The notes under the pieces were generated by a model. It was not told where the DNA came from. It did not search any database and worked only from the letters and a program-made list of their open reading frames with translations. The translations under genes were made by a program, and so were the position numbers. Positions 1 to 64,000 of a stretch of 64,000 nt of DNA are shown in pieces (the stretch's first letter is position 1; every line of letters begins with the position of its first letter). Source of the DNA: an uncultured Methylophaga sp. (GTDB taxonomy: Bacteria > Pseudomonadota > Gammaproteobacteria > Nitrosococcales > Methylophagaceae); assembly GCF_947259025.1 (NCBI RefSeq), contig NZ_CAMYKO010000005.1:124001-188000 (forward strand), written 5' to 3'.

Positions 1-71
1 CCTGCTTATGCATCGTTCACAACAGGGCGGCAACTCAGCTTATGCTACCACTGCGTTGAACAGGGAAACTG

Positions 72-2471
72 TTAAAAGGGCAGAATAAACTGTCTGAGAA
101 AAGTACTGACGCCGGAGCGGGCTCCACGTTGCGTATCAACATCGACAATGGCTTGTCCCCGGGCGGGGCTGACATAAGCACTGCTGATGTAAATATTGAC
201 CAGATCCAGTTCACTTTCGACATGAAAGGCTGCCTGGGTCTGCATGGCAATCAGGCGTTCAGGCGGCAAGCTGCCATCATTGCCCTGAGAGATTTCGGCT
301 CGGCCCTTGGCCATCAGAATTAATTTGCCGGGACCGGTCGCCTGTGAGAACACAATCCCACCTAACAGCAATGATGAGATCCGCGGGCTGACCAAAGTGT
401 TCAGCTTGATGTCATCAGAGAAGCCGACAAAGTTAGCATAGTGAAAAATCACAGATTCGCCGGGCTTGAGTTGCCATTCAAAAAACTCCAGTCCCTGCGT
501 GGCTGTGAGGCTGACAGGCAGATCATCATCCCGCATGACGACCTTATTCATCGACAGGTTTCTGCTGAATATGCGTGAAAACAGGCTGGCAAAGGGCTGT
601 GGCAGGGCATAGCGGGGTGGTTTGCCTCGGCACTGGAATCGGCGCGAAATATACAGCGTCTCAGCCTGGTCGGCGCTAATCAGATATTGCTGGCCGGTAG
701 AATGAATGGCCGCCTCTGGCGTTTCACCTGGATCATCTGAGGGTCCCAGCGTGACCAACGCGCCGCTGTGCCGATGAAACGTCACCCGAGCAAATACATA
801 GAGATAACTCTTGATACAGACCAGTATGAACAACATAATCGTGATTTGATGTATCGCCCTGGTGGTGTTCAAAATCCACCAGAGTGAGGCCTGCGCCTGT
901 CGACTACTTTCCTGAATTCGTGACTGGCCCCGTTGGTAAAGCGAGTCAGCTGCAGCCAGCGATTTATCGGTCGCCGGATTCAAGACCTGCTGTTTAAAAG
1001 TTTGTGACAGATCTCGAACCAGACTGCGCAGATTTGACTCCACTTCCGAGCGATAACGCTGATAGGTTTTCTGTGCTGATTTCTGGCTTTCTTTGGCGGC
1101 GAGATTCACCAGCCAGCCAACAAGCGGTGCAGTGGAGTCGGGTTCACTGAATTTCAGGTCGGGTGGGACAACTTCAGCAAAGACATCACTGACCACATTT
1201 TCCAGCCGGGCCTGATCGACCTGCTCGTGCTTTTCCCGGATCTCTATCCGGGCACGCTCCACCGCGACATACCAGGCAAACTGCATCTCATCGGCTTTAA
1301 CCGCAACGGATTGTAAGACGTTATCCAATAAATCATGTTCATTATCAAAAACTAAGACCTTGTCCTCATGCAATTGGTTGATTGCCAGCTTGGGTAAAGC
1401 GACTTCAGTTAAAAAAAGCACCGGGATGCCAATCAGCAGCATCGGTAGCCATAAAACAAAGGCATGACAAGCCGAGCGCAGTGTCTGAACCAGGCCCAAT
1501 CTTTGTATCTGTCGCCAGTTCTCTACCGCACCCAGAACCAATAAGCGACCAAGCACGGTCGCCAGCATAAAAATAACAATAGGTAACAAAGCATTAAACA
1601 GGTTGTAACTGTCCTCGGCGAGGTAGTTAAACGATTGCAGAAACTGGCTGTTTAAAATGACGGGCAAACTGATGCTGAGTAAGAGCAGCACGATAAACAG
1701 TACAAAAGATCGGGTTCGTGTGTGGCCGTAAATAACAAACCAGAGAAAGGCAAGCTGTGCGAAAAAAGGCGAATTCAATTGCCAGTTGAGTGGCACGGGA
1801 GACTGTGCCAGCAGAGAGAGCAGGGCAAGCAGGTAGTTGTAGCCCGGCACAGCAAGAGCAAAGATCAATAAGCCCCATTGCCGTTTTCTGATGCCAAGCC
1901 AGATGCAGGGAAATATCAGCAGCATACCCAATAACCATAGCGGCGTGCTAATCAACTGCAGCGAACTCAACTGTGTTAGCTGCTCAACCAGAGCGTTGAA
2001 AGAAAATGCCGCTTTTTCTACCACCTTCATTGTGGGTGGGGTGGACATCTCAGGCGGCTTGGCAAGAATTGTTGCTTTGTGTTGTTCGTAGCGTTTGAGG
2101 CGCTCCCTGTATTCGCTGCAGGGTTTTCTTAACATCTCGCTTTTGCCGAGCGGCCCGTTACAGATACTGGCACGTTCAATACTCTCCATTCCGATACTGT
2201 GCCCCGGAACGCTAATGGTGGTGGGAAAATCAAGCACCACAAAGCGCTCAGTGTCAGTGCTGTACTGCGAAGGCGGACTGTCTTTATCGCCAAAGGTAAA
2301 CAGCGTCATGCTTAGAATAAACGGCGTCAGACACAGTAAAAGCACAAACTGGCCAAAGCCAAACAACTGCCGTTCACTACTGCGCTCAGGCTGCGCCATT
2401 AGCCTGACGACTCTCAGCAGTAATGCCCTCAAATGCGGTAATTGTGACTTCATCCTGAAAAGCTGTCCCAT
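72..2471 (-). CDS. Large polytopic membrane protein, possible AIM24-like C-terminus
   Basis: I do not recognise this 799-residue protein with confidence. It has a hydrophobic segment near residues 35-57, a cluster of hydrophobic helices at about 165-370, a long soluble charged stretch (about 375-520), and another helix near 535-560. The last 200 residues are beta-rich: a region with LKPGESVIFHYANFVGF, then GPGKLILMAKG and IAMQTQAAFHVE. This resembles the AIM24/TIGR00266 beta-sandwich, but I judge that only by eye. The first Met (2471) has a poor Shine-Dalgarno; Met7 at 2453 (MKSQLPHL) is an equally good start. It is alone at the window edge, upstream of sodC on the same strand, with a terminator between them. 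Coding status is secure from length; function is unknown. Confidence 0.75.
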   Translation of the reverse strand: MGQLFRMKSQLPHLRALLLRVVRLMAQPERSSERQLFGFGQFVLLLCLTPFILSMTLFTFGDKDSPPSQYSTDTERFVVLDFPTTISVPGHSIGMESIERASICNGPLGKSEMLRKPCSEYRERLKRYEQHKATILAKPPEMSTPPTMKVVEKAAFSFNALVEQLTQLSSLQLISTPLWLLGMLLIFPCIWLGIRKRQWGLLIFALAVPGYNYLLALLSLLAQSPVPLNWQLNSPFFAQLAFLWFVIYGHTRTRSFVLFIVLLLLSISLPVILNSQFLQSFNYLAEDSYNLFNALLPIVIFMLATVLGRLLVLGAVENWRQIQRLGLVQTLRSACHAFVLWLPMLLIGIPVLFLTEVALPKLAINQLHEDKVLVFDNEHDLLDNVLQSVAVKADEMQFAWYVAVERARIEIREKHEQVDQARLENVVSDVFAEVVPPDLKFSEPDSTAPLVGWLVNLAAKESQKSAQKTYQRYRSEVESNLRSLVRDLSQTFKQQVLNPATDKSLAAADSLYQRGQSRIQESSRQAQASLWWILNTTRAIHQITIMLFILVCIKSYLYVFARVTFHRHSGALVTLGPSDDPGETPEAAIHSTGQQYLISADQAETLYISRRFQCRGKPPRYALPQPFASLFSRIFSRNLSMNKVVMRDDDLPVSLTATQGLEFFEWQLKPGESVIFHYANFVGFSDDIKLNTLVSPRISSLLLGGIVFSQATGPGKLILMAKGRAEISQGNDGSLPPERLIAMQTQAAFHVESELDLVNIYISSAYVSPARGQAIVDVDTQRGARSGVSTFLRQFILPF

Positions 2472-2571
2472 GCCCGGCTGTTGATGATTAATTTAGCACA
2501 AGCAGGGCAGGAACCAACTTTCAGACAATAGCACTGACCTTTGCCTTGTTGAGTTGCACAGTGTGCTATGC

Positions 2572-2603
2572 AAAAAAAAGCAGCGTTGCTAACCAACGCT
2601 GCT
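2572..2603 (-). terminator. Rho-independent terminator after sodC
   Basis: On the minus strand a 10-bp perfect stem AGCAGCGTTG/CAACGCTGCT with a 5-nt loop is followed by eight T residues. It lies about 55 bases past the sodC stop, so it should end the sodC transcript and insulate the large membrane-protein gene downstream. Confidence 0.9.
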
Positions 2604-2656
2604 TTCGAATGACATCACTGATGAGGGATCCCGATTTATCCCTCGAACCTTTTTGA

Positions 2657-3172
2657 TTATTCAATAACACCACAGGCGAGACGAGGGCCGCCACCACCCA
2701 GCGGTTTGGGATCGTCCGAATAGTTATCGCCGTGCAGATGAATCATCAAGGAACGGTTACCCAGTTCTGCCAGCTTCAGTCTGGGTGATAGCACTGGTTG
2801 AGTGGCATTGCCGTTCTCATCGACAAACAGTGCGGGTAAATCACCTTTGTGTCCATCAAAGCTCCACGGCTCAGCATGGCGCTTGGCGTTGGCCGGATCA
2901 TAGTGACTGCCGGCAGCACCGCCAGGAATGACTTCTCCGTCTTTTTTCTTGGGGCCGCAGGAGGCAATTTCGTGAACGTGGAAGCCATGGTTACCACTGG
3001 TCAGATTGCTTAGGTTTGGCGTGAACACCGTGCCATAAGCATGCTGGCTGATGGTGACGGTACCCGCGGGTTCTCCCGATTGCAGATTGGTCATGTTAAC
3101 GGTGATGGTATCGCTGGCAACTGCGCTGGCTGAGAAAAACGCTGTCATCAGCATTATGAGTCGAATATTCAT
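2657..3172 (-). CDS. sodC: Periplasmic Cu/Zn superoxide dismutase
   Basis: Converts superoxide to hydrogen peroxide and oxygen in the periplasm. The 171-residue protein starts with a signal peptide ([20 protein letters not shown]). It carries the metal-site signatures of bacterial SodC: GFHVHE (copper ligands), a GSHYDP/RHAEP bridging and zinc-ligand region, [21 protein letters not shown], and the C-terminal [13 protein letters not shown], with two cysteines that can form the family disulfide. A longer reading frame begins at 3187, but AGGAGG lies five bases upstream of the ATG at 3172, which decides the start. It is followed by its own terminator and appears monocistronic. Family assignment is firm. 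Confidence 0.95.
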
Positions 3173-3268
3173 ATTGCCTCCTCTCAAACTTATTCAGTTC
3201 AATAAACAAGACTCTTTGAAAGGCGCGGTGTTCCTGCAGGCCAGGGCTGAGCCGGGGAAGTTGAACGC

Positions 3269-3697
3269 TCAATTATGATCAGCTGTTTCCTGCATTTCCC
3301 TGATTCGCATAGGCATTTCATCAATCTCATCAAATATCTCATTGATGGGCAGAGCTTTGCCTCGCTGCTTTACGCCACCATCCTTGCCTATCAAGAGGAC
3401 TTCTTCATTGGATGAAGTGAATTGGTGATGAAGCTGGGGGAGAAAACTGTCTGAAATCTGACCCATGTAATTACTTGTTAGCTGTTTGCCATCAATAATG
3501 AACCAGGCAATATCTCTATCTTTGACCTGTGACTCGGCGTTGTTGAAAATCTGCTGGTAATGTTCGACCCGATCAGAGAAAACCAGAATGACTCTGTTCT
3601 GCCATTGTAATTGCTCTAATGCATTTAATTCGGTGTGGTTAGTGGCAAACACATCGAGTGGCAACATGAAGGTCAGCAGAAAAGTCAGGAATTTCAT
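3269..3697 (-). CDS. DUF4174 exported protein
   Basis: A 142-residue protein with a signal peptide (MKFLTFLLTFMLPLDVFA) and a DUF4174 domain. It has the family's opening Leu-rich/Trp segment followed by RVILVFSDRVEH, the WFIIDGK strand, and the closing pattern VLLIGKDGGVKQRGKALPINEIFDEIDEMPMRIREM. The fold looks thioredoxin-like, but no CxxC is present, so a redox role is not supported. The family's function is unknown to me. It lies about 95 bases upstream of sodC on the same strand, so both may be exported stress proteins, but no shared operon is proven. Confidence 0.85.
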   Translation of the reverse strand: MKFLTFLLTFMLPLDVFATNHTELNALEQLQWQNRVILVFSDRVEHYQQIFNNAESQVKDRDIAWFIIDGKQLTSNYMGQISDSFLPQLHHQFTSSNEEVLLIGKDGGVKQRGKALPINEIFDEIDEMPMRIREMQETADHN

Positions 3698-3796
3698 ATA
3701 TCAGTCCGTCGTTATTGGGTCTTTCTATTACCGTGGGACAGTGTTTTGACTTCTTGAGGTTCAGGTTTGAGCGTTCGTAGGCTGCCCAGCCAGTTT

Positions 3797-4252
3797 TTAC
3801 TCTGACCCCAAATATTTTCTGACCCTAGATAATCTGCGCATTTCGAAGGCCAGTACAATTCGATTAACTTTGTTGAAGTCAAACCAATAGACGATGCCAT
3901 TGTTTTTATCGATCATGTATTCATGTTCAGATTTAGCATCCAAAGCTGATTCCACATCCATCCTTGAGTGTCCGACACGGATTCCATTTGCGTCTCTGTA
4001 TTCTGGATCAAAAATAATAATCGTGTTAAATCGGCCAGTTTTATCTTGAATAGTGACCTGAAACCGGTCGAACGAGTATTTAACATTGTTGCTATTCACA
4101 GTCTTGTGTAAGGGTGCTCCGTGTCTTTCTATTAAATCAGGTAAGGTAGAAACGCCAACTTGAATCCCCTTGAAAGTAGAGTTGTACCTGACTACTTCTG
4201 CGGCAATAAACGGCGCTGACAGAGCCAAGACTGCAAATAGAATATATTTCAT
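3797..4252 (-). CDS. Small exported protein of unknown function, next to the attC array
   Basis: A 151-residue protein with a clear signal peptide (MKYILFAVLALSAPFIAA). The mature part is mixed alpha/beta with the motif GIQVGVSTLPDLIERHGAP, which resembles the repeat at the start of small SmpA/BamE-like or DUF-type exported proteins (a conserved G...S...L...G.P turn). No catalytic motif is visible. It lies beyond the last recognisable attC and has no attC downstream of its own, so it is either chromosomal or a cassette that has lost its site. Function unknown. Confidence 0.7.
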   Translation of the reverse strand: MKYILFAVLALSAPFIAAEVVRYNSTFKGIQVGVSTLPDLIERHGAPLHKTVNSNNVKYSFDRFQVTIQDKTGRFNTIIIFDPEYRDANGIRVGHSRMDVESALDAKSEHEYMIDKNNGIVYWFDFNKVNRIVLAFEMRRLSRVRKYLGSE

Positions 4253-4290
4253 AATCTCAAATTATCCTTTTGAAGCCTGAAAGTCAGAAT

Positions 4291-4320
4291 GTTGGGCTTC
4301 GTACCTCAGCCCAACCTACG
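4291..4320. repeat. Short dispersed hairpin repeat (GTTGGGCT...AGCCCAAC)
   Basis: An 8-bp perfect inverted repeat GTTGGGCT/AGCCCAAC with a 9-nt loop, followed by CTACG. It matches a repeat family I know from many proteobacterial genomes (GTAGGTTGGGCTGAG...AAGCCCAACA). It sits between the exported-protein gene and the first attC. Confidence 0.6.
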
Positions 4321-4394
4321 AGCTCTGCGATAACTTTTGCATCTACATTTGCCTTGCAATAATTGCACTCAATAATCATGTAGAACCCTCATGA

Positions 4395-4496
4395 GGCTAA
4401 CGCCGCGCACAGGAGCTGCTTGCCTGGAGTGAAGCGTAGGGTAGGCCGTCCCAGCCCGGCGGTCTTTTGCCGGGCGACTGCTGCGCCTTGTTATGT
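4395..4496 (-). repeat. attC site 1 (integron cassette recombination site)
   Basis: Read on the minus strand it opens with ACATAACAAGGCGC and closes with GCGCGGCGTTAGCC, about 102 nt. This gives the inverse core (TAAC) and core (GTTAG) boxes of attC with complementary inner arms and a variable central hairpin (CCCGGC...GCCGGG). The TAA stop of the 4491 gene lies inside the first box, the normal layout for a cassette. Confidence 0.8.
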
Positions 4497-5096
4497 GCTG
4501 ACTTGGCCATGAACCATCCCAAGGAACTCAAACTCTGCCTGTTTTAAGTGACCAAAAAGAACCTCTGCTGCATTATTTGCTTTTGTGGTAGGCCCTTTGC
4601 TATCAACTTCAAATTTATTCTCAGCGGAAATGCCGTGGCAAAGGGAAAGTAGATGCTTTACACCATCTGGCAAAACAGCACCGTGGCTTTTCATAAAATC
4701 GTGTAATTGACTTTCAATTTTAGAAAATGACAACGCGATGTCGTCACACGCATCGAACCAATCCATCTCGGGATGGGTCATTTGAGGATTAATATCTCTG
4801 ACGAGGTAAACGAGTTTGGATGCCGCTTCAAATTCTTTTTCAAAGATAAATTCTGACTTCTTCAACCTGACGCGATGCCTTTCTGCCTCATTGGAAAGAG
4901 CGCTTTTAAATGCCTCCAGATCTTGGCCGTACTTCGCCTTTTCCTCTGCCAGAATCCTCGCAGCCCATACCTTCCCTAGCCATGAAGACAAGCCAAAAAT
5001 AATTGCTCCCGCGCCACCTAATGAGAGCAGTACTGCTCCGCCAATTTCAAAGATTTCTCGAATAGCCAATTTCAGAGCGTCCTCATATAACGCCAA
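4491..5096 (-). CDS. Cassette gene: membrane-anchored coiled-coil protein, unknown
   Basis: A protein of up to 201 residues with one hydrophobic helix near the N-terminus (about 17-37, GGAVLLSLGGAGAIIFGLSSWLG). A charged, probably coiled-coil stretch follows (about 47-85, AEEKAKYGQDLEAFKSAL), then a soluble helical domain. Proteins of this plan recur as hypothetical genes in integrons. No ATG start exists near the N-terminus: the frame opens with a TTG (5096) lying inside the core box of the upstream attC, and a second TTG at 5072 is preceded by GAGG and is the better-placed start. Its stop overlaps attC site 1. Function unknown. Confidence 0.65.
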   Translation of the reverse strand: MALYEDALKLAIREIFEIGGAVLLSLGGAGAIIFGLSSWLGKVWAARILAEEKAKYGQDLEAFKSALSNEAERHRVRLKKSEFIFEKEFEAASKLVYLVRDINPQMTHPEMDWFDACDDIALSFSKIESQLHDFMKSHGAVLPDGVKHLLSLCHGISAENKFEVDSKGPTTKANNAAEVLFGHLKQAEFEFLGMVHGQVST

Positions 5097-5177
5097 GGTA
5101 AGGGGTCAAAAAGCGAAGCTTTTGGAGTCCCGCGCAGCCCACGAAGTGGCGGAGTGAACTTGATCGCCTTGTTAGGC
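5085..5177 (-). repeat. attC site 2
   Basis: On the minus strand it opens with GCCTAACAAGGCGATCAAG and ends with CCTTACCTTGGCGTTATAT, about 93 nt. These are canonical attC inverse-core and core boxes with pairing L boxes. A central hairpin includes GCGAAGC and AAAGCTTCGCTTT-like segments. Confidence 0.85.
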
Positions 5178-5183
5178 AGTAGC

Positions 5184-5792
5184 TTATTTAGGTAATGTGC
5201 GGTCATAGAAATCTACTCGCCCTAAAAATAGAATCTCCGATATTGGCGATTCTGACCATGGTTGTCCCATGGATTTTAACTCACAGTTTGCAGCGTTTAC
5301 TCCTCGCCAGTATGCCTGAGTAACATTATGAATCGTGTCTTTATCACAGCTATGGTTGAGGCGAAGAAAATCAACCCAGCTTGAGTCATGGATTGAGTAT
5401 GCATACTGACCCACAGTAAAAACTTTTTTGAGTACACGGTTACCAACATGCCCCATATGCCTTTCTTTGTACTTCTGCGCTTCAGACTCTGACCTTAATA
5501 AATAAATTGCATTTAGCCTGCTTGGGTAGTCAGGGAAGTAATGTTCTCGGTTTATCTCGAAATTATATTCGGCAGAATAATGGTGTGTGACACCGACTGA
5601 AAATGGTGAAACATCACCAGTGAATTTTGGATTTGGAATGAAAGGTAGATTGCTGTCTCCCCGGCCGATGCTACCAGCCGAGACAAAAGAGCCTACAGAT
5701 AATTGGTGCTGAACGTGCCAACTAGACGGGTTAACCCAAACCCAAAAGTCCACTGTAGAGTCGCCAATGATTAGATTTTTTGGTTCATTCAT
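5184..5792 (-). CDS. Cassette gene: DUF2441-like protein, unknown
   Basis: A 202-residue cytosolic protein with no signal peptide or membrane helix. The segment INREHYFPDYPSRLNAIYLLRSESEAQKY resembles the Arg...Phe-Pro..Pro-Ser-Arg motif of DUF2441-type proteins, which have an ADP-ribosyltransferase-like look. I cannot confirm membership without a profile search. The ATG at 5792 lies six bases after the core box GTTAGGC of attC site 3, so it is the first gene of its own cassette, and its stop is seven bases before attC site 2. Function unknown. Confidence 0.65.
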   Translation of the reverse strand: MNEPKNLIIGDSTVDFWVWVNPSSWHVQHQLSVGSFVSAGSIGRGDSNLPFIPNPKFTGDVSPFSVGVTHHYSAEYNFEINREHYFPDYPSRLNAIYLLRSESEAQKYKERHMGHVGNRVLKKVFTVGQYAYSIHDSSWVDFLRLNHSCDKDTIHNVTQAYWRGVNAANCELKSMGQPWSESPISEILFLGRVDFYDRTLPK

Positions 5793-5797
5793 ATGCT

Positions 5798-5890
5798 GCC
5801 TAACGATCTAGGTAAGGGGCGCGAGGTACGGGTGTCCCAACGGAAGCCGCGCATTTTGGGGATGGAGTGAGTTTGACCTTATTGTTATGT
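5798..5890 (-). repeat. attC site 3
   Basis: On the minus strand it opens with ACATAACAATAAGGTCAAAC and ends with CCCCTTACCTAGATCGTTAGGC, about 93 nt. Core boxes and complementary arms are clear. It lies about 150 bases past the stop of the 6044 gene, an unusually long gap for a cassette; I see no convincing gene in 5891-6043. Confidence 0.85.
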
Positions 5891-6043
5891 TTTTTCATTT
5901 CACTTTGTCTGAGTCTAAATATGCTTTTGAGTTTAATATTTTTAGATCATCAGAAACTAGTGATATGTAATAAGTATCGTTGTCAATGTACTTCATATAG
6001 CAGAGAGATTCTTCAGAAAAAGCTTGGAGATTTGCTTTCAGCT

Positions 6044-6487
6044 CTACTTCCTCTTGGGCAACAAATAAGGTAATTTTTTTACCTTCAAAAGACCTGCATA
6101 TGCATTATTAGATATTTTACCGGCTTCTAGTAAAGGAACAGGAAACCAACCTTCGCTAGTGGATGTTGATTTTTTAGGTGTAGAACCAACGACTTGTTGG
6201 GGAAGAAATAGACCACTTGAAGTACACCAATGCTTTGACCATGGAGGGCCTAATTCATCGAAAAAAACTTTACTTCCAAACTCATTTTGATAATAGAAAA
6301 CCGGTTCTCTACAAACTGGACAACGAGAGTTTGGCGTGTTGTAACTATTATTACTGATTCTGAGAGCAGGTATACCTCTCGGGTGAGAGGTGAATAAATC
6401 ATCTTGGGCAGTGTAACGAAATCTTATGCCGCCATATCCACCGAAACCACCATTACAATTTGGGTGATGATTCTTTGCATTACACAT
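6044..6487 (-). CDS. Cassette gene: putative zinc-binding protein, unknown
   Basis: A 147-residue protein. It begins MCNAKNHHPNCNGGFGGYGG, a Cys/His- and Gly-rich start shared with a recurrent family of hypothetical bacterial proteins. It then has a CPVCREPVFYYQ...VFFDELGPPWSKHWC region, where CxxC plus a downstream His/Cys (KHWC) could hold a zinc ion. The rest is low-complexity and basic at the C-terminus (KVKKLPYLLPKRK). It lies between attC sites 3 and 4. I infer metal binding from the residues only; the biological role is unknown. Confidence 0.65.
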   Translation of the reverse strand: MCNAKNHHPNCNGGFGGYGGIRFRYTAQDDLFTSHPRGIPALRISNNSYNTPNSRCPVCREPVFYYQNEFGSKVFFDELGPPWSKHWCTSSGLFLPQQVVGSTPKKSTSTSEGWFPVPLLEAGKISNNAYAGLLKVKKLPYLLPKRK

Positions 6488-6493
6488 TGGCTT

Positions 6494-6598
6494 TCCTAAA
6501 CATAATGCTTTTGTTCAACGATGCCCTTGTAGCGCAGCGAAAAGGGCATCTGGTGGAGAGCCTCCCGGCCCGAAACAACCAGCAACAACTGGTTAGAG
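6494..6598 (-). repeat. attC site 4, degenerate
   Basis: On the minus strand it opens with CTCTAACCAGTTGTTGCTGG just past the TGA of the 6616 gene and ends with ATTATGTTTAGG just before the next gene. The AAC/GTT cores and a TGCT..TTGTT arm match. The body is dominated by a 9-bp perfect stem GATGCCCTT/AAGGGCATC placed off-centre. Position between two cassette genes supports attC; sequence alone is weaker than at the other sites. Confidence 0.5.
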
Positions 6599-6615
6599 TT
6601 GGTGAACCATTGCTC

Positions 6616-7671
6616 TCAGTCTTCCGGATCGTCATACTGCGGTTTATCATCAGGCAAATCATATTCTAGGTTCAGTCTACGACCACTGTATTCCAAGCTA
6701 TTCTGAACCTCATTGGCGAGAGACTGAGTTTCACCGTTGATTGTTATCTCCCGCTGGTCGCCTAATAAAGAGTTGATATCCTTTGCGATGCCCACTGCAG
6801 ATGTTCTCAGAAGCTCATTGATCTCGGAGGTATCGATCCCTTCGGCTCTCAGTCGCTCTGAAAAATTCATGACTTTGTCGAGGGAATCAAGCTTCTGGGG
6901 TATTGCTGAAATACGCCCTTCCTTGGTGTAGCTGCGATATAGATACGTCACTGAAGATCTCAGAAAGTCTACGATGAGACCAATTACACGTGAGTCACCA
7001 AAAACTTTTGACCACAAGCTTCCCGACTCAGCCTTCTGCAGCCGGAGGGGTGCCTCGCTAACGTCTACACCAATGATTTGGGCAATGACCTCATAGAGGC
7101 GATGAATAGCTAAAAGTCTCTGCGCAAAATCATCCAGAGGCATCATCTCTGGAAGGTAGATCGTCAACTCTCTTTCACTCACAGAGGCTTGCTCTTGATC
7201 ATCTAGGTTTCGGTGGGCGAGTCTCAATGCGAGTTGAAATCCATCCAACATCTCAGACAACGACCTTGCTTCAACAATCAGAGGTCCAGCAGATTGGGCA
7301 GTATAGGTTTTTATATATTCTTCATAATGATCGGAAAAAGTTTCAATTCTCGATGATATTTGGTCTATGAGACCTAAATCATCAATTTTCAACTCGGTCG
7401 ATTTTTGTAATTGTCTTTGAAACTCTTCCATTGACGAAAAGAAAGATCGTGGACTGATGGGCTGAACTTTATTGCGAAGTTGAGCAAGATGCGTACGCAT
7501 TTTATTACCTGCATCCGCTCCTTTACCCCCGCTCTCACCTATTTTGGCCAAAAGATCTGACAAGCCAGGAAACGATTCGTTAATTATGCGTATACCGTCA
7601 CGAAATTCCGCCGCTTCGTCGTAAGCAGTCAAAATGACTTCAATTTCTCGTTTGAGCTGAAATGACAACAT
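6616..7671 (-). CDS. Cassette gene: large helical protein, unknown
   Basis: A 351-residue protein, the largest in the array. It appears almost wholly helical, with a conserved-looking central block (about 185-260: LLAIHRLYEVIAQI, SLWSKVFGDSRVIGLIVDF) and an acidic end (DLPDDKPQYDDPED). A weakly hydrophobic helix (VIGLIVDFLRSSVTYLY, about 230-247) might touch the membrane. I see no nucleotide-binding, nuclease or toxin motif. The ATG follows AGAAGGAAA with a somewhat long spacing, just after attC site 5. Its size and setting would fit a cassette-borne defence or stress gene, but that is only inference. Confidence 0.65.
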   Translation of the reverse strand: MLSFQLKREIEVILTAYDEAAEFRDGIRIINESFPGLSDLLAKIGESGGKGADAGNKMRTHLAQLRNKVQPISPRSFFSSMEEFQRQLQKSTELKIDDLGLIDQISSRIETFSDHYEEYIKTYTAQSAGPLIVEARSLSEMLDGFQLALRLAHRNLDDQEQASVSERELTIYLPEMMPLDDFAQRLLAIHRLYEVIAQIIGVDVSEAPLRLQKAESGSLWSKVFGDSRVIGLIVDFLRSSVTYLYRSYTKEGRISAIPQKLDSLDKVMNFSERLRAEGIDTSEINELLRTSAVGIAKDINSLLGDQREITINGETQSLANEVQNSLEYSGRRLNLEYDLPDDKPQYDDPED

Positions 7672-7691
7672 TTAGCAGTAATTTCCTTCTT

Positions 7692-7789
7692 CTCTAACGC
7701 CTTGCTAAGGGGCAACCGAAACGCAGTGTAGGTTGTCCCGCGGAGGCCGCGATTTTGCGGCCGGAGTGTACTTGAGCAACTTGTTATGT
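7692..7789 (-). repeat. attC site 5
   Basis: On the minus strand it opens with ACATAACAAGTTGCTCAAG and ends with GCCCCTTAGCAAGGCGTTAGAG, about 98 nt, with a GC-rich central hairpin (GGCCGC...GCGGCC). This is one of the clearest attC sites in the window. Confidence 0.85.
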
Positions 7790-7792
7790 GTT

Positions 7793-8098
7793 TTATATGG
7801 CATATACGTAGAACCCGAAGCTAAGGGACAAACATAGCAAGACAGGAACTAAAATCCCCCTTACAACTTTAAGCGGGATTTCAGGTACTGGATGCCGATA
7901 CTTATGCCGGTGGCCAAATACCGTTGTGTGAGTTCTTAAGCCATAAGGTGCGAACACCATGAAATATCCCATAGAGCCTACTGCGATAGAAAACCCGAGC
8001 CAGCCGAAAAAACTTGAAACCGAAACCTCTTCAATAAATAGCATCATGGCGATAAAAATCACCACGATAAATGTTGTTGCTAAGCTAATATTCATCAT
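7793..8098 (-). CDS. Cassette gene: small three-helix membrane protein
   Basis: A 101-residue protein with three probable transmembrane helices (about 5-23, 30-52 and 80-100) and a His/Arg-rich cytosolic or periplasmic loop (HTTVFGHRHKYRHP). No family is recognised. Two adjacent Met codons open the frame (8098 and 8095); either may be used. The stop is three bases from attC site 5, as expected for a cassette. It is the cassette nearest to where an attI site would lie if the array runs away from its platform. Confidence 0.6.
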   Translation of the reverse strand: MMNISLATTFIVVIFIAMMLFIEEVSVSSFFGWLGFSIAVGSMGYFMVFAPYGLRTHTTVFGHRHKYRHPVPEIPLKVVRGILVPVLLCLSLSFGFYVYAI

Positions 8099-8369
8099 GT
8101 GTTTTTAGACATAACAGTTTGTTAATGAGGCCGCTGGCCTCATAATAATTATTAGCGGGCGGCCTTTTAATTTTTCAGATAGAGACGTTATAACTCTTTT
8201 ATCTAACTGAAATATATAAAAAGAGACATTTTATAAATTTGGGGTGGAAATAAATCGGGCCGATGACACGAAATTGTGCCGTTATCGCTGGGGTGTAATC
8301 AGGGAGTGCTTGTGATTCCATCCAACTTTCATCCATATCAATTCCATCTAATATGCGGCAAGGTCTACG
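8099..8369. other. Gene-free stretch at the array edge; possible remnant recombination site
   Basis: This 271-base spacer holds a GACATAAC box (8108-8115) that could be the core of a sixth attC or an attI remnant. A GTTATAAC (8187-8194) is a possible partner, and a perfect ATGAGGCC/GGCCTCAT hairpin lies between them. The remainder (8200-8369) is AT-rich at first and shows no gene, promoter or terminator that I can support. No integrase gene lies here or next to it. Confidence 0.35.
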
Positions 8370-8924
8370 TTACTCGCTATGCAGTCGCCTCAGTAAAACA
8401 TACAGCGCCCCAGTTCCGCCATCTTCCACCGTGGCACTGCAGAATGCCAGCACGATATCGCTTTGCCGCAGCCAGAAGTTCAGTTTGCTTTTCAAAACCG
8501 GCTTGTTGTCTTTCGAGCCCCAGCCTTTGCCGTGAATTATCCTGACGCAGCGGATTTGTTGCTGCTGGCAGACTTCCAGAAATTGTGACAGAGCAGGTTC
8601 AGCTTTGGCCAGCGTCATACCGTGCAGATCCAGTTCGGCTTCCAGGTGCACCCGGCCACTGCGTAACTTTGAAAACAGGCGGTGCTGTATGCCTGGGCCG
8701 CGGTATTCCAGGTATTCCTCGTTGCCGACGCTGTCCGGGGCAAACATATCGGAGAAGGCCTGGCCATTTGGATCATCGTCATCTATCCGGTGATGGCGGG
8801 CTTTGGGTTGGGGTTTGGGGGGAGCAGGCGGCAGATCCTGGCGACGAATCGGGGTAGCGTCTCGCATTTGCTCACGAAACAGCGCGATATCGTCGTCTTT
8901 CTGGTCTTTTTGCTTGTCTGCCAT
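8370..8924 (-). CDS. Smr-domain protein (SmrA/YdaL type)
   Basis: A 184-residue protein: a charged, proline-rich N-terminal half (PPAPPKPQPKARHHR) and a C-terminal Smr domain from about residue 95. The domain has the LDLHGM motif, RIIHGKGWGS and a closing block (FCSATVEDGGTGALYVLLRR). Smr domains of this class act as endonucleases or in ribosome-rescue-type RNA cleavage; the exact substrate here is unknown. The reading frame extends to 9185, but that extension lies in the thiC leader, and the ATG at 8924 (MADKQKDQ) matches the usual family start. It is divergent from thiC. Confidence 0.85.
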   Translation of the reverse strand: MADKQKDQKDDDIALFREQMRDATPIRRQDLPPAPPKPQPKARHHRIDDDDPNGQAFSDMFAPDSVGNEEYLEYRGPGIQHRLFSKLRSGRVHLEAELDLHGMTLAKAEPALSQFLEVCQQQQIRCVRIIHGKGWGSKDNKPVLKSKLNFWLRQSDIVLAFCSATVEDGGTGALYVLLRRLHSE

Positions 8925-9021
8925 GAGCCCGGTAAAACCTGATTCTGGGTGGGAGTAACTCTCTTTATTGTGCCAGATGAGGCTTGTGTAAAAAACGCTT
9001 TTTGATTTACCATGCGGGTCA

Positions 9022-9110
9022 CTTGTCGGGGTGCCCGAGCGGAATTTTCCGTGAAGGCTGAGATGAAACCCGTTGAACCTGAAGAAGTTAAGACTTCCGT
9101 AGGAAACAAG
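9022..9110 (+). promoter_or_regulatory. TPP riboswitch (THI element)
   Basis: The conserved THI-box is plain: CGGGGTGCCC, then GGCTGAGA (9056-9063), ACCCGTTGAACCTGA (9068-9082) and a closing helix. The outer stem pairs CTTGT (9022-9026) with ACAAG (9106-9110). It precedes thiC, the classic TPP-controlled gene, and should lower thiC expression when thiamine pyrophosphate is bound. Confidence 0.95.
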
Positions 9111-9144
9111 CAGGATACCTGCAACAGCCTCAGTGTAGCTGTAA

Positions 9145-11043
<1,899 letters not shown>

Positions 11044-11074
11044 GAATTGGATTTGTCCTTTGACCCCATTCCAG

Positions 11075-11107
11075 CCTTCCCCCGCATCGGGGGGAAGGTG
11101 CATTTTC
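11075..11107 (+). terminator. Hairpin after thiC, partial terminator or attenuator
   Basis: CCTTCCCCC (11075-11083) pairs with GGGGGAAGG (11090-11098), followed by a broken T-rich tract (GCATTTTC). It sits 31 bases past thiC and 77 before thiO. It may reduce read-through and lower expression of the downstream genes relative to thiC. Confidence 0.55.
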
Positions 11108-11175
11108 TTGTTTTCTCCCCCAGTGGTAGAGAGCCGGGGTAAGGGGCAACTAAGCTTAATGACAAGATCACATAC

Positions 11176-12255
11176 ATGAGTCGTTATCTGATAATCGGCA
11201 GTGGCCTGATTGGTCGTCTGACAGCCTGGCGTTTGCTGGAGGACGGTCATCATGTGTCTATTTTGTCCAGAGATGACAAACAGGGCACCGACAGTGCCGG
11301 TTTCGTGGCGGCGTCTATGGTGGCAGCCGCGACCGAAGCTATCAGTGCCGAGCCGATGGTGAAAACGGTGGGGCTGCGCTCCTATGCGTTGTGGCCGCAG
11401 TGGCTGAGGCAGTTACCAGAGCCGGTGTTTTACCGTGATCATGGCACGCTGGTGGTCGCACATGCCGGTGATGAGTCGGAAATGGCGCGTTATCAGCGCC
11501 GGGCTTCACATATGCTTGAGGATTCGGACTTTCGCTTGCTGGAAGGTGATGCTTTGAGCGAGCGCGAACCGGAGCTTGCTGATAACTTCCGTCAGGCCAT
11601 GTGGTTCGAGCAGGAGTCCTGTCTGGATAATCGTCAGCTCTATCGTCAACTCGGTGAGCTTTTACAGGCGCACTGTGACTGGCAGCAGACCGGCGATATT
11701 GCTGAACTCAATCAGGCTGAAATTGATCGCCTGTGCCAGCAATATCTGCGCTGCCGTGCTGATCAGTTTGACGAAGTGATTGATTGCCGCGGCAATGGTG
11801 GCAAAGCGAATCTGAGTGATTTACGCAGTGTGAGAGGCGAGGTCATCCGGGTTCAGGCACCTGAGGTCAACTTCAAGCATGCTGTACGTTTGCTGCATCC
11901 GCGTTATCCGTTTTACCTGGCTCCGCGGCCCGGTAATGAATATGTTTTGGGCGCGACGGTGATTGAGAGCGATGATCGTTCTGCGGTAACGGTGCGCAGC
12001 GGTCTTGAGTTGATGTCGGCCCTTTACAGCTTGCATAAAGGCTTTGCTGAGGCGCGAATCATTGAAATGACGGCCCATTGTCGTCCCGGACTGCCGGATA
12101 ATATGCCCACCATCAGGCGGACCGACTGGGGCTATATCGTAAACGGCTTTTACCGGCACGGTTATTTATTCGGCCCGGCTGTGGTCGAAGACCTGACACA
12201 ATTGCTGGCAGGCAAACCGGAGCAGGTACATTTCGGAGTGTTATATGAACTCTAA
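11176..12255 (+). CDS. thiO: FAD-dependent glycine oxidase ThiO
   Basis: Oxidises glycine to iminoglycine (dehydroglycine), used by ThiG to build the thiazole ring. The 359-residue DAO-family flavoprotein starts with an FAD-binding Rossmann motif ([21 protein letters not shown]). It has the substrate-side blocks typical of ThiO, ending in [38 protein letters not shown]. Presence of thiO rather than thiH suggests an oxygen-dependent glycine route. It overlaps the start of thiS by 11 bases, indicating translational coupling. Confidence 0.93.
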
Positions 12256-12454
12256 ACAACAGATTCAATTCAATGGCACATCGCTGGAAGTTGACCAGCA
12301 GCACACCGTCAGTTCGCTGCTTGAAGCACAGGCGGTGGCAGGCCGTTTTATCGTGGTCATTAACGATGAAGTCGTGCCTAAGGCAAGCTGGGATAGCCGC
12401 GCTATTGCAGCCGGTGACGCGGTCGAAATCATGTCACCCATCAGCGGAGGTTGA
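12245..12454 (+). CDS. thiS: Sulfur carrier protein ThiS
   Basis: A 69-residue ubiquitin-like carrier that brings sulfur as a C-terminal thiocarboxylate to the thiazole synthase. The sequence ends in the required Gly-Gly (SPISGG) and has the EIMSPISGG-type terminus after a beta-grasp body. The ATG lies inside the end of thiO. ThiF, which adenylates this tail, is not in the window, so it must be encoded elsewhere or replaced by MoeB. Confidence 0.95.
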
Positions 12455-12455
12455 G

Positions 12456-13253
12456 ATGAAACAGGCATCAAACTGGACGGTTTACGGTCAGGAACTGGGG
12501 AGCCGTCTGTTTATCGGCACGGCCCTATATCCATCTCCCAAAGTGATGGTTGATGCTATTCGCGCTTCACGCGCTGAAGTCATCACCGTGTCTTTGCGCC
12601 GTCAGGCTGCCAACCAGTCAAACAGCGGCGAGCAGTTCTGGCAGATGATCGAGGATCTGAACTGTCATCTTTTGCCCAACACGGCGGGCTGTTACAGCGT
12701 GAAAGAAGCGGTCAAGACTGCCCATATGGCGCGTGAACTGTTTCAGACCGACTGGGTTAAACTCGAGGTCATGGGGGACAGCTACAATCTGCAGCCTGAT
12801 CCCTTTGCGCTGGTGGAGGCCACCAAAATCCTGATTGAGGATGGCTTCAAAGTCTTTCCCTATACCACCGATGACTTGGTGTTATGCCAAAAGCTGGCTG
12901 AACTGGGCTGTGAAGTCTTAATGCCCTGGGGGGCGCCGATTGGCACGGGGCAGGGGCTGCTTAACCCGTATGCTCTGAAAACCCTGCGAGAACGTCTGCC
13001 GGAGCTGACTCTGCTGGTCGATGCCGGTATCGGTAAACCTTCCGATGCAGTGCAGGCAATGGAACTGGGCTTTGACGGCATTTTGCTTAATACCGCCGTC
13101 GCTGAAGCGCTGGAACCACAAACCATGGCCTATGCCTTTGCCGATGCAATCAATGCCGGGCGGCTGGCCTTTGAAGCCGGGGTCATGCCTAAAAGGGATA
13201 ATGCCAAACCCAGCACACCAACACTGGAGCAGCCGATCTGGCAACAGGGGTAG
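12456..13253 (+). CDS. thiG: Thiazole synthase ThiG
   Basis: Builds thiazole phosphate from deoxyxylulose phosphate, iminoglycine and ThiS-thiocarboxylate. The 265-residue (beta-alpha)8 protein has the Schiff-base lysine block ([10 protein letters not shown]), the phosphate-binding loops ([25 protein letters not shown]) and [15 protein letters not shown] longer frame runs back through thiS, but the ATG at 12456 follows GGAGG at the thiS end by a few bases and gives the normal family length. One base separates it from the thiS stop. Confidence 0.96.
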
Positions 13254-13340
13254 GGACGTTTGGCCGTTGTCATTATGAGATGGTGGTGATGACTCATCGA
13301 ATAACGCTATTGCGATGGTTTGCAAACACTAATGGGATAA

Positions 13341-13431
13341 TGTCATTGCGAGGAGTGCGAGACGACGCAATCCAGTCCCAAGTTTAAGTTTCGGGCCTGG
13401 ATCGCTTCGGCCTGTGGCCTCGCGATGACGG
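13341..13431. repeat. Dispersed palindromic repeat, full copy (TCATTGCGAGG type)
   Basis: The unit begins GTCATTGCGAGGAG and ends CCTCGCGATGACGG, so its ends are inverted repeats, and it carries GACGCAATCCAGTCCC and an internal CTGGATCGCTTCGG. This is a widespread proteobacterial repeat pattern (CATTGCGAGGAGCGAAGC...GCAATCC). It can fold as one long hairpin. Confidence 0.7.
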
Positions 13432-13527
13432 TTTACGTAGCTTAAGCTGGGTAGTTTGAATTGTTGGCAGGGCTTTTAATCAACGAATACCTCCATTCCG
13501 GGGAGCGTAAGATTACTCATGGAATAC

Positions 13528-13573
13528 CGTCATTGCGAGGAGTTTACGACGAAGCAATCCAGTCCCTGATCGC
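13528..13573. repeat. Dispersed palindromic repeat, half copy
   Basis: CGTCATTGCGAGGAGTTTAC followed by GACGAAGCAATCCAGTCCCTGATCGC repeats the left half of the unit at 13341 about 190 bases further on. The right half is missing, which suggests decay or a partial duplication. Confidence 0.65.
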
Positions 13574-13683
13574 ACTAAGAAGACAAACCTAACTAGCTAA
13601 AACCGAGCTACTTCAAGGTAGCAACTCAACCCCAGCATTCGCAAAAACGCTAAAACCGACTATCAATAAGCAGACAGATAACA

Positions 13684-15138
13684 ATGACAACACAAACCCG
13701 ACCCGCCGTCTTACTAATCGGCGGCCTTGATCCGCAAGGCTGTGCCGGCATCGCTGCCGATATTGCTACGGTCCAGCATCATGATTGCCATGCTTTGCCA
13801 TTGATAACGGCCATGACCGAACAGCGTTCAACAGGGCTGACCGATCTGGGGGCGGTGAATCCGCAAAAACTTTTGGCGCAGTTTGCAGATTGTCAGCGCG
13901 ACTTTGAGGTACGCGCCGTCAAGATTGGTTTAATCCCCAGCCTGTCGGTGGCGGAGGCAGTGATTCAGATCCTGGCTCAACTGCCAGGTGTGCCTGTGGT
14001 GTTGGACCCGGTGCTGGCTAGCAGCAGCGGTGGTGTCGGTGTCAGTGATGAGGTGCAACAATATCTGCTGGCTGAACTGCTGCCAGCGATCACTTTGTTG
14101 ACGCCCAATCTCAAAGAACTACGCTTGCTCAGTGGTGATCATCAAAGCATTGAACTGGCAGCAAACCATTTACGTCAGACAGGACTGAATGCCTGCCTGG
14201 TCAAAGGCGGACATAGCGATGGCGATTACGCCAGTGATTACTTCCAGTTTGATGAGGGTGGCTTTTATTGCTATCAGAACAGACTGGAGGCTGATGTTCG
14301 CGGCACCGGCTGTGTTTTAGCCTCTGCGACTGCCGCCCATCTGGCTTCGGGACAGGATATCCGCGACGCCGTGGTGCTGGCCAAAGCCTATGTTCACCGC
14401 GGTATCCGGCAATCTCGCTCGGCTGGCCCTTATGCCGTGATGGAACATAGCAGAGAGTCACTGACGCTGGAGGATATGCCGCGCCTGTGCTATAAGCAAG
14501 AGTTGATTGGTAAGCAATTTGAATTTCCAGCCTGTCCGCCGCGACTGGGGATCTATCCGGTAGTTGATAGCCATAACTGGGTCGAAAAGCTGGTGAATGA
14601 GGGCATTGAAACCATTCAGCTTCGCGTCAAGGAGCAGTCAGCTGAGCACACCCGTGAGCAGATTAATGCCTCGACCGGGAGCCTCAATGGCCGGGCGGTC
14701 AACTTTTTTGTTAATGATCACTGGCAACTGGCGATTGAGGCGGGTGCTTACGGTGTTCACTTGGGCCAGGAAGACCTGCACGATGCCAATTTGGCAGCGA
14801 TTGCCGAAGCCGGACTCAGGTTGGGGATCTCAACGCATTCCTACTGGGAGCTTGCCAGAGCGCTGGCGGTGAACCCGAGCTATATCGCGCTGGGCCCGAT
14901 TTATGAGACCACCAGTAAACAGATGCCTTTTTCACCACAGGGGCTCGAGCGTCTGCAGCAGTGGGTGAATATGCTGCAGCCCCAATACCCGGTGGTGGCG
15001 ATAGGGGGGATCAATCAGCAGCGTGCTGCCGAGTTGAAACCGACCGGCGTTGGATCAGTAGCGATGATTACGGCGATTACCCTGGCAGACGATTATCGTC
15101 GCGTGACCCGGGAATTATTGAGTTTGTGGCAAAGTTGA
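13684..15138 (+). CDS. thiDE: Fused HMP(-P) kinase / thiamine phosphate synthase
   Basis: A 484-residue fusion. The N-terminal half (about 1-255) is ThiD-type: LLIGGLDPQGCAGIAADIATVQ, DPVLASSSGG, TPNLKELRLLSG, and a C-terminal RGTGCVLASATAAHLASG anion-hole region. It phosphorylates hydroxymethylpyrimidine phosphate. The C-terminal part (about 285-484) is ThiE: IETIQLRVKE, FFVNDHWQLAIEAGAYGVHLGQEDL, YIALGPIYETTSK and VAIGGI. It couples the pyrimidine and thiazole halves into thiamine phosphate. Substrate could pass within one polypeptide. It lies on its own past the repeat spacer, without a visible second riboswitch. Confidence 0.95.
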   Translation: MTTQTRPAVLLIGGLDPQGCAGIAADIATVQHHDCHALPLITAMTEQRSTGLTDLGAVNPQKLLAQFADCQRDFEVRAVKIGLIPSLSVAEAVIQILAQLPGVPVVLDPVLASSSGGVGVSDEVQQYLLAELLPAITLLTPNLKELRLLSGDHQSIELAANHLRQTGLNACLVKGGHSDGDYASDYFQFDEGGFYCYQNRLEADVRGTGCVLASATAAHLASGQDIRDAVVLAKAYVHRGIRQSRSAGPYAVMEHSRESLTLEDMPRLCYKQELIGKQFEFPACPPRLGIYPVVDSHNWVEKLVNEGIETIQLRVKEQSAEHTREQINASTGSLNGRAVNFFVNDHWQLAIEAGAYGVHLGQEDLHDANLAAIAEAGLRLGISTHSYWELARALAVNPSYIALGPIYETTSKQMPFSPQGLERLQQWVNMLQPQYPVVAIGGINQQRAAELKPTGVGSVAMITAITLADDYRRVTRELLSLWQS

Positions 15139-15154
15139 TCGTAAAAAAGCGAGT

Positions 15155-15805
15155 TTATTGAGCCGGGTTCAGTGTTTCAAATTCCCCCCACTGGGGCTCC
15201 AATTCAGGCTGTGGGGTATGGCGATAGCGTTGCTGGCGGAACTCAGCCGCCGACTCATTACTGCTGACCAGTTGTTCATCGGCAATCACTTCATCCAGGC
15301 TGGGCTGCTGGGCCGTTAACTGGCTGACCTGGGTTTTCAGCTTTTCATTTTCTTTGACCAGTTGCTCAACCTGCTTGATTAGCTTCTGGTTATCCTGTTG
15401 CAGACCGCTAATCTGTTTCTGCAAGGCCATAATTTCACTGAGCATATTATCCGGCTTGGTGCCGGCAGGCGCTGTGTCAGGCTGGCTACTGGCAAGACTC
15501 TCGCTATTAGCCGATGCGTCAGCCGCCTCATCAACAGCCGGTAATTCAATGCTGTCAGTATCTGTATCAGCCGTACCCATGCTGTCAGCCTCAGCATCGG
15601 TCTCAGACGCTGCTGAGCTCTCAATCTGAGTTTGCTCCTCATCGACGGGCTCTGGTTCGGGCATCATGAAAAACGCCACGATCAGGGCAATCAACACAAT
15701 CCCGAGGCCGATCGCGATTTTAATCAACAGCGAGGTGGAAAGCCCTTTGCTCTCGTTCTCACTCTCGGCAGATTCTTCCTGTCGTTCTTCAGTGTTTTCA
15801 GCCAT
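15155..15805 (-). CDS. Single-pass membrane protein with acidic region and coiled coil
   Basis: A 216-residue protein with an acidic N-terminal tail, one transmembrane helix (about 26-47, SLLIKIAIGLGIVLIALIVAFFMM), and a Glu/Asp/Ala/Ser-rich linker (about 50-110). A coiled coil follows (about 117-160, MALQKQISGLQQDNQKLIKQ, continuing to VKENEKLKTQV), then a short tail. The plan suits a periplasmic spacer or scaffold but no family is recognised. It is convergent with thiDE with only 16 bases between the stops, and 61 bases downstream of the antiporter gene on its strand. Confidence 0.75.
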   Translation of the reverse strand: MAENTEERQEESAESENESKGLSTSLLIKIAIGLGIVLIALIVAFFMMPEPEPVDEEQTQIESSAASETDAEADSMGTADTDTDSIELPAVDEAADASANSESLASSQPDTAPAGTKPDNMLSEIMALQKQISGLQQDNQKLIKQVEQLVKENEKLKTQVSQLTAQQPSLDEVIADEQLVSSNESAAEFRQQRYRHTPQPELEPQWGEFETLNPAQ

Positions 15806-15866
15806 GACCTGGTCTTTTCATTACATTCTGCTCTCTATATCGGCCTCGCAGCGCAGAGCTTTACAG

Positions 15867-17744
15867 CTATGAGGGCAGGCGGTTTTCGTCCAGGTTGCCG
15901 TTGGCAGTCGTGGGCGCCTCTGCCTGTGCCGGGTCACTGTCATCCTGTACCAGCGCCACGATAGTCCAGCCGGTTTCCGGTTTGAGCGTGGCAGCCGCAG
16001 TAAAGAAGAACAAGCGCTTTTTAGCATTGAAGGCAAACAGCGGCGTCACCCGACGGCCATGCTGTTGCAGATAGTCTTCGAAGCCGAAATTTTCGGTCAG
16101 CTTGGTTTGTTTAATCTTGGCTCCGCGAGATACCAGGCTGGCGAGTTTGCTGTAGGTGATTTCACTGCCGAAGAGCACATGGGAATCATGGCTGATCGCT
16201 TTACGTGATTTGGCTTCACTGCGCTGTTTGTCTTTTTCTTTTTCGGTGGACAGAAAGTAGACATGGTTGCTGCCAAACTCTGTTTTGTAACGCAGTCCGG
16301 CCAGCGCGTTCAGCTCGCTCTGCGGCGTCAATGCCAGCACCTGACCCAGGCCAATCAAGTCCAGATGGCGGTCAGCATGCTCAGACACGGCATTACCGAA
16401 GTAGGTGTCGAGACCACCCATGCGGGCTTCTTTCACATTGGTCCAACTACCATCAGTGAGACGGGTACGGTAGCCGTTGTCATTGAGTGCTTTGGCAACG
16501 ACTCGGGCCACCGAATTGGCACCAATAATGAGAAAGCCGCTGTCATCCGGTTCGGCCACGCCTAGTTTGTTGGCGATAAATTTGGCCGTCGAGCCCTGAA
16601 CCAGCACCGTGCCGATAATGATGGCAAAAGCCAGTGGGACCAGCAGTTCGGCGTTTTCCATGCCGATATCCTGCAAACGCAAGGCGAACAGGGCGGTGAC
16701 CGCCGCAGCGACGATACCACGCGGCCCAATCCAGCTGATCATGGCTTTTTCCTGCCAGCTTAAATCGGAGCCGATGGTACTGAGAAAGACTTTAACCGGG
16801 CGAGCGATAAACTGGATAAACAGAAACAGCATCACGGCACCCAGACCCAGTTGCTGGAAGGATTCAAAGTTAAGACGGGCAGCCAGCAGGATAAACAGAC
16901 CGGAAATCAGCAGGATACTGAGATCTTCTTTAAAGTTAAGAATGTCATAGACCGGCACGTTTTTCATATTGGCCAGCCAGATCCCCAAAACGGTCACGGT
17001 CAGCAGACCCGACTCTTCCGATAATTCATTGGAAATGGCGAAGGTACCGAACACCACAGCCAGCGCCGCCACATTGTGCAGGTATTCGGGAAGCCAGTGT
17101 TTGCGCAGCACGATACCGAACAGGTAACCGGCACCGGCACCGATAATCAGACCCACCGCCAGGGTTTTGCCAAACATATAAACAGTGTGGCCGACTGAAG
17201 CATGGCCCTGAAGCTGCATCGAGACCAGCACCTCAAATACCAGTACCGCGAGGATAGCGCCCAGTGGATCAATAACAATGCCTTCCCAGCGCAGCACATT
17301 GGAGATTTTGACATTGGGACGCACGGTTCTGAGCATCGGCACAATCACGGTCGGGCCGGTGACCACCATAATCGCACCAAACAGAATCGACAGCCCCCAG
17401 GAGAAGTCCAGCAACAGATGGGTGGCAACGGCAATTGAAGCCCAGGTAATCAAGACCCCGACGGTAAGAATATTACGCACCACCTTCTGTAGCCCGCGTA
17501 TATCCTCAAATTTTAGGGTCAGGCTGCCCTCAAACAGAATCACGGCAACCGCCAGTGACACCATCGGGAATAGCAGATCGCCAAACAGGGCTTCGGGGTT
17601 AAGCCAGCCGGTCAGTGGCCCCAGCACAATACCTGCAATCAGCAGAAAAACGATAGCAGGCAGTTTGATCCACCAGGCAAACCATTGACACAAAATGGCG
17701 ACAATGCCGATAGCAGAGAGGGCAACAACAGCTTCTTGATTCAT
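15867..17744 (-). CDS. CPA-type Na+(K+)/H+ antiporter with TrkA-N-like domain
   Basis: A 625-residue inner-membrane antiporter. The N-terminal 390 residues hold about 12 membrane segments of the NhaP/CPA1 type, including the ATHLLLDFSWGLSILFGAIMVVTGPTVIVPML block and a conserved IDPLGAILAV. A Rossmann domain follows (about 400-520, FLIIGANSVARVVAKALNDNG), as in antiporters gated by nucleotide, then a charged C-terminal tail. It should exchange sodium or potassium for protons, for pH and salt control. Cation specificity cannot be read from the sequence. Confidence 0.9.
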   Translation of the reverse strand: MNQEAVVALSAIGIVAILCQWFAWWIKLPAIVFLLIAGIVLGPLTGWLNPEALFGDLLFPMVSLAVAVILFEGSLTLKFEDIRGLQKVVRNILTVGVLITWASIAVATHLLLDFSWGLSILFGAIMVVTGPTVIVPMLRTVRPNVKISNVLRWEGIVIDPLGAILAVLVFEVLVSMQLQGHASVGHTVYMFGKTLAVGLIIGAGAGYLFGIVLRKHWLPEYLHNVAALAVVFGTFAISNELSEESGLLTVTVLGIWLANMKNVPVYDILNFKEDLSILLISGLFILLAARLNFESFQQLGLGAVMLFLFIQFIARPVKVFLSTIGSDLSWQEKAMISWIGPRGIVAAAVTALFALRLQDIGMENAELLVPLAFAIIIGTVLVQGSTAKFIANKLGVAEPDDSGFLIIGANSVARVVAKALNDNGYRTRLTDGSWTNVKEARMGGLDTYFGNAVSEHADRHLDLIGLGQVLALTPQSELNALAGLRYKTEFGSNHVYFLSTEKEKDKQRSEAKSRKAISHDSHVLFGSEITYSKLASLVSRGAKIKQTKLTENFGFEDYLQQHGRRVTPLFAFNAKKRLFFFTAAATLKPETGWTIVALVQDDSDPAQAEAPTTANGNLDENRLPS

Positions 17745-17816
17745 TCTTTTCCAGAGCTCGGGTGAGCGTTAGCAACAATCGCTAATGGTGACATTAAATC
17801 CAGTTGGCGGGAAGAG

Positions 17817-18665
17817 TCAGCGTATCAGCGTGATTTCTGCGCGGCGGTTACGGGCCCGGCCTTCAACGGTCTTGTTGCTGGCAGCAGGTTTGTATGCCAC
17901 GTGGGATTCGACCCGAATCATAGACGCCGCGATATCGTGTTGCTGGATCAGATAGTTTTTAACAGCATTGGCACGGGCATCAGACAGCGGCTCATTAAGG
18001 CTGCGGCGGCCATGGCTGTCAGTATGGCTGCTGATTCGGATTTGCCGAATGCTGTCATCAAGCTTGGCGTAGCTTGCCAGACGGTTGAGTGCCCGTTGGG
18101 CAGCGGCATCGAGGCTGGACTGTTCCAACTGGAAAAAGACAGTAAGTTGATTGACCTGATCAAAGGTATCGGGGTGGAGATTGCTCAGGCACTGGCGGAA
18201 AGCGGGCAGCGAGTCGTTGAGTTTGACGGTGGACAGCATCACGCTGATCGCTTCCTGGTAGGCCTGTGAATGGTATTCGATCAAGGGGAAGCGGCCTTCC
18301 TGCAAATAATTTAAAGCTTCCTGTGCCAGCACCCCTTCCAGATTAAAGCGTTGCTGACCGTTTTCGGTGGCTTTGGATGTCAGTTCCAGTTGCTCATTGG
18401 AATTTTGCCAGGGCGCGGCTGCCACCTGAAAGCTGACATGATTCTGCCGGGCGGGCAGACTCTCGGTATTGAAGATCATTTGTAAGCGACCACCATTACC
18501 CCGGTAGAACCCGGCTTCGCCGAATCCGGGGATCGTCTGCATCAAAGAACATTCCAGCGGTGATTCCACCACTTGCCAACGGGTATCGGTGACCGGCGCC
18601 TGGAACTGCTCTGCCATGGCAGGGGCAAAGAGTACACAGGAAAAAATTAATATAAGCAGTTTCAT
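17817..18665 (-). CDS. motY: MotY-like OmpA-family protein (sodium-driven flagellar motor)
   Basis: A 282-residue periplasmic protein with a signal peptide. The N-terminal domain opens RWQVVESPLECSLMQTIPGFGEAGFYRGNG, which matches the MotY pattern (Trp...Cys-x-Leu...Ile-Pro-x-(F/Y)-Gly...F). The C-terminal OmpA peptidoglycan-binding domain (about 170-282) has ISSHTDSHGRRSLNEPLSDARANAVKNYL and the terminal GRARNRRAEITLI. MotY forms the T-ring that anchors PomAB stators. No other flagellar gene lies in the window. It overlaps apt by one base (TGATG), so the two may be translated together. Confidence 0.85.
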   Translation of the reverse strand: MKLLILIFSCVLFAPAMAEQFQAPVTDTRWQVVESPLECSLMQTIPGFGEAGFYRGNGGRLQMIFNTESLPARQNHVSFQVAAAPWQNSNEQLELTSKATENGQQRFNLEGVLAQEALNYLQEGRFPLIEYHSQAYQEAISVMLSTVKLNDSLPAFRQCLSNLHPDTFDQVNQLTVFFQLEQSSLDAAAQRALNRLASYAKLDDSIRQIRISSHTDSHGRRSLNEPLSDARANAVKNYLIQQHDIAASMIRVESHVAYKPAASNKTVEGRARNRRAEITLIR

Positions 18666-19180
18666 CAGTAAGTTATCAGGCTGTGTATCGGGTAATCCCG
18701 GAGTTTCTGGCGGCCTTCGAGAAAGCCCAGTTCCATTACAAAGGCACAGGCGACGACCTGGCCGCCCAGTTTTTCCACCAGTTCACAACTGGCTTTGGCA
18801 GTGCCGCCGGTAGCCAGGACATCATCAATCAACAGAATTTTGTCGCCGGGCTGAATGGCATCGATATGCGCTTCCAGTGAAGCATTACCGTATTCCAGGT
18901 CATAGTCCACTTTCTGCACGTCATAGGGCAGCTTGCCCGGTTTGCGTAAAGGAATAAAGCCCACGCCCAGTTCCCAGGCTGCCAGCGTGCCGAAGATAAA
19001 GCCCCGCGCTTCCATACCGGCCACCGCGTTAATTCTGCTGTGGGAGAAGGGGGCGATCAGAGCATCAATGCATTCACGCAATGTGCCCGGATCCTGCACC
19101 AGCGGCGTGATGTCTTTGAAAACAATACCGGGTTCAGGGAAGTCCGCGATATCTCTGATTTTGTTTTTCAGGCTGTTCAT
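18665..19180 (-). CDS. apt: Adenine phosphoribosyltransferase
   Basis: Salvages adenine with PRPP to give AMP. The 171-residue protein has FPEPGIVFKDITPL, GMEARGFIFGTLAA, the PRPP loop ILLIDDVLATGGTAKAS and VGFIPLRKPGKLPYD, all typical of Apt. Length is normal. The downstream motY start touches its stop. Confidence 0.97.
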   Translation of the reverse strand: MNSLKNKIRDIADFPEPGIVFKDITPLVQDPGTLRECIDALIAPFSHSRINAVAGMEARGFIFGTLAAWELGVGFIPLRKPGKLPYDVQKVDYDLEYGNASLEAHIDAIQPGDKILLIDDVLATGGTAKASCELVEKLGGQVVACAFVMELGFLEGRQKLRDYPIHSLITY

Positions 19181-19271
19181 GGTTTGTGGTGTTTCCTCAT
19201 GGCCGTTTATTATATCGGCACAAATGCATCAGGTTTTAGCTTGTTGCTGAACAATCATTCAAGGAGTTGCT

Positions 19272-19919
19272 TTGAGAGCTGTTGTTACCCCCATTAAATG
19301 TTTGCTTGTGTTGGTGATGATGTTGACGCTCAGCGCCTGTTTTAGCTGGGGCGGTGGTGACGAAGTGGATGCCAACGCCGAACCACGCTACTACGTGGTT
19401 GATGTCGACCGCGGCAGTGTAGCGCAGAGTTTTGCCCGTGACCGGGTGCTGTTGCTCAAACCAGTGCGTGTGGTGCCGCATTTCCGCGATAAAACCATTG
19501 TGTATCGTGTGAACGAAAGTGAATATCAGAGCCAGCCGCCGCACCAGTTATTCACCGAACCCTCAGAGATGTTTACTGCGCAGCTACGCCGCTGGTTGCA
19601 GAAAAGCGGCCTGTTCAGCCAGGTGGTTGTCGATGAGACTGCCGAGGCTGATTATGTGCTGGAAGCCGCCGTCACCGCGCTTTATGGTGAGAAACGGCCC
19701 GAGTATTCTCCCCAGGCTATTGTGGAGATGCAGTTCTTTATGAGTTCGGCTGATGAGCAGCAAAACATGTTGTTCCAGACCGGCTTAAGGGTTGATGCGG
19801 ATATCGAAAAAACCACGCCGGGTAATGTGGTTACCGGGTGGCGGCAAGGGCTTGATCAGCTTCTGACGACTTTGGAGCAGGATTTTAGCGATTATTTTGC
19901 CAAAGTCGGTGCTAGGTAG
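19272..19919 (+). CDS. ABC-type transport auxiliary lipoprotein (PqiC-like)
   Basis: A 215-residue lipoprotein with a lipobox (LSAC, Cys about residue 23), then a beta-alpha domain typical of the ABC-transport auxiliary family. Blocks include RYYVVDVDRGS, VLLLKPVRVVPHFRDKTIVYRV and the PPHQLFTEPSEMFTAQLRRWL region. Such proteins pair with MCE/Mla-like lipid transport, but no such transporter is adjacent. The start is TTG with AAGGAG six bases upstream. It is divergent from apt and precedes gyrA by about 95 bases. Confidence 0.85.
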   Translation: MRAVVTPIKCLLVLVMMLTLSACFSWGGGDEVDANAEPRYYVVDVDRGSVAQSFARDRVLLLKPVRVVPHFRDKTIVYRVNESEYQSQPPHQLFTEPSEMFTAQLRRWLQKSGLFSQVVVDETAEADYVLEAAVTALYGEKRPEYSPQAIVEMQFFMSSADEQQNMLFQTGLRVDADIEKTTPGNVVTGWRQGLDQLLTTLEQDFSDYFAKVGAR

Positions 19920-20014
19920 CACTTAGAGATTCGCGTGCAGGAAATCGCCTTTAGTGGTAGGATTAATGCTTTGGTGGAAATGCCCACCTGGTATTAATTT
20001 CGGACGACTAATCA

Positions 20015-22600
20015 ATGAGTGAAATTGCCTTAGAACTGGATTCGATAGGTATCGAAGCCGAGATGAAGCAATCGTACCTCGATTACGCCATGAGCGTTAT
20101 CGTAGGTCGTGCGCTGCCGGATGTACGTGATGGTCTGAAACCGGTTCACCGCCGTGTTTTGTATGCCATGCGGGAATTGGGTAACAGTTGGAACAGCCCT
20201 TATAAAAAGTCTGCACGTATCGTCGGTGACGTCATCGGTAAATATCACCCGCATGGTGATACCGCGGTCTACGACACCATGGTGCGGATGGCCCAGCCGT
20301 TTTCGATGCGCTACATGCTGGTCGATGGCCAGGGTAACTTCGGTTCGGTCGATGGTGACTCACCGGCAGCCATGCGTTATACCGAAGTGCGCATGGCCAA
20401 GATCACCCACGAAATGCTGGCTGATCTGGAAAAAGAAACCGTCGATTTCATTCCCAACTACGATGAGTCGGAAAGCGAACCGGCGGTACTGCCGACCAAG
20501 ATCCCGGCTTTGCTGGTTAACGGCTCATCCGGTATCGCCGTGGGCATGGCGACCAATATTCCACCGCACAACCTGACCGAAGTGCTCAATGCCGCAGTGG
20601 CGATGATTGATAATCCCGATATCAACGTCAGTGAACTGATGGAGCATATTCCGGGGCCGGATTTCCCCACTTCCGCCATTATCAACGGTGCCCGCGGTAT
20701 TGCCGAGGCCTACCAGACCGGTCGTGGCCGCGTCCACATCCGTGCCCGCGCCGATGTCGAAACCAATGAAGCCACCGGTCAGCAGAGCATTGTGGTTAAT
20801 GAACTGCCTTACCAGGTCAACAAAGCCCGCCTGCTGGAAAAAATCGCTGAGCTGGTCAAAGACAAAAAGATTGAAGGTATTTCCGCCCTGCGTGATGAGT
20901 CCGATAAGGAAGGCATGCGCATGGTTATCGTGCTTAAGCGCGGTGAAGTCCCCGAAGTCATCCTTAACAATCTCTACCAGCAAACCCAGATGCAGACCGT
21001 GTTCGGCATCAATATGGTGGCGATTGTTGATGGTCAGCCGCGCACACTGAATCTGAAAGAAGTGCTGCAGGCCTTTATCCGTCACCGCCGTGAAGTGGTG
21101 ACCCGCCGCTCAATTTATGACCTGCGTAAAGCCCGTGACCGTGCCCATATCCTCGAAGGTCTGGCAACGGCACTGGCCAATATTGATGAAGTTATTGAAC
21201 TGATCAAATCTTCGCCTAATCCGGCTGAAGCCAAGCAGGCGCTGGTCTCCAAAGGCTGGGCCTCGGGCCTGATCCAGGAAATGCTGGGCGCGGCCGGTGC
21301 CGAAGCCTCGCGTCCGGAAGGTCTGCCGGAAGAACTGGGTCTGGTCGATGGGCTGTATTACCTGTCACCGGCACAGGCGCAGGCTATTCTGGATATGCGT
21401 CTGCACCGCCTGACCGGGCTGGAGCAGGACAAGATCCTCGACGAATACCGTGAAGTACTGGCTTTGATTGCCGAACTGCTGGCGATTCTGAGTGATCCGG
21501 ATAATCTGATGGCGGTGATTCGCGATGAGCTGATTGCCATTATCGAAGAGTACGGTGATGAGCGTCGCACTGAGATCCTGGCCAATCACCTGGATCTGAC
21601 GCTGGAAGATCTGATCAACGAAGAAGAAATGGTGGTGACTCTGTCACACACCGGCTATGCCAAAACCACGCAGCTGGATACCTATCAGGCACAGAAACGT
21701 GGCGGTAAAGGCAAGGCCGCGACAGCGATGAAAGATGAAGACTTTGTCGAACATCTGTTTGTTGCCAATACCCACGATACGCTGCTGTGTTTCTCCAGTG
21801 CCGGTAAGGTTTACTGGAAAAAAGTGTATGAACTGCCTCAGGGTGGCCGTACCGCCCGCGGTAAGCCGATTGTCAATCTGCTGCCACTGGAAGAGGGCGA
21901 GCGCATCAACGCGGTGCTGCCGATTCGTGAATACGAAGCCGACAAGTTTATCTTTATGGCGACCGCTTCCGGCACCGTCAAGAAAACCCCGCTGGTCGAT
22001 TACTCCCGTCCGCGTGCCAACGGCATTATCGCCGTCGATCTGAAAGACGATGATCAACTGGTTGATGTGGCCGTCACTGATGGCACCTCAGATGTCATGC
22101 TATTCAGTTCGGCCGGTAAAGTCATTCGCTTCCCAGAGACTGATGTCCGCTCAATGGGCCGTGTTTCCCGCGGCGTGCGTGGTATGCGCATTGCTGATGA
22201 TGAGAAAATCATTGCCCTGATTATTGCCCAGGAAGAGGGCGCGATTCTGACCGCGACCGAACACGGTTACGGCAAACGTACTGACCTGGCGGAATACCGG
22301 GTTCAGGGCCGGGGCGGTCAGGGTATTATCTCGATTCAGACTTCCGACCGTAATGGCAGCGTCGTTGGTGCCGTGCAAGTCTGTGATGATGATCAGATCA
22401 TGTTAATTACCAATGGCGGCACGCTGGTGCGTACCCCGGTCAAAGATGTCTCTCTGGTGGGACGTAACACCCAGGGTGTGCGTCTTATCAACCTCAGCAA
22501 ACAAGAAAAGCTGGTGGGTGTTGAGCGCGTGATCGAAGATGAAGACGATGCCGAACTGCCGGTTGGTGATGACGACGCAGAAACAGCCACAGAAGAGTAA
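20015..22600 (+). CDS. gyrA: DNA gyrase subunit A
   Basis: Cuts and rejoins DNA in the GyrA2GyrB2 enzyme that puts negative supercoils into DNA. The 861-residue protein has [17 protein letters not shown] (the quinolone-determining region with Thr and Asp at the two key positions, as in susceptible gammaproteobacteria such as Pseudomonas). It also has [10 protein letters not shown] (active-site Tyr) and the GyrA box QKRGGKG opening the C-terminal pinwheel. The tail is acidic. It is followed two bases later by serC, matching the gyrA-serC-pheA order of pseudomonads. Confidence 0.98.
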
Positions 22601-22602
22601 TT

Positions 22603-23682
22603 TTGAGAGCGTATAACTTTAGTGCCGGCCCGGCTATGTTGCCCGAGGCCGTGATGAAACAGGCGCAGCTGGAAATGCTGGACTGGCATGGCTCGGGCAT
22701 GTCAGTGATGGAAATGAGTCACCGGGGCCCGGAATACACCTCGATTGCGCAAAAGGCAGAAGCCGATCTGCGTGAGTTGCTGGCCGTGCCGGATGACTAT
22801 GCCGTGTTGTTCCTGCAGGGCGGGGCGTCTCTGCAGTTTCCGATGATTCCGATGAATCTGCTGCGCGGCAAGACCAGGGCCGATTACTTCAATACCGGTG
22901 CCTGGTCAGCCAAAGCCATTGCCGAAGCCAAGCGCTTTTGTGAAGTCAATGTTGCCGTAGATTCCAGTGATAAGCATTTCACTACGGTGGCTGACAGGGC
23001 TGACTGGCAGTTATCCGATGATGCTGCTTATGTGCATTACACGCCTAATGAAACCATCCATGGCCTGGAATTTCATGATGTACCGGATGTTGGCGACATA
23101 CCCTTGGTCGCGGATATGTCCTCCACGATTCTGTCGCGACCGATTGATGTCAATCAGTTCGATCTGATTTACGCCGGTGCCCAGAAAAATATCGGTCCGG
23201 CCGGTTTATGCATCGTTATTATCCGCAAGGAGCTGATGGGGAATGTGATGCCGGGCACACCCAAAATGCTCGATTATCAGACCCATGCCGATAATGGCTC
23301 CATGTTCAATACGCCGGCCACTTACAGCTGGTACCTGGCAGGGCTGGTGTTCGAGTGGATCAAACAGCAGGGCGGCCTGGAAGCGATGGCCGAGATCAAC
23401 AAGCGCAAGGCCGACAAGCTTTACCAGGCCATCGACAGCAGTCCGTTTTATGCCAATCCGGTTGATCCCAATTATCGTTCCTGGATGAATGTGCCATTCA
23501 CGCTGGCTGATGCCAGTCTGGAGAAAACCTTCCTGGAACAGGCGGCCAAGCAACAGTTGCTGACCTTGAAAGGCCACCGCGATGTCGGCGGTATGCGCGC
23601 CAGCATCTATAACGCCATGCCCGAAGCCGGAGTTGATACACTGATTGCTTTCATGCAAGAGTTTGAGCGTCAATACGGATAA
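22603..23682 (+). CDS. serC: Phosphoserine aminotransferase
   Basis: PLP enzyme of serine (and pyridoxine) synthesis: 3-phosphohydroxypyruvate plus glutamate to phosphoserine. The 359-residue protein starts RAYNFSAGPAMLPEAV and has DMSSTILSRPIDV and the PLP lysine block YAGAQKNIGPAG. The start is TTG, two bases after the gyrA stop, with GAAGAG in the gyrA end as binding site. It is in line with pheA ten bases on. Confidence 0.97.
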   Translation: MRAYNFSAGPAMLPEAVMKQAQLEMLDWHGSGMSVMEMSHRGPEYTSIAQKAEADLRELLAVPDDYAVLFLQGGASLQFPMIPMNLLRGKTRADYFNTGAWSAKAIAEAKRFCEVNVAVDSSDKHFTTVADRADWQLSDDAAYVHYTPNETIHGLEFHDVPDVGDIPLVADMSSTILSRPIDVNQFDLIYAGAQKNIGPAGLCIVIIRKELMGNVMPGTPKMLDYQTHADNGSMFNTPATYSWYLAGLVFEWIKQQGGLEAMAEINKRKADKLYQAIDSSPFYANPVDPNYRSWMNVPFTLADASLEKTFLEQAAKQQLLTLKGHRDVGGMRASIYNAMPEAGVDTLIAFMQEFERQYG

Positions 23683-23691
23683 GCGCTGCCA

Positions 23692-24786
23692 ATGAGTGAT
23701 AAAGAGCAAAAGGCCCTGGAACAGATTCGTCAGCAGATTGATGATATCGATCTGAAAGTCCAAGATTTGCTGAATCAGCGCACGGCGATGGCACAGGAAG
23801 TGGCGCGAATCAAAATTGAAAATGGCGGCCATGCCGATTTTTATCGTCCAGATCGTGAAGCCATGGTGCTGCGTAATGTGATGGAGCGTAATCAGGGGCC
23901 GCTGTCTGCCGAGGAGATGGCGCGGCTGTTCCGTGAAATCATGTCAGCCTGCCTGGCTGCAGAGAAAACCCTGCAGGTGGCTTACCTGGGTCCGGAAGGT
24001 TCTTTCACCCAGGCGGCAGCACAGAAACATTTCGGTGGCAGTGTTGAACTGCACTCGATGAGCACCATTGCTGATGTCTTTCATGCAGTCGAAACCGGTC
24101 ACGCCTGTTACGGTGTGGTGCCGGTGGAAAACTCCACTGAGGGCATGGTCTCGCATACGCTGGATCGCTTCATCGCTTCGCCGCTGAAAATCAATGGCGA
24201 AGTCACCCTGCGCATTCATCATTACCTGCTCAGCAAGGAAAAAGATCTCAAGGCTATCCGCAGGGTTTATGCTCACCCGCAGGCTTTGGCACAATGCCGT
24301 CAGTGGCTGACCGAAGAACTGGCCGAGGCGGAACTGATTCCGCTTAACAGCAATGCCGAAGCGGCGCGTAAAGTCGCCAGCGAGCCGGCGGGTACAGCGG
24401 CGATTGCGGCCAACCGCGCGGCGGAGATTTATGGCCTGTCGGTGCTGGCCAACAATATTGAAGATGAAGTCGACAATACCACGCGTTTCCTGGTGATTGG
24501 CTCACAGGAAGTCGGGGCCACAGGGGGCGATAAAACTGCATTGCTGGTGTCGACCAAAAACAAACCGGGGGCTTTGCAGTCTCTGCTGACGCCGCTGGCC
24601 GAGAGTGGCATTAGCATGACCCGCATTGAGTCACGGCCTTCGCGCAAAGGCATCTGGGAATACGTATTCTTTATCGACATTGAGGGTCATATCAGCGAAG
24701 CTGATGTTGCCGGGGCATTGAAACGGCTGGAACAGGAATCCTCCATGTTCAGAATTCTGGGGTCTTACCCCAAGGCTGTGTTATGA
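23692..24786 (+). CDS. pheA: Bifunctional chorismate mutase / prephenate dehydratase
   Basis: Makes phenylpyruvate for phenylalanine. The 364-residue P-protein has an AroQ chorismate mutase (about 1-90, [19 protein letters not shown]), the dehydratase (about 94-270, [30 protein letters not shown]), and an ACT domain (about 280-360) with the [21 protein letters not shown] phenylalanine-binding block. It is expected to be feedback-inhibited by phenylalanine. Its stop overlaps the ispH start as ATGA. Confidence 0.97.
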
Positions 24787-25742
24787 CAAAAGAATTGATT
24801 CTGGCCAACCCGCGCGGTTTCTGCGCCGGCGTGGACAGGGCCATCGACATCGTGGAGCGGGCACTGGAACTGTTCGGTGCGCCGATTTATGTACGTCATG
24901 AAGTGGTACACAACAGGTTTGTGGTCGATGATTTGCGTGACAAGGGCGCAGTGTTTGTCGAAGAACTGCACGAAGTGCCGGATAACAGCACTGTCATTTT
25001 CAGCGCCCATGGCGTATCCAAACAGGTGCAGCAGGAAGGTAAACATCGTGGCCTGAAAGTGTTTGACGCCACCTGTCCGCTGGTGACCAAAGTCCATATG
25101 GAAGTCTCGCGCTACGAAAAGCAGGGCATGGAATGCATTCTGATTGGTCATGAAGGCCATCCGGAAGTGGAGGGCACCATGGGCCAGTACACCTCTGAGG
25201 AGGGGGGCATGTATCTGGTGGAATCACCGGAGGATGTGGCCAGACTGAAAGTTAAAAACCCGCAGCAACTGGCCTTTGTCACCCAGACCACGCTGTCGGT
25301 CGATGATACCTCGGTGGTGATTGATGCGCTGCGCGAGCATTTCCCGGATATCCAGGGACCCAGCAAAGATGATATCTGCTATGCCACCCAGAACCGCCAG
25401 GATGCCGTAAAAAAACTGGCGTCAGAATGCGACCTGGTATTGGTCGTGGGTTCGGTTAACAGCTCTAACTCCAACCGTTTGCGGGAGTTGTCGGAAAAGC
25501 TCGGCACCACGGCTTATCTGCTGGATAATGCGCAACAACTGGAGTCGACCTGGCTACAGGACAAACACCGTGTCGGTTTGACTGCCGGCGCCTCGGCACC
25601 GGAAATCCTGGTTGAACAGGTTGTCGATAAGCTGGCTGAGTTCGGCGTTACCGCGGTCAGAGAAGACGAGGGATTACGAGAAAACATCGAGTTTTCACTG
25701 CCAAGAGAACTAAAAATCGATGTGACCAGTCTGAGAAAATAA
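24783..25742 (+). CDS. ispH: 4-hydroxy-3-methylbut-2-enyl diphosphate reductase
   Basis: Last step of the MEP pathway, giving IPP and DMAPP. The 319-residue Fe-S enzyme has the first cluster Cys in [13 protein letters not shown], the HEVVHN and SAHGVS substrate histidines, [11 protein letters not shown] (second Cys), a catalytic Glu in [14 protein letters not shown], and [13 protein letters not shown] in the third segment. The ATG overlaps the pheA stop, so it is probably translated with it. Confidence 0.97.
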
Positions 25743-25757
25743 AAAATAAGGCCGCAC

Positions 25758-27170
25758 ATGCCCTTTTTGCCCGTATTTCTTTGGACAGACATTCTGATTT
25801 TTCTGCTGCTGGCTGTAGTGGCCGGTGCCGTGGTCTATATCAGAAAGCGGCCTCATCTCAGTGCTCCCTGGAACAGTGTCATCCAACGCAAACGCGGCAT
25901 GATGGCGATCATGATACTGGCCTGTTATGTCGTCATTGGCCTGCTTGATTCCCTGCATTATCGGCCCGTACTGGAGTCTGATGGCAATGGCGATCAAGTC
26001 CACTACGCCACAGAAGTTATCAGCGTTTTTGATCGTCTGGCCCAGCCTCTGCGTCAGCAGGTTGAAAAAACCTATTCCGCGCCGTTTGCCCATCAGCTTT
26101 ACGTCAAAGAAATGCAGACCGATGCCGATGGCACGCTAGTCTACGATTACCCCCGCCTCAAGCACGGTGCCAGCCACTTGGATCATCCTGCGCTCAAACT
26201 GGATGACATTCAGCAAACAGTCTTAAAAGCCAGCCTGCTCAGTATCTTGCTGGTGTTTATTGTTTACCTGTGTCACTGCATCCTGGCGCGTTGGCGCCGG
26301 AAAAGTACTTTACTCACCGAGGCCGGACGCATTATTCGCGGTCGTTCTGACTATCCGCTGTCGACGTTTTACCTGATGTTACTGCTGCTGACTTTGACGG
26401 CATTCAACCTGATTGCGCTGAGTGGCGATTATCATGTGTTCGGTACCGATAAAGTCGGTAACGATGTGCTCTACCAGGCACTGAAGAGTGTGCGCACCGG
26501 GCTGGTGATCGGGACTTTGACCACCTTGGTCATGTTGCCACTGGCGATCCTGCTGGGCATTGCAGCCGGTTATTTCCGTGGCTGGATCGACGATATCATC
26601 CAGTATATCTACACCACCTTGAATTCGATTCCGGGTGTGTTGCTGATCGCCGCTGCCGTGCTGATCCTGCAGGTTTACATGAATAATAACCCGGATCAGT
26701 TTGAAACCATTGCTGAGCGGGCCGATATGCGCTTGCTGTTTCTCTGCATTATTCTTGGCGTCACCAGTTGGACCGGCTTGTGCCGAATCCTGCGCGCTGA
26801 AACTTTGAAGCTGCGTGAAGCCGAATATGTGCTTGCCGCAAGGGCGTTGGGCGCCAGTAATTTCAGTATTCTGCACCGCCACATTCTGCCTAATCTGATG
26901 CATCTGGTGATGATTGCCGTAGTGCTCGACTTCAGTGGTCTTGTTTTGGCAGAAGCTGTGCTGTCTTATGTCGGCGTTGGCGTCGATCCCTCCATGATCA
27001 GTTGGGGCAATATGATTAACAGTGCGCGGCTGGAAATGGCCCGCGACCCGGTGGTCTGGTGGTCTTTGACCGCGGCCTTTATCTCCATGTTTATTCTGGT
27101 GCTGGCCGCCAATCTGTTTGCCGATGTGGTTCGTGATGCCTTCGACCCAAGAATGCAGGGGGCGCAATGA
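25758..27170 (+). CDS. Oligopeptide-type ABC transporter permease (OppC family), extended
   Basis: A 470-residue inner-membrane permease. The C-terminal half (about 230-465) is a standard OppC/DppC permease: VFGTDKVGNDVLYQAL, six membrane helices, and the EAA loop EAEYVLAARALGASNFSILHRHILPN, which contacts the ATPase. The N-terminal half carries an extra helix pair and a roughly 100-residue soluble loop (about 60-165), longer than usual. Its stop overlaps the ATPase gene. No OppB-type permease or binding protein is present, so the second half of the transporter must be elsewhere. Confidence 0.88.
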   Translation: MPFLPVFLWTDILIFLLLAVVAGAVVYIRKRPHLSAPWNSVIQRKRGMMAIMILACYVVIGLLDSLHYRPVLESDGNGDQVHYATEVISVFDRLAQPLRQQVEKTYSAPFAHQLYVKEMQTDADGTLVYDYPRLKHGASHLDHPALKLDDIQQTVLKASLLSILLVFIVYLCHCILARWRRKSTLLTEAGRIIRGRSDYPLSTFYLMLLLLTLTAFNLIALSGDYHVFGTDKVGNDVLYQALKSVRTGLVIGTLTTLVMLPLAILLGIAAGYFRGWIDDIIQYIYTTLNSIPGVLLIAAAVLILQVYMNNNPDQFETIAERADMRLLFLCIILGVTSWTGLCRILRAETLKLREAEYVLAARALGASNFSILHRHILPNLMHLVMIAVVLDFSGLVLAEAVLSYVGVGVDPSMISWGNMINSARLEMARDPVVWWSLTAAFISMFILVLAANLFADVVRDAFDPRMQGAQ

Positions 27171-29197
27171 GCGACAGCCTGTTACAGGTCAACAATCTTA
27201 AAACCTGGTTTGGCAATGGCGAAATGCCTTATCGGGCGGTAGACGGTATCGGTTTCAGCATCCGCCGCGGTCAGACCTTTGCCTTGCTGGGGGAATCCGG
27301 TTGCGGTAAATCGATGACGGCTTTATCACTGTTGCGGCTTAATCCCCATCCTGCCAGCCGTATCGTCAGTGGTGAAGTGTTATTGGATGGCGAAAATTTA
27401 CTGCCACTGTCGGAAGCCGAGATGGAGGCAATTCGCGGTCGTCGCATCTCAATGATTTTCCAGGAACCGCAAAGTTCACTTAATCCGGTACTGACCGTTG
27501 GTCAGCAGATAGCTGAAGTGCTCAAATGGCATTTCAATATGGACGCCCAGGCGATGCAGCAGCGCTCGCTTGAGCTGCTGAAATCTGTGGGCATACCTGA
27601 TCCGACCCAACGCATCAAAGAATATCCCCACCAGTTGTCCGGCGGTATGAAACAGCGGGTGATGATTGCGATTGCGTTGGCTGGTGAACCGGAGCTATTG
27701 ATTGCCGATGAACCGACCACCGCTTTGGATGTGACGATTCAGGCGCAGATCCTGGATCTGCTGAAGGATATTCAGCAAAAAACCGGCATGGCCATTTTGC
27801 TGATCACCCACGATCTGGGCGTAGTGGCACAAATGGCCGATCACGTGGCGGTGATGTATGCCGGCCAGATCGTGGAGACCGCCAGTCGCGAGCAGTTTTT
27901 CAATGACACCCGCCACCCCTACACGCGAAAACTGTTTGAAGCGCTGCCATCGGATCAGAAACGTGAACAGAAACTGACAGTGATCAAAGGCAGCGTGCCG
28001 CCACTGAACCAGGATTTTAATTGCTGTCGTTTTGCCGATCGCTGTGATTTTGCCTGGCAGCATTGCCATGATGTCGAGCCACGCTGGCTGGAGCCTGATA
28101 ACCACGGAGTCCGCTGCCATCTTTTTGATCCCGATGTCGATGCCGAGCATATTAAGAGCGAAATCCGTGTGACCAGCTCCCGTTTATCGGATGTGGTGCC
28201 GGCCGATAACGCCTTGCTTGATGTCAAACAGCTCAAAGTGCATTTTCCGATTAAGAAAGGCATTTTGCAGCGCACGGTGGGACATGTGAAAGCGGTCGAT
28301 AACATCAGCCTGTCGCTGCGTCCGGCGGAAACGCTGGCTTTGGTGGGCGAGTCCGGCTGCGGTAAAACCACGGTTGGGAAGGGCATTTTACAACTGGTGC
28401 CGGTCACTGAAGGTCAGGTGAAATATGCCGGCAAGCAGATGACCCGGATGTCAGAGCATGAACTCAAAGAAGCGCGGGCTTCGATGCAGATCATTTTCCA
28501 GGATCCGTTCTCGTCAATGAACCCGCGTATGACCATTACCCAGGTCATCGAAGAGGGCATGCTGGGCTCTTCAATCAAGAATCCGGCTGACAAACAACAC
28601 AAAGTCGATGAGTTGCTGGAGCGGGTCGGCTTGAGGCCGGATATCAAACATCGTTATCCGCATGAGTTTTCCGGCGGCCAGCGCCAGCGGATTTGTATTG
28701 CCCGCGCTCTGGCGGCGGAACCGGAAGTGATTATCTGTGATGAGCCCACCAGTGCCCTGGATGTGTCGGTGCAGGCACAGATCCTCAACCTGCTGCGCGA
28801 CATCCAGCATGAGTTCGGTTTGTCCTACCTGTTTATTACCCACAACATTGCGGTGGTAGACTACCTGGCCCACCGGGTTGCGGTGATGTATCTGGGCAGG
28901 GTGGTGGAAGAAGGCCGCCGGGATGAAGTACTGAATAATCCCAAACACCCCTACACACAGGCGCTGCTGGCCGCAGTACCGCGGATTGAGAGCGACAGTG
29001 AGCAACAAGCCATCAGACTGGAAGGCGAGTTGCCATCACCGGCCAATCCGCCACAGGGCTGTCATTTTCATCAACGCTGTCCGCATGTGATGCCCCGATG
29101 CCGGGAACAATATCCGGACCTGACCCAGCTCAGCCGCAGTCATACCGTTAAATGCTATTTATACGAGGAAGATTATGGATCAACAGACTCAAATTGA
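27167..29197 (+). CDS. Double ABC ATPase of an oligopeptide transporter (DppD-DppF fusion, YejF type)
   Basis: A 676-residue protein with two complete ATPase modules. Module one has Walker A GESGCGKS (about 43), signature LSGGMKQRV and Walker [10 protein letters not shown]. Module two has Walker A GESGCGKT (about 395), signature FSGGQRQRI and Walker B IICDEPTS. Each is followed by the oligopeptide-transport C-terminal Cys-rich patch ([38 protein letters not shown]), where these ATPases often hold an Fe-S cluster. It overlaps the permease by an ATGA-type junction. It energises peptide (or nickel-like) uptake. Confidence 0.92.
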
Positions 29198-29420
29198 ACT
29201 GGAAGCAGCCGCATTTCGTCGCCTGCTGGAACATCTGCAAGACAACACCGATGTGCAGAATATCGATTTGATGAATCTGGCCGGCTTTTGCCGTAATTGC
29301 CTTTCCAAATGGTACCTGGCCGCGGCTGAAGATAAAGGTATTGAGATGGATTACGACCAGGCGCGTGAATATGTCTACGGCATGCCTTACAGCGAATGGA
29401 AGGACAAATACCAGAAGTAA
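29175..29420 (+). CDS. DUF1244 protein
   Basis: An 81-residue soluble protein of the DUF1244 family, shown by FRRLLEHLQDNTDVQNIDLMN, GFCRNCLSKWY (CxxC) and YGMPYSEWKDKYQ. No role is known to me. The start lies inside the end of the ATPase gene with GAGGAA just upstream, so it is coupled to it. Confidence 0.92.
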   Translation: MDQQTQIELEAAAFRRLLEHLQDNTDVQNIDLMNLAGFCRNCLSKWYLAAAEDKGIEMDYDQAREYVYGMPYSEWKDKYQK

Positions 29421-29446
29421 TCCGCTGATTAGATTGATTGCTTTAT

Positions 29447-29629
29447 TAACCACAGAGGCACAGAGGACACAGAGTCAACAAAAGCTATCCGCAGATGATG
29501 GTGATTTTCACTGAACAAAGCTAAAAAGACTGCAACGACAAGACGCCTCATTTCATTAGGTGCTACTCGGAGTAATCTGCGACTATCTGTGTAATCTGCG
29601 GATTAATACTCTTTGTGCCTCTGTGGTTA
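29447..29629. repeat. Long inverted-repeat element (CCACAGAGGCACAGAG type)
   Basis: TAACCACAGAGGCACAGAG at 29447 is mirrored by CTTTGTGCCTCTGTGGTTA ending at 29629. Inside, ATCCGCAGAT is mirrored by ATCTGCGGAT. The two nested inverted repeats with about 110 bases of centre look like a non-coding MITE-like or dispersed repeat. It fills the gap between the DUF1244 gene and the convergent anti-sigma gene. Confidence 0.65.
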
Positions 29630-29668
29630 TATTTTCACTAAAATCCCATGAAAGCTGCGGATAAAAAC

Positions 29669-29908
29669 TCAAGAATCGGTCTTTGATATAGTGCGCAGTT
29701 TTTCCGCCAGGGCCTGAGTATCAGTATCGTGCTGTTCGCGCGGGCGCAGTGTAGAGACAGTGCTGATGGTTTGTTTGATTTGTTGCATATAACGACGACA
29801 GCAACTGCAGATCACCAAATGCAAAAACAAGCCAATCCGCTTGCGCAGCGGCAGATCGCCATCAAGGTAGTTGCTGGCTTCTTCAGCGATATCTTTACAT
29901 TCAAACAT
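29669..29908 (-). CDS. Zinc-finger anti-sigma factor (zf-HC2)
   Basis: A 79-residue protein with the HxxxCxxC zinc site (HLVICSCC, about residues 30-37) and an N-terminal ASNYLDGDLPLRKR stretch typical of zf-HC2 anti-sigma factors. It lacks a transmembrane helix, so it is a soluble, probably redox- or metal-responsive inhibitor. It is encoded directly after the sigma factor gene (four bases between), the standard arrangement for a sigma/anti-sigma pair. Confidence 0.85.
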   Translation of the reverse strand: MFECKDIAEEASNYLDGDLPLRKRIGLFLHLVICSCCRRYMQQIKQTISTVSTLRPREQHDTDTQALAEKLRTISKTDS

Positions 29909-29912
29909 CGTT

Positions 29913-30524
29913 CTAGCTTTCCTGATACTTTTCTATACTGTGGTGCAATGCCGTCCGCGCCCGATGCAACAGGACTCGTGCATTAGACGCAGAGATATCC
30001 AGAATGTTACAGATTTCTGTCATCTCCAGACCTTCCATATCAGACATGGTCAATACAGCCCGCTGATGCGGCGGCAATTTCTGATAGGTTTTTTCAATCA
30101 CGTCACGTAACTGATCGTTCTGCAGCAAAGCTTCAGGCGTATCCATATTCCACTGCAGGACATCATCAATACGGTGGCCACGATGGTCGAATTTATAGTC
30201 GGGTTCAGCTTGCCAGCCGTCATCAAGTGATAATTGTCGGCTTTCCCGGCGCAGGCGAGTTTTGGCACCGTTACTGGTGATTTGCAAAAGCCAGGTTTTC
30301 AAAGTGGCGCGGCCTTCAAAACGCGGCAATGCTTTTATCGCCGAAATCCAGGCCTCCTGGACCACCTCATCGGCAAAGGCTTCACCAATAATGGCCCGCG
30401 CTACTGACAGCATAATGCTGTGGTACTGAGTAACAACATAGTCAAAGGCAGCAGCATCGCCCGCGATCAGCGCTGCAATCAGCTTTTCCTGGTCCATTTG
30501 CTGGGGCGGTGCATTTTTTTTCAT
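29913..30524 (-). CDS. ECF-type RNA polymerase sigma factor
   Basis: About 203 residues. Region 2 (about 15-85) has AFDYVVTQYHSIMLSVARAIIGEAFADEVVQEAWISAI and the -10-binding FEGRATLKTWLLQITSNGAKTRLRR. A linker follows, then region 4 (about 140-195) with LPPHQRAVLTMSDMEGLEMTEICNILDISASNARVLLHRAR, the -35 helix-turn-helix. A GTG at 30542 could add six residues, but the ATG at 30524 fits region 2 spacing and leaves a divergent promoter in the gap. It likely controls the divergent operon at 30621. Confidence 0.92.
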   Translation of the reverse strand: MKKNAPPQQMDQEKLIAALIAGDAAAFDYVVTQYHSIMLSVARAIIGEAFADEVVQEAWISAIKALPRFEGRATLKTWLLQITSNGAKTRLRRESRQLSLDDGWQAEPDYKFDHRGHRIDDVLQWNMDTPEALLQNDQLRDVIEKTYQKLPPHQRAVLTMSDMEGLEMTEICNILDISASNARVLLHRARTALHHSIEKYQES

Positions 30525-30530
30525 TCCGTT

Positions 30531-30559
30531 TGTAACAATCACCGATCACAAAAGTCTAT
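30531..30559 (+). promoter_or_regulatory. Putative ECF promoter for the Cys-rich peptide operon
   Basis: TGTAAC (30531-30536), a 17-base spacer and GTCTAT (30554-30559) match the shape of ECF-sigma promoters (GTAAC-type -35, CGTC/GTCTA-type -10). Transcription would start near 30566, about 55 bases before the peptide gene. The -35 adjoins the sigma factor start codon. Confidence 0.5.
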
Positions 30560-30620
30560 GGTAGCAAGACTGGCTGATGAATAGCTGGTTGTTTTTGTTC
30601 TGACATAGAAGGATATAACC

Positions 30621-30944
30621 ATGAGTAACAAGAAAACATCAATCGCAATTGCCGCCAGTGCTGCCATGACGGCAGGTCTGGCTCTGTCACCAAGCATTGC
30701 CAGCGCAGAAAACCCGTTTGCTGCTCAGGAACTGTCTAACGGTTACATGCAACTGGCTGAACACCATGCAGAAGAAGGTAAGTGTGGTGAAGCCAAATGT
30801 GGCGGCGACAAGAAAACTGAAGAAGGCAAATGTGGTGAAGCCAAATGCGGCGCCGATAAGAAAGCCGAAGAAGGCAAATGCGGCGGCGATAAAAAAATGG
30901 ATGAAGGTAAATGCGGCGAAGCCAAATGTGGTGGTAACAAATAA
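30621..30944 (+). CDS. EGKCG-repeat Cys-rich exported peptide (HvfA/bufferin-like)
   Basis: A 107-residue precursor with a signal peptide (about 1-29, KKTSIAIAASAAMTAGLALS...IASA) and a short linker. Its C-terminal half is an imperfect 14-residue repeat: EGKCG occurs four times and EAKCG three times, spaced by GGDKK or similar. All seven cysteines lie in these motifs. EGKCG peptides of this kind are substrates of DUF692 (MNIO) enzymes in HvfA/bufferin-type RiPPs, where the Cys is modified to bind copper. AAGGA precedes the ATG. No maturase is adjacent. Role inferred: metal or oxidant buffering in the periplasm. Confidence 0.85.
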   Translation: MSNKKTSIAIAASAAMTAGLALSPSIASAENPFAAQELSNGYMQLAEHHAEEGKCGEAKCGGDKKTEEGKCGEAKCGADKKAEEGKCGGDKKMDEGKCGEAKCGGNK

Positions 30945-30969
30945 GTTATCAGCCCGCCTTTATGGACCG

Positions 30970-30995
30970 AATAAGGGCTCGCAAGAGCCCTTATT
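30970..30995 (+). terminator. Hairpin between the peptide gene and doxX (attenuator or mRNA stabiliser)
   Basis: AATAAGGGCTC (30970-30980), a GCAA tetraloop and GAGCCCTTATT (30985-30995) form a perfect 11-bp stem. No real T-run follows (CACTTTAAGG), so it probably lets some transcripts through. This would give more of the peptide than of the downstream products. Confidence 0.6.
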
Positions 30996-31015
30996 CACTT
31001 TAAGGAAAACATATC

Positions 31016-31657
31016 ATGTGGCTAACAAAACTGGGCTGCGGCCTGCACAAGCTGCTGAATAGCACCCGACAAGTCGACTTTCTGGCACCGCTGCTGCTGA
31101 GATTGTATCTGGCACCGGTTTTCTGGGTGGCTGCCAACAACAAATGGAATCCGTTTGATGCTGACAGCTCGCTGGAAAACACCATCGCCTGGTTCGCCAA
31201 TCCGGATTGGGGGCTGGGCCTGCCGTTTCCGGAAGTGATGGCCTACCTGGCCTGGGGGGCCGAGTATGTCGGCGCCATCGCTCTGATTCTGGGGCTTGCT
31301 GTGCGCTGGACAGCGATACCACTGATGGTCACGATGGTCGTGGCTGCAGTGTCGGTACACTGGCAAAACGGCTGGCAGGCCATCCATGACAAGATGAGTC
31401 CGTTTGCTTCAGACAATGTAGATGGCGCTATTGAAAGACTGGATGCGGCCCGTTCCATTTTGCAGGAACACGGTCACTACGACTGGCTGACCGAGACCGG
31501 CAACTTCGTGGTGCTCAACAACGGAATTGAATTTGCGGCAACTTATTTTGTCATGTTGTTGGTGCTGTTTTTTATCGGGGCCGGAAAGTATCTGAGCCTG
31601 GATTACTGGATTGTCAGCCAATGCCAACACAACAGAGGTGATTCAAATGTTGATTAG
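31016..31657 (+). CDS. DoxX-family membrane protein
   Basis: A 213-residue protein with four to five membrane helices and the DoxX-type sequence [17 protein letters not shown], with [23 protein letters not shown] and a C-terminal [23 protein letters not shown]. DoxX relatives act in thiol/sulfur redox or membrane stress and, in my recollection, recur beside DUF692/bufferin-type genes. The ATG follows AAGGA. It overlaps msrP by 11 bases, so it is in one operon with msrPQ. Its exact job here is unknown. Confidence 0.88.
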
Positions 31658-32609
31658 ACGCAGGAAACCCTGGGATCTGCCGGAGTCGGAAGTCACCGAT
31701 TACAAGGTCTACAAAAACCGTCGCCAGTTCCTCAATACTTCGATCACTGCCGGACTGGCCCTGGCCGCTGCGCCATCTATCGGTCTGGGTAAGCCGGTCG
31801 ATGAACTGCAGGTTTACAAGGATCTCAAACCCAGTCCGTTTTCTACTGATGAAGAGAAAACCACCTTTGAGGCCATCACTACCTACAATAATTTTTATGA
31901 GTTCGGTACCGGCAAGGAGGATCCTTCGCTCTATGCCACCGAGTTTCCGGATGAGTCGCAAATCTGGAAGGTGGAAATCGACGGTGAATGCGACAACCCC
32001 GGTGTCTACGAATACGATGATCTGGTCAAGCCGTTCACGATGGAAGAGCGCATCTACCGGATGCGTTGTGTCGAAGGCTGGTCAATGGTGATCCCCTGGA
32101 TTGGCTTCCCGCTGGCCGAGCTGTTAAAACGCGCCAAACCCAACTCCAAAGCTAAATACGTGGAGTTCACCACGCTTTATGATCCTGAGCAGATGCCCGG
32201 CCAAAACCGCGATGTGCTGGAGTGGCCTTATGTTGAGGGGCTTCGCATGGATGAAGCGATGAACCCGCTGACTATGATTTCGGTGGGGCTCTACGGTAAA
32301 GAATTGCTGGGGCAGAACGGTGCGCCATTGCGGCTGGTCGTGCCCTGGAAATATGGTTTCAAGAGTATTAAGTCGGTGGTGCGGATCCGCTTCGTTGAAG
32401 AGATGCCTCAAACGGCATGGATGAAAGCCAATGCCAATGAGTATGGCTTTTACTCCAACGTGAACCCCAATGTGAATCACCCGCGCTGGAGTCAGCGCCG
32501 TGAACGTCGCATCGGTGAGTTTCTCAAGCGCGATACTTTGATGTTTAACGGATATGGTGACTACGTTGCTGAGCTCTATTCAGGCATGGACCTCAAACGC
32601 TATTTCTAA
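31647..32609 (+). CDS. msrP: Periplasmic methionine sulfoxide reductase, catalytic subunit MsrP
   Basis: Repairs oxidised methionines of periplasmic proteins with a molybdopterin cofactor. The 320-residue protein has a Tat-type signal ([21 protein letters not shown]), the Moco Cys in [24 protein letters not shown], and the C-terminal [19 protein letters not shown] block of the YedY family. The frame could begin at 31611 inside doxX, but the ATG at 31647 with AGAGGTG upstream gives the family's usual start ([14 protein letters not shown]). It works with MsrQ downstream. Confidence 0.96.
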
Positions 32610-33225
32610 CGACAATAAGGGCAGTTTTATCAGGCTTAGCCACCTCAAGGTGCTGGTATTTCTGATCTGCCTTTATCCGTTGTTTTACATGACCTGGGGG
32701 TTTTTCACCCACCAACTGGGTGCCAACCCGATTGAGGCTGTGACCCGTGATAGTGGTCTGTGGGGGCTGCGCTTCCTGTTGATTACGCTGTGCGTGACCC
32801 CGTTGCGCTGGCTGACCGGCATTAACCAGTTGGTACGCTTCCGCCGTATGCTGGGCTTATTCGCCTTTTTCTATGCCACCGTGCATATGCTGCTTTACCT
32901 GGGCCTGGATCAGTTTTTCAACTGGTATGAAATCTGGCTCGATATTATCAAACGGCCGTTTATTACCGTGGGGTTCATCAACTTTATAGCCCTGTTGCCG
33001 CTGGTATTCACCTCCACCAACAAAATGGTCAAACGCCTCGGTGGCCGTCGCTGGAAAAAGCTGCACAAGCTGACTTATTTTGTTGCCGCTGCCGCCTGTA
33101 TTCACTTCCTGATGCTGATCAAGGCGGATATCCGTGAACCGGTGATTTATATCATCATTCTTACCGGTTTGCTGGGCGTGCGTCTGCTGCATCATCTGCG
33201 GCAGAAAAAGCTCAGCGCCCAGTAA
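32554..33225 (+). CDS. msrQ: Heme-binding membrane subunit MsrQ
   Basis: Passes electrons from the quinone pool or flavin to MsrP. It has six membrane helices of the ferric-reductase-like type. The heme ligand histidines lie in [31 protein letters not shown], and the family's W-rich start ([33 protein letters not shown]). The true start is uncertain. The ATG at 32554 overlaps msrP by 56 bases and adds a 20-residue non-family leader. Non-ATG starts just after the msrP stop, after AAGGG at 32618, are possible. Family assignment is firm. Confidence 0.93.
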
Positions 33226-33333
33226 ATCCTCACGCTACTTATCATCGCTGTTGCTGACGCCAGTCTGCTAGTTTGGCGATAGCGATTGTGTGTGAATTCC
33301 TATACCCTGAGATTTTCGCAAACTTTGCTCATG

Positions 33334-33353
33334 CACCGTCATCGATGACGGTG
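33334..33353. promoter_or_regulatory. Perfect 20-bp palindrome upstream of aceE
   Basis: CACCGTCATCGATGACGGTG is its own reverse complement. It lies about 145 bases before the aceE start, 109 past msrQ, with no T-run on either side, so a protein-binding site is likelier than a terminator. It does not match the PdhR box (ATTGGT...ACCAAT) that controls pdh in E. coli. Confidence 0.5.
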
Positions 33354-33497
33354 ATCTAAGCACCGGTCAGACAAGAAATTTCTCGCTGTAATGGCCGCTA
33401 AGCGGCGCTTCAGACGGCTGTTGGAAAGATGAAATCTGGCAAAAGCTGTTACAATGTTGCGCTGTTATTCATCGCGTTATGATTTAAGAAGGTATTT

Positions 33498-36152
33498 ATG
33501 ACTGATTTTGTCGATCACGATCCACAGGAAACTCAGGAATGGCTTGACGCGCTCGAGTCTGTGATTGAGGCCGGTGGTGAAGAAAAAGCGCACTTTATCA
33601 TTGAAAAACTCATTGATATGGCACGCCGTACCGGGATTAACCTGCCGTACAGCGCCAACACTGCCTACGTCAACACGATTCCGGTTGATCAGCAAGAACG
33701 CATCCCTGGTGATCAGGCGATGGAACACAGACTCAGATCGTATATTCGCTGGAATGCGATGGCGATGGTGGTTAAAGCCAATATGAAACCCGGCTCGGTC
33801 GGCGGTCATATTGCCAGCTTCTCTTCTGCCGCCACCCTTTACGATGTCGGCTTCAATCATTTTTATAAAGGCGATAACTACGGTAACGGCGCCGATATGG
33901 TGTTCTTCCAGGGCCACTCGGCACCCGGTATTTACGCCCGCTCTTTCCTTGAGGGCCGGCTGAGCGAAGAACAGCTGGAAAACTTCCGTTTCGAATCTGA
34001 CGGCAAAGGGCTGTCATCCTACCCTCACCCCTGGTTGATGCCGGATTACTGGCAGTTCCCGACCGTATCAATGGGGCTGGGCCCGATCCTGGCGATTTAC
34101 CAGGCGCGCTTCATGAAATACATGCAGCACCGTGAGATTGTGGCCACTGAAGGCCGTCATGTCTGGGCTTACCTGGGTGACGGTGAAATGGACGAACCGG
34201 AATCATTGGGTGCGATTACCCTGGCCGGTCGTGAAAAACTCGACAACCTGATATACGTTGTTAACTGTAACTTGCAGCGTCTCGACGGCCCGGTTCGCGG
34301 TAACGGCAAGATCATCCAGGAACTGGAAGGCCTGTTCCGTGGCGCCGGCTGGAACGTGGTCAAAGTCATCTGGGGTAGCGGCTGGGATCAGTTGCTGGCA
34401 CGTGACACCAAAGGCCTGCTGCTCAAGCGCATGGAAGAAGTGGTCGACGGTGAATACCAGAACTACAAGGCCAAAGACGGCGCCTATGTGCGTAAACACT
34501 TCTTTGGTAAATATCCGGAACTGCTGGATATGGTGTCCGATATGACCGACGAGGATATCTGGCACCTGTCCCGTGGAGGTCACGATCCCCGCAAGATCTA
34601 CGCGGCTTACAAGCGCGCGGTGGAACACACTGGTCAGCCGACCGTGATCCTGGCGAAAACCGTGAAAGGTTATGGCATGGGTGAAGCCGGTGAAGGTCAG
34701 AACACCACTCACCAGCAGAAGAAACTGGAACTGGAGCAGATGAAACGCTTCCGTGACCGTTTCAATATCCCGGTTTCTGATGAAGATATTGATGAAATTC
34801 CGTTCATCAAGCTCAAGGACGACAGTCCCGAGAAACAATATTTGATGCAACGCCGTGAAGAGCTGGGCGGTCCGCTGCCCAAGCGCAATAATGAAGCGCC
34901 GGCATTGGAAATCCCTGAACTGAAAGCGTTTGACGCGGTGCTGAAATCCAGTGGTGACCGTGAGTTGTCTACCACGATGGCATTTGTCCGTATTCTGACC
35001 GCGTTGATCCGCGACAAGAAGATCGGCAAAAACATTGTACCAATCGTGCCGGACGAAGCCCGTACCTTCGGTATGGAAGGCCTGTTCCGTAGCGTCGGTA
35101 TCTACTCGTCTTCTGGTCAGCGTTACGAGCCGGAAGATTCCGGTAAGGTCATGTGGTACCGCGAAGATACCAAGGGCCAGATCCTGGAAGAGGGCATTAA
35201 CGAAGCCGGCTCCATGGCCGAGTGGATATCTGCTGCGACCGCCTACAGCAACTATGGCGTCAACATGGTGCCGTTCTACATCTATTACTCGATGTTCGGT
35301 GTTCAGCGTGTCGGCGACCTGTGGTGGCTGGCCGGTGATATTCAGGCCCGTGGCTTCCTGATTGGCGGTACCGCCGGTCGGACTACGCTGAACGGCGAAG
35401 GTCTGCAGCATCAGGATGGTCACAACCTGCTGATGGCGAATACCATTCCTAACTGTGTCAGTTATGACCCGACTTATGCGTATGAAGTCGCCGTCATTGT
35501 GCATGACGGTATGAAACGCATGTACGAACAGCAGGAGAACGTGTTCTATTACCTGACCGCGATGAACGAAAACTACCAGCATCCTGCACTGCCGGAAGGC
35601 GCTGAGGAAGGCATTATCAAGGGCATGTACAAACTCAGACAGGGCGGCAAGCACAAGCTGAAAGCCCAGCTGCTGGGTAGTGGCACGATTCTGCGTGAAG
35701 TGGAAGCCGCTGCTGAGATGCTGGAAAAAGACTGGAAAGTGGCCTCTACCGTGTGGAGCGCGACCAGTATTAACGAGTTGACCCGTGACGGTCAGGAAGT
35801 GGATCGCTTCAACCGTCTTAATCCGGGTGCTGACAAGAAACAAAGCTATGTGGCGCAATGCCTGGAAAAAGAGCCGGGCGTGGTGGTTGCCGCAACCGAC
35901 TACATCCGCATTTATGCCGAGCAGATTCGTCCGTGGATCAAAGCGCCATACACGGTGCTGGGTACTGATGGCTTTGGCCGCAGTGATACCCGCGAGAAGC
36001 TGCGTAGTTTCTTTGAAGTCGACCGCTACCATGTTGTCGTCGCGACCTTGAGCACATTGGCCGAGCAGGGTGAAATCAAACCTGACGTTGTCGCCGATGC
36101 GATCAAGAAATACGACATCAATGCGGAAGCAATCAACCCGGTTAAGGCTTAA
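33498..36152 (+). CDS. aceE: Pyruvate dehydrogenase E1 (homodimeric type)
   Basis: Thiamine diphosphate enzyme that decarboxylates pyruvate and reductively acetylates the E2 lipoyl group. The 884-residue protein is the usual length for the AceE type. It shows HIASFSSAATLYDVGFNHFY, GDGEMDEPES (ThDP motif GDG...), VPDEARTFGMEGLFRSVGIY and GEGLQHQDGHN. AAGAAGGT precedes the ATG. It heads the aceE-aceF-lpd operon (4-base gap, then an overlap). It links thiamine synthesis in this window to its main use. Confidence 0.98.
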   Translation: MTDFVDHDPQETQEWLDALESVIEAGGEEKAHFIIEKLIDMARRTGINLPYSANTAYVNTIPVDQQERIPGDQAMEHRLRSYIRWNAMAMVVKANMKPGSVGGHIASFSSAATLYDVGFNHFYKGDNYGNGADMVFFQGHSAPGIYARSFLEGRLSEEQLENFRFESDGKGLSSYPHPWLMPDYWQFPTVSMGLGPILAIYQARFMKYMQHREIVATEGRHVWAYLGDGEMDEPESLGAITLAGREKLDNLIYVVNCNLQRLDGPVRGNGKIIQELEGLFRGAGWNVVKVIWGSGWDQLLARDTKGLLLKRMEEVVDGEYQNYKAKDGAYVRKHFFGKYPELLDMVSDMTDEDIWHLSRGGHDPRKIYAAYKRAVEHTGQPTVILAKTVKGYGMGEAGEGQNTTHQQKKLELEQMKRFRDRFNIPVSDEDIDEIPFIKLKDDSPEKQYLMQRREELGGPLPKRNNEAPALEIPELKAFDAVLKSSGDRELSTTMAFVRILTALIRDKKIGKNIVPIVPDEARTFGMEGLFRSVGIYSSSGQRYEPEDSGKVMWYREDTKGQILEEGINEAGSMAEWISAATAYSNYGVNMVPFYIYYSMFGVQRVGDLWWLAGDIQARGFLIGGTAGRTTLNGEGLQHQDGHNLLMANTIPNCVSYDPTYAYEVAVIVHDGMKRMYEQQENVFYYLTAMNENYQHPALPEGAEEGIIKGMYKLRQGGKHKLKAQLLGSGTILREVEAAAEMLEKDWKVASTVWSATSINELTRDGQEVDRFNRLNPGADKKQSYVAQCLEKEPGVVVAATDYIRIYAEQIRPWIKAPYTVLGTDGFGRSDTREKLRSFFEVDRYHVVVATLSTLAEQGEIKPDVVADAIKKYDINAEAINPVKA

Positions 36153-36155
36153 ACA

Positions 36156-37496
36156 ATGGCAGATTTGATTGAAATTAAAGTACCCGATATTGGTGACTTC
36201 GACGAGGTTGAGATCATTGAGGTGCTGGTTGCCGAGGGTGACAGCATTGATGACCAGCAGGAAGTCATCACCGTAGAGTCCGACAAGGCGATGATGGAGA
36301 TCCCCGCTGACAGCGGTGGTGTGGTCAAAGAGCTGAAAGTCAAAGTCGGCGATAAAGTCAGTGAAGGCACTGTGATCGCGCTGGTTGAGGCTGAAGGTGG
36401 CGCCGCTCCCGCAGCTGAAGAAAAGCCCGCTGAAGAGCCGGCTCCGGCAGCGAAAGCGAAACCCGAAGCGCCCAAGCAGGAAGAAAAACCGGCCCCCGCG
36501 CCGGCAGCGCCTGCATCACAGCCAGCACCGGCAGAGCAGCAGGAGCTGACCGAATCGATTCCTTATGCGCCTGATACCAAATCCGGTATCCGCCGTGCGC
36601 ATGCCTCACCGTCGATTCGCCGTTTTGCCCGTGAACTGGGCGTAGTGCTGTCGTCTGTGACCGGTACCGGCCCCAAAGGCCGTATTACCCGTGAAGACGT
36701 GCAGGGCTATGTTAAGAACGCGCTGCAGCAACCGGCAGCCGCACCGGCCCAGGCTGGCAGCGGTATTCCTTCTGTACCGACGGTTAACTTTGAACAGTTC
36801 GGCGATATCGAAACCGAAGAGCTGTCACGCATCAAGAAGATCTCCGGCAAGCATTTGCATGCCTGCTGGCTGAATATTCCGCATGTGACGCAGTTTGATG
36901 AAGCTGATATCACCGAGCTGGAAAAATTCCGCAAAGAAAACAAACAGATGGCTAAAGACAAGGGCGTTAACCTGACGCCGCTGGTCTTTATTATGAAAGC
37001 TGTGGTGGCCTGTCTGAAAGAATATCCGGAATTCAATGCGTCGCTGAGCGAAGACAAAGAAAGCCTGATCTACAAGCAGTACTACAACATCGGTGTGGCG
37101 GTTGATACGCCCAACGGTTTGATGGTGCCGGTGATCAAGGATGTCGATAAGAAAGGCTTCCTGGAACTGGCCGGTGAGCTGGGTGAAATCAGCCAGCGTG
37201 CCCGTGACGGTGCTTTGAGTGCCAAGGACATGCAGGGCGGGACTTTCTCAATTTCCAGTCTGGGCGGTATCGGTGGTCAGTATTTCACCCCGATTGTGAA
37301 TGCGCCGGAAGTCGCCATTCTGGGCGTCAGCCGTCACAGTATGAAGCCGGTTTGGAACGGTGAAGAGTTCGAACCTCGCCTGATGCTGCCATTATCCATC
37401 TCCTACGATCACCGCGTGATTGACGGCGCCGCCGGTGCCCGTTTCACCGTGATGCTGAGCCAGATGTTGTCTGATATCAGGAAGGTGCTGCTATGA
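36156..37496 (+). CDS. aceF: Dihydrolipoamide acetyltransferase (pyruvate dehydrogenase E2)
   Basis: Transfers acetyl to CoA and forms the core of the complex. The 446-residue protein has one N-terminal lipoyl domain (about 1-78, [15 protein letters not shown] with the modified Lys). An Ala/Pro/Glu linker (about 85-125) and a peripheral-subunit-binding domain (about 145-180, [14 protein letters not shown]) follow. The C-terminal catalytic domain carries DHRVIDGA. E. coli AceF has three lipoyl domains; only one here, with another on Lpd. The stop overlaps lpd by four bases. Confidence 0.97.
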
Positions 37497-39262
37497 GTTT
37501 GATCGAGGTTAAAGTCCCCGATATCGGCGATTTTGATGCCGTAGAAATTATTGATGTGCTGGTCAGCGAAGGCGAAGAGGTCAGCGAAAACCAGGACATT
37601 ATTACCCTGGAATCTGACAAGGCGGCGATGGAAATCCCGACCACGGTCAGTGGTAAAGTGGCCGAGTTGAAAGTCTCGGTCGGCGATAAAGTCAGTGAAG
37701 GCGATGTGATTCTGACCGTAGAAGCGGCTGAAGCCTCTGATACTGCGGAAGATGACAAAGCAGAGACCGCTGAAGCGCCGAAAGAAGAAAGTAAACCTGC
37801 TCCAGCGCCAACGCCAGCGTCTGCACCGGCCGGTGATGCTGATATGCACGCTGAAGTGCTGGTGCTGGGTTCCGGTCCCGGTGGATACACCGCGGCTTTC
37901 CGTGCCGCTGATCTGGGCAAAAAAGTTATCATGGTTGAGCGCCACGAACGTATCGGCGGTGTCTGTCTGAATGTCGGCTGTATTCCGTCCAAAGCCTTGC
38001 TGCATACCGCACAAATCATCAACGAAGCTGATGAAATGGGCGGTCACGGTATCAAGTTCGGCAAGCCTCAGATTGATATCCGCGAACTGGCGACCTGGAA
38101 AGAGAGTGTCGTCAAACAACTGACCGGTGGTCTGCAGGGCCTGGCCAAGCAGCGTAAAGTCGATGTGGTTAACGGCACCGGCAGCTTTACCAGCCCCAAC
38201 ACGCTGAAAGTCGAAGGTAAGGATGGCGACAAAACCATTTCCTTTGATAACTGTATTATTGCCGCGGGTTCACGTGTGACCACGATCCCGGTGTTCCCGC
38301 ACGATGATCCACGAATGATGGATTCTACCGACGCACTGGAACTGGAAGATATTCCCAAACGCCTGCTGGTGATTGGCGGTGGTATTATCGGCATGGAAAT
38401 GGCCACCGTCTACGATGCGCTGGGTTCAAAAATCACGGTCGTCGAAATGCAGGACAGCCTGATCCCGGGTGCGGACAAAGATATCGTTAAACCGCTGCTG
38501 AAACGGGTGCAGGATAAATACGAAAATATTTACCTGAGCACCAAGGTGGCGAACATTGAGCCACTGAAAAAAGGCCTGAAGGTCACATTTGAAGGCAAAG
38601 ATGCGCCAGAAACAGATACTTTTGACAAGATCCTGGTGGCAGTCGGTCGTACCCCCAACGGCAAACTGATCGATGCCGAAGCTGCCGGTGTTGCCGTCGA
38701 TGACTGGGGCTTTATTGCCACTGATGGCCAGATGCGCACTAATGTGCCGCATATCTTCGCTATCGGCGATATTGTCGGTCAGCCGATGCTGGCGCACAAA
38801 GCGACCCACGAAGGCAAAGTCGCCGCTGAAGTCATTGCCGGTCAGAAATCGGTATTTGAACCGATGACCATTCCGTCCGTGGCTTATACCGATCCGGAAG
38901 TGGCGTGGATGGGCATGAGCGAAGACGAGGCCAAGAAAGAAGGTATTGACTACGTGAAAGGTGCCTTCCCCTGGGCTGCCAGTGGCCGTAGCCTGAGTCT
39001 GGGCCGTGATGATGGTCTCACCAAGGCGCTGTTTGAAAAAGACAGTGGTCGCCTGATTGGCGCCGGAATCGTCGGCCCTAATGCAGGTGAATTGATTGCT
39101 GAAGCGGCACTGGCACTGGAAATGGGCGCTGATGCCGAGGATATCGGCCTCACCATCCATCCGCACCCGACCTTGTCGGAAACCCTGTGTTTCGCTGCGG
39201 AAATGGCCGAAGGCAGCATCACTGACCTGATGCCGCCACGCAAGACACTGCATTCCAAGTAA
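37493..39262 (+). CDS. lpdA: Dihydrolipoamide dehydrogenase with N-terminal lipoyl domain
   Basis: Reoxidises dihydrolipoyl groups with FAD and NAD. The 589-residue protein starts with its own lipoyl domain (about 1-80, [15 protein letters not shown]), then an Ala/Pro linker and the flavoprotein: FAD motif [20 protein letters not shown], redox pair CLNVGC, NAD motif [15 protein letters not shown], and HPHPTLSE with the active His-Glu. Lipoyl domains on E3 are known in some beta- and gammaproteobacteria. It ends the pdh operon before a terminator. Confidence 0.97.
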
Positions 39263-39280
39263 TGCCAGTCAGAATCGAAG

Positions 39281-39318
39281 CGGGGCATGCTGCACAGCTG
39301 TGAGCATGCCCCGTTTTT
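39281..39318 (+). terminator. Rho-independent terminator after lpd
   Basis: CGGGGCATGCT (39281-39291), an 11-base loop and AGCATGCCCCG (39303-39313) form an 11-bp stem followed by TTTTT. It closes the pyruvate dehydrogenase operon. Confidence 0.93.
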
Positions 39319-39336
39319 ATGTAACACTGTCACGCC

Positions 39337-40137
39337 ATGGCCGTAAAACCCGAACAGTCCCACAATCTTAAACCGCCGCTCAAATGGGCCGGCGGCAAGC
39401 GCTGGTTGATTCAGTATTTAAACAAGTACTGGCGCCACCATCGTGACAAACGCTTGGTAGAGCCTTTCTGCGGCGGTCTGTCGGTAGCGCTGGGCCTGAA
39501 TCCCGACAAAGCCTTGCTTAATGATCTGAATCCGGCTTTGATCAACTTTTACCAGCACCTCAAAGCCGGGCTGGTGATTGATATTGAGATGGTCAATAAC
39601 GAGCAGGTTTATTACAAAAGCCGGGACACCTTTAACCGCCTTAATGGTAATCCCGAAGCCCGGCTGATGGCGGCGCAGCTGTTTTATTATCTCAACCGCA
39701 CCGGTTATAACGGCCTGTGCCGTTTCAATAAGAAGGGTGGCTATAACGTGCCATTCGGGCGTTATAAAACCATCAACTACCAGGATGATTTCAGTCACTA
39801 CCAGCCGGTGTTATCACACTGGCAGTTCAGCAATGTCGATTTTGAACAGCTTGATGTCGCTGATGATGATTTTATTTACGCTGATCCGCCCTATGACACG
39901 CCGTTTCGTCAGTATTCCCAGCAGGGTTTTGACTGGGAAGACCAGGTGCGCCTGGCCGAATGGTTGAGTCGTCATCCCGGTCCGGTGGTGTTGTCCAACC
40001 AGGCCACTGACCGGATCAAAAAACTTTACCGAGAACTCGGTTTTCGTCTGCGATACCTTGATGCGCCGCGCCTGATCAGTTGCAAGGGCAATGAGCGTCA
40101 AGCCGTCAAAGAAGTGCTTGCGCTGCGCGGACTTTGA
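39337..40137 (+). CDS. Dam-type DNA adenine methyltransferase
   Basis: A 266-residue class-alpha N6-adenine methylase. It has the SAM motif PPLKWAGGKRWLIQYL near the N-terminus and the catalytic DPPYDTPF at about 190, with the target-recognition region between. It lies alone, 74 bases past the lpd stop, with no restriction enzyme partner. I infer an orphan methylase, probably of Dam type, but the target (GATC) cannot be proven from the sequence. Shine-Dalgarno is weak. Confidence 0.9.
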   Translation: MAVKPEQSHNLKPPLKWAGGKRWLIQYLNKYWRHHRDKRLVEPFCGGLSVALGLNPDKALLNDLNPALINFYQHLKAGLVIDIEMVNNEQVYYKSRDTFNRLNGNPEARLMAAQLFYYLNRTGYNGLCRFNKKGGYNVPFGRYKTINYQDDFSHYQPVLSHWQFSNVDFEQLDVADDDFIYADPPYDTPFRQYSQQGFDWEDQVRLAEWLSRHPGPVVLSNQATDRIKKLYRELGFRLRYLDAPRLISCKGNERQAVKEVLALRGL

Positions 40138-40245
40138 TACAATATCGCCTCAATTTTTTATTCAAGAAACGCTTCGCGCTGCCGTTAAACTCCACAATGG
40201 ACTTAACCGCTTTGCGGGCCCGGATAACAGGAATTTTATTTGCCC

Positions 40246-41457
40246 ATGTCTAAGATTAATAAAGTCGTACTGGCCTACTCAGGCGGCCTCGATACTTCAG
40301 TCATTCTAAAGTGGTTGCAGGATAAATATGACGCCGAGGTAGTCACTTTTACTGCCGATCTGGGACAGGGCGAAGAAGTTGAGCCGGCCCGTGCCAAGGC
40401 CAAAGCCCTGGGCATTAAAGAAATCTTTATTGAAGATCTGCGCGAAGAGTTTGCCCGTGACTATGTGTTCCCTATGTTCCGTGCCAACGCTATCTACGAA
40501 GGCGAATATCTGCTGGGCACGTCCATCGCCCGTCCACTGATTGCCAAGCGTCTGGTTGAAATTGCCCGGGAAACCGGTGCTGAAGCCGTCGCTCACGGTG
40601 CGACCGGAAAAGGTAATGATCAGGTTCGGTTTGAACTGGGCGCTTATGCCCTGAATCCTGGCATTAAAGTGATTGCGCCATGGCGTGAGTGGGATCTGCT
40701 GTCTCGTCAGAAACTGCTGGATTATGCCGAAAAACACGGCATTCCGGTGGAAATGAAACAGGGCAAGAAGTCGCCATACTCGATGGACGCCAACCTGCTG
40801 CATATTTCCTATGAAGGCGGCATTCTGGAAGATCCGTGGGCAGAAGCTGAAGAGTCGATGTGGCGCTGGTCGGTCTCGCCCGAGGCCGCGCCGGATGAAC
40901 CCACTTATATTGAACTCACATATGAGCACGGTGATATCGTCGCCATTAACGGCGAACGTATGAGCCCGGCGCAGGTGATGACTTACCTGAACAAGGTCGC
41001 CGGTGATAACGGCATTGGCCGTCTGGATATCGTTGAAAACCGTTACGTGGGTATGAAATCCCGCGGCTGCTATGAAACCCCGGCCGGTACCGTGATGCTT
41101 AAAGCCCACCGTGCGATCGAATCGTTGACTCTGGATCGTGAAGCTGCTCACCTGAAAGACGAGCTGATGCCGCGCTACGCCAAGATCATCTACAACGGCT
41201 ACTGGTGGGCACCGGAACGCGTCATGTTGCAGGCAATGATTGATGAATCACAGAAAACCGTGAACGGTCAGGTTAGGCTCAAACTCTATAAGGGTAATGT
41301 GATTGTCGTCGGACGTGCCTCTGAAAGCGATAGCCTGTTTGATGAATCCATTGCGACCTTTGAAGATGATGCCGGTGCTTATGATCAGAAAGATGCCGAA
41401 GGCTTTATCAAGCTGAACGCGCTGCGTTTGAAAATTGCCGGCAGTAAAAAACGCTAA
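40246..41457 (+). CDS. argG: Argininosuccinate synthase
   Basis: Joins citrulline and aspartate with ATP for arginine synthesis. The 403-residue protein starts [18 protein letters not shown] (PP-loop SGGLDTS), with the substrate blocks [16 protein letters not shown] and [20 protein letters not shown] six bases upstream (40240) opens the longer frame, but the ATG matches the family. The Shine-Dalgarno AGGAA is a little distant. Confidence 0.97.
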
Positions 41458-41479
41458 TGCGATGCTAAGGAAACTGTAA

Positions 41480-42517
41480 ATGGACTACGACGAATTATCG
41501 GATAAAGCCGCCGAATACATGCGGCTGGCATTGCCTCTGATGCGCAAGCATGGCGTGCCGATGACACCCGATAATTACATGGTCTGGTATGAGCATGTGT
41601 CAGGTAAGAACGCACAGCTGTCGGAGAAGCTCAATGCCATGCTCTCCGGTGACCCGCGTTTAAGCGAAGCACAGTGTAAAGCGTTGCATGAACAGTTTTT
41701 CAACCTGGAAAAAGATCGCAAGGAAGTGATCGAGCTGCGTCTGGAACTGGCTCGGCTAATAAAAGAAGTCATCAACTTTGTCAGCAGCAGTGTTGCTCAT
41801 AATGACAAAGTGAATCAGCATCTTGATACCCTGCTCAGCCGTGTTGATAGGGAGATGACACCCCAGCAGATCCATGAAATTGTTGATGAAATCCTCAATG
41901 AAACCCGGATAGCGATCAACAATGGAGAACTGCTGACTGAACGTCTCAACACTGCCATGGTGGAAGTCAACAAGCTCAAGCAGGAACTGGAACAGACCAA
42001 GCGTGAAGCGAAAACCGATACCCTGACCGGACTGGCCAATCGCAAGGCTTTTGATGACTTGGTAAGTAAAGTAACCGATGATGCCGACAGCAGTGGCCTA
42101 GATGTCTGCCTGCTATTCTGCGATCTGGATAATTTCAAGGATATTAACGACAACCATGGCCATCTGGTGGGTGACCAGGTGCTGAAAGTGATTGCCAACG
42201 CTTTGCGCGACTGTGTCAAAGGTCGGGATCTGGTCGCCCGTTACGGCGGCGAGGAGTTCTCGATTATTCTGCTTAATACCAGTTTGCAGAATGCTAAGAC
42301 CGTCGCTGATAATATTCGTCAGGAAGTGGCTGCCAAACGCATTCAGCGTAAAGATACGCAACAGTCCCTGGGGCAAATCACTATCTCCTTCGGTGTCGCC
42401 CGCTATGTAGCAACAGAAGGCGTGGAGAGCTTTATGCAGCGGGCTGACCGTGCCCTTTATATGTCCAAACGGAAAGGGCGCAACTGCGTATCAGAAGCGC
42501 CCCCGCCGACTATATAA
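41480..42517 (+). CDS. Diguanylate cyclase (GGDEF domain)
   Basis: A 345-residue cytosolic protein. The N-terminal half is helical (about 1-175, YMRLALPLMRKHGVPMTPDNYMVWYEHVSG) and resembles a recurring sensor start seen on other GGDEF proteins. The GGDEF domain (about 180-335) has TDTLTGLANRKAFDDL, LLFCDLDNFKDINDNHGH and ARYGGEEFSII, an intact active site for making c-di-GMP. The expected RxxD inhibitory site is KxxD here (VKGRDLVARYGGEEF), so product feedback may be weak. The ATG lies 23 bases after argG. Confidence 0.9.
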   Translation: MDYDELSDKAAEYMRLALPLMRKHGVPMTPDNYMVWYEHVSGKNAQLSEKLNAMLSGDPRLSEAQCKALHEQFFNLEKDRKEVIELRLELARLIKEVINFVSSSVAHNDKVNQHLDTLLSRVDREMTPQQIHEIVDEILNETRIAINNGELLTERLNTAMVEVNKLKQELEQTKREAKTDTLTGLANRKAFDDLVSKVTDDADSSGLDVCLLFCDLDNFKDINDNHGHLVGDQVLKVIANALRDCVKGRDLVARYGGEEFSIILLNTSLQNAKTVADNIRQEVAAKRIQRKDTQQSLGQITISFGVARYVATEGVESFMQRADRALYMSKRKGRNCVSEAPPPTI

Positions 42518-42561
42518 GCTTAAAGATCGCCAACACTGTGGCGACAGGTCTTCAAGAACAC

Positions 42562-43188
42562 TTAGTTACTTTTCTGCTGGCTTTTAGGAAAGCTGTCTTC
42601 AAATAACACCTCTTCCAGCGCTAACTGGCCGGCACGGGGTCGTGCTTCCTGTTTGGCTTTACCAATGGTGATCATCATCACGATGATATGGTCATGAGGC
42701 AGGTCGATGATCCGGGCTACCTTGTCAAAATCAAAACCGTCCATCGGGCAGGAATCATAGCCCATTTCTCTCGCCAGCAGCATGATACTGGTGGCGGCAA
42801 TCCCGGCAGAGCGAAAGCATTCATCACGCATGCCCTGATGATGGTTGGTGTAGAAATTCTCTATCGCAGGCAGCATGAAATCCTGCACTTCCTTGGGGGC
42901 ATTGCGCCAATAGCGCTGTGGGTCCTTTTCCCAGGCGTTGAGATCGGCACAAAGCACCAGCAGCATGGAGGCTTCAGTGACTTGCGTTTGTCCCCAGGCC
43001 GCTTCCTGGATCAGCGCGCGCTTTTCCTCATCCACGACGTTGACGAAGCGCCAGTGTTGCAGATTAAAAGCAGTGGGCGACAGGATCACATGTTCCATCA
43101 GATCCTGGACTTCCGCCTCGCTCATCTGATGATCAGGGTCATAGTGCTTCACTGACCGTCGACTGACGATCGCTTCTTTTACGTTCAT
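42562..43188 (-). CDS. Nitroreductase-family FMN protein
   Basis: A 208-residue flavoprotein with SRRSVKHYDP, SPTAFNLQHWRFVNV, and GYDSCPMDGFDFDKVARIIDLP motifs of the nitroreductase fold. It likely reduces nitro or quinone compounds with NAD(P)H; the natural substrate is unknown. It is convergent with the GGDEF gene and follows the secretin-like gene by 11 bases on the same strand. Confidence 0.9.
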   Translation of the reverse strand: MNVKEAIVSRRSVKHYDPDHQMSEAEVQDLMEHVILSPTAFNLQHWRFVNVVDEEKRALIQEAAWGQTQVTEASMLLVLCADLNAWEKDPQRYWRNAPKEVQDFMLPAIENFYTNHHQGMRDECFRSAGIAATSIMLLAREMGYDSCPMDGFDFDKVARIIDLPHDHIIVMMITIGKAKQEARPRAGQLALEEVLFEDSFPKSQQKSN

Positions 43189-43200
43189 AAAGGCTCTTGA

Positions 43201-43989
43201 TTAATTAGATAATTCGACTTTCAGATAGAGGATCTGAGACTGTCCGCTGTGGCTGCGATAGGTGCTCACGCCATCCTGCTGTATCATCGCTTTGTCTGAG
43301 ATACGGCCGATTTCCAGCCATTCACCGACTTGGCCGCTGACAGTGGTAATGAGGTCGCTGGCGTTGATATCCCCATCAACTCGAGACAGCTTACTGAAGA
43401 AAGGGTGAATTTCAACCCTGACCCTGCCGTCGGGCAATAATTGTGGTAATGCCTGAAAGCCATTCTCAGTGGAGATATAGCGGGTTTCTTCGGCTACAGC
43501 AACACCACGCGGCCCCCGGAAGATTAACTGCTGTTGTTCCGGCATCGACTCACCCAGGCTGATAGAGACTGGGTAGCCGGCCACAGTCCGGGCCCGGTAT
43601 TGCTGATTGAGATCATTGTGGTCGCGGGTAGACCAGCGGTTGATGCTGACCGCAGCGTCGATATCATCATCCACCCCAATCTCGACCCGGTTTTCACCGC
43701 CACGTTGCTGCTTGAGTTCGTGGCTGCTGCGACGCACGCTGATCATTAGACCTTGTTGCGGCTTGTCGAGCTGGTCCACCAGTTGCTGCACATTAGCCAG
43801 GGTGGCACGGTCAGACTTCAGGATCAGGGTATCGTTATAAGCGCGTATGGTAGCGGTGTCAGGGACAAACGCTTCAATCTCTGGCAACAGTTCGCTGGCC
43901 AGACGGTGCTTGAGCGTGATGCTGTGAATGCTGTCAGCCAGTGCCCATGACGACAGCAGCAGGGTGATGAGCATGAGGGCCGATTTCAT
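43201..43989 (-). CDS. Secretin-like exported protein
   Basis: A 262-residue protein with a signal peptide (MKSALMLITLLLSSWALA). A short N0/N1-like secretin domain follows (about 20-80, ITLKHRLASELLPEIEAFVPDTATIRAYNDTLILKSDRATLANVQQLVDQLDKP). The C-terminal beta-rich part ends in VKVELSN and lacks the long barrel of a full secretin. This looks like a reduced secretin-family protein of unknown role. It overlaps the upstream gene by four bases. Confidence 0.75.
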   Translation of the reverse strand: MKSALMLITLLLSSWALADSIHSITLKHRLASELLPEIEAFVPDTATIRAYNDTLILKSDRATLANVQQLVDQLDKPQQGLMISVRRSSHELKQQRGGENRVEIGVDDDIDAAVSINRWSTRDHNDLNQQYRARTVAGYPVSISLGESMPEQQQLIFRGPRGVAVAEETRYISTENGFQALPQLLPDGRVRVEIHPFFSKLSRVDGDINASDLITTVSGQVGEWLEIGRISDKAMIQQDGVSTYRSHSGQSQILYLKVELSN

Positions 43990-44486
43990 AGGTGTAAACG
44001 CCTTGTATTGCGGTCCGGTTTGCTCAGATTCCAGATTTCTTCAAATTCCTGCTGCATGTCTTTGACCTCCGCAGGTGCATGTTTTTCTATCCGGCCCCGA
44101 TAGCGCTCTGCATTGGGACAAAACAGATAGGCGGTGCCATCAACCAGTATGAATTGCTGGCGCAGATCGTGATGCTTACGGTCAGCAATATGAATGCTGA
44201 TACTACTGGTTAGTCTCTGTGCCAGCGGCAGGATCTGGTGGCTATTAACCACGTTTTTCTGGGTATCAATCACCACTATTCGGACTTGTGTTCGCCGGCT
44301 GTGACGGCAGAAGGCGCTGATGGCTTCAATTACCTCACTGTTGTCGAGCAGGACCGGGTCGATCAGCGGGCCAAAAAAACAGATTTCACGGCGTGCATTT
44401 TTAATCAGCTCGAAAGCCAGCCGGGCCGCTTGTTCCCGACTGTCAAAGCGAATCAGATTGTCTTCAGTCGCACGCTCGCTGGTCAT
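43986..44486 (-). CDS. Phospholipase-D-like / DUF7931-type protein
   Basis: A 166-residue soluble protein. FDSREQAARLAFELIKNARREICFFGPLIDPVLLDNSEVIEAI and RTQVRIVVIDTQKNVVNSHQILPLAQRL resemble the N-terminal half of a PLD-fold domain, but no HxK motif with both catalytic residues is present (ADRKHHDLRQQFILVDG is the nearest). I would not claim nuclease or lipase activity. It lies between purB and the secretin-like gene, overlapping the latter as ATGA, so the two probably act together. Confidence 0.7.
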   Translation of the reverse strand: MTSERATEDNLIRFDSREQAARLAFELIKNARREICFFGPLIDPVLLDNSEVIEAISAFCRHSRRTQVRIVVIDTQKNVVNSHQILPLAQRLTSSISIHIADRKHHDLRQQFILVDGTAYLFCPNAERYRGRIEKHAPAEVKDMQQEFEEIWNLSKPDRNTRRLHL

Positions 44487-44488
44487 GG

Positions 44489-45877
<1,389 letters not shown>

Positions 45878-45975
45878 TTAGAAAATTGTGCGAAATTATA
45901 TCAGAGTTCGCCGTGCCCCGACGCTTTAAGGTAAAATGCCAGTGTTTGGATTTAAGACTTTTAAGGTGAATATCT

Positions 45976-48507
45976 GTGCTGACTGAATATCAATCACATG
46001 TCGAAGAACGTGCCCAGCAGGGGCTGCCACCGTTACCACTGGATGCGGAACAGGTTTCAAGCCTGATCGAATCGCTGAAAGCGGGTGATGACAACAGCGA
46101 AGAACTGCTGGACCTGCTGATCCACCGGGTACCACCGGGTGTCGATCAGTCGGCCTTTGTCAAAGCCGGTTTCCTGACCGACATCGCCAAGGGCAATACG
46201 AAATGCGATTTGATTAGCCCGGTCCGGGCCACCGAATTGCTCGGCACCATGATGGGCGGGTATAACGTGCAGTCTCTGATCGAACTGCTGGATATCGAAG
46301 AGACCGCCGCCGAAGCCGAAAAAGCCCTGTGCAAAACCCTGATGGTTTACGATGCTTATCACGATGTTGTAGAAAAAGCCGACACCAATGAATACGCCAA
46401 GCGGGTGCTGCAATCCTGGGCCGAGGCTGAGTGGTTTACCACGCGCCCCAAGCTGGAAGACAAGATTACCCTGACCGTGTTCAAAGTTGCCGGTGAAACC
46501 AACACCGACGACCTGTCGCCGGCTACTGAAGCCTGGAGCCGTCCCGATATTCCGCTGCATGCCAAAGCCATGCTGCAGAGCAAAATGGACGACCCCATCG
46601 GTGATATCGAAAAGCTCAAAGAAAAAGGCTATCCACTGGCCTTTGTTGGCGATGTTGTGGGCACCGGTTCATCACGTAAGTCAGCTATCAATTCCGTGCT
46701 CTGGCATATGGGGCACGACGTTGCTTATGTGCCTAATAAGCGCCAGGGCGGCGTGATTCTGGCCAACAATATTGCGCCGATTTTCTTTAACACCGCTGAA
46801 GATTCCGGTGCCATGCCCATCGAATGTGATGTGCAGAAAATGGAAACCGGTGATGTCATCACCATCTATCCCTACGAAGGCAAAATCGTTAATCAGGACG
46901 GTGAAACGGTCAGCGAGTTTAAAATTCGTCCGACCACGCTGGCTGACGAAGTCCGTGCCGGTGGCCGGATTCCACTGATTATCGGCCGTGGTCTGACTGA
47001 CAAGGCGCGGGAAACCCTGGGCATGGCACCCAGCGATGTGTTTGTGCGTCCGGGCAAACCGGAAGATAGCGGCAAAGGCTTTACCCTGGCCCAGAAAATG
47101 GTCGGCCGTGCCTGTGGTGTTGAGGGTGTGCGACCCAACACCTACTGTGAACCGATTGTCACCACCGTGGGGTCACAGGACACCACCGGTGCCATGACCC
47201 GTGATGAATTGAAAGAACTCGCCTGTCTCGGTTTCTCGGCCGATCTGGTGATGCAGTCTTTCTGCCATACCGCGGCTTACCCGAAGCCGGTCGATATCAA
47301 GCTGCAACACGATCTGCCAGACTTTATCAGTACCCGTGGCGGCGTCTCGCTGCGTCCGGGGGATGGCATTATTCACTCCTGGCTGAACCGTATGATCCTG
47401 CCCGACACCGTCGGTACCGGTGGTGACTCACACACCCGTTTCCCTATTGGTATCAGCTTCCCGGCAGGTTCCGGCCTGGTGGCCTTCGGCGCCGCTTTGG
47501 GTGTCATGCCCATTGATATGCCGGAATCGGTTCTGGTTCGTTTTAAGGGTGAAATGCAACCGGGTGTGACGCTGCGTGACCTGGTCAATGCCATTCCATA
47601 TGCGGCAATTCAGCAGGGCCTGCTGACCGTCGAGAAGAAAGGCAAGAAAAATATCTTCAATGGCCGCGTGCTGGAAATCGAAGGGCTGCCCGATCTCAAA
47701 GTCGAGCAGGCATTTGAACTCTCCGATGCCTCGGCTGAGCGTAGTGCAAACGGCTGTACCGTGCGCTTGAACCAGGAACCGATTATCGAATTCCTTAACT
47801 CCAATATCGCTTTGATGGAATGGATGATTGCCGAGGGCTATGAAGATGCCCGCACGCTGCAGCGTCGTATTGACTCGATGAAACAGTGGCTGGATAAACC
47901 CGAGCTGCTGGAGCCCGATGCCGATGCCGAATATGCCGCGGTGATTGATATTGATCTGAACGAGATCAAAGAGCCTTTACTTGCCTGCCCCAACGATCCC
48001 GACGATATTAAACCGCTGTCTGAACTGCAGGGTGAACAAATTGATGAGGTCTTCATTGGCTCCTGCATGACCAATATTGGTCACTATCGTGCCGCCAGCA
48101 AGGTGCTGGAAAACATGAAGAGCCTGCCGGTCAAACTGTGGATTGCACCACCGACCAAAATGGACAAGCATCAGCTGACCGAAGAGGGCGTTTACAGCAC
48201 CTTCGGCCGCGTCGGTGCGCGCACCGAAACGCCGGGTTGTTCATTATGTATGGGTAACCAGGCAAGGGTGGCTGATGGTGCCACCGTGGTATCCACCTCG
48301 ACTCGTAACTTCCCCAACCGTCTGGGTAATAATGCTGATGTCTATCTGGCCTCAGCGGAGTTATCGGCGGTCGTGGCCAGTATGGGTAAACTGCCCACCG
48401 TGGCGGAATACCTGGAAGCGGTGGCCGGCATCAAGCCGATGGCGGCGGAAATTTATCGTTACCTTAACTTTAACGAATTGGAAGAATACCGCCAGGCGGC
48501 GAGTTAA
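45976..48507 (+). CDS. acnB: Bifunctional aconitate hydratase 2 / 2-methylisocitrate dehydratase
   Basis: Interconverts citrate and isocitrate in the TCA cycle and acts in the methylcitrate pathway. The 843-residue protein has the N-terminal HEAT-like domain, [18 protein letters not shown], and the three Fe-S cysteines in [12 protein letters not shown] and [13 protein letters not shown]. The start is GTG at 45976 with AAGGTGA upstream, matching the usual family N-terminus ([16 protein letters not shown]). It is divergent from purB. Confidence 0.97.
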
Positions 48508-48528
48508 TTCCTCTGCCTGATTCAACAG

Positions 48529-48564
48529 AAAGGCTGTTTTCCTGACGGGAGAACAGCCTTTTTT
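48529..48564 (+). terminator. Rho-independent terminator after acnB
   Basis: AAAGGCTGTT (48529-48538) pairs with AACAGCCTTT (48552-48561), followed by a T-run. It ends 11 bases before the FetB-like start, so that gene needs its own promoter or read-through. Confidence 0.9.
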
Positions 48565-48574
48565 ATGTCTGCCC

Positions 48575-49294
48575 ATGAATGAATCAATACAAGCGATCGC
48601 ACCGCTGAATCTGGCCCTGGCTTTTGTCCCGGTGCTGCTGGTGATTGCCATCCTCTGGAAATGGTCCTTGCAGGCTGGCAATGCGGTCTATGCGATCCTG
48701 AGAATGCTTATCCAATTGCTGCTGGTTGGTTATATTCTGACCACCATCTTTGCCGCCGAGCAGGCCTGGATAGTGGTGGCGGTGATGCTGATCATGGTGA
48801 TTGCGGCCAGCTGGATTGCATTAGGCACAGTCAAGCCGATGAGAAGCAAACTCTATCTGCAGGGCTTTATCAGTATTGCCCTGGGTGGCGGCCTGACTTT
48901 GCTGCTGGTGACTCAGCTGGTCATTAGTCTCGACCCCTGGTTTGAGCCACGCTATATGATTCCCCTGGCCGGGATGATTTTTGCCAACTCGATGAACAGT
49001 ATCAGTCTGGCAGCTGAACGCTTGGCAGCGGAGTTATCAAGAGACGTTGAATTTACGCAGGCACGCAATGAAGCGTTTCAGGCGGCTTTTATTCCCACCA
49101 TCAACTCGATGCTGGCCGTCGGCCTGGTGTCTTTGCCGGGCATGATGACGGGCCAGATTTTATCCGGCGTGTCACCGATCGTGGCGGCACATTACCAGAT
49201 TGTGGTGATGTGCATGATTTTCGGCTCGGCCGGTTTATCCACGGCCTGCTTTCTCAGGATAAGCCGAAGACAGTTTGTTCAGCAGGCAGCGTAA
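48575..49294 (+). CDS. FetB-like ABC exporter permease (UPF0014)
   Basis: A 239-residue membrane protein with about seven helices and the UPF0014 blocks MLIQLLLVGYIL, PLAGMIFANSMNSISLAAERL and ARNEAFQAAFIPTINSMLAVGLVSLPGMMTGQILSG. In E. coli FetAB exports iron and protects from peroxide. The ATPase FetA is not in the window. Its end overlaps the convergent hflD end by 16 bases. Confidence 0.9.
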   Translation: MNESIQAIAPLNLALAFVPVLLVIAILWKWSLQAGNAVYAILRMLIQLLLVGYILTTIFAAEQAWIVVAVMLIMVIAASWIALGTVKPMRSKLYLQGFISIALGGGLTLLLVTQLVISLDPWFEPRYMIPLAGMIFANSMNSISLAAERLAAELSRDVEFTQARNEAFQAAFIPTINSMLAVGLVSLPGMMTGQILSGVSPIVAAHYQIVVMCMIFGSAGLSTACFLRISRRQFVQQAA

Positions 49295-49908
49295 AGTTCT
49301 TCCGCGGTGGCCAGAATACGGGCACTTTGAAACAGAAACTGCCAGCGGCGGCCGCCTTTCTGCCGCCATAACACGGCGGCTCTGACACCAGCCAACAGCA
49401 GGGCGCGGACTTTATTGACGTTATCCGGTTGTTGCAGATAGTTGGGATCACCAAATACCTGGATCTGAGGTTTCAATTCACTCAGTGTGCGGTGATAAAT
49501 ATCGGCAAAGCGGGCAATTACCTGTGGTGACATGATATCGCCGAAATATTCCACCTGTTGCGGCACCTGATCAATCTCACGACCGATCTGTTCCATCATT
49601 TGCGGGCGTTTGGCTAATTGCCTTTCCAGGTGCAAAAGACTGATCACATAACGCAGCAATACCACATCTTTTTGTTCTTTCTTTTTTGACAGTTGCTGAT
49701 TCAGTTCGCGCAGACCGGGTCTGAGACTACCCAGTCCGCCATAGACATCGGCAGTGGTGTCTGCGTTTTCAACCAGCAAACTCTGCAGCAGGGTTTCGAT
49801 ATCAGTGGGGCTGGCCTGACCGGTTTCGGCGATATGCTGAACCAGGGTCGCCGCCTGTACCACCGCAGCCAGCGCAATGGTTCTGTCACGGAGTCGCTCT
49901 GCGCTCAT
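49279..49908 (-). CDS. hflD: High frequency lysogenization protein HflD homologue
   Basis: A 209-residue all-helical membrane-associated protein with the HflD pattern ([44 protein letters not shown]). In E. coli it binds the phage lambda CII protein. Its own cellular role is less clear. It overlaps mnmA by four bases, the conserved order of the nudJ-mnmA-hflD group. Confidence 0.93.
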
Positions 49909-51008
49909 GGGTGCACTCCCGGTGCATCAGTTGAAGTAATAATGCCGCCGCCCAGACAATCATCATCCTGGTAAAAGACCACCGATTGACCAGGTGTCAC
50001 GGCACGTTGCTTATCGTCAAACTCCACATGAATTGAGCCATCATCATCACGGGTAATGGTGCAGGGCTGATCGGGTTGGCGATAACGGGTTTTGGCTGCA
50101 GCACGGCAGGGCAACTTAGGTGGCTCACCCAGTACCCAGGAAAGCTGTTCGGCTTTCAGGCTCTGGCTCCACAACCAGGGATGATCACCCTGAACGACAT
50201 ATAAAGTTCGGGTTGCCATATCTTTACCGGCCACAAACCACGGTTCACCAGTGCTGTTTTTGCGACCACCGATGCCCAGGCCCTGACGCTGACCCAGCGT
50301 GTAGTACATCAGGCCGGCATGCTCGCCGATATATTCACCGTCAGGCGTGCGCATCTCACCGGGCTGGGCCGGAATGTAGCGGCTCAGAAATTCTCGGAAA
50401 CGGCGCTCACCGATAAAGCAGATGCCGGTGCTGTCTTTTTTATCGTGGTTGATAAAACCGGCTTTTTCGGCAATCTCGCGGACTTCAGTCTTGGGCAATT
50501 CACCCAGCGGAAACAGGGTGCGTGAGAGTTGTTCCTGGCCCAGAGTGTAGAGGAAATAGCTCTGATCCTTGTTATTGTCCTTGCCTTTTAATAGATGGAA
50601 TTTGCCGTCGCGTTCAGCGACACGGGCATAGTGGCCGGTGGCAATGGTGACACCGCCCAGTTCCATCGCGTGATCAAGAAAGGTTTTGAACTTGATTTCC
50701 CGGTTACAGAGAATATCTGGATTGGGCGTACGGCCGGCACGGTATTCATCGAGGAAATACTTGAAAACATAGTCCCAGTATTCCATCGCGAAGTTGGCTT
50801 CATGGAAGTCGATGCCCACGGTGTCGGCCACGGACATCGCGTCCTTGCGGTCTTCTTCAATGGTGCATTCGCTCTCATCGGCAAAGTCGACCCAGTTTTT
50901 CATAAACAGGCCTTCAACCTGTTCATGCTGTTGCTTGAGCAGCAAAGCTGCAACCGATGAATCGACACCGCCGGAAAGGCCGACGACGACTTTATTAGTG
51001 TCTGCCAT
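49905..51008 (-). CDS. mnmA: tRNA-specific 2-thiouridylase
   Basis: Puts sulfur on the wobble uridine of tRNA Lys, Glu and Gln. The 367-residue protein has the PP-loop [16 protein letters not shown], the nucleophilic Cys in [11 protein letters not shown], and the second Cys in [13 protein letters not shown]. It sits between nudJ and hflD. Confidence 0.97.
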
Positions 51009-51012
51009 AAAT

Positions 51013-51453
51013 CTAGTTACGTAGTAAGTCCAAAGAATAGCGATGGCCGCTCAGGTAATCCTCAAAGCATTGCAGTACCAGGGGACTGCGGTGTCTGTTT
51101 TGACTGGCTCTGATTTCATCCAGGGTCAGCCAGACAGCCCGGTGGATATCGCCATCCAGTTCCTGATGTGGATTATGTTGGGTCACCGCACCGCAAAAAC
51201 AATAGCGGATATAGGTCTCATTTTTGCGCGGATGTATCCAGCGATAAATACCGACCAGTGCCTCCGGCTGAAGTTGCCAGGCGGTTTCTTCCTGCGTTTC
51301 ACGAATGGCCGCGTCGATCAGGCTTTCGTCGGGTTCGAGATGGCCGGCGGGTTGGTTTAACGTCATTTCGCCGTTGATTTCTTCTTCGACCAGCAGGAAG
51401 CGACTGTCCTGCTCGACCACGGCGGCGACGGTTGTTCTGGGTTTCCAAATCAT
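51013..51453 (-). CDS. nudJ: NudJ-type Nudix phosphatase
   Basis: A 146-residue Nudix hydrolase; NudJ of E. coli hydrolyses thiamine pyrophosphate-type and nucleotide substrates. It starts [24 protein letters not shown] and has the Nudix box [20 protein letters not shown]. It lies four bases before mnmA. Its first 155 bases also encode the end of the rluE frame, an unusually long overlap. The ATG at 51453 matches the family start. Confidence 0.93.
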
Positions 51454-52012
51454 TGCGCCATTTTATCACGTCTTCCTCGGCTATCGCTTGCCATTGCCCG
51501 GGCTGCAGATTGTCAATCTGCCAGGGGCCGATGGCAACGCGGATCAAGCGCAGGGTGGGGTGACCCACTGCCGCGGTCATCCGGCGTACCTGGCGATTGC
51601 GACCTTCGGAAATGCTCAGCTCAAGCCATTGGGTAGGAATAGCTTTGCGTTCTCGTATCGGTGGGTGCCGGTCCCAGATAGCTGGCGGCGCTATAATTTC
51701 AGCCTGTGCGGGCAGGGTGGGGCCATCTTTGAGTTCCAGGCCCTCACGTAGTTGTTGCAGGGCGCGTTCATCAGGCTTATGCTCAACCTGTACCCAGTAG
51801 GTTTTTTGCAGTTTGAAACGCGGGTTGGCAATCAACTGCTGCAACTGGCCATCGTCGGTCAGCAACACCAGGCCTTCACTGTCCCGATCCAGCCGCCCCC
51901 CTGGATATACGTCCCTGATATCAATAAAGTCTTTCAAGGTCTGCCGGTCGGCGCCGTCGGTGAATTGTGTCAGCACATTAAACGGTTTGTTGAACAGGAT
52001 CAGTTGACTCAT
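51299..52012 (-). CDS. rluE: 23S rRNA pseudouridine synthase E, extended tail
   Basis: Modifies uridine in 23S rRNA. The core (about 1-180) shows [18 protein letters not shown] with the catalytic Asp, KTYWVQV and [31 protein letters not shown], as in the RluE/RsuA group. After about residue 186 the frame runs on for some 50 residues of Arg-rich tail ([27 protein letters not shown]) read out of frame through the start of nudJ. The normal family ends near the nudJ start, so the tail may be a lost stop or a functional RNA-binding extension. Confidence 0.9.
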
Positions 52013-52366
52013 ATTAGGAGTGTGGCCGGTTTTAATGATAAAATGCCGCCTTTTTAAACTTCAGGGGCAGCGAAAGCAAGTTTCTGAAGGGCGTTTGAGT
52101 TTATCAGTGTACCGGAGAAAGCCTGCACGGCGCCGTCTGGAAAACGCAGAGCAAATCGGTCATCATTGAATCAGCCAGCGCAAACACTATTTCGTCACCG
52201 GGGCTGGACACAGTCACGACAGGATTATCTAGTGGTGGCTGTCTCAGGCGTTATTGCGAAGTCACAGCCCGGCTGTGATATGGCTGAAGCCACAGGCGTC
52301 GAAGCCTCTAGTTGTAGTGACAAAAAGCTGCAGCTGTAATCCAAAACATCTAAGTGAGGAATCTAA
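52013..52366. other. 354-base spacer between rluE and the SlyD-like gene
   Basis: No gene is supported. It holds TCACAGCC-C-GGCTGTGA (52262-52278), an 8-bp inverted repeat about a single base, which could be an operator or a promoter-proximal hairpin, 90 bases before the FKBP start. The stretch just upstream of the start has AAGTGAGGA as ribosome-binding site. I see no other feature. Confidence 0.5.
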
Positions 52367-52849
52367 ATGAAAGTTGCAGAGAATACAGTCGTTGTTATCG
52401 ACTACACCCTGACAGACAACGACGGCAGCGTCATCGACAGCTCTGAAGGTGCGGGTCCGCTGGCCTATCTCCACGGTGCCGGAAACATTATCCCGGGTCT
52501 GGAAGAAGCGCTGCTGGGTAAAGAAGCCGGTGATGAAGTCAAAGCCAGCATCGAGCCTGAAAAAGCCTACGGTGAGCGTCATGAACAACTGAAACAGGAC
52601 GTGCCACGCGAACTGTTCAGCGGTGTCGACAAAGTCGAGCAGGGTATGCAGTTCCAGTCTGAAACCGAGCAAGGCCCGGTTCTGGTGACTGTCGTTGAAG
52701 TCAAAGAAGAGACCGTGACCGTTGATGGCAACCATCCTCTGGCCGGTGTTCACCTGAACTTTGACGTCACTGTTCGTGAAGTCCGTGAAGCCAGCGAAGA
52801 AGAGCTGGAGCATGGTCACGTACATGGTGAAGGCGGTCACGAGCACTAA
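52367..52849 (+). CDS. SlyD-like FKBP-type peptidyl-prolyl isomerase
   Basis: A 160-residue cytosolic prolyl isomerase. It has an FKBP half-domain (VVVIDYTLTDNDGSVIDSSEGAGPLAYLHGAGNIIPGLEEALLG), the IF insert (about 68-120, EPEKAYGERHEQLKQDVPRELFSG) and a His-rich end (EELEHGHVHGEGGHEH). The end fits the nickel-binding tail of SlyD, shorter than in E. coli. It is followed by a terminator. Confidence 0.93.
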   Translation: MKVAENTVVVIDYTLTDNDGSVIDSSEGAGPLAYLHGAGNIIPGLEEALLGKEAGDEVKASIEPEKAYGERHEQLKQDVPRELFSGVDKVEQGMQFQSETEQGPVLVTVVEVKEETVTVDGNHPLAGVHLNFDVTVREVREASEEELEHGHVHGEGGHEH

Positions 52850-52870
52850 TAAAAAATTAGCACATCGCGT

Positions 52871-52888
52871 ATAACTGTATACAGTTAT
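52871..52888. promoter_or_regulatory. Perfect 18-bp palindrome after the FKBP gene
   Basis: ATAACTGTATACAGTTAT is self-complementary. It sits between the FKBP stop and its terminator, about 56 bases before the mutarotase gene, so it could be an operator for that gene or simply a structured 3' end. Confidence 0.4.
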
Positions 52889-52900
52889 CCATGTCTAAGG

Positions 52901-52930
52901 AAAGACGGGCTTTACCGCCCGTCTTTTCGT
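52901..52930 (+). terminator. Rho-independent terminator after the FKBP gene
   Basis: AAAGACGGGC (52901-52910), a six-base loop and GCCCGTCTTT (52917-52926) followed by TCGTTT form a 10-bp stem with a T-rich tail. Confidence 0.88.
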
Positions 52931-52943
52931 TTGGGGTACCACG

Positions 52944-53849
52944 ATGCAGGATCTGAATACTTTAAACCGTCTGTTTGCCAGGGAAGACAAAGTCAATTTT
53001 GTTGAAGGACCGTCAGGCATGCCACTGATTGAAGTGGCGACCGCTCAGGCTCAAGCCACTGTCGCGCTCTATGGCGGCCAGTTGCTGTCATACAAGCCGG
53101 CCCGTGCCGAGCATGATCTGTTTTACCTGAGCGACAAAGCCCAGTATCAACAGGGCAAGGCCATTCGCGGCGGTGCGCCGCTGTGCTGGCCCTGGTTTGG
53201 CGATGACCCGGGTGATCTGGGACGTCAGGCTCACGGCTTTGCCCGGAACCTTTTCTGGGATGTACTCGATAGTCAGTTACACGATGACAATGTTGAAATT
53301 ACCCTGGGCCTGGAGTCGACCGCGACCAGCAAACAATGGTGGCCGAGTGAATTCAGACTGCGTAAGAAAATCCATATTGGTGAGCAACTGAATATTTCCC
53401 TGACCACTGAAAACAAGGGCGATATTCCATTTAGCATGTCCAAAGCCCTGCACAGTTATTTCCGCGTCGGTGATATTACTCAGGCACGCGTGGCCGGACT
53501 CGATGGGGTAGATTACCTGGACAAAACGCTGGACTATGCCAAGCATAAACAAAGCGGTGATGTGACCGCTGAGGGTGAAACCGACCGGGTGTACCTCAAT
53601 GCACCGACCAGGGTGGCCATTGTCGATCCGGCGCTGAGAAGGCGAATAGAAATCGAACATCAGGGTGCGGACAACTTTGTGGTCTGGAATCCCTGGGATA
53701 AAGCGGCTGAACTAAAAGATATGTCCGCTGAGGACTACGAACAGTTTATCTGTGTGGAAACGGCTAATGCCATTGCCAACAGCGTGATTGTGGCGCCGGG
53801 AGCGATGCACCATATGCAAGTCAGCTACCGAATCAGTCCTGAGACTTAA
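52944..53849 (+). CDS. D-hexose-6-phosphate mutarotase (YeaD family)
   Basis: A 301-residue aldose 1-epimerase-type enzyme that interconverts alpha and beta forms of hexose phosphates. It has the family's YGGQLLSYKPA, GKAIRGGAPLCWPWFGD, HGFARNLFWDVL (His) and a second His in ALHSYFRVGDI, and VWNPWDKAAELKDM. The ATG lies after a terminator, 94 bases past the FKBP gene. Confidence 0.92.
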   Translation: MQDLNTLNRLFAREDKVNFVEGPSGMPLIEVATAQAQATVALYGGQLLSYKPARAEHDLFYLSDKAQYQQGKAIRGGAPLCWPWFGDDPGDLGRQAHGFARNLFWDVLDSQLHDDNVEITLGLESTATSKQWWPSEFRLRKKIHIGEQLNISLTTENKGDIPFSMSKALHSYFRVGDITQARVAGLDGVDYLDKTLDYAKHKQSGDVTAEGETDRVYLNAPTRVAIVDPALRRRIEIEHQGADNFVVWNPWDKAAELKDMSAEDYEQFICVETANAIANSVIVAPGAMHHMQVSYRISPET

Positions 53850-53870
53850 TCAAGTAAGCAGACTGCGCCC

Positions 53871-54296
53871 ATGACGGCCTTACAGAACCTGTTTGATCTT
53901 ATTTGGGGAAACGAGACGCTGCTGCTCTGGCTGGGCATTGTTTCCCTGCTGTGTTTTGTCGCATCGCTGTTTCTGATCCCGTTTCTGGTGGTCAGAATTC
54001 CTGTTGATTATTTTGCAGAGAGCAAGCGTCAGATCCCTCACTGGGCCGAGCAACACGTTATTTTGCGCTGGCTTATCAAGCTGGTGAAAAACCTGCTGGG
54101 CGTGATATTTATTCTGCTGGGGCTGGCGATGCTGGTCTTACCCGGGCAGGGCTTGCTGACCCTGTTGATTGGCGTTTTGTTACTGAACTTTCCCGGCAAA
54201 TACCGTTTTGAACGCTGGTTGATTCAGCGACCCGCTATCTACCGAGCCGTGGCCTGGCTGAGACGGCGCGCCGGCCGCCAACAGTTAGACATTTAG
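53871..54296 (+). CDS. PGPGW-type transmembrane protein
   Basis: A 141-residue protein with an N-terminal helix (about 15-45), an amphipathic middle, and a second hydrophobic hairpin (about 78-105) holding GLAMLVLPGQGLLTLLIGVLLLNFPGK, the core of the PGPGW family. Function is unknown. It is 21 bases after the mutarotase gene and convergent with nudF. Confidence 0.85.
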   Translation: MTALQNLFDLIWGNETLLLWLGIVSLLCFVASLFLIPFLVVRIPVDYFAESKRQIPHWAEQHVILRWLIKLVKNLLGVIFILLGLAMLVLPGQGLLTLLIGVLLLNFPGKYRFERWLIQRPAIYRAVAWLRRRAGRQQLDI

Positions 54297-54353
54297 GGAT
54301 TGTTGAGCTAAAAGTCGCCTCCAGCAGAGGTGGCGATGAAAGGATAATAAATC

Positions 54354-54959
54354 CTAGGTCCAGCGCTGACGGAGCTTGTCGCGGTTAATGTAGAGCCATT
54401 GAATGGCGATAATCGGAATCGCCGAGACAATCCGTTCCTGCTGCAATAATTCCCAGACTTCATCGAATTGATGGCTGGTGACTTTAATGTCCTCATCCTC
54501 ATGATCGAGGCCGTGTATACCACCGACCTCGCTGGCATCCACCTTGCCGCAGAACAGGGTGAGACATTCTGATGTACCGCCGGGTGAGGTGAAGAACTGA
54601 TTGATGCGAATCATTTCACCGATTTCACAGCCGGCCTCTTCCTTAGCTTCCCGCCGGGCGACTTGTTCCGCCGTTTCTCCATCCTCCATGGCGCCAGCCA
54701 CAATTTCCAGCAGCCAGGCTTCTTCCTGCTCAGGTTTGAGGATAGCCCCGGCGCGGAACTGCTCAATGATAATGACTTCATCCAGCACCGGGTCATAGAG
54801 CAGGACTGCCACGCAATTACCCCGGTGAAACACTTCGCGCTCAACCGGTTCACTCCAGCCGCCATCGTAGAGCGTATGCTGCAGGGTGTATTTTTTGACG
54901 TTAAAAAAGCCCTTGAAGGGCATGTCCTCATTGAGGATTTTAAATGCTTTCTGACTCAT
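54354..54959 (-). CDS. nudF: ADP-ribose pyrophosphatase (Nudix)
   Basis: A 201-residue Nudix hydrolase of the NudF type, splitting ADP-ribose into AMP and ribose-5-phosphate. It has the family's FNVKKYTLQHTLYDGGWSEPVEREVFHRG start, VIIIEQFRAGA and the Nudix box AGAMEDGETAEQVARREAKEEAG with FFTSPGGTSE. It follows the DUF3108 gene by two bases on the minus strand. Confidence 0.93.
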   Translation of the reverse strand: MSQKAFKILNEDMPFKGFFNVKKYTLQHTLYDGGWSEPVEREVFHRGNCVAVLLYDPVLDEVIIIEQFRAGAILKPEQEEAWLLEIVAGAMEDGETAEQVARREAKEEAGCEIGEMIRINQFFTSPGGTSECLTLFCGKVDASEVGGIHGLDHEDEDIKVTSHQFDEVWELLQQERIVSAIPIIAIQWLYINRDKLRQRWT

Positions 54960-54961
54960 GG

Positions 54962-55711
54962 TTATTTGCTGCTGGCGGATTGCAATTGGCTGAAAGCCTG
55001 CTCGCTGTTGATGCCTTTCAGGTGGCGGAGCAGGGCGGTGAAGGTGGTGTCGTCCTCAACATGTTCCAGTTTGACTGGCAGATAATCCAAGGCCGGCGCA
55101 CACCAGAGCGTGGTCTGGCGGTCACTTTCATCATCACGCTCGCGGGTCAGTTTGACGGTATCAATATCACCCAGTGGCGTGGTAATGGTTTCCTTGCCCA
55201 GTACCCGGATTTTGTAGGTCTTGAGTCGGCCGCCATCGGCAATACGGTAGTCAACTTGCTCAATACCACGGTCGAGATCGCGCATCAGACTGATTTGATA
55301 GACCAGCTTGTCCAGTACGCCGGTCTCCAGATCCAGGGTCCAGGGATGTTTTTTATCGTCGATGCTGACCTGCTTGTTAGCCCAGTCAAATTCCATGGAC
55401 AACATTTTGTCTTTATCGCCGCCACTGCGATGGTAACGGTAATGCTGAGGCTGAACCCGGTCACTGTTGAGTTTCCAGAGACTGGTCTCTTTAATAATAT
55501 CGGGTTTGAAAAATGAGAATACGCCCTTGGCCTGAGACACCGAATTGAAACGGCGCAGGCCATTTTCTTCGGTGCTGAGACTGCGTTTGAGTTCACCGGC
55601 CTGAATGCCGTTGAGTTCGACCAGATAATTAGCAGAAAAGTCAGGAATATCGCTGGCCGTGGCAATTGAGGCCAGACACAGAAGCAGGATATAACTGAAC
55701 GTTTTGAGCAT
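54962..55711 (-). CDS. DUF3108 exported protein
   Basis: A 249-residue periplasmic protein with a signal peptide (about 1-19) and a beta-rich DUF3108 domain: DFSANYLVELNGIQAGELKRSL, RYHRSGGDKDKMLSMEFDW, LDKLVYQISLMRDLDRG and LWCAPALDYLPVKLEHVEDD. The family is a likely beta-barrel or lipid-binding type with no known role. It sits directly before purN, two bases away, a placement I recall in other gammaproteobacteria. Confidence 0.9.
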   Translation of the reverse strand: MLKTFSYILLLCLASIATASDIPDFSANYLVELNGIQAGELKRSLSTEENGLRRFNSVSQAKGVFSFFKPDIIKETSLWKLNSDRVQPQHYRYHRSGGDKDKMLSMEFDWANKQVSIDDKKHPWTLDLETGVLDKLVYQISLMRDLDRGIEQVDYRIADGGRLKTYKIRVLGKETITTPLGDIDTVKLTRERDDESDRQTTLWCAPALDYLPVKLEHVEDDTTFTALLRHLKGINSEQAFSQLQSASSK

Positions 55712-55713
55712 GT

Positions 55714-56307
55714 TTATTCCGTTTGTTGCGACACCAGTCTCTTTATGGCAGCCGGATAAAGCTGATGTTCCTGCTCCAGTACCCGGGCGGCCAGGGTATC
55801 AGCATCATCATCGCTGAATACCGGTACTTTGGCCTGCAATATTACCGGACCATCATCCAGTTCTGCTGTGACAAAATGCACACTGGCACCATGTTCTCTT
55901 TCACCGGCATCGATCGCCCGCTGGTGCGTGTGCAGGCCCTTGAATTTAGGTAACAGGGATGGGTGGATATTGATCAGACGCCTGGCATAGTGCGAGACAA
56001 AGCCCTCAGTCAGAATGCGCATAAAGCCGGCCAGAATGACAAAGTCGGGCTGATAGCCGTCGATGCTGTCAGCCATGGCCTGATCAAAGCTTTCGCGGCT
56101 ATCGTAGGATTTATGATCAATAACTTCAGTGTCGATACCTGCCTGACTCGCAAAGTCTAAGCCGGGTGCGCCGGGCCTGTTACTGAGCACTGCGGCAATC
56201 TCAACATTGAGTTCACCTTGCTGTGCGGCCTCAACAATTGAACGCATATTGCTGCCGCGGCCGGAAATCAAAATGACCAGCCGTGCTTTTTGTCTGTTTG
56301 AAGCCAT
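55714..56307 (-). CDS. purN: Phosphoribosylglycinamide formyltransferase
   Basis: Transfers formyl from 10-formyl-THF to GAR in purine synthesis. The 197-residue protein has VILISGRGSNMRSIVEA, FVILAGFMRILTEGFV, NIHPSLLPKFKGLHTHQRA and GASVHFVTAELDDGPVI with the conserved Asn, His and Asp. It shares one base with purM, giving the operon purM-purN. Confidence 0.97.
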   Translation of the reverse strand: MASNRQKARLVILISGRGSNMRSIVEAAQQGELNVEIAAVLSNRPGAPGLDFASQAGIDTEVIDHKSYDSRESFDQAMADSIDGYQPDFVILAGFMRILTEGFVSHYARRLINIHPSLLPKFKGLHTHQRAIDAGEREHGASVHFVTAELDDGPVILQAKVPVFSDDDADTLAARVLEQEHQLYPAAIKRLVSQQTE

Positions 56308-57365
56308 TACTTTTTGATGACCACGCTTTCTTCATGGTCAGCTGCGGTCTCGATCTGACCGATAATGCTAGCCTGTTCGCCGGCCTCGTTCAGTAGCGAC
56401 AAGGCTTTATCAGCTTCGTCAGCGGCCACCACGACAACCATGCCGATACCATTATTGAAGGTACGGTACATTTCCATATCTTCAACATTGCCCTGATCCT
56501 GCAGCCAGTCGAAAACGGCCGGACGCTGCCAGCTATTGGCATCAATGACAGCTTTAACACCTTCGGGCAATACCCGTGGAATATTTTCCAGCAGGCCGCC
56601 ACCGGTGATATGAGAAAGTGCATGAATATTAACATTTTCATTAAGTTGCAATAATGACTTAACGTAAATTCGCGTTGGAGCCAGCAGTTTTTCGCCCAGC
56701 GTCGCACCGTCGAAAGCGTCATCCAGAGACTGACCACTGCGTTCCAGAATCTTACGAATCAGCGAGTAGCCGTTTGAATGTGGACCGGAGGCTGCCAGAC
56801 CAATTAAGCTGTCACCGGCGGCGACCTGACTGCCATCAATTACACCATTTTTTTCGACCACGCCGACACAGAAACCGGCAAGATCGTAATCGCCTTCTTC
56901 ATACATGCTTGGCATTTCCGCGGTTTCACCACCCACCAGGGCGGCACCAGCCTGCAGACAGCCTTCGGCAATACCGGAGACTACCGATTCAGCCACATCG
57001 ATATCCAGCTTACCGGTGGCGTAGTAATCCAGGAAAAACAGTGGCTCAGCGCCAAGAACGGCAATATCATTGACGCACATCGCAACCAGATCGATGCCGA
57101 TAGTGTTGTGAATGCCTGACTCGATGGCCAGACGCAGTTTGGTGCCGACACCATCAGTACCAGAAACCAGTACCGGGTTTTGGTAACGATCCAGCGGTAG
57201 CTCAAACAGACTGCCAAAACCGCCCAGGCCGGCCATTACGCCGGGACGTTTGGTTTTAGCGGCATGCGGTTTAATACGGTCAACAAGTGCGTTACCGGCT
57301 TCGATATCTACCCCGGCATCGCGATAACTGAGAGATGAGCGTGAAGAATCCGCGCGATCGGTCAT
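56307..57365 (-). CDS. purM: Phosphoribosylformylglycinamidine cyclo-ligase
   Basis: Closes the imidazole ring of AIR with ATP. AIR is also the substrate of ThiC, so this gene feeds thiamine synthesis. The 352-residue protein has [44 protein letters not shown]-type region ([19 protein letters not shown]) and [16 protein letters not shown]. It is divergent from the DUF2066 gene. Confidence 0.97.
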
Positions 57366-57472
57366 GGTTTGTTCCTGAATATTATTTGGCTGTTTAATGG
57401 CTTAACGCGGCGTCGCTGAAGTCAGGCTGCAGCGTGCGTCACACGTCGATATCAGCGTGTTAGAATACCACA

Positions 57473-58528
57473 ATGCAGCGACTATTTATTACCCTAATTT
57501 TGCTTAGTATGAGCTCTGCCGGCCAGGCCGCGGAGGTCAAAAATCTGTATCAGGCCGCCGCGCCGGTCAGTTCCCGCGATGTCGACGAACGCGCCCGGAT
57601 GACGCCACAATTACTTAGGCAGGTGATGCTGAAAGTGGTCGGCAACCAGTCGCTGCTTGATGCGGCGCCGCTGGAGCCAGTGCTGGAGAATGCCGAACAA
57701 TATCTGCAGCAGTATGAATACCAGCGCACCAATATCGCAGCCGCCGACCTGACCCGTCCGGATCAGTTATCACTCAGACTCAGTTTTGAGCCGTCAGCCG
57801 TCAATCAGGCTATCAATGATTTACAGTTGCCACTATGGGGAAAAGTCCGGCCCGATGTGTTGGTGTGGGCAGTGGTCGAAGCTGAAGGACAGCAGAGCCT
57901 GGTGGGGCTGGAAACCGATGGCAAGGGCGTATTGAAACCGCTGACGGATGCGGCTGATACCCGCGGCCTGCCCATTTTGCTGCCGTTGATGGATTTGCAG
58001 GATCAGTCGGCATTAACAGCGCAGGATATTCGCGAGATGAATCAGGCCGCCATCAATCAGGCTTCGATGCGTTATGGTGCCGATATTGTGCTTGCAGCTG
58101 ATATCAAGCTGCTCAACGGCGAGGCGATAATTCAATGGCAGGCCAATGGCGATAATATTGAGCATCAATGGCAGTCGCAGGGCAGTCTGGGGCGGGCTCT
58201 GCAAGCAGGTATGGGGCAACTGGCAGATAAAATGGCGCTCAAATACAGCCCGCTTGCCGATAACAGCAGCCCGGCACAGCGTCTGAAACTGCAAATCACC
58301 AATGTGCTTGATTATGCGGACTTTAACCGGCTGATGAACTACCTCAGACAACTGGATTTGATCACCGATATCCGGGTGGAAAACCTGGGCAGCCAGCAAC
58401 TGGATCTGGATATCGCCTTTCGCGGCAGCGAAACCATATTGCAAAGAACGCTCACGGTTGGCAGTTTATTGGCTGAGGACAATAGTTTCAGTAGCAGCGA
58501 CGCCAAACAATACCGGTTGATACCTTGA
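57473..58528 (+). CDS. DUF2066 exported protein
   Basis: A 351-residue protein with a signal peptide (about 1-19, LFITLILLSMSSAGQAAEV). The DUF2066 core has RDVDERARMTPQLLRQVMLKVVGNQSLL and WGKVRPDVLVWAVVEAEGQQSLVG, with a repeat-like C-terminal half. The role is unknown. It is upstream of the phosphatidyltransferase, PerM, Hda run. Its stop overlaps the next start (TTGA), so it is in the same operon. Confidence 0.9.
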   Translation: MQRLFITLILLSMSSAGQAAEVKNLYQAAAPVSSRDVDERARMTPQLLRQVMLKVVGNQSLLDAAPLEPVLENAEQYLQQYEYQRTNIAAADLTRPDQLSLRLSFEPSAVNQAINDLQLPLWGKVRPDVLVWAVVEAEGQQSLVGLETDGKGVLKPLTDAADTRGLPILLPLMDLQDQSALTAQDIREMNQAAINQASMRYGADIVLAADIKLLNGEAIIQWQANGDNIEHQWQSQGSLGRALQAGMGQLADKMALKYSPLADNSSPAQRLKLQITNVLDYADFNRLMNYLRQLDLITDIRVENLGSQQLDLDIAFRGSETILQRTLTVGSLLAEDNSFSSSDAKQYRLIP

Positions 58529-59082
58529 GTCTGAGTGATTTACCCAACCTGATTTCCATACTGCGGATCACGCTGGTCGGCCCGGTCGTCTGGGCGCTGG
58601 CGACGCAGCAATTTATGCTGGCACTGCTTTTGTTCGCTGTGGCCGGTGTTTCTGATGGTCTGGATGGTTTTCTGGCCAAGCATTTTCATTGGGAGTCGCG
58701 GCTGGGTTCGATTCTGGACCCGATTGCCGACAAATTATTATTGCTGGCCAGTTTTGCCACTTTGACCTGGCTCGGCTTGTTACCGTTGTGGCTGCTGTGG
58801 CTGGTTGTGGCAAGAGATCTGATTATTATCAGCGGTGGACTGGCTTATCATTACTATCTGGGTGAGTTCGACTTGTCCCCTCTGTGGAGCAGTAAAATCA
58901 ACACCACACTGCAAATTGCGCTGGTATTGCTGGTAATGATTCAGCAGCAATGGTTTCAGGGGCTGGATAAGCTGGTGACCATCGGCATCTGGCTGGTCGT
59001 GGCCAGTGTAATTAACAGTGGCACCGAATATGTTGTGGTATGGGGAACGCGGGCATGGAAGCAAATCAAGGGCAAGTCATGA
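58525..59082 (+). CDS. CDP-alcohol phosphatidyltransferase (PgsA-like)
   Basis: A 185-residue inner-membrane enzyme with about five helices and the motif DGLDGFLAKHFHWESRLGSILDPIADK, fitting the CDP-OH-P consensus D-G-x2-A/D-R...G-x3-D-x3-D (here with Phe-Leu in place of the usual Ala-Arg). It likely makes phosphatidylglycerophosphate or a related lipid. The TTG start overlaps the previous stop. Specificity cannot be fixed by eye. Confidence 0.85.
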   Translation: MSLSDLPNLISILRITLVGPVVWALATQQFMLALLLFAVAGVSDGLDGFLAKHFHWESRLGSILDPIADKLLLLASFATLTWLGLLPLWLLWLVVARDLIIISGGLAYHYYLGEFDLSPLWSSKINTTLQIALVLLVMIQQQWFQGLDKLVTIGIWLVVASVINSGTEYVVVWGTRAWKQIKGKS

Positions 59083-60125
59083 GTGACACGAATAAACTGA
59101 TCCTGCTGATTGGCGTTGTGGTAGGCGGCTGGCTTGTCTATCAGTTGTCAGCGGTGTTGATGCCATTTTTTATTGCTGCCTTGCTGGCTTATTTGGGCGA
59201 CCCACTGGTTGATAAGCTCGAGACCTGGAAGTTGTCACGCACCGCCTCGGTATCGGTGGTGTTTGCGGTGCTGTTTCTGGGGCTATCCATTATGTTGCTG
59301 ATCATGCTGCCCCTGCTCAGTGCCCAGATCGCCAAATTATTTACCAACCTGCCTGAATACCTGACCACGGCGCAGAAGACTATCGAACCCTGGTTGACGA
59401 TGGCCGGGCTGCCGACCGATGTGCTTAACCTGCAGACATTGAAACAAGCGCTGAGTGACTACTGGTCGGAAGTCGGGCAGGTGGCCGGAGGCATTTTCGA
59501 TACCATGACCCGTTCCGGCATGGTCCTACTGCAGTGGGTAGGTAACCTGGTTTTGATTCCGGTGCTGACCTTTTACCTTCTGCGCGACTGGGATCTGCTG
59601 GTTGCCCGCTTTCGGGAACTGCTGCCGCGCCGCTACTCAGACAAGTTTATTGAGATGTCACTGGAGTGCGACGATATGCTGGCCGGCTTTATCCGTGGCC
59701 AGTTAATGGTGATGCTGGCGCTGGCGACTATTTACACCATCGGTTTGACTATTATTGGCCTGGAGCTGGCCTTGCTGCTGGGTGTTATCGCCGGCATCGT
59801 CAGTTTTGTGCCTTACCTGGGCCTGATCGTGGGCATTGGGCTGTCGGGCCTCGCCGCCTTTTTCCAGTTCGGCGAGTGGTTGCCAGTGCTGTATGTCGCC
59901 ATCGTGTTCAGCGTGGCACAAATGATCGAAGGCATGGTGCTGACCCCACGGTTTGTCGGTGAGCGAATTGGCTTGCACCCGGTCGCAGTCATCTTTGCCG
60001 TATTGGCCGGTGGTCAGTTGTTCGGCTTTACCGGTGTCTTGCTGGCCCTGCCAGTTGCTGCCGTGGTGATGGTCCTGCTGCGCCATGCTCATCGCCACTA
60101 TGTCAGTAGCCACTTGTATACCTGA
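59079..60125 (+). CDS. AI-2E family transporter (PerM type)
   Basis: A 348-residue membrane protein with about eight helices. It has the family pattern LIPVLTFYLLRDWD, RGQLMVMLALATIYTIGLTIIGLELALLLGVIAGIVSFVPYLG and MIEGMVLTPRFVGERIGLHPVAVIFAVLAGGQLFGFTGVLLALPVAAV. The frame starts at 59040, but the ATG at 59079 overlaps the previous stop as ATGA and gives the normal N-terminus (MSDTNKLILL). PerM-Hda adjacency is common in gammaproteobacteria. Confidence 0.92.
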   Translation: MSDTNKLILLIGVVVGGWLVYQLSAVLMPFFIAALLAYLGDPLVDKLETWKLSRTASVSVVFAVLFLGLSIMLLIMLPLLSAQIAKLFTNLPEYLTTAQKTIEPWLTMAGLPTDVLNLQTLKQALSDYWSEVGQVAGGIFDTMTRSGMVLLQWVGNLVLIPVLTFYLLRDWDLLVARFRELLPRRYSDKFIEMSLECDDMLAGFIRGQLMVMLALATIYTIGLTIIGLELALLLGVIAGIVSFVPYLGLIVGIGLSGLAAFFQFGEWLPVLYVAIVFSVAQMIEGMVLTPRFVGERIGLHPVAVIFAVLAGGQLFGFTGVLLALPVAAVVMVLLRHAHRHYVSSHLYT

Positions 60126-60139
60126 TTGAAAGAGATAGC

Positions 60140-60844
60140 ATGTCCGTTGCCGAAACACAGTTAACGCTGCGCCTCACCCCACAGGAAATTTACCGCCTGG
60201 ATAACTTTCTGTTTGCCAGAGCGGAAACCGAGCAGGCGCTGAAGACATTCTGCCAGCTTGATCATCTTGACTTTCTTTACCTCAGTGGGGAGAACGGCAC
60301 CGGTAAAACCCATCTACTGATTGCCTGCGCCGAGAGGGTGCAGCAACAGGGCTTTCGGGTGATTTATCTGTCGCTGGCTGAACTGATACAGACTGCCGAG
60401 CCGGCGGTATTGCAATCACTGGAGCAGGCGGATCTTTTGTGTCTGGACGATCTGGAAGCGATTGCCGGAAACCGGGAATGGGAAGTGGCGTTATTCCACT
60501 GCTTCAACCGTCTGCACGATGCCAAAGGCCATTTACTGGTGGCGACTGAACATAACCCGGCCAACACCCGGATTGAACTGCCTGATTTACGCTCAAGGCT
60601 GGCCACCGGTCTGGTTTACCAGCTCACCAGCATGAGCGATGAGCAAAAGCAGCAGGCTTTGATATTGCAGGCACAGTCACGCGGGCTCAGTATGAGTGAC
60701 GAGGTCGCGCAATATCTGCTCCGCCATTATGGCCGTGATATGCCAGCACTGATGACGGTATTGCAGCAACTCGACAAAGCCTCACTGGAGGCCAAGCGTC
60801 GTCTGACCATTCCTTTTGTGAGGCAGGTGCTGGCTAATGGCTAA
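60140..60844 (+). CDS. hda: DnaA-related regulatory inactivation protein Hda
   Basis: A 234-residue AAA+ protein that, with the sliding clamp, makes DnaA hydrolyse its ATP after initiation. The N-terminus has QLTLRLTPQEIYRLDNF, a clamp-binding QLxL(x)F-like motif (QLTLRL). Walker A is YLSGENGTGKTHLL, Walker B LLCLDDLEAI, then a DnaA-like lid. It overlaps the next gene by eight bases. Confidence 0.95.
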   Translation: MSVAETQLTLRLTPQEIYRLDNFLFARAETEQALKTFCQLDHLDFLYLSGENGTGKTHLLIACAERVQQQGFRVIYLSLAELIQTAEPAVLQSLEQADLLCLDDLEAIAGNREWEVALFHCFNRLHDAKGHLLVATEHNPANTRIELPDLRSRLATGLVYQLTSMSDEQKQQALILQAQSRGLSMSDEVAQYLLRHYGRDMPALMTVLQQLDKASLEAKRRLTIPFVRQVLANG

Positions 60845-61763
60845 ACGCCATCTCAGCCTGATTCTGCCTGATGCTGCCGCTGTATTTGCCAATGAACTGA
60901 ATCGGGCGTTATGGCCTGATGCGTTGCATAAAATACTCAATAAAGCCCGTTTTCAGCCCGACAGTCGCGCCTATTATCCGCATTTACTGGCTTTATTTTC
61001 CGAATCTAATCAAGCGGCCGGATTGCCGATAGCCCAGCTACGCGGGGGCAGTATTAATTCACTCTGTGCTGATCCCTGTTACCTGCACCCGGATCGGGAT
61101 CAATTGCTGCTGTTTTACCGTGATCTGGATATTACGCTTGAAGAAGCCCATGCTTTTGCCAACCGTATTCAACCCCTGCTGGAGAAGTTTCAGGGCCGCT
61201 TGCAGGTGATCAGTGCCGAGGAGTGGCTACTGGATTTAAGCGACTCGCCCGAGGTGAACTTTAGCCCCAAAGAGGGGCTCAACGGCCTGCCAGTCAGTGA
61301 TAAGCTTCCACAAGGAGCGCAGGCAAACGACTGGATAAGACTGTGGAATGAAATCCAGATGCTGTTGTTTGAATGCCCGGAAAATCAGGCCCGTGAACAG
61401 GCTGGCAAAGTGCCCATTAACAGTCTCTGGTTCTGGGGGCAGGGTAGCTTGCAGGCTTTAAGGTCATGGCCGAATGTATCCGGCGATGACAAGGTCCTGG
61501 CAAAACTGGCCAGTGAGAGTGATTCGGTTTATCACGCTGTTGTGTCAGCCTACCAGGAAATCGCAGGTAAGCAGGCTATCCACATGCTGAAGTTTGAAGT
61601 CGAGCAGGACTGGCAGAAGCAACTGGATGATTTGCTTGATAACTGGCTTTTACCCGCCTTTCAGGCGCTCCGTCGCGGGCAACTCAAAGAACTGGATATC
61701 ATCATACCGGAGTGGGGCCGTTACCGGCTGACACCTTTGAAAAGCTGGCAATTGTGGAAATGA
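60837..61763 (+). CDS. COG4255-like protein (phosphoglycerate mutase-related)
   Basis: A 308-residue soluble protein. WNEIQMLLFECPENQAREQAGKVPINSLWFWGQGSLQ is the hallmark block of a family often named cofactor-independent phosphoglycerate mutase (COG4255). I see no metal-binding alkaline-phosphatase motifs to support that activity. It lies between hda and recJ with overlaps at both ends, which suggests a link to DNA replication or repair. Confidence 0.8.
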   Translation: MAKRHLSLILPDAAAVFANELNRALWPDALHKILNKARFQPDSRAYYPHLLALFSESNQAAGLPIAQLRGGSINSLCADPCYLHPDRDQLLLFYRDLDITLEEAHAFANRIQPLLEKFQGRLQVISAEEWLLDLSDSPEVNFSPKEGLNGLPVSDKLPQGAQANDWIRLWNEIQMLLFECPENQAREQAGKVPINSLWFWGQGSLQALRSWPNVSGDDKVLAKLASESDSVYHAVVSAYQEIAGKQAIHMLKFEVEQDWQKQLDDLLDNWLLPAFQALRRGQLKELDIIIPEWGRYRLTPLKSWQLWK

Positions 61764-63496
61764 AACAGGTCGACATCAAACAACGAGACAGCAGCGGCTG
61801 GGAGAACCTGCCGGAGCACTGGCCGGACTGCCTGCGCCGGGTGCTGGCTGCCAGAGGTATTCAAAAGGCCGAAAACCTGTTTTTTGAATTGACCGATCTA
61901 CCGCGGCCCGAGCAGATGCTGGGTATGGATCAGGCCGTAGCCTTGCTGCTTGAGGCGATAGAACAGCAATGGCAAGTCACCGTCGTCGCTGACTTTGACA
62001 GCGATGGCGCCACCAGTTGTGCGCTGGCCATTCGCGGCCTGAAAGCCATGGGGCTGAAAAATATCGACTTTATTGTGCCCAACCGCTTTGTGCTCGGTTA
62101 TGGCCTGACGCCAGAACTGCTCGATGAAATCCCCACTGACAGCCAGCCGGACTTATTGCTCACGGTTGATAACGGTATTGCCGCAGTGGCGGGGGTGGAT
62201 GCCGCCCAGGCGCGGGGTATTAAGGTACTGGTTACCGATCATCACCTGGCCGGTGAAATCCTGCCGCAAGCCGATGCCATTATTAACCCCAATCAGCCCG
62301 GTGATAACTTTCCCTCGAAAAATCTGGCCGGCGTTGGCGTCTGCTTTTACCTGCTGCTGGGACTGAGACAAGCTTTACGTGAGCAGAATTGGTTTGAACA
62401 GCAGGGCATAAAACAACCCAATGTCAGCGATTGGCTGGATCTGGTGGCACTGGGCACAGTGGCGGATGTGGTGCCACTGGATCAGCTTAACCGAACTTTA
62501 GTCGATGTCGGTCTGAAACGGATGCGTCAACGGCGTGCCTGCGCTGGAATCCTGGCTTTAGCACAAGTCGCCGGTCGTGAGGCCGTCAAGCTGGCCAGTC
62601 CGGATTTAGCCTTCAGCATCGCGCCCAGGCTCAATGCGGCGGGCCGGATGGATGATATGGGCCTGGGCATTAACCTGCTGCTCTGTGATGACTGGCAGCA
62701 GGCGCTTTCTGCAGCCGCGCAACTGGACCAGATAAACCAGGACAGACGCAGCGTCGAACAGCAGATGCAGCAGGATGCGCTAACCATGCTCGAAAAACTG
62801 TCACTGGATGCCGACAACACGGCCCCGGGTTTTTGTCTGTTTGACTCAGAATGGCATCAGGGCGTGATTGGTTTACTGGCCTCACGAATCAAGGAAAAAC
62901 TGCACCGACCGGTGATTGCTTTCGCACCAGGCAATGAAGGCGAAATCAAAGGCTCGGCGCGCTCGATTGCCGGCGTGCATATTCGTGACGTTTTAGCCCG
63001 TATTGCTACTCGTCACCCGGCCATGCTGCAACGCTTTGGCGGCCATGCCATGGCAGCCGGGTTAACGCTGAAACAGGATGATTTCCAAACCTTTTCCCAA
63101 GCATTTGAAACCGTGCTCACAGAAATGGTCGATCCGTCTGTTTATCAGCAACACCTGCATTCCGATGGTGAACTGCATCAAGGTGAAATCAATCTCACTC
63201 TGGCTGAGCAGTTGCCCAACGCCGCCCCGTGGGGCCAGGGCTTTGAAGAACCGCGCTTCCACGGCCTGTTTGAAGTCGCTGATTGGCGTTTGGTGGGGCA
63301 GGACCAGGATCACTTACGCCTGAGTTTAAGCCTGCCCGATAACCGGCAAATCACCGCCATGGCCTTCAGACAAGGCAAACCCGACTGGCTGGAGCGGGGC
63401 ACACAAGTGCTGATTCGTTACCGGCTGGCCGTTAACGAGTTTCGAGCCACTAAGTCGGTACAGTTTCTGGTGGATGATTTATTACAGCCGGTTTAA
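61760..63496 (+). CDS. recJ: Single-stranded-DNA-specific exonuclease RecJ
   Basis: A 5'-3' exonuclease of recombination and mismatch repair. The 578-residue protein has the DHH-family motifs VVADFDSDGATSCALAIRG (motif I), TVDNGI, VTDHHLAGE, LVALGTVADVVPL, and the DHHA1 region (SARSIAGVHIRDVLARIA, RFGGHAMAAGLTL). The frame opens at 61712 inside the previous gene, but the ATG at 61760 overlaps its stop as ATGA and gives the family start (MKQVDIKQRD). Length is normal. Confidence 0.96.
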   Translation: MKQVDIKQRDSSGWENLPEHWPDCLRRVLAARGIQKAENLFFELTDLPRPEQMLGMDQAVALLLEAIEQQWQVTVVADFDSDGATSCALAIRGLKAMGLKNIDFIVPNRFVLGYGLTPELLDEIPTDSQPDLLLTVDNGIAAVAGVDAAQARGIKVLVTDHHLAGEILPQADAIINPNQPGDNFPSKNLAGVGVCFYLLLGLRQALREQNWFEQQGIKQPNVSDWLDLVALGTVADVVPLDQLNRTLVDVGLKRMRQRRACAGILALAQVAGREAVKLASPDLAFSIAPRLNAAGRMDDMGLGINLLLCDDWQQALSAAAQLDQINQDRRSVEQQMQQDALTMLEKLSLDADNTAPGFCLFDSEWHQGVIGLLASRIKEKLHRPVIAFAPGNEGEIKGSARSIAGVHIRDVLARIATRHPAMLQRFGGHAMAAGLTLKQDDFQTFSQAFETVLTEMVDPSVYQQHLHSDGELHQGEINLTLAEQLPNAAPWGQGFEEPRFHGLFEVADWRLVGQDQDHLRLSLSLPDNRQITAMAFRQGKPDWLERGTQVLIRYRLAVNEFRATKSVQFLVDDLLQPV

Positions 63497-63572
63497 CAAT
63501 CAGCAAGAAAAAAGGCTAGTTACTAGAAACCCGGATGAAGGGTAAATGTGCTCTCATTGAAACACGCTTGCT

Positions 63573-64000
63573 TCAATAAAAATAACTGGCTCCCACCCAG
63601 ACAAGGGCGACAAGCAGGAAAGATATCGTAGCTGTCTGTGTTTTATATTGCTGAAACCACTTTTGTGCGTGATTGCCCAGCAGCCAGACAAGTAAGCCCA
63701 AACCGAAATAGCGGGCAGCCCGAGCAAAAGACGTGGCCACAATGTACAACGAAAAGGCATAGCCCGTGGCGCCGGCTGCCAGCATCGCAATCTGAAATGG
63801 CACAGGGGTGATACCAACACTCAATACGAACCAGAAGCCTTGTTCATGGATATCAGCGCGGATGGTATTGAATTCCGAAGGTGATGCAAGCCAATTTACC
63901 AGCTGGTCACCTATCTGCTCGAAAAGATAATAACCGAAGAAATACCCCAGAGAAGCACCGAGCAGACAACCCAGAAGTGCTGACAGGCAAATTGCCCATA
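63573..64000 (-). CDS. YqaA-family (VTT/SNARE-associated) membrane protein, partial
   Basis: The frame runs off the window end, so the start is missing. About 142 residues are visible, beginning inside a helix (WAICLSALLGCLLGASLGYFFGYYL). They continue with NTIRADIHEQGFWFVLSVGITPVPFQIAMLAAGATGYAFSLYIVATSFARAARYFGLGLLVWLLG. This matches the YqaA branch of the DedA/VTT family, with the G(x)TPxP-type turn and the conserved R-A-A-R-Y. Such proteins handle membrane lipids. Reading in from 63824 as a start would drop the first helices; the frame is open upstream. Confidence 0.85.
   Translation of the reverse strand, partial: WAICLSALLGCLLGASLGYFFGYYLFEQIGDQLVNWLASPSEFNTIRADIHEQGFWFVLSVGITPVPFQIAMLAAGATGYAFSLYIVATSFARAARYFGLGLLVWLLGNHAQKWFQQYKTQTATISFLLVALVWVGASYFY

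Follow-up and report, generated by a model that had tools for sequence, protein, structure and literature searches.

How a cysteine-repeat peptide that probably binds copper is matured when no modifying enzyme is encoded beside it is the question raised by the window analysed here, a 64,000-nucleotide stretch (C5:124001-188000) of a marine Methylophaga genome. At positions 29669-33225, genes for an anti-sigma and an ECF sigma factor lie divergent from hvfA-hvfX-msrP-msrQ (Table 1), and the gene calls and coordinates of a first-pass annotation of this region were correct. That annotation offered three readings: a maturase acting in trans, an unmodified thiol buffer, or a variant joining the Cys peptide to methionine sulfoxide repair. 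We consider it probable that HvfBC, under shared regulation, carries out the maturation of HvfA in trans, and that MsrPQ belongs to this periplasmic stress regulon as well. The seemingly orphan peptide is very likely not an orphan, because the expected modifying enzymes sit behind a copy of the same type of stress promoter.

Table 1. Features of the sigma-hvfA-msrPQ region, in window positions.
Feature	Position	Strand	Basis
Anti-sigma factor, 79 aa, ZAS type	29669..29908	-	Cys4 + H-x3-C-x2-C; NF052368
ECF sigma factor, 203 aa (ATG start)	29913..30524	-	Sigma70_r2 + Sigma70_r4_2 over cut-off
Predicted internal ECF-type promoter, in 3' part of sigma gene	29984..30011	-	TGTAAC-N17-GTCTA
Predicted ECF-type promoter of hvfA	30531..30558	+	TGTAAC-N17-GTCTA
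hvfA, exported HvfA-family precursor (predicted), 107 aa	30621..30944	+	NF050137; sequence
hvfX, DoxX-type membrane protein	31016..31657	+	NF050144; DoxX PF07681
msrP, Met-sulfoxide reductase catalytic subunit	31647..32609	+	NF003767
msrQ, haem-binding membrane subunit	32554..33225	+	NF003831

The seven EGKCG/EAKCG motifs that had been read in the peptide starting at 30621 were counted as four EGKCG and three EAKCG, and its seven cysteines all fall within KCG. Its leader is NPFAAQELSNGYMQLA, and a Sec-type signal sequence was recognised by eye. Model NF050137 scored 54.7 bits, over its cut-off of 19.5, while the HvfA equivalog model NF050188 reached 38.8 bits against a cut-off of 95; the peptide is therefore named as HvfA-family and not as the HvfA equivalog. 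It matched only two HvfA models and gave no match to the BufA2 model NF050166. Across the whole genome NF050137 matched solely this gene, in two stretches, and a degenerate EGKCG DNA pattern matched three times, always inside hvfA, with no match for the reversed pattern.

The product first called DoxX is HvfX (NF050144 equivalog, 238.6 bits, cut-off 80), followed by MsrP and MsrQ equivalogs in tandem (465.1 bits, cut-off 207, and 172.6 bits, cut-off 130). MsrP has a Tat-type RRxFL close to its N-terminus, as judged by eye; the first ATG of msrQ overlaps msrP, and a later start is possible. The sigma gene has a possible alternative GTG start at 30542. Its partner had been called a zf-HC2 anti-sigma factor; the anti-sigma assignment holds (NF052368, 54.3 bits against 50), while Pfam zf-HC2 falls just below its cut-off (18.7 against 22.2). 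With its cysteine and histidine pattern beside an ECF sigma gene, the protein conforms to the ZAS (MseR) type.

The remark that no MNIO maturase lies nearby was borne out: PF05114 matched the genome only at C5:677477-678262 and C7:52959-53741, neither of them in the window. The C5 match belongs to an hvfB and hvfC pair 522 kb from hvfA (HvfB 451.2 bits, cut-off 360; HvfC 311.7 bits, cut-off 142), which rules out an HvfA with no maturase in its genome, and no EGKCG peptide stands beside this pair. The C7 locus encodes BufA2, BufB and a DUF2063 protein and has its own peptides, two in number and both BufA2. A genome search for DUF692/DUF2063 genes and EGKCG peptides, as the first-pass annotation had proposed, thus found two MNIO loci and EGKCG motifs in the window's hvfA only; the case that would have spoken against its reading, a DUF692/DUF2063 locus with an EGKCG peptide of its own, was not found.

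The same arrangement recurred among 57 genomes, inferred to be Methylophagaceae, which as relatives are not independent samples. Neither hvfB nor hvfC occurs in any of the 46 family hvfA loci fetched (4.4-10 kb each), so the usual but non-essential adjacency of the maturase is missing throughout, in agreement with the gene order without MNIO that had been proposed for survey. By comparison, hvfX and msrP are present in 45/46 and msrQ in 43/46, the absences being contig-end cuts. An ECF sigma match accompanies hvfA in 45/46 loci, fragmented in L063 and missing from L037, and an open reading frame with Cys4...HxxxCxxC in 43/46. The anti-sigma match of L040 and L062 lies on the opposite strand, distant from sigma, and the distance from sigma to hvfA is greater than usual in L040, L054, L056 and L062. 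Conversely, none of 34 hvfB loci (4.8-12 kb) held a peptide with at least two [EG][GA]KCG motifs.

The NF003818 profile found HvfB in 51 of the 57 genomes. Of the 36 good genomes, 35 have both HvfA and HvfB; the remaining one, G003, is without both, and also without HvfX and any match to this sigma. In the profile search of all 57, two genomes (G045, G046) had an HvfA match without HvfB, and seven (G009, G018, G022, G026, G027, G030, G031) had HvfB without an HvfA match. Two of these seven are not counter-examples, since G022 has hvfA (L063) and G027 a three-KCG peptide behind the promoter element described below (L109). For G018 and G031 the absence may be one of assembly, because the sigma gene sits at a contig end and the locus is cut short; G009, G026 and G030 remain as HvfB without an HvfA match. 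In G022 the sigma gene and hvfX are broken and the hvfA element has decayed, with an intact-looking hvfB element. G027 retains hvfBC, though only three KCG motifs are left in its HvfA and the locus has lost hvfX.

This last genome, together with the absence of a maturase from the hvfA locus and the published view that unlinked precursors may be unmodified (PMC12452194), would suit the reading in which an unmodified, thiol-rich HvfA buffers metal or oxidant in the periplasm and HvfBC serves another peptide. The joint presence and joint absence of HvfA and HvfB, and the lack of any EGKCG-type precursor near hvfB, argue against it, as do a leader shared with HvfA from outside the family and a promoter element common to hvfA and hvfB, both treated below. 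We regard the unmodified buffer as unlikely.

This element supports maturation in trans. TGTAAC-N17-GTCT[AC] precedes hvfA in 45/46 family loci (43 with GTCTA, two with GTCTC), one site in each. In the form TGTAAC-N17-GTC it stands before hvfB in 33/34 loci, with 0 occurrences in the other 660,348 positions of those loci and a mean of 0.00/34 in shuffles. As GTC had been relaxed from GTCTA post hoc on these first 34 loci, the pattern was then run unchanged on 16 held-out hvfB loci; it was present in 16/16, with none elsewhere in 231,256 positions. The total is 49/50 loci, at 43-70 nt before hvfB, from the 50 of 51 hvfB genomes that were usable (in G009 the start coincides with a contig end). 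The exception, L086, reads ATC where the others have GTC, and in general the -10 of hvfB is looser than that of hvfA. An element defined at one locus therefore finds the unlinked maturase operon and holds on held-out genomes, which indicates that orphan precursors can be paired by regulation.

We infer that this sigma reads both the hvfA and hvfB promoters. G027 and G014 carry the element before both genes, yet no ortholog of the sigma was found in them (best identities 29% and 30%); another sigma may read these sites, or the losses may be recent, or the assemblies may have gaps. Non-family loci are represented here by the best 80 of 573 related loci, hence near relatives only. Among these, only 6/58 have the element anywhere, so this promoter does not serve hvf genes in general; three Pseudomonas loci (L191, L193, L194) carry it 73-84 nt before the hvfA of a linked hvf operon. 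Single exact matches genome-wide were rejected as evidence: 50/57 genomes have a match and the reversed pattern often equals the per-genome count. Because such matches are near background, we relied only on sites that recur ahead of one particular gene. Sites at ovoA and Slp-like genes occur in two genomes each, with OvoA profile-confirmed in one, and the regions upstream of dsbD were examined in 30/57 genomes. A gene upstream of hvfB in 27/34 loci, up251, was dismissed as an operon member, the element sitting between it and hvfB. It had no match in Pfam and none over a cut-off in NCBIfam, and its predicted fold (pLDDT 77.3) gave only low-TM beta-sandwich matches.

The internal element within the sigma gene is oriented towards the anti-sigma gene, which lies some 75 nt further along, and is exact in 32/46 family loci. 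The two codons forming its -10 rank first and second of 183 columns in excess synonymous-codon conservation.

In a tree that took in 17 of 34 family HvfB, these sequences and 35 of 38 outside hvfX-linked MNIOs (among the best 80 of 573 related loci) fall on one side of a branch with SH-aLRT 99, apart from BufB; the other three outside rows, from Colwelliaceae, lie on the BufB side. The HvfX tree, built with every third family HvfX of L018-L063, has no clean family clade, as the outside L124 and L156, from the same best 80 and with linked hvfABC, fall inside. One outside candidate for hvfX-msrPQ, L135, also from this set, was set aside: its HvfX groups with that of the family genome G021, and its msrPQ continues into aceE, an arrangement also seen in the family. 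The leader motif [LIM]xxGY is present in 47/47 family HvfA (the filter of at least three KCG dropped the L045 peptide, and L046 gave two) and in 29/30 outside HvfA, again among the best 80; 26 of these outside loci have hvfB and hvfC.

These comparisons bear on whether the bufferin enzyme BufB, not HvfBC, matures HvfA. The genome of the window (G000) does carry the BufA2-BufB-DUF2063 locus on C7, and the same promoter element precedes bufA2 in several genomes. BufB-like MNIOs, however, occur in only 12/57 genomes (258.7-276.5 bits with NF003818, below its cut-off) against 51 for HvfB, BufB forms a separate branch, and the HvfA leader is found in 0/14 BufA2. A BufB-like enzyme could act on HvfA in the 12 family genomes having one; that HvfA is matured by the C7 BufB in place of HvfBC is very unlikely. 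A third kind of MNIO (181.3-189.2 bits) was found in 6/57 genomes.

MsrP reduces Met sulfoxide, not Cys, and the peptides of the Azospira and Brucella systems are Met-rich. The window's HvfA is Cys-rich, with four Met in 107 aa, start included, and so is not Met-rich as MrpX-type peptides are; family HvfA peptides, taken with the same three-KCG filter, have 1-10 Met beyond residue 25. It is therefore very unlikely that HvfA works like MrpX, as a sacrificial oxidant sink regenerated by MsrPQ, although the combination of ECF sigma/anti-sigma, peptide and MsrPQ resembles Azospira yedYZ-mrpX and Brucella bcrXQP (PMC8315932).

The preferred reading, maturation of HvfA by HvfBC, would place at this locus the peptide-encoding half of an HvfA (oxazolin/captophorin-type) RiPP pathway that is divided in Methylophagaceae. 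The zinc-type anti-sigma would hold the ECF sigma until an oxidant or metal released it, and the sigma would then transcribe two units, hvfA-hvfX-msrP-msrQ and the distant hvfB-hvfC, from one promoter type. HvfBC would convert the cysteines of HvfA before export, by homology to 5-thiooxazoles, and the exported peptide may bind copper or take up oxidant in the periplasm, with HvfX acting at the membrane and MsrPQ repairing oxidised methionines. More tentatively, and at somewhat under an even chance, the whole could hold together as a RiPP pathway cut in two, each half with a copy of one ECF promoter, in which the precursor joins the DoxX protein and Met-sulfoxide repair in a single unit of periplasmic defence against oxidants and copper, a maturase encoded elsewhere and induced at the same time activates the peptide, and the promoter inside the sigma gene gives the anti-sigma its own feedback.

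The first-pass interpretation is thus partly supported. Its trans-acting maturase is well supported and its unmodified buffer disfavoured; its joining of Cys peptide and methionine repair stands as genome organisation and predicted co-regulation, an association partly in print (PMC12452194, PMC7907618). The HvfA peptide is tied to periplasmic methionine repair at the level of gene order, in a free-living group amenable to direct tests of trans-maturation.

Several known systems share parts of this arrangement. In Haemophilus influenzae, RpoE2 controls, after HOCl, a cluster of DoxX-like, periplasmic, UPF0276 and DUF2063 proteins together with periplasmic Met-sulfoxide repair (PMC7907618), and HvfA, HvfB, HvfC and HvfX form one operon (PMC13419390); on our own reading, the two are the same genes. 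An ECF sigma is likewise tied to hvf genes and repair, but there the four hvf genes are clustered and repair is by MsrAB/MtsZ, whereas here hvfA-hvfX adjoins msrPQ and hvfBC lies elsewhere. The Neisseria sigmaE/MseR system (operon NMB2140-2145; -10 CGTCTAAH) also has an ECF sigma partnered by a ZAS anti-sigma, for which Cys4 and the motif Cys are important, with a DoxX-family gene in the operon and msrA/msrB in the regulon (PMC2893595). There, one operon encloses sigma and anti-sigma, MsrA/B is unlinked, and the -35, GTMAGBWTT, is only partly alike. The analogous regulons of both genera have an intact hvf operon; the split with a shared promoter is what differs here.

Fontiphorin, oxazolin and gonophorin (captophorins) have an EGKCG repeat precursor, an MNIO and a DUF2063 partner in common with the present system, and are described with a 5-thiooxazole, a mass change of -8 Da for a two-repeat peptide, and a proposed copper role (PMC13097082); their precursor and maturase share one cluster, whereas here the two lie apart. 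Small numbers of EGKCG (Buf_EGKCG/oxazolin) clusters contain oxidored_molyb or ferric-reductase genes, which fits MsrPQ here, and precursors unlinked to MNIO genes are already in print (PMC12452194). The passages of that paper drawn on here leave as a question whether an EGKCG-type precursor is modified when it has no MNIO neighbour, and describe no lineage, fixed split or shared promoter for such clusters, in contrast to the family studied here. Azospira yedYZ-mrpX and Brucella bcrS-abcS-bcrXQP, directed against HOCl, likewise combine an ECF sigma/anti-sigma, a small peptide and an MsrPQ-type reductase (PMC8315932); theirs differs from the Methylophagaceae peptide, a RiPP precursor built of Cys repeats and provided with a probable maturase.

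The source genome (2.70 Mb, 99.88% complete) carries at the window locus what the first-pass annotation had described: an ECF sigma/anti-sigma pair and, divergent from it, genes for an exported cysteine-repeat peptide, a DoxX protein and MsrPQ. All seven cysteines counted in the peptide lie inside KCG motifs (four EGKCG and three EAKCG), and it matches the NCBIfam HvfA-family model NF050137 (54.7 bits vs a cut-off of 19.5). The DoxX protein is HvfX (238.6 bits vs a cut-off of 80). The named records in which this order recurs come from Methylophaga species and their relatives, and the 57 genomes of the family set are therefore taken to be Methylophagaceae.

Features of the source genome and of the family hvfB loci (bare coordinates are positions in the window, C5:124001-188000)
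Feature	Position	Remarks
Anti-sigma factor and ECF sigma factor	within 29669-33225	minus strand
Exported cysteine-repeat peptide, DoxX protein, MsrP, MsrQ	within 29669-33225	divergent from sigma/anti-sigma pair
TGTAAC-N17-GTCTA	30531-30558	between sigma and hvfA
Second TGTAAC-N17-GTCTA	30011 to 29984	minus strand, inside sigma coding sequence, ~75 nt before anti-sigma start
HvfB	C5:677477	522 kb from window locus; NF003818 451.2 bits, cut-off 360
HvfC	after HvfB at C5:677477	NF050145 311.7 bits, cut-off 142
BufB	C7:52959	NF050167 393.1 bits, cut-off 310
Element just upstream of dsbD	C4:110224-110251 (L098)	
Gene before hvfB	L064:4625-5377	conserved exported 251-aa protein

A profile search of the genome gave two MNIO (PF05114) matches, HvfB and BufB, both outside the window, in keeping with the earlier statement that no maturase lies close by. 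The first-pass annotation had also asked whether a maturase exists elsewhere with an EGKCG peptide of its own; HvfB and HvfC are indeed present and unlinked, but no EGKCG peptide adjoins hvfB-hvfC. The BufB locus also holds two BufA2 peptides (79.5 and 110.2 bits; cut-off 60) and a DUF2063 protein. The solved structures 3BWW and 3DEE are related by sequence to HvfB and HvfC, respectively. In the HvfB tree, a branch with SH-aLRT 99 sets the family proteins together with 35 of 38 outside rows, and a long branch separates them from BufB. The leader motif [LIM]xxGY, mostly following NPF or similar, occurs in 47/47 family peptides, 29/30 outside HvfA and 0/14 BufA2. Given this tree placement, the leader distribution and the co-occurrence of HvfA with HvfB, HvfBC rather than BufB is the likely enzyme pair for window-type HvfA.

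Profile and motif calls over cut-off placed HvfX in 48, HvfB in 51 and the HvfA motif in 46 of the 57 family genomes, with HvfA and HvfB together in 44, HvfA alone in two, HvfB alone in seven and neither in four, although such counts come from related genomes and are not independent samples. Among the 36 good genomes (≥90% complete, ≤5% contaminated), HvfB was found in 35 and HvfA also in 35 (33 by motif search, plus G022 and G027 from their fetched loci); G003 lacks HvfA, HvfB, HvfX and any match to the window-type sigma. The separation of the two gene sets was complete in the loci fetched. Sigma, anti-sigma, hvfX and msrP each occur at 45 of 46 family hvfA loci and msrQ at 43, and hvfB and hvfC at none; the absences of hvfX, msrP and msrQ fall at contig ends, that of sigma (L037) does not. 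Two tandem hvfA-like genes stand at one locus in G008 (L046) and in G016 (L056). All 34 family hvfB loci carry hvfC, and none carries sigma, hvfX, msrP or a peptide with at least two [EG][GA]KCG motifs. Upstream of hvfB in 27 of these 34 is the gene for the 251-aa protein, which has an invariant CGC (Cys170 and Cys172; 17 aligned), no Pfam match and beta-sandwich-like domains in its predicted structure.

For comparison, the best 80 of 573 named HvfX relatives were considered, of which 22 belong to the family (21 by gene order, L135 by its place in the HvfX tree). At the 58 outside loci among these 80, an hvfB-like gene lies within 6.5 kb of hvfX in 39, 26 of which hold hvfA, hvfB and hvfC together; in four, hvfA is present with no hvfB inside that range, and msrP is absent from it in all 58. 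Thus, among these best 80 of 573, separation of hvfA from hvfB also occurs beyond the family, where linkage is nevertheless commoner, and the association with msrPQ was observed at family loci alone.

The two halves have a promoter element in common. A single copy of it stands ahead of hvfA in all but one of the 46 family loci (43 with GTCTA, two with GTCTC as the -10). The sole exception (L063, G022:C4), in a genome 99% complete, has a decayed hvfA -10 and disrupted reading frames for both sigma and hvfX; the hvfA-side half of the system may have been lost naturally in this genome. A matrix built from the hvfA sites and applied to up to 220 bases upstream of hvfB gave its best match on the -35, TGTAAC, in 34/34 family loci. 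In 33 of these loci TGTAAC-N17-GTC stands upstream of hvfB at a distance of 45-67 nt (L086 has ATC instead), and it occurs nowhere else in the same loci (660,348 positions), with a mean of 0.00/34 in shuffled upstreams. As the relaxation to GTC was made after viewing these 34 loci, the 16 remaining testable family hvfB loci were fetched as a held-out set; all 16 carry the pattern, 43-70 nt upstream, with no further occurrence in 231,256 positions. The hvfB of G058, the sole other-family hvfB of the order, lacks it. The strict pattern TGTAAC-N17-GTC was found in six of the 58 outside loci (best 80 of 573 HvfX relatives): 73-84 nt upstream of an hvfA that belongs to a linked hvf operon in three Pseudomonas, 91 nt before hvfX, followed by sigma and anti-sigma, in Spongiibacter, before hvfX in L133, and elsewhere in L160. 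The Pseudomonas arrangement suggests, without proving, that each half retained a copy of a promoter that originally served a single operon.

Several observations speak against a co-regulated system in which HvfBC matures HvfA. The elements before hvfA and hvfB are kept in G027 and G014, in which no ortholog of the window-type sigma was found (best matches 29% and 30% identity). In G014 (L037, C63) sigma is missing between anti-sigma and hvfA, and the reduced 1.5 Mb genome of G027 (L109, C3) has lost sigma, anti-sigma and hvfX from a locus that retains hvfA with three KCG, msrPQ and the element. Further, the -10 is less strictly kept before hvfB than before hvfA, the window peptide missed the strict HvfA equivalog model of NCBIfam (38.8 vs 95 bits), and two outside rows with linked hvfABC (L124, L156) fall within the family in the HvfX tree.

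The element inside the sigma gene is found without mismatch at 32 of the 46 family hvfA loci. Because it is coding, synonymous codon choice was tested for excess conservation in 44 sigma genes (183 columns). The two codons forming its -10 (xxG TCT) rank first and second of 183, the ATT after its -35 fourth and the AAC of the -35 nineteenth. On this codon evidence, it is best read as a promoter for the anti-sigma's own feedback.

Single exact matches genome-wide are about as frequent as in a backwards-pattern control, and therefore only recurrent places were weighed. The exact element lies ahead of bufA2 in G001 (twice), G004, G005 and G012, and near bufB in G011; weaker -10 forms occur at the buf loci of G000 (GTCGA; L112, C7 ~52124) and G047 (GTCCA), a GTCAG variant in G029, and none was found at those of G006, G008 and G019. 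It also precedes dsbD, identified by profile, at 18 of the 30 dsbD loci inspected in the family, and lies ~30 nt before ovoA (ovothiol biosynthesis) in the third genus of the family (L105, G010, with an OvoA profile match; L106, G024). If these sites are real, they would indicate a thiol and metal defence regulon.

PMC12452194 already notes precursors without MNIO linkage, and a few EGKCG clusters with oxidored_molyb and ferric-reductase genes. Our literature search found nothing on HvfA together with MsrP, or on Methylophaga together with bufferin. As far as the literature was searched, the family-wide split, the common element pairing its halves and the constrained internal promoter are new.

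The anti-sigma carries a ZAS motif (Cys4 and HxxxCxxC) in 43 of 46 family loci and, by homology, may free sigma under oxidant or metal stress. Freed sigma would raise hvfA-hvfX-msrPQ and hvfBC together; HvfBC would modify the cysteines of HvfA, the exported peptide could bind copper or take up oxidant, and MsrPQ would repair methionines. PMC13097082 describes 5-thiooxazoles in the EGKCG peptides that Fontimonas, Haemophilus and Neisseria make, together with evidence that these have a role involving copper. The predicted sigma-driven pairing of DoxX with methionine sulfoxide repair has precedents in H. influenzae, where RpoE2 governs msrAB, mtsZ and a cluster containing DoxX following HOCl exposure (PMC7907618), and in N. 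meningitidis sigmaE with the ZAS protein MseR, which controls a DoxX-containing operon and MsrA/B (PMC2893595, PMC3240639).
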